Shown: piece by piece, positions 1 through 22,922 of the stretch
How positions within the stretch are numbered: position 1 is the stretch's first letter
How the letters are laid out: each line of letters starts with the position of its first letter
From: a virus
Reading direction: 5' to 3' (one strand)
DNA length: 22,922 nucleotides
IMG/VR virus record: IMGVR_UViG_3300015360_000210
Span: 1-22,922 of that record
The notes under the pieces: model-generated
What the model saw: only the letters and a program-made list of their open reading frames with translations
Database searches by the model: none
Told to the model about the DNA's origin: nothing
Translations under genes and position numbers: made by a program

Positions 1-3
1 AAC

Positions 4-111
4 ATGGGCAGCTTAGAGATTTCGATGTGTAAAGTGTGTTTAAGAGAAAAAACAACAAATGCCGCAAGGCGGAAAAAGAGAGTTTATATGGAGCAGCAAT
101 GTCACAATTAA
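4..111 (+). CDS. Small CxxC protein or 3' end of an upstream gene, cut by the window edge
   Basis: An open frame runs from the left edge to TAA at 109-111. The first ATG is at 4 (35 residues) and a second is at 25 (28 residues). No stop lies between the window edge and the ATG, so this may instead be the tail of a longer gene. The visible product is basic and has a Cys-Lys-Val-Cys pair (residues 9-12 from the first ATG) and a run of Arg/Lys. It overlaps the preferred start of the next gene by 13 nt, as other gene pairs here do. I do not recognise a family. The main reason to call it real is the tight overlap with a well-placed downstream start; a chance ORF is possible. Confidence 0.35.
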   Translation: MGSLEISMCKVCLREKTTNAARRKKRVYMEQQCHN

Positions 112-389
112 AAAGTAAGAAATTAAATAAAAAAGAATTGGAAAAAGTGGGCGATAGTCCTGTGTTTGAATGCTTGAAATATCCCGACAGAGGAACGCAC
201 AGCGTAGGATTCTTCTGCCCATTCTGTAAAGAAAAGCATTTTCACGGCACAGGCGGTGACGAGGCTTTACAGATAAGCCATAGGAACGCCCATTGCCGCC
301 CAGGAGTAACGCAAACCCAAGGGGGCTATTGGATCTTCTGGAACGAACCAGGCAAGGCAAACGGCAAGAGAACGACAGGGAGCATATAA
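99..389 (+). CDS. Small Cys/His zinc-ribbon-like phage protein
   Basis: The product is 96 residues long from ATG 99. I prefer this start because GGAG at 90-93 sits 5 nt upstream; an in-frame GTG at 36 would add 21 basic residues but has no Shine-Dalgarno site. The core is CPFC (40-43), HFHG (47-50) and SHRNAHC (60-66), followed by GGYWI. This Cys-x-x-Cys / His-x-His-Gly / Gly-or-Ser-His-Arg-x-x-His-Cys pattern is one I recognise from short phage and bacterial proteins; the Cys and His residues could hold a metal. Function is unknown. It lies upstream of the terminase genes, where small DNA-associated or regulatory proteins are common, but the sequence does not show a role. A second frame stays open from 310 to 435, past this stop (see findings). 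Confidence 0.75.
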   Translation: MSQLKSKKLNKKELEKVGDSPVFECLKYPDRGTHSVGFFCPFCKEKHFHGTGGDEALQISHRNAHCRPGVTQTQGGYWIFWNEPGKANGKRTTGSI

Positions 390-447
390 AAGCATTGCTA
401 AATTTGGGCTTGATGTAGATGCTTACTTTAGGTAGGGGTTAATAGTT

Positions 448-657
448 ATGGAAACAAAAAATGTGAAGTTTGTGGCTTTTCTTCGCTTCAAAGGCGTACA
501 CGCTGACAAAGTAGAAAAATACGCACGCGGAAAAGCGAAGTATATTTTCTCTGATTTAACACAAACGGCATGGGACGGCTTCAAACAAGAATTTGACCGA
601 TCTGATTTTATCACTTACGCCCAGTGCTTGGACTCGGTAATAGATTTGGCTTACTAA
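448..657 (+). CDS. Small conserved phage protein, DUF5659-like
   Basis: A 69-residue protein with AGGGG at 435-439 upstream of ATG 448. Residues 5-35 read as two strands around a conserved Gly-Val and Lys-Tyr-x-x-Gly-Lys, followed by an aromatic Asp/Phe-rich half with Trp-x-x-Phe, Phe-x-x-x-Phe and a final hydrophobic helix. The layout (a hydrophobic first strand ending in Gly, a central strand ending in Phe, then a helix carrying Leu-x-x-x-Ile) resembles the short DUF5659 family of phage proteins, which have no assigned function. That match is from memory of the pattern and is moderate at best. Its TAA shares its last A with the ATG of the small terminase gene, so the two are probably translationally coupled. 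Confidence 0.7.
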   Translation: METKNVKFVAFLRFKGVHADKVEKYARGKAKYIFSDLTQTAWDGFKQEFDRSDFITYAQCLDSVIDLAY

Positions 658-1220
658 TGAAAAAATTAAGCGATAAACACGAAAAGTTCTGTTTAGCCTA
701 TGTGCTTAATTTTAATGCTACAGAAGCTTATTCTAAAATTTATGGCACCCCAGCAGCTGATTCTAGGAAGCATGGGGCGCGCCTGATGGCAAAAGATGGC
801 GTCAAAACGCGTATAGCGCAACTGACGAAGAAAACAAATGAAAAAATGAATATTACCAGGGAAAAAGTAGTTCAGGAAATTGCAAATATTGCTTTTTCAC
901 ATATCGGCCTAGTGTGTGTTTTTGATGCTTCGGGTGCCCTTACGCTAAAAACTGCTGAAGAAATGGGCGAAAATATTCGTGCTCTTCAGTCGGTTTCACA
1001 AGATGAGACGCACGATTCAAAGGGTAACATAATAAAAACAAAAACAAGATTTGCAATGCACGATAAGTTAAAAGCTTTGGAATTACTATCCAAGCACTTG
1101 GGGTTACTAGATGGCAACGACCAAACTGGAAAAAATACAGAAGCAATCAACAAAAGACTTTCAGAAAACTTGGATAGAATTGAGGAAAAACTATCACAGC
1201 GGGGAAATCGGTCAAGATGA
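657..1220 (+). CDS. terS: Terminase small subunit
   Basis: The DNA-recognition subunit of the packaging motor: it binds the packaging site on phage DNA and hands it to the large subunit. The 187-residue product starts at ATG 657, which overlaps the previous stop (TAATG); a GTG start at 624 inside the previous gene is less likely. Residues 4-30 (LSDKHEKFC..NATEAY) are the typical N-terminal helix-turn-helix opening of the Terminase_2 family, followed by the conserved small-Ala-Arg-Leu stretch at 40-45. The middle helices (66-85) and the segment FAMHDKLKALELLSKHLGL (132-150) are the usual oligomerisation part. The acidic/basic C-terminal helix overlaps the large-subunit gene by 110 nt. Confidence 0.93.
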   Translation: MKKLSDKHEKFCLAYVLNFNATEAYSKIYGTPAADSRKHGARLMAKDGVKTRIAQLTKKTNEKMNITREKVVQEIANIAFSHIGLVCVFDASGALTLKTAEEMGENIRALQSVSQDETHDSKGNIIKTKTRFAMHDKLKALELLSKHLGLLDGNDQTGKNTEAINKRLSENLDRIEEKLSQRGNRSR

Positions 1221-2802
1221 ATACCATGCGTTTATTCGTGCAAGAGCTGAAAAGGATGTTGAATTTTTTAGCGATTGTTTTTTTTCGCATTATGCCCAAT
1301 ATGCTTTCAACGAGTTTCACCTCGATTGTTTCGACGATTACAAAGAACATAGAGTCGGAATTAGGTCCGTGGACTGTGCGCCTCGTGGCTATGCGAAATC
1401 AACGCTTAAAGCGCTTATCAAGCCTTTGCACGATCTCGCGTATGGGCTTGAGAAGTACATTGTATTTATATCCGCCACAAAACCCCAAGCTTTACAAAAA
1501 CTTAAAGACATTCGGCGTGAGATATTTAATAACGATTTTTTCTCTGATGTGTACGGAATACACTTTTCTTCTAAGCAAGTGGGTACGGAAGCATTTGAAG
1601 CAAAAACAGACTTTGGCACTGTCTATCTTCAAGCAGTGGGCGCGGGGACTGAAATTCGAGGAATTCGATTCGGAGAACATAGACCAACTAAGATTATACT
1701 CGATGACGTTGAGGATTCCGAGGAGGTTCATAACGAAGACATCAGAAACAAAAACTACGATTGGCTCCAAGAAGTTGTTGCGAACTTGGGATCCAACGAC
1801 ACGAGTATTGAGATAGTCGGCACTGTTCTGCATAGGGATTCGTTGCTTATGCGCCTAACCAAAAACCCTGCATATACTTGTAGAACATACCGCGCGGTTA
1901 TTTCATGGAGCGAGCGCCAAGACGTGTGGGAGCAATGGAAGCTTATATACAACAACATTGAGGATCTTGAGCGCGTACAAAAAGCAGACAGCTTTTTTAC
2001 AGAGCATGAAAAGCTAATGTTGCTAGGAACTAAAGTTCTGTGGCCTGAGAAAGAGCCGTATTATTTGCTAATGAAGCAAATGGAAGAACGGGGCCGCCGC
2101 TCTTTCATGAAAGAAAAGCAGAATATGCCGCTGCCTTCGGACGAGGCATTGTTTGATAACATACATTGGTATTACGAAGATCCCAAGCGGGGCGGTGTTG
2201 TTATTGAGAAAACGGGCGTTTTCATGCCGTACGATAAAATGTATTCTTACGGCGGAATAGATCCAGCGACCGGCAAAACTAAATCTAAAAGTAAGTCGAA
2301 ACTAGACTTTTCGTGTACTTTGGGCGCGTATAAAGACCTAAGCGGAAGGTTATTTTGCCACCGAGACTATACAAAAAAGGTAAAGCCTACGGTATATATT
2401 CGACAAATCTTTGAAATGTGTGAAGAATTGAAGTTTGAGAAGTTTGTGATCGAAGAGAACTTATATCGTGGGTTATTGACTGAAAACATAGGTCGGGAGC
2501 GGAAGCTTCTTGAAGAAGAGCGAAAGAAAGCTGGTGTAAAAGACTGGCAGATCAAAGTACCATTTTATGAGGTAGAGAATAGAGAGCGAAAAGAAGAGCG
2601 TATATTTACGCTAGAACCAAAAATAAATAACGGGTGGATTTTGTTTAATAGAAGTTTAAGTATGGATTTTATGAATCAGATAGAGGGTTTTCCTCATGAC
2701 GACCATGACGATGCACCGGACGTGCTCGAAATGGTTTGGGGTCTTATTAGTAATCGCTATAAGCCTTCGCCGATTCCAATTGACGTAATAGGGAGTAGAT
2801 AA
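1111..2802 (+). CDS. terL: Terminase large subunit (packaging ATPase and nuclease)
   Basis: The motor that pumps DNA into the prohead through the portal and cuts the concatemer. 563 residues. The ATPase half shows a Walker A variant APRGYAKST (90-98), Walker B KIILDDVED (194-202) with the acidic pair D198/D199 followed by E201, and a coupling-type segment IEIVGTVLHRDS (233-244). The RNase H-like nuclease half shows GGIDPATGK (381-389, D384), FVIEEN (445-450) and a His/Asp cluster HDDHDDAPDVLE (529-540), the expected three acidic metal sites. Start ATG 1111 has GGGG 7 nt upstream; no later Met lies before the conserved domain, so the long overlap with terS appears real. The stop overlaps the portal start. 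Confidence 0.96.
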   Translation: MATTKLEKIQKQSTKDFQKTWIELRKNYHSGEIGQDEYHAFIRARAEKDVEFFSDCFFSHYAQYAFNEFHLDCFDDYKEHRVGIRSVDCAPRGYAKSTLKALIKPLHDLAYGLEKYIVFISATKPQALQKLKDIRREIFNNDFFSDVYGIHFSSKQVGTEAFEAKTDFGTVYLQAVGAGTEIRGIRFGEHRPTKIILDDVEDSEEVHNEDIRNKNYDWLQEVVANLGSNDTSIEIVGTVLHRDSLLMRLTKNPAYTCRTYRAVISWSERQDVWEQWKLIYNNIEDLERVQKADSFFTEHEKLMLLGTKVLWPEKEPYYLLMKQMEERGRRSFMKEKQNMPLPSDEALFDNIHWYYEDPKRGGVVIEKTGVFMPYDKMYSYGGIDPATGKTKSKSKSKLDFSCTLGAYKDLSGRLFCHRDYTKKVKPTVYIRQIFEMCEELKFEKFVIEENLYRGLLTENIGRERKLLEEERKKAGVKDWQIKVPFYEVENRERKEERIFTLEPKINNGWILFNRSLSMDFMNQIEGFPHDDHDDAPDVLEMVWGLISNRYKPSPIPIDVIGSR

Positions 2803-4265
2803 TGGCAGAAACAAGACGCTTTGCGGGGTTATCATCGCGGTCAGAACTTCGTGCAGCAAATAACTTAGGTGTTGTTAGCTCAGGGGGTGCCCTTAAGCAA
2901 AAATATAGAAAAAAAGAATTAGATGTTTATGATTCGTATTATGAGCGCCGGCAGTATGTTGGGTTAGTGCCTTGGGATCATCAAAACGAAGACGGAACTT
3001 ACGTTCCGGTGCGCGACAGAAGCCCTAGAGTACAATATTCTTTTGCTCAAGTCTTAGCTTCTCGTCTTGCATCTAAGTTAGTAGGATCAAGAACATTCCC
3101 TATGCTTAAAGTTGAAGATGATCCAGACACAGAAGCTTTTATTCAAGCAATCATAAAAGTATCTAGGTTAAAGGCTTACATTGTTGAGCCCATCCGAAGA
3201 ATGTTAGTCTGTGGCTCTTCATTTATGCGCTTCTATGTGACACAAGGGCAGTTTAAAATTCAATGTTACTTATCAAAGTGGTGCTACCCTGAATTTGATC
3301 CAGCTGGAAATTTAGAGTCTATTCGTATTCAATATGTTTTCGAGGACGAGGCAGACCGAGACGAAAAAGGAAACGCTAAAAAGAAATGGTATAAATTAGA
3401 GCTAGGCAAACAGTCTGACGTTTTATACGACAGCCCAGAATTTACGGGCGAAACAGATCCTAAGTTTAAAGCCATTAACACAGTGCCGCATAACCTAGGA
3501 TTTGTGCAAGGCGAGTGGTTAAAGTCTACGGAGAAAAACAATTCAATTGACGGTGATTCGCTAGTGGAGCCTGTGATGGGTTTTATTGATGAGTTAAATT
3601 ATTCTCTTTCTCAGAGCGCAATGGCCGTGCAGTACAATCAAGATCCACAGCTTGCTATCAATGCGATGGAAGAAGACGAGATAGAGAAATTAATTAGATC
3701 ATCTACAAAAGCATGGAATTTAGGCAGAGAGGGAGAAGCTAAGTTTCTCGAGGCTGGAATGTCAGGAGTACAGGCGGCGGTAGAGTTACGCGATAAAATG
3801 CGTTTATCGGTCCAGGACGTGACAAGAATCATTATGCTTGATCCTGAGAAGATGACGAGCACTGCGCAGTCTGGTAAGGCCATGGAAGTGTTGCACGGGC
3901 CTATGATAGAGTTAATAGAAGAACTTAGACCAATGTTAGAAAAGTCTATTTCTTTATTTGTACTTAAAATGGCAGCAACAAATATGCTTTTGTTTGAGCA
4001 GGGCGCTTCTGCGCCAATTCCAATGCCTGACGGGTACGCGCCACAGAGTTTAGACATTACTGTATCGTGGCCTGAGATATTTCCTCCGACCATGGAAGAT
4101 TTAAGAACAAAGGTAGGAATTGCGGTGCAGGTTGCAAGCGGGAGTATTATTTCCCGTGAGACAATGATGAAATGGTTGGCGAAAGACTTCGGAGTAGAGA
4201 ACATAGAAGAAGAATTAGCAAAGGTTGCGGCACAGCCAGTGATTAACCCTTTCGGTGCGTTTTAG
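2802..4265 (+). CDS. Portal protein
   Basis: Forms the ring at one capsid vertex through which DNA enters and leaves, and to which the neck attaches. 487 residues, a normal portal length. Features typical of phage portals are the early helix with YDSYYERRQY (43-52), the segment RVQYSFAQVLASRLASKLVG (76-95), the conserved VCGSSFMRFYV stretch (136-146) of the wing/stem fold, acidic loops, a long helical region around 270-400, and a proline-rich C-terminal part. It lies between terL and a MuF-like gene, the usual portal position. The start shares TAATG with terL. The stop TAG is followed immediately by ATG 4266 of a 12-codon ORF. Confidence 0.92.
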   Translation: MAETRRFAGLSSRSELRAANNLGVVSSGGALKQKYRKKELDVYDSYYERRQYVGLVPWDHQNEDGTYVPVRDRSPRVQYSFAQVLASRLASKLVGSRTFPMLKVEDDPDTEAFIQAIIKVSRLKAYIVEPIRRMLVCGSSFMRFYVTQGQFKIQCYLSKWCYPEFDPAGNLESIRIQYVFEDEADRDEKGNAKKKWYKLELGKQSDVLYDSPEFTGETDPKFKAINTVPHNLGFVQGEWLKSTEKNNSIDGDSLVEPVMGFIDELNYSLSQSAMAVQYNQDPQLAINAMEEDEIEKLIRSSTKAWNLGREGEAKFLEAGMSGVQAAVELRDKMRLSVQDVTRIIMLDPEKMTSTAQSGKAMEVLHGPMIELIEELRPMLEKSISLFVLKMAATNMLLFEQGASAPIPMPDGYAPQSLDITVSWPEIFPPTMEDLRTKVGIAVQVASGSIISRETMMKWLAKDFGVENIEEELAKVAAQPVINPFGAF

Positions 4266-4304
4266 ATGCGCGCTGAAAAACTGCGTAAAGATAGGCTGAA
4301 ATAA
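4266..4304 (+). CDS. 12-codon coupling mini-ORF between portal and the next gene
   Basis: ATG 4266 abuts the portal stop (TAGATG), and the reading frame ends in TAA 4302-4304, which shares its A with the ATG of the next gene. The peptide would be MRAEKLRKDRLK, very basic. It exactly fills the only gap between the two genes and makes a continuous stop/start chain, so it may act as a leader that carries ribosomes from portal to the downstream gene rather than as a functional peptide. Such a short frame could also be chance; the evidence is its perfect fit at both ends. Confidence 0.35.
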   Translation: MRAEKLRKDRLK

Positions 4305-4792
4305 TGAATAAGCAGAACCCTAATCCACCTAAAGTAACTTTCCGAGTGCTTCGGGGGAGGGTAGTTCCTATTGTCCAAGGGAAACAGCCTAGAGGTGTCA
4401 CTAACATTCTAAAAGATGAGTTAGAGGGCAGAAAAATAGAGATAGAGCACGCAGAAGCAGGAAAGCGCAATGTTGGTTATGATGGGGATAGAGTGGTTAA
4501 GTCCTTTGGCACTAAAAGCACCTTCCCAGGCTACTATTCAAAGATAGGGTTTAAAAACAAAGATCATTTCATGAAAGTTATAAATAATAAAAAAGGACCA
4601 AAATTTGCGGCGCTAGTAGAGGATTCTATTGGTGGGCTACTAAAAGGTAGAACAAGCTCTTATGGGAAAATTCCTCCAAGCACTAAGTTTAGAGTTGCTA
4701 CAAAGCAAGAATTTGATAACCGTGGAGTGGTGTTTAGAAAAATAAACGGAGTTATTGTCCCATTGCGGCCTTCTGAAAGGGTGCCATTTTGA
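4304..4792 (+). CDS. Unknown head-region protein with a hairpin motif at both ends
   Basis: 162 residues, no family recognised. The N terminus carries KVTFRVLRGRVVPIV (10-24) and the C terminus carries VVFRKINGVIVPLRP (142-156), two copies of a short motif also found at the N termini of three other proteins here. Each copy reads as strand, Gly-containing turn, strand ending in Pro-Ile/Leu. The middle (30-135) is basic and mixed alpha/beta, with GYDGDRVV and FPGYYSKIGFKNKDHF, and has no transmembrane segment. The gene sits between portal and MuF, in overlap with both neighbours (TAATG at the start, a 4-nt overlap at the end). I infer a minor virion or head-assembly protein; the sequence does not give a function. 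Confidence 0.75.
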   Translation: MNKQNPNPPKVTFRVLRGRVVPIVQGKQPRGVTNILKDELEGRKIEIEHAEAGKRNVGYDGDRVVKSFGTKSTFPGYYSKIGFKNKDHFMKVINNKKGPKFAALVEDSIGGLLKGRTSSYGKIPPSTKFRVATKQEFDNRGVVFRKINGVIVPLRPSERVPF

Positions 4793-5397
4793 GCGAGAAG
4801 CAAAAAGTTAGATTTATCCGAGTCAACGGGAGAGTAGTTCCGATTAGAGGCAGTACAAAGGCTAATGATTTACGCCAAAAAGCAAAGCCTAAGAAAAAAG
4901 CTTCTGAACAAGCTTCTGTAAAAAAAGGGTTTGCTTTTGTTGCAGCAGGGGCGGGCATTTCGTCGGTCTCGGGGTATGTCGCAGGAAAGTTATTTAAAAA
5001 ATCTACAAAACTGGGAAAAGAAGCAGCAAACATGACAAGTACAGCGTCATTTGCGCTAGGGAAAACATGGCCGGGGGGTTTTAATACACCAATGGGAGAT
5101 AAGGTAGGAAATATACTTTTAAGGGGCGCGGCTAAAAGAGCTAGGAAGACAGCGGAAAAAATAAGAGCATCAAAAGCTACATTTAGATTTGGTGCGGGTT
5201 TTCTCGGTGGGTTATTAGTTGGGCAAGGTTTTGAAGAACTATTAAGAGCAAGATCAAAGAACGGTGAATTGTCAGATTTAGCAGAACTTTCCAGCGGGGC
5301 AGCGGGGCAGTTGTCTGTGCTTGCGGGCATGACAGCCTTTAGGAAAAGCGCGGGCAAAAATCTTATAAAAAAGATTTTGTCTAAAGGAAAGCTTTAA
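4789..5397 (+). CDS. Unknown basic, Gly/Ala-rich hydrophobic protein with N-terminal hairpin motif
   Basis: 202 residues. Starts at TTG 4789, which overlaps the previous TGA (TTGA), with AAGGG at 4777-4781 placed about 7 nt upstream, so an unusual start codon is well supported. Residues 6-20 (KVRFIRVNGRVVPIR) are the cleanest copy of the repeated hairpin motif. A Lys-rich segment (24-46) is followed by hydrophobic Gly/Ala stretches at 47-66, 132-147 and 167-183 and a basic C terminus ending in KKILSKGKL. The glycine spacing resembles membrane-associating helices. I infer a minor virion protein that may be packaged or ejected. Holin is less likely because it is within the head cluster and lacks the usual small size and two clear membrane spans. 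Confidence 0.75.
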   Translation: MSEKQKVRFIRVNGRVVPIRGSTKANDLRQKAKPKKKASEQASVKKGFAFVAAGAGISSVSGYVAGKLFKKSTKLGKEAANMTSTASFALGKTWPGGFNTPMGDKVGNILLRGAAKRARKTAEKIRASKATFRFGAGFLGGLLVGQGFEELLRARSKNGELSDLAELSSGAAGQLSVLAGMTAFRKSAGKNLIKKILSKGKL

Positions 5398-5522
5398 TGA
5401 GTAAGATTATTTTCAGACGAATAGGCGGTCGAATTATTCCCGTACTTTCCAGGGCCAATAAGTCTGTTTTTATTACGAAGCCCGCAAATGCCGTTAAAAC
5501 GCAGTTTAAGGAAATTAGGTAA
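5397..5522 (+). CDS. 41-residue basic protein with N-terminal hairpin motif
   Basis: ATG 5397 overlaps the previous TAA (TAATG). The product begins MSKIIFRRIGGRIIPVLSR, which matches the repeated motif with Gly-Gly in place of Asn-Gly at the turn. The remaining 22 residues are basic and unstructured-looking. It ends at TAA 5520-5522, overlapping the next small ORF by 35 nt in the +1 frame. The conserved motif and coupled start argue that it is real despite its length. It could be a free copy of the tag, or the first half of a protein continued by frameshift into the next ORF. Confidence 0.6.
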   Translation: MSKIIFRRIGGRIIPVLSRANKSVFITKPANAVKTQFKEIR

Positions 5523-5613
5523 ACAATCTAAAGAATTTAAACGCGCACAAGAGTGGTCAACTTTTTATATTAGGGAAGCGGTTAAGAAACTACCGAAGAA
5601 GTATAGGAAATAA
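5488..5613 (+). CDS. 41-residue very basic protein upstream of the MuF-like gene
   Basis: ATG 5488 lies inside the preceding ORF and the frame ends in TAA 5611-5613, which shares its A with the ATG of the MuF-like gene (TAATG). The peptide is rich in Lys and Arg (MPLKRSLRKLGKQSKEFKRA, then an aromatic WSTFYIREAVKKL helix and KKYRK). It may bind DNA or an acidic partner, but no family is recognised. The start has no strong Shine-Dalgarno site, so it may depend on ribosomes arriving from the overlapping upstream ORF, or on a +1 frameshift from it. Confidence 0.5.
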   Translation: MPLKRSLRKLGKQSKEFKRAQEWSTFYIREAVKKLPKKYRK

Positions 5614-6461
5614 TGTCAGAGCAATTTTTTACAGATCCCACAGTGACTGAATTAATCGAGGGTAATATTGCTCAGGTTGAGGCATTAGAAGAGAAGCAAG
5701 CGCGCAAACTTCTAAAAAGCTTTCGTGCTGTGCGCCAACAGCTTCAAGACAGGCTTTTAACGATACCCGAGGGTACATTTACAGAGCAGCAAATGAACGT
5801 AACCATGATTCAGGTGGACGCTGCAATCCAGGCCATTAATAAGCGGCTAAAAGGCGACATGGCTACGTCTTCCGGTATTTTGTCAAAACGGGGAATAGAA
5901 GACCTTGCGCGCGAGATCACAAGATTCTCTAAAAAATTTGAAGGCTCTATACAGCCACTAAATATAAATATGATAGCCATTGCACAAGACTCTAAGAACT
6001 TTCTAATAAACAAACACGAAGCGTCCATAGATGCTTACAGTGCTGCGCTAAGGTCGCAAATTGCACAGAACATTACGAACGCTATGATTATGCGTGACAC
6101 AACGCAGCGCACAGTATCGGGTCTTGTTTCCGATGTTGGTAGATTTTTTGTTGGTGAAGAGTGGAAGCTTCAGAGGATTGTCCGAACAGAAATGCATGGT
6201 ATGTATAACTTTTCTAAGTTAAATGGCTTGGCTAAAGTTCAGGCGGGCACGCTACCGGATTTAAAGAAGACGCTTTATCATCCGATGGATAGTAGAACAG
6301 GGGCAGACAGTAAGGAATTAAACAAAGATAATCCGATAATTCCGATTGATGAGCCTTTTGTGCAGACTTGGAAGGGTACAAAATGGGTTTTTCAATTTCC
6401 GCCTAATCGGCCTAACGATAGAGCGATTTTAGTGCCCTATCGTGTAGCGTGGGCTAAATAA
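5613..6461 (+). CDS. MuF-like minor head protein (SPP1 gp7 / Mu gpF type)
   Basis: 282 residues. The N-terminal two thirds are helical. The C-terminal part holds the MuF signature: an Arg-Thr-Glu motif with following helix (RTEMHGMYNFSKLNG, 191-205), a His-x-Met-Asp-Ser-Arg-Thr strand (223-229) and FPPNRPNDRAIL (262-273), which corresponds to the family's HPP-N-Arg-C-Arg end without the cysteine. MuF proteins bind the portal inside the head and act in head assembly or DNA ejection. Here it ends soon after the signature and carries no toxin or protease extension. Its position between portal and scaffold fits. The 154 nt after it are non-coding. Confidence 0.88.
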   Translation: MSEQFFTDPTVTELIEGNIAQVEALEEKQARKLLKSFRAVRQQLQDRLLTIPEGTFTEQQMNVTMIQVDAAIQAINKRLKGDMATSSGILSKRGIEDLAREITRFSKKFEGSIQPLNINMIAIAQDSKNFLINKHEASIDAYSAALRSQIAQNITNAMIMRDTTQRTVSGLVSDVGRFFVGEEWKLQRIVRTEMHGMYNFSKLNGLAKVQAGTLPDLKKTLYHPMDSRTGADSKELNKDNPIIPIDEPFVQTWKGTKWVFQFPPNRPNDRAILVPYRVAWAK

Positions 6462-6511
6462 AATAGGTCCTGTGTGCGGGGGGCGTTTATAAAGTCCAAA
6501 ATTAATTAATC

Positions 6512-6539
6512 TTGAATTATACTGAACTACCGATAGGAT
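6512..6539 (+). promoter_or_regulatory. Possible sigma70-like promoter before scaffold and capsid genes
   Basis: The 6462-6615 gap is one of the few non-coding stretches. It contains TTGAAT (6512-6517), a 16-nt spacer and TAGGAT (6534-6539). Each hexamer matches four of six consensus bases. The position would give the scaffold/capsid genes their own transcript, closed by the terminator after the capsid gene. A short AT-rich region can give such a match by chance. Confidence 0.3.
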
Positions 6540-6584
6540 TTAGTTAGAGTTGTCTCAGGCAGATAATCTAAAGTTAAATAAACA

Positions 6585-6606
6585 GTAGCCAGGTGCTACG
6601 AAGGAG
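6585..6606 (+). promoter_or_regulatory. Hairpin abutting the Shine-Dalgarno site of the scaffold gene
   Basis: GTAGC (6585-6589) and GCTAC (6595-6599) form a 5-bp stem with a CAGGT loop, directly followed by AAGGAG (6601-6606), the ribosome site 9 nt before ATG 6616. The hairpin leaves the ribosome site free and could protect or present it. The stem is short, so this is suggestive only. Confidence 0.35.
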
Positions 6607-6615
6607 TTACTAGTT

Positions 6616-7341
6616 ATGCAAACACCAGAAGAAATAAAAGCAGCAAAGGAAGCTACTGATAAAGCAGCAGCAGCAGCAGCAGCCGAAGCAGCAAGAATTG
6701 CGGCAGCATCTCAGACAGATGATGACGGTGGTGAGGATGAAGATTCTGAAGATCAGGATGATTCTGATCTAGGTCAACTAAGTCCAAAACAAAAAGCGTA
6801 TGTTGAAAGACTGCGCAAAGAAAATGCTAAGACACGAATTAAGGCAAAGGATCTTGAAACAAAGTATTCTGGCCTAAGTGACCGTTTTGGTAAGTTAGAG
6901 GGTGGTCTTAAGAAGCTATTTGGAGAAGATGTAGATGATCTTCCACCAGAAAAGAAGATTGAGAATCTATCCCAACACAATGAAGCTTTAGCGCTTTCAA
7001 ACGCAATGAAAGAAGCAGCATTAGAGTACGGAGTAGGAAAAGCTGATTACGAATACTTTGAGTTTCTTGTAGCTAAAACAATGCAAGAACTTGGAGAAGA
7101 TGAGGAACTAGGAGAAGAAGATTTAGCAGCGATTGCAAAACAAGCGCGCGCAAAATCAACAGCAAAATCGACAAGTGTCGATAGTGGCGGGGCACCGGAT
7201 CCTGATGAGGATGACGGAAGTCTTTCTTTAGATGAATTCCAAAATATGGGGATCGTCGCTCGTTCAGCTCTTTATCAAAAAGATAAAGCTACTTATGAAA
7301 AAATGATGCTTGCGGAAAAAGGCGCTAAAAGAAAAAAATAA
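6616..7341 (+). CDS. Capsid scaffolding protein
   Basis: 241 residues, immediately upstream of the capsid gene. The composition is typical of scaffolds: an Ala-rich N terminus (seven Ala at 17-23, from six GCA codons plus GCC), a strongly acidic Asp/Glu tract (35-51), a long coiled-coil-like Lys/Glu region (58-125), a second acidic helix (137-170) and a basic C terminus ending in KGAKRKK, which would contact the shell. It should guide assembly of the prohead and then leave. There is no protease motif in or near it, so the scaffold may leave intact or be cut by an enzyme encoded outside this window. AAGGAG provides a strong ribosome site. Confidence 0.87.
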   Translation: MQTPEEIKAAKEATDKAAAAAAAEAARIAAASQTDDDGGEDEDSEDQDDSDLGQLSPKQKAYVERLRKENAKTRIKAKDLETKYSGLSDRFGKLEGGLKKLFGEDVDDLPPEKKIENLSQHNEALALSNAMKEAALEYGVGKADYEYFEFLVAKTMQELGEDEELGEEDLAAIAKQARAKSTAKSTSVDSGGAPDPDEDDGSLSLDEFQNMGIVARSALYQKDKATYEKMMLAEKGAKRKK

Positions 7342-7367
7342 ATTAACAACTTTTAGGAGTATATAAA

Positions 7368-8213
7368 ATGCCCGCAACAGTAAGTACAGATTTTGTTTTT
7401 GAACCGAAAGTATGGAAAGAGCACGTTAGTGCATTTTTTCGTGATAAATTAGTTTTTGGTGCTATCGCTGAAAGTGATGACAGCTTAACACAAGAACCAG
7501 GGACTACAGTAAATTTTCCTTATTTTAAACAAATAGGAGCAGTAGAAGAACCTGCTGAATCCGCTTCTTTGAGTGTTGACAATTTGTCAGACGATTCTTT
7601 CAACGCAACAGTAAAAGAAATTGGTAAAGCGGTTGGTATTAAGAAGAAAGCTTTCAAAGTTAGTGCAGCAAGAACAGAACGCATTATCCAAGAAATCACT
7701 TCACAAATTGGTCGTCGTCATGCTGAAAAAGTTGATAGCGATTTACTAGCTGAATTTGCTGGCGTAGGAAACTTTGTAGCTCCGGTTATGTCGGTAACAG
7801 GTAAGAATGTACGCGCAATCAATCACGGTAAAGTAACAGCTTTCGGTGATTTACACCAAGATGCAGTTGCATTACAAATCCATAGCTTAGATATGCTTGA
7901 AGTAATGAACGATACAGTTGCAGGATTCATGAAAGCGGATGCACTTGATCCAATGATTCGTGTACCTGGTTTCGTAGGTCGTTTGTTAGGTATGGCTGTG
8001 TTTGAAAATGACAAACTAACAGTTGGTACTGCATACATTCAAAAAATGGCACCATACGGTTACATTTTGAAGCAAGACATGGAACTTGAAAGCGATTACG
8101 ACATTTTGGCGCGCGAATGGGTTTTTACAGGCAACCAATGGTATGCAGTAAAATCATTCCACGCAAAAATTGCTGCTAACGATTATAAAACAGCAAAATT
8201 AGTGTTCACATAA
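7368..8213 (+). CDS. Major capsid protein
   Basis: 281 residues, the shell subunit. It follows the scaffold gene with a good AGGAG site, and codon use is more even and TTA/GCA-rich than in its neighbours, as expected for a highly expressed gene. The order of elements fits the HK97 fold: N-terminal arm with VWKEHVSAFFRDKLVFGAIAE (16-36), an extended loop rich in Pro/Glu/Ser, a long spine-like helix with RTERIIQEITSQIGRRHAEKVDSDLL (106-131) and a C-terminal beta-rich domain that includes a Lys-Gln-Asp-Met-Glu-Leu-Glu segment. A hairpin terminator follows directly. The assignment rests on position and overall pattern, not on a diagnostic motif. Confidence 0.9.
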   Translation: MPATVSTDFVFEPKVWKEHVSAFFRDKLVFGAIAESDDSLTQEPGTTVNFPYFKQIGAVEEPAESASLSVDNLSDDSFNATVKEIGKAVGIKKKAFKVSAARTERIIQEITSQIGRRHAEKVDSDLLAEFAGVGNFVAPVMSVTGKNVRAINHGKVTAFGDLHQDAVALQIHSLDMLEVMNDTVAGFMKADALDPMIRVPGFVGRLLGMAVFENDKLTVGTAYIQKMAPYGYILKQDMELESDYDILAREWVFTGNQWYAVKSFHAKIAANDYKTAKLVFT

Positions 8214-8224
8214 TAGAGAATAAT

Positions 8225-8251
8225 AGCGAGCAAAGGTTTACTTTGCTCGCT
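8225..8251 (+). terminator. Hairpin terminator after the major capsid gene
   Basis: GCGAGCAAAG (8226-8235) pairs perfectly with CTTTGCTCGC (8241-8250) around a GTTTA loop; A8225-T8251 adds an eleventh pair. It is followed by TTAAACTTTT, a weak T-run. It starts 12 nt after the capsid stop. It probably causes partial termination and protects the 3' end of an abundant capsid transcript, while the genes beyond are read through or have their own promoter. Confidence 0.8.
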
Positions 8252-8289
8252 TAAACTTTTAAATTTAAATTATTACAAAGGAAATAAAA

Positions 8290-8736
8290 ATGAAAATTAT
8301 CTTAGCTTTAGTTTGTGTTCTTGGTCTCACTTCTCAGGCATTTGCCGCTTTAAACAATGAAAATAATCCTGGTATGGCATGTTATGCGCTTGGTTCTCCA
8401 AGTGTTGATGCAACTATTTTGGCAGGTGCTTTAGGTGGTAAATCCATTAGAGTAATGTCTGTTAGTCTTGTAAACGCAGGGACAATTGTAGCTTCTAACT
8501 CCGACTTTGTTCAGTTAGAGTTACGCAAAGGCGCAACAGTTGTTGCAGAGCTTGATTCTCGTGCTGCACATGAAAATGGACTTGTTCTAAATACGCAGGA
8601 GCCTTTGAATGTAGTTTTGGCGGAACGAGATATAGCTGCGAATTCAGTTTTATCTATTGACTACAATGAGACAGACTCGGGTACTGCGGTTGCACTAACC
8701 GGAGCTATGGTTTGTGTTCATTACGCGGTGAAATAA
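8290..8736 (+). CDS. Unknown protein with Sec signal peptide, encoded directly after the capsid gene
   Basis: 148 residues with AAAGGA before ATG 8290. Residues 1-19 (MKIILALVCVLGLTSQAFA) are a textbook signal peptide with a signal-peptidase I Ala-x-Ala site before Ala20. No lipobox is present. The mature part (about 129 residues) is beta-rich, with strands such as SIRVMSVSLVNAG and DFVQLELRKGATVVAEL, and has exactly two Cys (31 and 142), which could form a disulfide after export. The fold pattern resembles small head decoration or fibre proteins, and its place after the capsid gene would suggest such a role, but virion proteins are not normally exported. It may instead be a periplasmic or surface protein, for example for superinfection exclusion. 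Confidence 0.8.
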   Translation: MKIILALVCVLGLTSQAFAALNNENNPGMACYALGSPSVDATILAGALGGKSIRVMSVSLVNAGTIVASNSDFVQLELRKGATVVAELDSRAAHENGLVLNTQEPLNVVLAERDIAANSVLSIDYNETDSGTAVALTGAMVCVHYAVK

Positions 8737-8885
8737 TGGGAATTATGTCACGTCGTCGCCAAAGGGACCAAAAAGTAGTTGTAGCACAAGAAGCAATTAA
8801 TAAAAAAGAATTGGTAAAGCCAATCTTTGCGGAAAAAGAAATAGAGTCTGCGCAAGAAACGCCTTTAAAGAAAAAAGGGAAGTAG
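8736..8885 (+). CDS. 49-residue basic protein of unknown function
   Basis: ATG 8736 overlaps the previous stop (TAATG) and the ORF ends at TAG 8883-8885, three bases before the next ATG. The product starts MGIMSRRRQRDQKVVVAQEA, and continues with a Lys/Glu helix and the basic end KKKGK. No family recognised. Charge pattern and size fit a flexible peptide that binds another protein or DNA in the neck region. The seamless fit between two genes supports it. Confidence 0.6.
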   Translation: MGIMSRRRQRDQKVVVAQEAINKKELVKPIFAEKEIESAQETPLKKKGK

Positions 8886-8888
8886 TAA

Positions 8889-9245
8889 ATGGCATTGTCT
8901 GATAGAGAGAAACACAAAGTAATTTTTTATTTGGGTTGGTCTGGTCAGACAATAATAGCCGGATCCACGCAATATAATTCTGTTGTTTTTAATCGAGTAG
9001 GTTTTCTAAATGCGGAAATAGAGCGTATTGTGAAAGGGTTACTTGTAAGAATTGAAAAGGTGGATACTTCTTTAGAGGCTGCACTATGTAGACTTACCGC
9101 TGCTGAAGTAGACGGCATTGTTTTAAATAAAGATGAGATTGTTCACCTAAAAGCTGAAAGACGCAGATACATTAGAGAACTTTCCGATCATTTAGACATA
9201 CCTATGACAAAATCTAGTGGTGTAAATATATCGGTAGTCTCGTGA
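8889..9245 (+). CDS. Probable neck / head-tail connector protein
   Basis: 118 residues. It begins with an acidic/basic helix (LSDREKHKVIFYLGW, 3-17), then a Gly-rich strand, and long amphipathic helices (41-90) with a basic RRRYIREL segment near the end. The opening Leu-Ser-x-x-x-Lys-x-x-x-Ile-x-Phe-Tyr-Leu-Gly resembles the start of helical head-completion proteins that dock under the portal. Its position, after the capsid and before other neck genes, is where this protein is found. The match is by position and helix pattern rather than a unique motif. The TGA stop overlaps the next gene's GTG start. Confidence 0.5.
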   Translation: MALSDREKHKVIFYLGWSGQTIIAGSTQYNSVVFNRVGFLNAEIERIVKGLLVRIEKVDTSLEAALCRLTAAEVDGIVLNKDEIVHLKAERRRYIRELSDHLDIPMTKSSGVNISVVS

Positions 9246-9664
9246 GTGATATTAGAAAAGGGCTTCTTGATTGTGTCGATAAGATTCTTGAGATTAGAGA
9301 ATCTATCGGAGCGCAGCTTGCAGACGTTTCGATAATTACACGCACATGGAGTGGAGAGCGAATAGGGGACGGGTCCTTTACAGACGTAGAGGTTCCAATG
9401 TATCCAATTCCACAAATAAAAGATTTTTCGCATAATATTCGAGTTAGTGAAGCGGGCGCAGTGAAGCAGGGTGATTTGATCTTGGTGGGTATTTCTCAAA
9501 ATTCCTATCCAGACGAAAGTATGCTGCGCACTGACACAGGTTCTAATACTGTAGAGAAAATGATAAAAGTAGGAAATCATTTTTATCGTACTGTTTATGT
9601 AAAGCAGAAATTAGTAACATGGGATGTACAAGTTAGAAAAGTAAACCAAGATGAAACCGAATAG
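9242..9664 (+). CDS. Probable head closure / head-tail joining protein
   Basis: 140 residues from GTG 9242, which overlaps the previous stop (GTGA). After an N-terminal helix (1-25) the protein is beta-rich: SIITRTWSGERIGDGSFTDVEVPMYP, then DLILVGISQNSY, and a final TVYVKQKLVTWDVQVRKV pair of strands. A short beta-barrel with an early helix is the usual fold of stopper and head-completion proteins that seal the portal channel. No residue proves this; the order of genes (connector, this, tail completion, tail terminator, sheath) is the main argument. Confidence 0.5.
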   Translation: MSDIRKGLLDCVDKILEIRESIGAQLADVSIITRTWSGERIGDGSFTDVEVPMYPIPQIKDFSHNIRVSEAGAVKQGDLILVGISQNSYPDESMLRTDTGSNTVEKMIKVGNHFYRTVYVKQKLVTWDVQVRKVNQDETE

Positions 9665-9673
9665 GGGTAATTT

Positions 9674-9871
9674 ATGATGGACGATAAAAAAGGGTATGAC
9701 AAGATGTCTGGGGCAAATCCATGTAATGTGGGACCACAGGGTATTAAGGGCCAAGGAATGGGATCCACGCAAGTGTCTGGTGTAAATCATCCAGGTATGG
9801 GACCAACAGTAATTGGTGGCGGCATGGGATCTCTTACGCAGGAACCTATTCAGCCTAAAGTGGGGAAGTAA
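9674..9871 (+). CDS. 65-residue Gly/Pro-rich protein of unknown function
   Basis: AGGGG at 9663-9667 gives a ribosome site for ATG 9674. After a charged start (MMDDKKGYDKM) the sequence is low in complexity, rich in Gly, Met and Pro, with GMGSTQ (28-33) and GMGSLTQ (50-56) as near repeats around VSGVNHPGMGPTVIGG. It has one Cys and no hydrophobic segment or obvious fold, so it may be a flexible linker-type virion peptide. It sits directly before the hairpin-motif protein and might be its partner. No family recognised. Confidence 0.6.
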   Translation: MMDDKKGYDKMSGANPCNVGPQGIKGQGMGSTQVSGVNHPGMGPTVIGGGMGSLTQEPIQPKVGK

Positions 9872-9876
9872 TTTAT

Positions 9877-10446
9877 ATGGAAAAGAATCGACAACAAGGA
9901 AAAGTCCGTTTTATTCGTAAGAATGGAAGGTTAATTCCAATTAGGGCGAAGTCATTAAACCCTGTTCTTTCTAAAAAAGCATATACGAAAGATCCTTACG
10001 GAGCTGCTGCAAAATCTAGTGCTTCGTTGGGTGCCCTAAGTGGCGTATCTGGTGCTGCCGCAGTTTTTGCTAAAGGTCCCAAGCTTAGAATGGCGGGCGC
10101 TCTAGGCGGGGTTGGTTTTGGAGCACTGGCTACGATAAATTCGGTAAATAGAATTAGAGGCAGCTATGCGCTGGGCGGTAAAAAAGAAGGCGGCGGCTTT
10201 ACTGGGTGGTTAGCTACGGGACTAACGGGATCTGCTGCTGGACTTGCTGCGTCTGTCGCAGGTGTTGGTGTTGGTGTTGGTGCGGGCTATCTTGCTTCTA
10301 AAGGGGCTGGAAAACTTGGAGGCCTGGCTAGGCTATTACGTCGAAAAAAGAAGTTACCTAAGGCATCTAAGGCATCTAAGGCATCTAAGGTTAAGGAAGC
10401 TACGGCTACGGCTACGGCTACGGCTACGAAATCTAGGTTTAAGTAA
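9877..10446 (+). CDS. Unknown Gly/Ala-rich hydrophobic protein with N-terminal hairpin motif
   Basis: 189 residues. Residues 9-23 (KVRFIRKNGRLIPIR) are nearly identical in pattern to the start of the protein encoded at 4789, 5 kb away. The rest has hydrophobic glycine-rich stretches at 49-65, 71-88 and 110-140 (GLTGSAAGLAASVAG, then GVGVGVGAGYLA), an Arg/Lys cluster (155-159), and a C-terminal low-complexity tail of Lys-Ala-Ser and Ala-Thr repeats made by two DNA tandem repeats. The same architecture as the 4789 product suggests paralogues. The Gly spacing is like helices that pack in or span membranes. I infer a minor virion component that could insert in the host envelope during DNA entry; direct evidence is lacking. 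Confidence 0.75.
   Translation: MEKNRQQGKVRFIRKNGRLIPIRAKSLNPVLSKKAYTKDPYGAAAKSSASLGALSGVSGAAAVFAKGPKLRMAGALGGVGFGALATINSVNRIRGSYALGGKKEGGGFTGWLATGLTGSAAGLAASVAGVGVGVGAGYLASKGAGKLGGLARLLRRKKKLPKASKASKASKVKEATATATATATKSRFK
10358..10390 (+). repeat. 9-bp tandem repeat, 3.7 copies
   Basis: Three perfect copies of CTAAGGCAT (10358-10366, 10367-10375, 10376-10384) and a partial CTAAGG. Coding in frame, it gives alternating Lys-Ala-Ser. The copies are identical, so the expansion is recent. Changing copy number would not shift the frame. Confidence 0.9.
10399..10428 (+). repeat. 6-bp tandem repeat, 5 copies
   Basis: Five perfect copies of GCTACG encode five Ala-Thr pairs near the C terminus of the same protein. 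It lies 8 nt after the 9-bp repeat. Both are multiples of three, so length can vary without loss of the protein. Confidence 0.9.
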
Positions 10447-10907
10447 TGCCTGGTAAAACTGTAAAACTTGAAAACTTTGCGCAAGAAATAGAAGGGTTTT
10501 CAAAGGCTACGCTGAAAGAGCAAAGGGTCGCAGTTGTTAGTGGGGTTATGCGTTCACTTCCTGAGTTAGTTGCGGCAAGTCCGGTGGATACCGGTTCTTA
10601 TGCAGCCTCTTGGGATTTCACGGAAACAGAGCAGAACGTGATTCTTGGCAATTTTGCTCCACACGCGCCAATTATAGAGAAGGGCGCTAGGCCTTTCACG
10701 CCGCCCATTCGTCCCTTGTTGGCGTGGGCTAAAAGAGTGTTAAGGTCTTCTAGTCAGCCTCCAGACTATGATAGCGAGGTTTGGGATTTGGCTAAGGGTG
10801 TGCAGAACAAGATCGCAAAAGAAGGTATGGAGCCTAGAAATATCTTAGAAAAAATGATTCCTAAAATCATTAAAAACATAAGGGAAGAATTAGCTCGTGG
10901 CAGATAG
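10446..10907 (+). CDS. Tail completion / neck protein, HK97 gp10-like
   Basis: 153 residues, TAATG start. The core pattern ASPVDTGSYAASWDF (44-58) followed by NFAPHAPIIEKGARPFTPP (69-87) matches the HK97 gp10-type family, which has Pro-Val-Asp-Thr-Gly-x-h-x-x-Ser/Trp and then Tyr/His-Ala-x-x-hydrophobic-Glu-x-Gly. Members sit at the head-tail junction and are needed to finish tails or join them to heads. A C-terminal helical region with EGMEPRNIL follows. It overlaps the next gene by 11 nt. Confidence 0.75.
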   Translation: MPGKTVKLENFAQEIEGFSKATLKEQRVAVVSGVMRSLPELVAASPVDTGSYAASWDFTETEQNVILGNFAPHAPIIEKGARPFTPPIRPLLAWAKRVLRSSSQPPDYDSEVWDLAKGVQNKIAKEGMEPRNILEKMIPKIIKNIREELARGR

Positions 10908-11511
10908 CACTACTTCAAACGAATCGATAACTGAAATTGTACCGAAGGCATTAAGCACATATTTAAAGGCTAATGTTTTGGGTCTTATAGAAGCTTACGA
11001 CGAATTTCCTTCCTCTAATTTAAAAATAAAAATGCCATCTATTTCTATATTCGCATCTTCAAATGCGGAATTTAGGTCTTTAATGCCTTATGTAGAAAAA
11101 AAAGCAGGCAGTGCGGGTGGTCCTGTAATCGCTGCAAATAAAGCTAAGATCAGATGGATTGTAGGAATTTACGACCTAACATTGCAATTGGATATTTGGA
11201 CTAGAAATAAAGAAGAAAGGGACGATATTTTTGACTCCTTATTCAATGCGTTAAATCCTAAGATAGCTCCTATGGGGCTTGTCCTAAAGCTAGATGAGTA
11301 TTTTAATCAGTTGTGCAGCTACGAATATATAGGCCACACTATGCAAGACTCAGGAGAACGTGCCGATAGAGACGAGTGGCGCATGACTGTGAATGTACTT
11401 GTGACTTGCAAAGCAGTGCGGGAGCGTTCAGAATTTATAATAACAGACACAGACACAGCAGCGGAAATTGAAGCTCAAGGGCAAATTGACCGGACTGTAG
11501 TTGTGGAATAA
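10897..11511 (+). CDS. Probable tail terminator protein
   Basis: 204 residues from GTG 10897, with AGGGAAG at 10881-10887 upstream. The N-terminal helix (ITEIVPKALSTYLKANVLG) and the beta strands KIRWIVGIYDLTLQLDIWTRNKEERDDIFD (84-113) are typical of tail-terminator and gpU-like proteins: a strand pair ending in Leu-x-Leu-x-x-Trp, then a charged helix carrying Arg-Asp. The later ADRDEWRMTVNVLVTCKA is the expected second sheet. These proteins cap the finished tail tube. Its place just before the sheath gene agrees. No unique motif proves it. Confidence 0.55.
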   Translation: MADSTTSNESITEIVPKALSTYLKANVLGLIEAYDEFPSSNLKIKMPSISIFASSNAEFRSLMPYVEKKAGSAGGPVIAANKAKIRWIVGIYDLTLQLDIWTRNKEERDDIFDSLFNALNPKIAPMGLVLKLDEYFNQLCSYEYIGHTMQDSGERADRDEWRMTVNVLVTCKAVRERSEFIITDTDTAAEIEAQGQIDRTVVVE

Positions 11512-11525
11512 AAGGAGATTTTTTA

Positions 11526-13214
11526 ATGGGAATTTTTAGAACAAACGATCCAACACAGTTTGATGACATTGACGGAATAGTTGTAGACGAATCGGCGCCA
11601 CCTTCTGCGATTACGGGAGCAGCAGCGAACGTTGCAATTATGGTGGGTCAATTTCAGAGGGGTCCAAAAGAACTTTCTTTAGTTATAGGCTCCATCGGTG
11701 AATTTAACGAAATTTACGGAAAATCTTCTTTTTCAGGAAACAAACAATTAAGAAATAAAAAATTTGGTGCGCTAAGAATTATTAGAGCATTTGCAGCAGA
11801 TGCGGTGAAAGCCACATTGACTGTAGATACAAAATTAAAATTTGATGCAAAACACTTCGGTGCTTATGGAAACAATATCAAAATAACAGTGGGTAATGTT
11901 GCGGGAGATGCTTCAGCAGTTGCAGCAACATTTTCCGGTGCAGTTGCAGGTGTTACCGGAACCGTAACCTTAACAGCAAACGTGGCGGGCACAGCAGGCA
12001 ACAGTATTCTATTAACAGGCGATGGAAGCACAACGCTTACGGCTCTTGTATCAGCTTGGAACGCAGCAAATGTTGGAAACCAAGTGACTCTAGGCACAGC
12101 AAATGGCGCAAACACTCCTAACAACGCAGTAGCGATGCAGTTAGCGGGAGGGGCGGCTTCAGTAAACGCTGGGTTTAAAGTAACAATTGAAGATACAAAT
12201 GTAGATGCGGTTTTACCTATAGAAATTTACGATGGTTTAACAGCAGCAGCTTTAACAACAGCGACTTTTGCGGGCTCTAATCTTGTTGCGGTAACAATTC
12301 TTTCTCAAGCAAGCGATCCTGCAAATCAAACTGCAACTTCTCTTGCAGCAGGCAGTGATGGCACAATTACAAACACAGATTATGAAACTGCAATCGTACT
12401 TGCAGAAGAAGAAAAAGCCGGGAACGTGCTTTTCTTAGACAGCTACAACGCAGTTAGAAACGGATATTTAAAAACACACGTAGCAGCACAACAAGATAAA
12501 ATGGTTATTGTTTGCGGGCAACCAGGGGACAATAAAGCAGCAGCAATTGCGGATGTGGTTAATTACAGAGATGCAGATGGGCGTATTATGTACGCGTGGC
12601 CGTATGTAGAAACATCTATCGATAATGTACTTGAATTAACGCCTCCGGCGGCATGGATTGCTTCTATATTTTCACAAACTAGCCCACACATTGCTCTTTC
12701 TTTCACTGGAAACACTGGCTTTCTAGCTGGCATTGTTGATCTTGAATTTAAAGAATCAAGAAACGGATATATCTCTTTAAACAGCGCGGGCATTATGTCG
12801 CTTGAGTATGACAAAGACGTAGGCTACTTAGTAAAAAACGCAGTAACTACACACCTTTTAAATACAGAGAAGCGTGAAGTTTTACGCAGACGCATGACTG
12901 ATTTCTTAACTGATTCAATCGCTTTCTACTTAAAGAATTATCAAAATGATGTGAATTCAAGTGAAAAGCGCGACGAGGTTAAAGCCACTATTCTTTCTTT
13001 CGACACTTTGTTAGTAGCAAGTAAAGTATTGCCAGGGCAAAAAGATGTGAAGGGCGGTGCTCCGCTTCTTGTAGACACTGAGAGTTTAAACACTGATGCC
13101 GTAATTGCATTGGGACAATTTAAAATTATATATAAAAGAAGAATTTTCAGCTCTATGCGCTATATCGTTCTGCAAGCAGAAATCGGTACAAGCGTTGTAG
13201 TAACAGAAATATAA
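11526..13214 (+). CDS. Contractile tail sheath protein
   Basis: 562 residues, strong AAAGGAG site. The N terminus has the sheath opening with APPSAITGAAANVAIMVGQFQRGP (24-47), then FGALRIIRAFAADAVKATL (80-98), a GAYGNNIKITV strand (112-122), and a C-terminal domain with NGYISLNSAGIMSLEYDKDVGYLVKNAV (413-440), VLRRRMTDFLTDSIAFYLK (452-470) and YKRRIFSSMRYIVLQAEIG (536-554), typical of sheath subunits that handshake around the tube. An additional domain of about 70-85 residues (roughly 127-213) splits the GNNIKITV and FKVTIEDTN strands that are usually adjacent. It is rich in Gly/Ala/Thr/Asn and probably lies on the outer surface. Confidence 0.95.
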   Translation: MGIFRTNDPTQFDDIDGIVVDESAPPSAITGAAANVAIMVGQFQRGPKELSLVIGSIGEFNEIYGKSSFSGNKQLRNKKFGALRIIRAFAADAVKATLTVDTKLKFDAKHFGAYGNNIKITVGNVAGDASAVAATFSGAVAGVTGTVTLTANVAGTAGNSILLTGDGSTTLTALVSAWNAANVGNQVTLGTANGANTPNNAVAMQLAGGAASVNAGFKVTIEDTNVDAVLPIEIYDGLTAAALTTATFAGSNLVAVTILSQASDPANQTATSLAAGSDGTITNTDYETAIVLAEEEKAGNVLFLDSYNAVRNGYLKTHVAAQQDKMVIVCGQPGDNKAAAIADVVNYRDADGRIMYAWPYVETSIDNVLELTPPAAWIASIFSQTSPHIALSFTGNTGFLAGIVDLEFKESRNGYISLNSAGIMSLEYDKDVGYLVKNAVTTHLLNTEKREVLRRRMTDFLTDSIAFYLKNYQNDVNSSEKRDEVKATILSFDTLLVASKVLPGQKDVKGGAPLLVDTESLNTDAVIALGQFKIIYKRRIFSSMRYIVLQAEIGTSVVVTEI

Positions 13215-13226
13215 GGGGAATAAAAA

Positions 13227-13652
13227 ATGGCAAATCCAAGTATTCGCGGGCACAAGGGACAGTTTAAGATTTTTGAAAACGGACAATTGACTAGCATTGT
13301 GGACATTACAGGGGTGGCGGTGAATCAAGATTCATCTTTTTCACGCACATTTTATGTAGGTCGTCCACTTCCTGAAGGCGATCAAACTATAGAAGGATGG
13401 TCGGGTTCAATCGACTTAGAAGTAAAGGACGCTGCTGTCGATGAGTTTATTGATGCGTTAATTACGAATAATTTAAACGGAATTGGTGTAAGCGATTACA
13501 CTTTTATTACTGTTGAAGAGTTCGGAGACGGATCAAGAAAATCTTATGTGTATTTCGATTGCCAATTTAAGATGTCAAAGAGTCAAGGCGGTCTAAATGC
13601 AAAAATGACTAAAAAACTTGATTTCCAAGCAGCCGGCAGACAATCATTATAA
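13227..13652 (+). CDS. Tail tube protein
   Basis: 141 residues, 12 nt after the sheath stop, AAGGGGA site. It starts MANPSIRGHKGQFKIFENGQ and has the beta pattern of inner tube proteins, with EGWSGSIDLEVKDAAVDEFIDALI (55-78) as the central strand/helix and SYVYFDCQFKMSKSQGGLNAKMTKKLDFQAAG near the end. A sheath-tube pair followed by a terminator is the usual arrangement in contractile tails, because both are needed in many copies. Confidence 0.92.
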   Translation: MANPSIRGHKGQFKIFENGQLTSIVDITGVAVNQDSSFSRTFYVGRPLPEGDQTIEGWSGSIDLEVKDAAVDEFIDALITNNLNGIGVSDYTFITVEEFGDGSRKSYVYFDCQFKMSKSQGGLNAKMTKKLDFQAAGRQSL

Positions 13653-13661
13653 AACCAGATG

Positions 13662-13684
13662 CCCTACATTATGTAGGGTTTTTT
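13662..13684 (+). terminator. Strong intrinsic terminator after the tube gene
   Basis: CCCTACA (13662-13668), loop TTA, TGTAGGG (13672-13678), then six T (13679-13684). It lies 10 nt past the tube stop. This is a textbook Rho-independent terminator and should cut expression between the abundant sheath/tube and the rarer tape measure and baseplate. Confidence 0.88.
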
Positions 13685-13714
13685 AATAGTTATTAGTTAC
13701 ATAGGGAGCAAGTT

Positions 13715-14077
13715 ATGGCAGACGTTCAGATTCAACAAATATCAGTACACAAAGTTACTCTCACGACAGGTAAAATTGTTTTAATGAGAGAAATGAAAAT
13801 CAAAGACCAGGATCTTGCGGCAAAAGCGGCAGCGGCTCGGGTAGGCGATAACAGCAAAGTAGCAATAGCTCTTGCAATGCAAAAAGAGCTTCTAAAGCTT
13901 TTAATTGTGCAAGTAGGCGATAAAAAAGTTCGTCCTATTGAGATGGAAAATTTGGATGATATATTTTCCTACAACGAATTTAGGCAATTAACTCAAGTGT
14001 TAGAGCAGGTCACGGGTGGTGATGAGTCTGAAATGGGAAACGCGACGATAGAGTTCGTCAACTTTGGAAGCACATAG
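13715..14077 (+). CDS. Tail assembly chaperone, short form (gpG-like)
   Basis: 120 residues, GGGAG site. It has a strand-rich start (VHKVTLTTGKIVLMREMKIKDQD), an Ala-rich helix (27-50) and a helical C-terminal half with SYNEFRQLTQVLEQVTGG. It lies between the tube and the tape measure, the place of the chaperone that coats the tape measure while the tube polymerises. Inside its end is the slippery heptamer GGGAAAC (14035-14041), so most ribosomes make this product and some make the longer fusion. The zero-frame stop is TAG 14075-14077. Confidence 0.88.
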   Translation: MADVQIQQISVHKVTLTTGKIVLMREMKIKDQDLAAKAAAARVGDNSKVAIALAMQKELLKLLIVQVGDKKVRPIEMENLDDIFSYNEFRQLTQVLEQVTGGDESEMGNATIEFVNFGST

Positions 14078-14202
14078 CTTGGATTAGCAGGTACACTAGT
14101 CTTCGACCTGATGATGTGATGAACATGACACCGTTGCAATTACAAGTTGTGACGGATACTCTAACAGATTTGTTGGATAAAGAATCAGGGAGACAAGGGT
14201 AA
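13715..14202 (+). CDS. Tail assembly chaperone, frameshifted long form (gpGT-like)
   Basis: The first 109 residues are those of the short form. After the -1 shift at 14041 another 53 residues follow, beginning RDDRVRQLWKHIAWISRYTS and containing LRPDDVMNMTPLQLQVV, giving 162 residues. The long form has the extra domain thought in lambda-like systems to recruit tube subunits, while the short part coats the tape measure. The -1 frame has no start of its own near the site, and its stop is directly followed by ATG of the tape measure gene at 14203. Without the frameshift 14078-14202 would be an unexplained gap. Confidence 0.88.
14035..14041 (+). promoter_or_regulatory. Programmed -1 ribosomal frameshift site GGGAAAC
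   Basis: The zero-frame codons are ATG GGA AAC GCG, so the heptamer is G GGA AAC, the X-XXY-YYZ form needed for simultaneous tRNA slippage. After slipping, translation reads CGC GAC GAT AGA and stays open to TAA 14200-14202. The -1 frame is closed just upstream (TGA 14029-14031), so the two frames join only through this site. A small hairpin GACGA/TCGTC (14044-14048 with 14055-14059) starts 2 nt downstream. It is closer than usual and may contribute little. Confidence 0.9.
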
Positions 14203-15975
14203 ATGGTTCAAGCTTTCACGGTATTATCAGAGTTTAAATTTGACATTGGTGGAGCTCTACTTTCTACAGACGCGCTCAAGGGCGCGGTAAATGGTGTTTC
14301 GGGTGCCGTGGATAACGCTCTTGTATCTTTTCAAAGAATGTCGCTTGGGCTTGTAGCTCAGTTTATGACGGGTCCTGGTGGTGGTATTCTGGGCCTATTA
14401 GGCGCGGCTATTTCATCTAGCGATCAGTTTGCACAATCACAAATCAATTTAGCAAACGCAATGGGACAAGGGGCTGGCACTTTTGCAGAGCGTATGCGGC
14501 TTGCAGAAGAAAAAATGATTAATATGAACAAGCTTGCGCTGGAATTCGGTATTCCTGGAAAAGCTTTAGTAGATATGACAAAGATTTTACTTCCTGCGAT
14601 TAATACAAAAATGGGCGGATCCAAGGGTGTGGATACTGCCGTTGATCTTAGTAGAAACTTTCTAAAGTCTGCGCCTACCTTGGGAATTGATCCTAATGAA
14701 GCAACAGGGCAGTTACAGCGCGCGGTACTAGGCTTTACAGACATGGGCGACACACTATTTAGAGTTCTGACAGCGGATACAAAAGCCATGAATGAGTTCG
14801 TAGGCAAAGCAAAAGTATTTAACACATTACCAATGGCGCAAAGAATACAAAAATTAACGGCAGCATTTGGCGAGTTCTCTAGAGACACAGGCGCACTTGA
14901 TGCAAGACTAAACTCGATCACAGGACAGATGGAAGTTCTCAGAGGACAATTGGGAGGAATTTTCTCAATACTAAGGCCGTTGGGCGCAACAATAATTCCG
15001 ATGGTTGTAGATGCACTTCAGCGCGTAAATAATCTTATAAAAAACAACTTATCCAAGGTAATTGAAAACTTAGCGTTTGGTTTAAAGCCATTCGTAGGGG
15101 ATTTGGACAGGTTTTTAGCTACGCTGCTTCAACTTAGAGAATTAAAAAATAATTTGGCGTTTACGAGTGATATTTTCTTTCTAACTGGGGCGCTTCACTT
15201 CCTAGGTTTTGCAATAAAAGCACTAGGTTTTACAATTATGGGCGTAGTAACTAAATCGCTGGGAGGACTAGGGGCGGCTTTAGCTTTCTTAGGGGGCTGG
15301 CTAGTAAAACTTATGGTCTTTATATGGCCTCTTGTTTCGGCACTTTCGATCATTGTTTTTAAAATGGCGTTATGGGCGGGCCTCATTCTTTTTGTAGCTC
15401 AGATACTTGAGAGAGCTGCCGCAATTATAAAAATAAATCTTCTTCCGTCAATAGTTGCTTGGGTTACAAAGCTTGCAGAGATCGGTGAGACTTTTATGCG
15501 CATCCTGGGTGTGTTCGATGACGGTGTGCAGACACTTGCAAAACTTTTGGCAGTTAGCCCTGTTGTTGATTGGGTGGTTAGCGGGATTACGACAGCACTG
15601 GAATTACTCGGGAATTTAGTAACGGGCCTGGGGCTTGTAATGATGGGCTTTCAAGGGGTCTTCTTTGCTATTCTTCAATTTTTAGAACAAGTCACAAGCT
15701 TTTTCGGCGGTAAGGGATTTGAAGCGGGTAAAATAGGCGATGCTTTTAATGCCGGAACCGAGGATATGTTTACTAAAATTTTCGCACGCCCACAACAAGA
15801 GGGCGGCATGGCTTCGGCCAATACAGTAAATAATTTTGATGTTAAGATGCAAAACAACTTTAAAGAAATGATGGAGCCTGACCGCGTAGCATTTACTATT
15901 AAAGATCAGCTTTTAAAAGCAAGTCAGAATAAAACAACAGCGGCAAGACGACCATTTGGTTTAACGGGGGGCTAA
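14203..15975 (+). CDS. Tail tape measure protein
   Basis: 590 residues. It sets tail length; at about 1.5 Angstrom per residue it would suit a tail of under 90 nm, so it is a short tail. The sequence has an Ala/Gly-rich N-terminal part, a helical body rich in Leu, Lys and Asn, and a long hydrophobic stretch (about 316-402) with several glycine-rich spans (FLGFAIKALGFTIMGVV; AALAFLGGWLVKLMVF) that could cross the host membrane during DNA entry. The C terminus (535-590) has NNFDVKMQNNF and a basic tail. No peptidase or lysozyme domain was seen. It starts one base after the stop of the frameshifted chaperone. Confidence 0.92.
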   Translation: MVQAFTVLSEFKFDIGGALLSTDALKGAVNGVSGAVDNALVSFQRMSLGLVAQFMTGPGGGILGLLGAAISSSDQFAQSQINLANAMGQGAGTFAERMRLAEEKMINMNKLALEFGIPGKALVDMTKILLPAINTKMGGSKGVDTAVDLSRNFLKSAPTLGIDPNEATGQLQRAVLGFTDMGDTLFRVLTADTKAMNEFVGKAKVFNTLPMAQRIQKLTAAFGEFSRDTGALDARLNSITGQMEVLRGQLGGIFSILRPLGATIIPMVVDALQRVNNLIKNNLSKVIENLAFGLKPFVGDLDRFLATLLQLRELKNNLAFTSDIFFLTGALHFLGFAIKALGFTIMGVVTKSLGGLGAALAFLGGWLVKLMVFIWPLVSALSIIVFKMALWAGLILFVAQILERAAAIIKINLLPSIVAWVTKLAEIGETFMRILGVFDDGVQTLAKLLAVSPVVDWVVSGITTALELLGNLVTGLGLVMMGFQGVFFAILQFLEQVTSFFGGKGFEAGKIGDAFNAGTEDMFTKIFARPQQEGGMASANTVNNFDVKMQNNFKEMMEPDRVAFTIKDQLLKASQNKTTAARRPFGLTGG

Positions 15976-17168
15976 TGGCAGACTTTGGTTTTGATATAAA
16001 GGGCGTAGTTGATTCTGCCGTTGCAAAAATAAAAGATCCCTTCGATAAATATTTTAGAAAACCGTTAGACATGAAAAGCGCGTTAGAGCTTAACGACTTT
16101 GACAATGGTTTTATAATCACGCCTTTCAATAGAGATGGTAACGAGCTAAAAGAAGATACTATAAAGCTTAGAGCTGACATGATGCCCATTGTGCCGTTTA
16201 CTTATGGCGGAACACAGAAAATGGTCGCTGACTATTATCCTGGTAACAGTGAACCTACTGTTCAAGTATTGGGGCCGCAAGAGGATGAAATAACAATAAG
16301 CGGAAAACTCAAATCAAAACATTTTGCTAAGCAAAGAAATGATCCTACGCTTGAGGAAAGTATTCGTAAACTTCCTTTGGAGTATCAAAAATCAATTGAG
16401 TTAATTAGATTAAACGGGTTTTTGGTTAATATTCAAATGGGAGAATTTTCTAGATGGGGCTTTATAAAGCAAGCAACATTTGAATTAGCTACCTATGCAG
16501 ACATTAGATATAAGATAACATTTCTAATTGTAGGTTTTAACAAGCCTAGAGATTACATTGTTGTTTCAAAAACAGGTGAGATACCTTTTGCAATAAACAA
16601 ACAGTTAATAGCGAAAATGACAGAGTACCAAGCTACGTTCGGTAATGTTCCTGAAACTATGCCTAAGTCTTTCGCAGATCAGATAAAAGAAAATGTGGCT
16701 ACGGTCGCACAATCGGTAAATTTAGTGACTGGGTTTGTAGATAACATTTTAAATGAAGTGGATTCAACAAAAGATGCGGTTTCTCGCGCTCAGGGGCTTG
16801 TGAAAAATGCTAGGAATAATATCACAACATTACAAAGACGGGTGGGGGCCATTTCTCCTTTTGGCAGTGTTTTTACATCTGGAGGGAGCGGTATTTCCGG
16901 GAGTTATACAAATTCATCTTTTATAGCGAATACTTTGTCTAGTAGTTTTAGTCTTACTGCTTTTCTGGCTTCTCTTGCTAAGCAACTAAAGCAATTTTCC
17001 GATAAAATTCCCATTGCCCGCCATCGTGTTCAAGAAGGGGATACTTTGCAGAATTTAGCGATTAAGTTTTACAATGATTCGGCTAAGTGGTCGGAAATAT
17101 ATGACCACAACAAATTACAGACAACGGTACTTGTAAAAGGCGTAATTTTAGAGATGCCGAGGCTTTAA
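15975..17168 (+). CDS. Baseplate protein with C-terminal LysM domain
   Basis: 397 residues, TAATG start. The N-terminal half is beta-rich, with DFDNGFIITPFNRDGNEL and the mixed strands of baseplate hub-associated proteins. The middle (225-345) is helical, then Gly/Ser-rich. The last 48 residues are a clear LysM: HRVQEGDTLQNLAIKFYND..WSEIYDHN..., with the Gly-Asp-Thr-Leu and Trp-x-x-Ile-Tyr-x-x-Asn signature. LysM binds cell-wall glycan or the hub of neighbouring proteins; contractile phages and injection systems often have such a protein after the tape measure. It probably links tape measure, tube and hub. Confidence 0.85.
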   Translation: MADFGFDIKGVVDSAVAKIKDPFDKYFRKPLDMKSALELNDFDNGFIITPFNRDGNELKEDTIKLRADMMPIVPFTYGGTQKMVADYYPGNSEPTVQVLGPQEDEITISGKLKSKHFAKQRNDPTLEESIRKLPLEYQKSIELIRLNGFLVNIQMGEFSRWGFIKQATFELATYADIRYKITFLIVGFNKPRDYIVVSKTGEIPFAINKQLIAKMTEYQATFGNVPETMPKSFADQIKENVATVAQSVNLVTGFVDNILNEVDSTKDAVSRAQGLVKNARNNITTLQRRVGAISPFGSVFTSGGSGISGSYTNSSFIANTLSSSFSLTAFLASLAKQLKQFSDKIPIARHRVQEGDTLQNLAIKFYNDSAKWSEIYDHNKLQTTVLVKGVILEMPRL

Positions 17169-17356
17169 TGGTAAATACAAAATGCGTCATAGATAAAATC
17201 CATGTGATGCCGACAGCAGACTGTATTGAGCACATAGAAAGTTCTGACTGCATATGTTCTCCGGTGCAGGATTCTGAGAACAAATGGGATTTACGCGAAG
17301 GAACTGCGGATAAAGAAGTTTGGGTACATAATTTAGTTTTAGTAGGTAAACATTAA
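17168..17356 (+). CDS. 62-residue Cys/His-rich small protein inside the baseplate operon
   Basis: TAATG at both ends. The product has Cys at 6, 19, 28 and 30, His at 12, 22, 54 and 62, and the pattern His-x-Met-Pro-x-x-Asp, Glu-His-x-x-Ser-x-x-Cys-x-Cys-x-Pro, and near the end Val-Trp-Val-His-Asn. I recognise this short layout from small proteins scattered in phages and bacteria: a His-rich start, a Cys-x-Cys-x-Pro centre and a Val-x-His-Asn end. They have no known function. It could bind a metal. It is not a usual baseplate part; co-transcription may be all that ties it to its neighbours. Confidence 0.7.
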   Translation: MVNTKCVIDKIHVMPTADCIEHIESSDCICSPVQDSENKWDLREGTADKEVWVHNLVLVGKH

Positions 17357-18912
17357 TGAGTTTCTATTATCCACAGGGAATAATACAGTTAAACGCGGTA
17401 CTCGAAGACTTTGGATATAATTCAAATCCACGTCTACAAGAGCCTTACGTATGGAATGTAGTTGCTCGACGCTTAACAGTTAATTTAAACAATTACAAAG
17501 AAGCAGATACTTTCTCCGCTGAAATCGACTACAAAAATTTTCCGCTTGATCCGAGAATTATTAGATCCCTGGGGGTCTCTGTTTTCTTGGAAAACAAAAG
17601 GCAAATATTTGATGCGGGAAGAACAAACGCATTAGATTTAATAAAACCTGGTTACGATAATATTATTTTTCAAGGTTTTGCAGATACGGATAAACTTGTT
17701 TTAAATCAAAATAATAGAACAGTATCATTAGATGGTAGAGATTTTACTTCACTTCTAATTGACCGAGAATATTTAGGCGATCCAATTGTAACATCTAAGA
17801 CTTTAGACAAAGTAATTCAAGACCTACTAAATCAATTGAATGAGACAAGAATTGATCCAAGTAAACCAGGGTTAGGTTTACTTATTGATAATCAAACAGG
17901 CGAAGAGCTTCCCATTTTATCTGATGTGGAGGGTTCTAAAGACGCGCTTGCAGGACTTTATAATAGTAAAGGAAAAAAAACTTATTGGGATATTATCCAA
18001 GAGCTTATTTCTAATACAGGCCTAATTGCGTACGTTGCGCTTAACAGGCTTGTCATTACAAAACCTCGAAATTTGTACGATAGAAGTAAATCAAAAGTCT
18101 TTGTTTTTGGCCGAAATGTGAAAGACTTAGAGTATGAAAGAAAACTCGGCAGGCAAAAAGGTTTTAATGTCAGATGTATTGCGCTCGACTTCGAAGAGAA
18201 GGAGCTTATTACCGCCAATATTCCAGAAGAGGCCACCGAATCCTGGGCTAAAGATATTGGTGTCAAGAGAGAGCCTATTCGTTTACCTGTTGCGAAAGCT
18301 CCACAAGCTGTTCCTGAGAATTCTGCGAATAACGCCAACACTTCAGGAGCCACAAATCCGCAACCACAAGGTGCCCAAGGTACTACCGAAAAAGATACTG
18401 CGCCATATCTCACGTTCAGAATCGCAAAAGTAAAAGACAAAGCTGCGCTTATAACTATAGGTGAGAAAATATTTGAAGAAGTAGGCAGACAACAAATTGA
18501 AGGTAAGTTAACGACTCGTGAGATGAAAATATTTTCGCCTGAAGTAAAGGGTGAAGATCAACTTTTCAGTGCTACAAAATTTAGAATAGGTACGCCAATA
18601 GAAATTAGAATTGACCAGGGTGATTTGGAAGGAATTCCATCTAACCTAAGGGCAGCGGCAAGAACTTCAAAAGATGTGGATACGCCACAACAAAAAACAG
18701 TTAGAAAAAATACGATAGCGGCAAGATTAAAACAACGCGGATATGAGCCACAAATAGCAGACGCTTTGGCGGAAGCTTTGACATTGTTTGACACGCCTTT
18801 TTATGTAAAAGACGTGGAATTTACGTTAGATCAAGATGATGGTTTTTCTATGACATTGGGCTTTATCAATTTTATTGAGATCCCTCAAAATTTAGTGGAG
18901 GGTAAAACCTAA
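17356..18912 (+). CDS. Baseplate hub protein (gpD / gp27-like)
   Basis: 518 residues, TAATG at both ends. The N-terminal domain has VVARRLTVNLNNYKEADTFSAEIDYKNFPLD (35-65) and a segment with NQNNRTVSLDGRDFTSLLID (117-136), the pattern of hub proteins in which a strand-rich tube-like domain is built around Gly-Arg-Asp and Leu-Leu. The C-terminal domain ends in EFTLDQDDGFSMTLGFINFIEIP. A low-complexity linker rich in Asn, Pro, Gln and Gly (about 316-350) divides the two halves. It forms the ring that joins tube to spike. The following spike gene supports the call. Confidence 0.85.
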   Translation: MSFYYPQGIIQLNAVLEDFGYNSNPRLQEPYVWNVVARRLTVNLNNYKEADTFSAEIDYKNFPLDPRIIRSLGVSVFLENKRQIFDAGRTNALDLIKPGYDNIIFQGFADTDKLVLNQNNRTVSLDGRDFTSLLIDREYLGDPIVTSKTLDKVIQDLLNQLNETRIDPSKPGLGLLIDNQTGEELPILSDVEGSKDALAGLYNSKGKKTYWDIIQELISNTGLIAYVALNRLVITKPRNLYDRSKSKVFVFGRNVKDLEYERKLGRQKGFNVRCIALDFEEKELITANIPEEATESWAKDIGVKREPIRLPVAKAPQAVPENSANNANTSGATNPQPQGAQGTTEKDTAPYLTFRIAKVKDKAALITIGEKIFEEVGRQQIEGKLTTREMKIFSPEVKGEDQLFSATKFRIGTPIEIRIDQGDLEGIPSNLRAAARTSKDVDTPQQKTVRKNTIAARLKQRGYEPQIADALAEALTLFDTPFYVKDVEFTLDQDDGFSMTLGFINFIEIPQNLVEGKT

Positions 18913-19517
18913 TGGGCAAGGGCTTTAATCTAGAAGAATTAAAAGAGATACTATCGGACGATAAGCTACATATTGCCGTAGGTAAGGTCATACAATTAGA
19001 GGTAGCTTCGGATAGATCAGTTTTACGATGCATTGTTTTACTGCTCCCGGAAAATATTAAAATGGTTACAAGGCTGTCGTGGGACGCTGTAGGTCCTGAT
19101 GCCGGAATCTTCCAATTTCCTTCTTTAAATGATTTGGTATTAGTTGGGTTTGTGAACGGCAATGAGCAAGAAGCCTTTGTCTTAAGAAGACTAACCTCCA
19201 AAGAAGATAAAATACCTATTCAAGCCCTTTCCGGGCATACAGTTGTGAAAGCATTGGCAGGCAAGAAAGCTTTTCTAAATTCAGATACAGAGATTAATTT
19301 AACAAGAGAAGGACCAGGGGATGAGCCATTGGTCTTGGGTAATACTTTTAAAACTGCGTACAGTGCAGACCTGGCAGCAACGGCAATACATAGGCATATA
19401 GGTAACTTAGGATATTTAACAGATGTGCCGGACAATACGCTTGATTTTACAAATATTCAGGCAAGTCCAGTAGATGATTCTGTAATGTTATCGGATATAA
19501 GTAAAACAGAGAAATAG
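18912..19517 (+). CDS. Baseplate central spike, gpV-like OB-fold protein
   Basis: 201 residues. Residues 19-92 form the OB-like beta barrel of spike proteins: LHIAVGKVIQLEVASDRSVLRCIVLL, then FPSLNDLVLVGFVNGNEQEAFVL, which is the typical Pro-x-x-x-Asp-x-Val-x-Val-x-Phe / Ala-Phe-Val-Leu signature. A short stretch GKKAFLNSDTEINLTREGPGDEPLVLG then precedes the end. HRH at 160-162 is a candidate His-x-His metal site like those at the tip of gpV-type spikes. No lysozyme domain and no separate PAAR tip are seen. It should pierce the outer membrane at contraction. Confidence 0.82.
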   Translation: MGKGFNLEELKEILSDDKLHIAVGKVIQLEVASDRSVLRCIVLLLPENIKMVTRLSWDAVGPDAGIFQFPSLNDLVLVGFVNGNEQEAFVLRRLTSKEDKIPIQALSGHTVVKALAGKKAFLNSDTEINLTREGPGDEPLVLGNTFKTAYSADLAATAIHRHIGNLGYLTDVPDNTLDFTNIQASPVDDSVMLSDISKTEK

Positions 19518-19524
19518 GAAAAGC

Positions 19525-19746
19525 ATGGCACTAACACTAGCAAGTTTATCTACCAAGATTCAGACGGAAATTGTAGCATTATATGGTGTGGCGGATAGTT
19601 CTGCCAGGCTCAAAAATTTCGCCGATGCTATTGCGAAAGCAGTAGTTGACGAGATTCAAGCTAATGCCGTGGTAAGTTCTACGGGGACTGTAACAAGTGG
19701 GATTGCTTCGGGCGATCCTGTCGTAACAACAGGAACGGTTGCATAA
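19525..19746 (+). CDS. 73-residue small protein of unknown function in the baseplate operon
   Basis: ATG 19525, shortly after the spike stop, with GGAAAAG as a ribosome site. TAATG links it to the wedge gene. The N-terminal 50 residues are a helix rich in Ala, Leu, Lys and Asp (LKNFADAIAKAVVDEIQANAV), the rest is a Thr/Gly/Val tail (SSTGTVTSGIASGDPVVTTGTVA). I recognise similar short helical proteins in phage tail operons, but not a function. Its position suggests a small baseplate or spike partner. It is not a membrane protein by composition. Confidence 0.65.
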   Translation: MALTLASLSTKIQTEIVALYGVADSSARLKNFADAIAKAVVDEIQANAVVSSTGTVTSGIASGDPVVTTGTVA

Positions 19747-20147
19747 TGGCTACTATTGAAGAAGCAATGTTGAAAGATGTTTTACACAACGGAGACCTTC
19801 GTGTAACTGCGAGCGGTGATCTAGAGTGTGTTACGGGGATTTTAAATTTGAAACAAGCCCTTTTTCATAGGCTTCTTACTACTCCAGGGGCTTTAGTGCA
19901 TCGACCTGAGTACGGCGTAGGAATTAAAAACTTTCAAAACGCGGTGAACACGCTCGACACGCAGCGAAGACTAGCTAATAATATTATAGATCAATTTAGT
20001 CGGGATATAAGAATACAAGAAGTTTCAGGGGTACGCATTACAAGCGAAGACTCTAGCCCTGGTAAAGTAGTAATTTATGTGCGGGTAAAAGCGGTGGGGT
20101 ACGACGAAATCACGCTAGATTTTAAGCCCTTTGGAGAGGATCAATAG
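19746..20147 (+). CDS. Baseplate wedge protein, gp25-like
   Basis: 133 residues, TAATG start. The pattern DLRVTASGDLECVTGILNLKQALFHRLLTTPGALVHRPEYGVG (17-59) is that of the gp25/W family: a Gly-Asp-Leu before a helix with Gln-Ala/Leu, then Thr-Pro-x-Gly and Pro-x-Tyr-Gly. A second helix (LDTQRRLANNIIDQFSRD) and a final strand IYVRVKAVGYDEITLDF complete it. It starts sheath assembly at the baseplate in contractile systems. The next gene is J-like, as usual. Confidence 0.93.
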   Translation: MATIEEAMLKDVLHNGDLRVTASGDLECVTGILNLKQALFHRLLTTPGALVHRPEYGVGIKNFQNAVNTLDTQRRLANNIIDQFSRDIRIQEVSGVRITSEDSSPGKVVIYVRVKAVGYDEITLDFKPFGEDQ

Positions 20148-21332
20148 ATGCCAACAAATGTACCTAGTCAGCAAGATTTATATGATTTATGGAAAAACGA
20201 AGTTCAATCTAGAAAACCAGAACTAACCGACTTTGAAGAAGGCGCGGTAAATGATGCATTTGCGGGTGCCGCGAGTGTGGGCGGGCAAGAGCTTGTAAAA
20301 GTATTTTTAGACCTATTTGCAAAGACATATTTCTCTACTGCAAACGGGCCTGAGATAACGGGGGGGCCGGATGATCTTGAAACTCTTGCAGTGGATCACT
20401 TTGGCAATGCTTTTGCTCGTCCTGCTGCGGAACCCGCTGTGGGTGTGGTCGCTTTCTCTCGGGCTGGCTCTAGTCCTACGGTCCTTATTCCGGCGGGGAC
20501 AATAGTAAAGACAGCAAAAGATGCGAGCGGAAAAGAGCAGCGTTTTCTAACTGTTTCCTCTGTAAATTTAGTGACTACGACTATTTCCGCTTCTGTGAGA
20601 GCGGTAGAAGCGGGGACTGAAGGGAATGTCAATTCTGACAAAGTTGTAAAAATAGAATCTACACTTACAGACGCAACAATAGTTGTGACAAATGCTTTGG
20701 CATTTTCCGGTGGAGAAGCTGAAGATACTGATGCCGAGTACAGAGAATTTATACGAAATAAAATTGAGACTCTTAGAGGCGCAACAAAACAAGCAGTAGA
20801 AGCAGCAGCAAACAATGTACCCGGTATTGAAACGGCAACGGCAATTGAAGACCTGCAAGCAGTAATCGAGTGGAATATTGCCACCTCACTTACCGTAGGG
20901 TCTTTCTTCTATATTCCTCGCGTGCGCTTGTTTATAGCTGATATAAACGGAGTAGCTTCGCAGGCGCTTATTGATTTAGTGGATGCGGCAGTTGAGGGAG
21001 TAAGAGCTACGGGTGTTAGAGTGAATATTTTAGCAGCAGCGGCGCTTAGTGTGAACTGGACTATTACAATATCTTTAAATCCAGCGGGGCCAAATTTTGC
21101 CGCTTTTTCGACAAATACGGCAACTTTAGAGCTTTGGATGGCACAGTATATTAGAGACCTGCCTATCGGAACAGGGTTTAATAAAAGCCTAGCAAAGATT
21201 GCTCTAATGAATGTTTGGGGGCCTGTCGGCACGAACGATTTAACTGATATTACAATTTCAGTACCTACGGGGAACATTACGGCAACGGCAACACAGAAAC
21301 TTATTCCTGGAACAGTTGAGGCAAGTCCGTAA
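20148..21332 (+). CDS. Baseplate J-like wedge protein
   Basis: 394 residues; ATG follows the TAG of the gp25-like gene directly. It has the Baseplate_J signature: VGVVAFSRAGSSPTVLIPAGTIVKT, then VRAVEAGTEGNVNSDKVVKI, GGEAEDTDAEYREFIRNKIETLRGATKQAVEAAANNVPGIETATAIED and a C-terminal WTITISLNPA domain. J proteins form the wedge arms that carry the fibre apparatus and trigger contraction. Length and order (gp25, J, I) are normal. Confidence 0.93.
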   Translation: MPTNVPSQQDLYDLWKNEVQSRKPELTDFEEGAVNDAFAGAASVGGQELVKVFLDLFAKTYFSTANGPEITGGPDDLETLAVDHFGNAFARPAAEPAVGVVAFSRAGSSPTVLIPAGTIVKTAKDASGKEQRFLTVSSVNLVTTTISASVRAVEAGTEGNVNSDKVVKIESTLTDATIVVTNALAFSGGEAEDTDAEYREFIRNKIETLRGATKQAVEAAANNVPGIETATAIEDLQAVIEWNIATSLTVGSFFYIPRVRLFIADINGVASQALIDLVDAAVEGVRATGVRVNILAAAALSVNWTITISLNPAGPNFAAFSTNTATLELWMAQYIRDLPIGTGFNKSLAKIALMNVWGPVGTNDLTDITISVPTGNITATATQKLIPGTVEASP

Positions 21333-21943
21333 TGGCAACACAGGCGGAATGGCACAAAAAACTAAAAAGCTGGGTGCCCGCATGGTTCTTTGCAGAAGAA
21401 GATGTCAATACCGCTAACTTTCAAGCTCTTGCCTCTGTTTTAGCTGCTCTAGAGGCTCATGCTGTCGATCATCAACGAGAGACGTTTATTGCTCAGGCAA
21501 TGAGTGGCTATCTTGATGAGCACGGGCTAGAGCGCAATCTTACTAGGATAAACTTAGAGTTAGACTCAGCGTTTTCCGAAAGAATTAGATACATTACAAA
21601 TTCCACGCCCAAAGCCAATATTAAGCGACTAGTTGACGCGCTGCTTGCAGTGGGAGAATCTGTAATAACTGAGGACTTTAACGGGGCGGTGTACTTTGAT
21701 AGAGAAGATTTTGTAAGTCGAGCAGAACTTTTTATTGAAGGCATTTATAATGTCTTCTCAATCGTCGTGGACAAGCAAGTACATCAACCATATTCTTTTT
21801 ATGACAGAGAAAATTTTTATACTAGAGAAGATTTTATAGGAACTAATGAATCAAGTTTGGAACTTTTTAAGTTAATTATAGAAGCAGTAGATAAAGCTAA
21901 GGCGTTAGGAACGCTTTACCGACTTATCGAAAGGACGGATTAG
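21332..21943 (+). CDS. Tail protein I-like baseplate/fibre-attachment protein
   Basis: 203 residues, TAATG start. N-terminal helix EWHKKLKSWVPAWFF..., then a long helical region (EEDVNTANFQALASVLAALEAHAVDHQRETFIAQAMSGYLDEHG) with the family pattern Gly-Tyr-Leu-Asp-x-x-Gly. This links J to fibres in P2-like systems. Two similar segments in the C-terminal part, VYFDREDFVSRAELF (127-141) and SFYDRENFYTREDFI (156-170), look like a strand-turn repeat. It is followed by the fibre-like gene with an overlapping context (TAGGATG). Confidence 0.78.
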   Translation: MATQAEWHKKLKSWVPAWFFAEEDVNTANFQALASVLAALEAHAVDHQRETFIAQAMSGYLDEHGLERNLTRINLELDSAFSERIRYITNSTPKANIKRLVDALLAVGESVITEDFNGAVYFDREDFVSRAELFIEGIYNVFSIVVDKQVHQPYSFYDRENFYTREDFIGTNESSLELFKLIIEAVDKAKALGTLYRLIERTD

Positions 21944-21944
21944 G

Positions 21945-22922
21945 ATGCGTAGAAAATTTAATGATGGGCAAGAGGTTATTTTTCAAGACTTCAATAAGAT
22001 GGGCGCGGCGGTAGAGGGCGAGCTTTACGATAGAGTAATTTTTGAACTAATTCAGAGAGCAGAAAACTCTTTTTTTGCAGACGGGTTTAACGTAATTTAC
22101 TCAGCACCTACTACTGTTTCGGTAAATGCTGGGGTTGGTTTTCAAACGGATGCAACGCAAGTGGCACCGGAACCAAAAAAGAGACTTTTATATAGAGCAG
22201 CAGCGCTGCCTATAAATCTAGTAGCTCCGCACGCAACACTTAATAGAATTGATCTAATTGTGTGTAAAGCTGCACGAGTTGACGGAGCGCCGGAAACTCG
22301 CAAGTACAAAGCGCCTATCGGCACAATTTCCAATGAGAGTTTAGTAGTTTCCGAGGATTGGGAATCAGAAATAATTGCAGTAGAGGGAACACCTCACGCG
22401 ACTCCGGTAGCTCCAACGGTACCTACAGGTTATATAAAACTTTCTGAATGTTTAGTTACAGCAGTCTCAGGAATGAGTGGATCCGGTGCCATTACAGACT
22501 TCAGAATCTTACTTCCTGTCGGTGGTTCGGCTACAATTAACACTTTAACAGCAGTTAAAATAACGGCTAGTGCCGCTCTTTCCATTCAGCAAGCAATTCT
22601 ACAATTAGATGAGTTAGCTAGGTACGGAAAAATTGACTACAATGATTTTGAGGATCTTGTATCAGATCCAGCAGCACCCGCAGCGGGGATTGTTCGAGTT
22701 TATAATAAAGCCGGAATTTTATTCGGTCGAGACAACACTACGCTAGCGCCCATCGGAAGCGGTGCGCTTGATACCACTACCAATTTCACTATAGCAAACA
22801 ACGCAACAAGCGCAGCTATCACGGGGCTTCTATTTGACTTAGCTACTTTTAGAGCAGTAGAAATTGAATATTCAATTTATAGAAAAACAGATTCTCCGAT
22901 AGAAGTTGCAGCGATGGGCAAG
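21945..22922 (+). CDS. Partial tail-fibre-like baseplate protein, truncated by the right edge
   Basis: Starts at ATG 21945, two bases after the previous stop, and stays open for 326 codons to the window end. The N-terminal 30 residues have EVIFQDFNKMGAAVEGELYDRVIFELIQRAENSFFADGF, typical of the attachment part of phage tail fibre or fibre-adaptor proteins (Gln-Asp-Phe-Asn and following helix). Then comes a beta-rich domain with PKKRLLYRAAALPINLVAPHATLNRIDLIVCKAARVDG, where Arg-Ile-Asp-Leu/Ile-Val is the common strand of these proteins, and TGYIKLSECLVTAVSG. The C-terminal receptor-binding part lies outside the window. Host range is therefore not visible. Confidence 0.8.
   Translation, partial: MRRKFNDGQEVIFQDFNKMGAAVEGELYDRVIFELIQRAENSFFADGFNVIYSAPTTVSVNAGVGFQTDATQVAPEPKKRLLYRAAALPINLVAPHATLNRIDLIVCKAARVDGAPETRKYKAPIGTISNESLVVSEDWESEIIAVEGTPHATPVAPTVPTGYIKLSECLVTAVSGMSGSGAITDFRILLPVGGSATINTLTAVKITASAALSIQQAILQLDELARYGKIDYNDFEDLVSDPAAPAAGIVRVYNKAGILFGRDNTTLAPIGSGALDTTTNFTIANNATSAAITGLLFDLATFRAVEIEYSIYRKTDSPIEVAAMGK

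Follow-up and report, generated by a model that had tools for sequence, protein, structure and literature searches.

The locus behind the capsid gene

The stretch of DNA analysed here, the window, is a virus record of 22,922 bases with phage packaging, head and contractile-tail genes, among which the terminase, SPP1-type portal, capsid and sheath genes were all recognised. Since an open reading frame (ORF) reaches past its end, the window is a fragment. The features discussed below are the following.

7368..8213, plus strand: major capsid protein gene (PHROG_544 major head protein, E 5e-35; Pfam Phage_capsid_4 above cut-off)
8225..8251, plus strand: stem-loop in the spacer between the capsid gene and the leadered gene (fold of the spacer)
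8277..8282, plus strand: Shine-Dalgarno-like AAAGGA, 7 nt 5' of the leader ATG
8290..8736, plus strand: leadered jelly-roll protein of 148 aa, putative exported capsid decoration protein (family profile E 4e-44; predicted fold)
8290..8346, plus strand: Sec/SPI-type leader, codons 1-19, MKIILALVCVLGLTSQAFA (from sequence, crude rule and relatives)
8347..8733, plus strand: mature jelly-roll domain with the N-terminus ALNNENNP as in leaderless relatives (alignments; model pLDDT 92.6)
8380..8382, plus strand: codon of Cys31 (mature residue 12) in the first strand (alignment, model)
8713..8715, plus strand: codon of Cys142 (mature residue 123) in the last strand (alignment, model)
8736..8885, plus strand: small basic gene, 49 aa, overlapping the stop codon of the leadered gene
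21945..22922, plus strand: fibre/baseplate-like gene truncated by the window end; the fibre-position gene is next in relatives

The identification of 7368-8213 as the capsid gene is firm. A 76-nt spacer separates its stop codon from the ATG of the leadered ORF, and the gene has the same place in relatives, in agreement with the decoration-type location pointed out in a preliminary description of this DNA. The stem-loop of the spacer is strong and recurs with differing sequence at the equal place in all five spacers folded (window, L002, L003, L018 and L023), and is perhaps a processing or attenuation element tuning the capsid-to-decoration ratio. Small K/R-rich ORFs, comparable to the gene at 8736-8885, were found near the corresponding place in L022, L016 and L025.

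Among the matches listed, identity reaches no more than 32.6% for capsid relatives in named phages and is about 30% for terminase relatives. No match to the tail-module gene at 17356-18912 was found in the phages collection. The ORFs 10446-10907 and 10897-11511 gave weak neck/tail-completion matches (PHROG_5, E 2e-6; tail terminator PHROG_176, E 0.18), which suggests that the head-tail connector genes of this phage group may be divergent.

A Sec-type leader precedes the mature domain

The translation of 8290-8736 consists of MKIILALVCVLGLTSQAFA, the predicted cut, and a mature part that starts with ALNNENNPGMAC and ends in MVCVHYAVK. The leader has Lys at position 2, an uncharged hydrophobic core (9-residue hydrophobicity mean 3.7) and AFA preceding the predicted cut. 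Inspection of its sequence revealed neither a lipobox nor a twin arginine, which excludes a lipoprotein or Tat leader. Superinfection-exclusion lipoproteins of the T5 Llp type carry a lipobox with Cys at +1; here the residue following AFA is Ala, so that a lipobox of this type is missing.

The leader was evaluated with a crude Sec/signal peptidase I (SPI) rule, which demands a positive n-region, an uncharged h-region and small residues at -3/-1, and which is home-made and no equivalent of SignalP. Of the window's 35 plus-strand ORFs that reach 50 aa, only that of the leadered protein passed, and among the 51 family proteins described below exactly the three leadered ones passed; when the N-terminal residues were shuffled, the pass rate was 217 in 10,000. 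Judged by this crude rule, the window protein appears to have the n/h/c layout with small -3/-1 residues, and the conserved junction predicts SPI cleavage after AFA. The Sec signal peptide with an Ala-x-Ala end, proposed in the preliminary description, is thus supported by a rule that is passed selectively and by a leader that is conserved in a clade and looks cleavable.

The possibility that the leader is a start-codon artefact was ruled out, since each of the three leadered genes has a Shine-Dalgarno-like sequence just 5' of its leader ATG (for L007 the listed ORF starts 15 codons too early, across a stem-loop). In the window there is no in-frame start codon between M1 and the predicted mature N-terminus; the next in-frame ATG is codon 29, and the 14 nt before it contain no Shine-Dalgarno sequence. 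A PHROG_1277 'DNA methyltransferase' match (E 0.0013, and 0.049 with the leader removed) was not believed, and tblastn matches of the leadered protein to PM2 and Gordonia (E 2 to 7) were attributed to chance.

The leader is confined to three members of the family

Relatives were collected by viral-contig scans with the protein, its alignment and the capsid, and by one bacterial-genome scan. This yielded 103 loci besides the window, many of them overlapping pieces of one record. The window and 104 loci together have 1,548 plus-strand ORFs; a profile search of these returned 83 family matches, which were reduced to 51 distinct proteins by collapsing identical ones and removing L006 and L048 (shorter than 100 aa, at contig ends); the window is represented by its own copy, L001. 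Throughout the family-bearing capsid loci, which belong to uncultured contractile-tailed phages, the family protein is encoded directly behind the capsid gene.

Forty-eight of the 51 proteins are leaderless and begin with short starts such as MALNNENNP, MSLSNENNP or MSAQSNERNP. The leader was found in the remaining three, those of the window, L002 and L007 (the L007 protein occurs in two records). Leader and junction read MKMILMFLSLVFCMMTLPAQA|ALNNANNP in L002 and MKYLLSLMVMFTMCVANA|ALNNENNP in L007, so that cleavage as predicted would leave the leadered proteins with the N-terminus that is native to their leaderless relatives. Members of the leaderless family (L003, L010, L012, L028 and others) share gene place and profile with the window protein and are 19-54% identical to it; their N-terminus equals its predicted mature N-terminus, whereas the leader distinguishes it from them, as does a Cys pair that is present in one of the 48. 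Three additional single-protein scans produced no further leadered members.

The preliminary description had considered leaderless homologues to speak against its interpretation. Such homologues are the rule, and they show that the family is not, in general, one of envelope proteins; what persists is a leader that was added late, in one clade, and was kept over strong divergence.

In 15 distinct records, mostly fragments, the family gene is absent behind a complete capsid gene, and a profile search of these records found no copy elsewhere in them. The gene seems to be dispensable in this phage group. Decoration genes often are dispensable.

Several observations were made in passing. L012:3220-4405 and L042:3909-5101 are tandem paralogues of the decoration gene. 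One tandem copy has a domain insertion of about 100 residues that by eye resembles an insertion in the sheath protein of L003:3697-4839, as if one insert domain had moved between virion genes of the phage group. L028 (JANQEN010000293.1), a leaderless group member, is a 45-kb contig in a Chitinivibrionales MAG. Within the phylum of G001 (Fibrobacterota by tree label), the capsid profile matched one genome out of 167, the source of L028; as the capsid is missing from the other 166, the contig may belong to a free phage that was grouped with the MAG in binning.

The leader was probably gained once and has been kept by selection

A maximum-likelihood tree was built from 49 mature parts, leaving out L012_3220 and L042_4352 with their domain insertions; alignment A4 additionally excludes L053 and L062. 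The leadered proteins of the window, L002 and L007 form one clade (support 100/92), and the leaderless L003 is its sister (100/96). A single gain of the leader would be the simplest account of this tree; the leader represents one evolutionary event with three distinct surviving copies. The leaderless relatives and the single leadered clade together indicate a discrete addition, placed exactly before the ancestral N-terminus.

The three leaders are mutually 29-44% identical in amino acids and 44-48% in nucleotides, and the mature parts are 59-71% identical. Despite this divergence all three leaders retain K2, the hydrophobic core and small -3/-1 residues, the triplets at the predicted junctions being AFA, AQA or ANA. 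In each of the three pairs, conservation within the leader is higher at second than at first codon positions. In a neutral simulation the rule was still passed by 7% of leaders after 20 substitution events and by 3% after 30. Few neutral leaders would stay signal-like over such divergence, which argues that the leader has been kept by selection as a leader.

These findings bear on the possibility that the leader has no targeting role and merely adds a hydrophobic N-terminal arm to an ordinary, cytoplasmic decoration protein. Forty-eight of the 51 relatives manage without a leader, and the crude rule lets through about 2% of shuffled N-termini; against this, the tripartite layout and the junction are retained in three diverged leaders, one of 35 ORFs of the window passes, and the leader coincides with the Cys pair. 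We regard this explanation as improbable.

For capsid identities of 0.75-0.9, mean mature-part identity was 0.63 in the three leadered pairs vs 0.49 in 69 leaderless pairs; thus the mature part of the leadered proteins has not evolved faster than in leaderless relatives. The conserved core VVAELDSRAAHENG is intact in the window, and L002 and L007 each depart from it at one residue. Had the protein turned to an unrelated task in the envelope, a loosened or altered conservation of the mature part would be more likely. The conserved core and the missing acceleration favour a decoration protein that makes a detour via the periplasm over a new periplasmic function.

The predicted fold resembles that of phage cement proteins

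An AlphaFold2 model based on 47 family sequences showed the mature part as eight strands with a pLDDT of 92.6 and a pTM of 0.85 (an earlier model from 13 sequences had reached 79.7), in line with the beta-rich mature protein of the preliminary description. The structural matches are jelly-roll and TNF-like sandwiches. The following cement proteins were among them (with Z score, deviation and aligned residues in parentheses): KHP30 7dn2_1 (8.7, 3.4 A, 113), BPP-1 3j4u_H (8.0, 3.7 A, 110), Pam1 7eel_H (7.8, 3.4 A, 111) and KHP40 7dou_4 (7.8, 3.2 A, 106). The top match was a tail-fibre domain of Agrobacterium phage 7-7-1 (9rkv_M; 9.5, 2.3 A, 105), and plant-virus coats and furin-like proteases scored about equal to the cement proteins. 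The suggested comparison of the fold with decoration proteins therefore gave a divided answer, four cement proteins at Z 7.8-8.7 mixed with unrelated folds. A search of the PDB with the 47-sequence family profile found no related sequence.

As the Z scores are near the level of unrelated sandwiches, the fold alone proves no decoration role, which becomes the best guess once size, post-capsid place and dispensability are added to the fold. As in the cement proteins of KHP30/KHP40, BPP-1 and Pam1 (7dn2, 7dou, 3j4u, 7eel), a single-domain, eight-stranded beta sandwich of the jelly-roll type is found, with about 125-140 residues, and set beside these proteins the window gene is a head-module gene that adjoins the capsid gene. 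Unlike them, the window protein has a Sec leader and a Cys pair; sequence similarity is not detectable and capsid binding is putative.

A cysteine pair accompanies the leader

Of the three cysteines of the window protein, C9 is located in the leader. The other two belong, in the model, to the first strand, E9-16 (Cys31), and to the last, E120-128 (Cys142); in jelly rolls these two strands are often adjacent. A Cys31-Cys142 disulphide is probably formed in the mature protein, and the pair suits the oxidising compartment that the preliminary description had envisaged for its two mature-part cysteines.

Both columns are Cys in all three leadered proteins vs one of the 48 leaderless ones (L080); the Cys31 column alone is Cys in L028 and L085, and the Cys142 column alone in L003. 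Fisher's test of leader against Cys pair gave 1.9e-4 with rows that are not independent: the three leadered proteins have a common ancestor, therefore the association counts as one event, not three. According to the tree, the Cys in the Cys142 column predates the leader, being present in the sister L003, and that in the Cys31 column arises on the same stem as the leader. The pair without leader in L080 shows that it is not exclusive to leadered proteins.

Fibre-position genes often carry leader-like N-termini

The fibre-position gene is the gene that follows the homologue of window 21945-22922. In the phages of L002 and L007 its product has a leader-like N-terminus too (L111:9189-11156(-) and L112:3392-5347(-)); the leader in these two leadered phages has no positive n-region (MGNLIF...). 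A survey covered 43 records or genomes, in 24 of which the upstream gene was found and in 20 the next gene was readable; the other four were left unjudged because the record ends (L121, L129) or the upstream gene fills the locus (L130, L136). Fifteen of the 20 assessable records have a leader-like N-terminus on the fibre-position gene and five do not.

The rule used here was the crude Sec/SPI rule, slightly widened, and it was passed by 10 of 17 N-termini (L118, L119, L120, L123-L127, L133 and L134). L116 and L117 pass only when the demand for a positive n-region is dropped. L122, with Cys at -3, does not pass but was counted as leader-like by eye, as were L135 and L137. Among the negatives, L128, L131, L132 and L138 fail the rule, and L139 was judged negative from its sequence.

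Four of six fibre-position proteins matched the TNF-like lectin tip of Bd2734 (PDB 8okw_C; E 0.0045, 0.0045, 2.2e-7 and 3.5e-6). One of the six matched an S-layer associated endoglucanase chain (E 0.005), which was taken for a carbohydrate-binding module, and with one nothing meaningful was matched. In excerpts of PMC10769870 the MAT fibres of Bdellovibrio, to which Bd2734 belongs, are cell-encoded predator adhesins, with a conserved beta-rich domain next to the signal peptide. It is the fibre-position protein, not the decoration protein, that may resemble the MAT fibre Bd2734 (8okw), by a leader-like N-terminus and, in the four matching proteins, a related TNF-like lectin domain; the likeness covers one domain only and establishes no host.

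Judged from the N-termini, export of fibre-position lectins looks common in the phage group, and the leader-bearing fibre-position genes are possibly the larger finding. With leader-like N-termini at 15 of 20 fibre positions, it becomes easier to believe that virion accessories, putative ones in the case of the fibres, are exported, and a leadered decoration protein is in keeping with this trend.

The L002 record contains an endolysin gene (PHROG_894, E 6e-5) with a holin-like ORF nearby, and two more small ORFs, one with a leader-like stretch and the other with an N-terminal membrane stretch and a coiled coil. We infer that these genes form a lysis cassette for a two-membrane host.

Discussion

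We propose that 8290-8736 encodes a jelly-roll capsid decoration protein, which in one clade has been rerouted via Sec and the periplasm and is added to heads at lysis; we assign this reading a probability of about one half. The first step, the addition of a leader exactly before the ancestral N-terminus, is shown by comparison with the leaderless relatives. SecYEG would then export the chain and signal peptidase I would cut after AFA, AQA or ANA; as the conserved small -3/-1 residues suggest, this would restore the ancestral N-terminus ALNN-. In the oxidising periplasm a Cys31-Cys142 disulphide could staple the sandwich, and at lysis the periplasmic pool would meet finished heads and bind their outer surface. 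The gain would be a sturdier coat protein that stays away from the heads until their assembly is over. Binding to finished capsids in vitro is known for decoration proteins, T4 Hoc/Soc and phage L Dec among them, and phage cement proteins are bound to the capsid exterior, often as trimers. Attachment of the window protein to the virion is suggested by gene position and fold. Dilution at lysis would count against late head binding.

The preliminary description had offered an envelope-directed function as one of two options. Its export idea is retained in our reading, and its proposal of superinfection exclusion is not: for this or for a change of the host surface there is no positive evidence, and the core is conserved in a mature part that is not accelerated. 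In its general form, this explanation supposes a neofunctionalised protein of the periplasm or cell surface (superinfection exclusion, virion or receptor capture, host-surface change) that is no longer part of the virion. A leader under selection together with a Cys pair would suit it, as would a gene that is dispensable in relatives, and the exported fibre-like lectins of the phage group could cooperate with such a protein. Nevertheless, the mature part retains the family core without acceleration, the gene still lies in the head module directly 3' of the capsid gene, and a lipobox is absent, which together make the envelope function unlikely.

Membrane anchoring, also raised in the preliminary description, would mean that an uncleaved hydrophobic N-terminus tethers the protein to the inner membrane, or inserts in the virion, until assembly. 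The window leader is hydrophobic enough for a signal anchor (9-residue mean 3.7), but its h-region, like those of the other leaders, is short, and in all three leadered proteins small -3/-1 residues, which an anchor does not need, stand right before an ancestral N-terminus that has been kept; we consider anchoring an improbable alternative. Least probable of all is that the family comprises some other beta-sandwich protein (a fibre head domain or an assembly factor) that merely follows the capsid gene: the best structural match is indeed a phage tail-fibre domain and the solved cement proteins lack sequence similarity to the family, but the immediate post-capsid position in family-bearing capsid loci, the single-domain size and the jelly roll suit known cement proteins.

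A virion protein exported via Sec with a signal sequence is known from filamentous phages, M13 g3p being the example in excerpts of PMC8310372. As far as these excerpts go, g3p shares with the window protein, whose virion role is putative, the combination of virion protein and signal sequence; the difference is that g3p is a membrane protein and its phage is extruded, whereas the phages of the window group have contractile tails and, in one relative, an endolysin and a holin-like gene. A full-text search of open-licence papers returned, in the passages accessible through it, no report of a tailed phage whose decoration protein has a Sec leader, and excerpts of PMC3606486, PMC7344957, PMC7602432, PMC11447400, PMC12923769, PMC12210884 and PMC12660748 do not describe one. 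The decoration-protein review PMC7602432 contains no words beginning 'signal', 'periplasm' or 'disulfide'.

The periplasmic detour proposed for the decoration protein may be part of a wider habit. It is conceivable, though in our estimation doubtful, that this contractile-tailed phage group uses the host periplasm as a second assembly compartment, where a fibre-like lectin in most members and a decoration protein in one clade would be Sec-exported, matured and oxidised, to be mounted at lysis. Heads of tailed phages are taken to be completed in the cytoplasm. A Sec leader that is specific to one clade and under selection turns a decoration-type protein into a natural experiment: as leaderless, leadered and gene-less relatives coexist, it can be asked whether a virion part matures outside the cytoplasm and is added at lysis.
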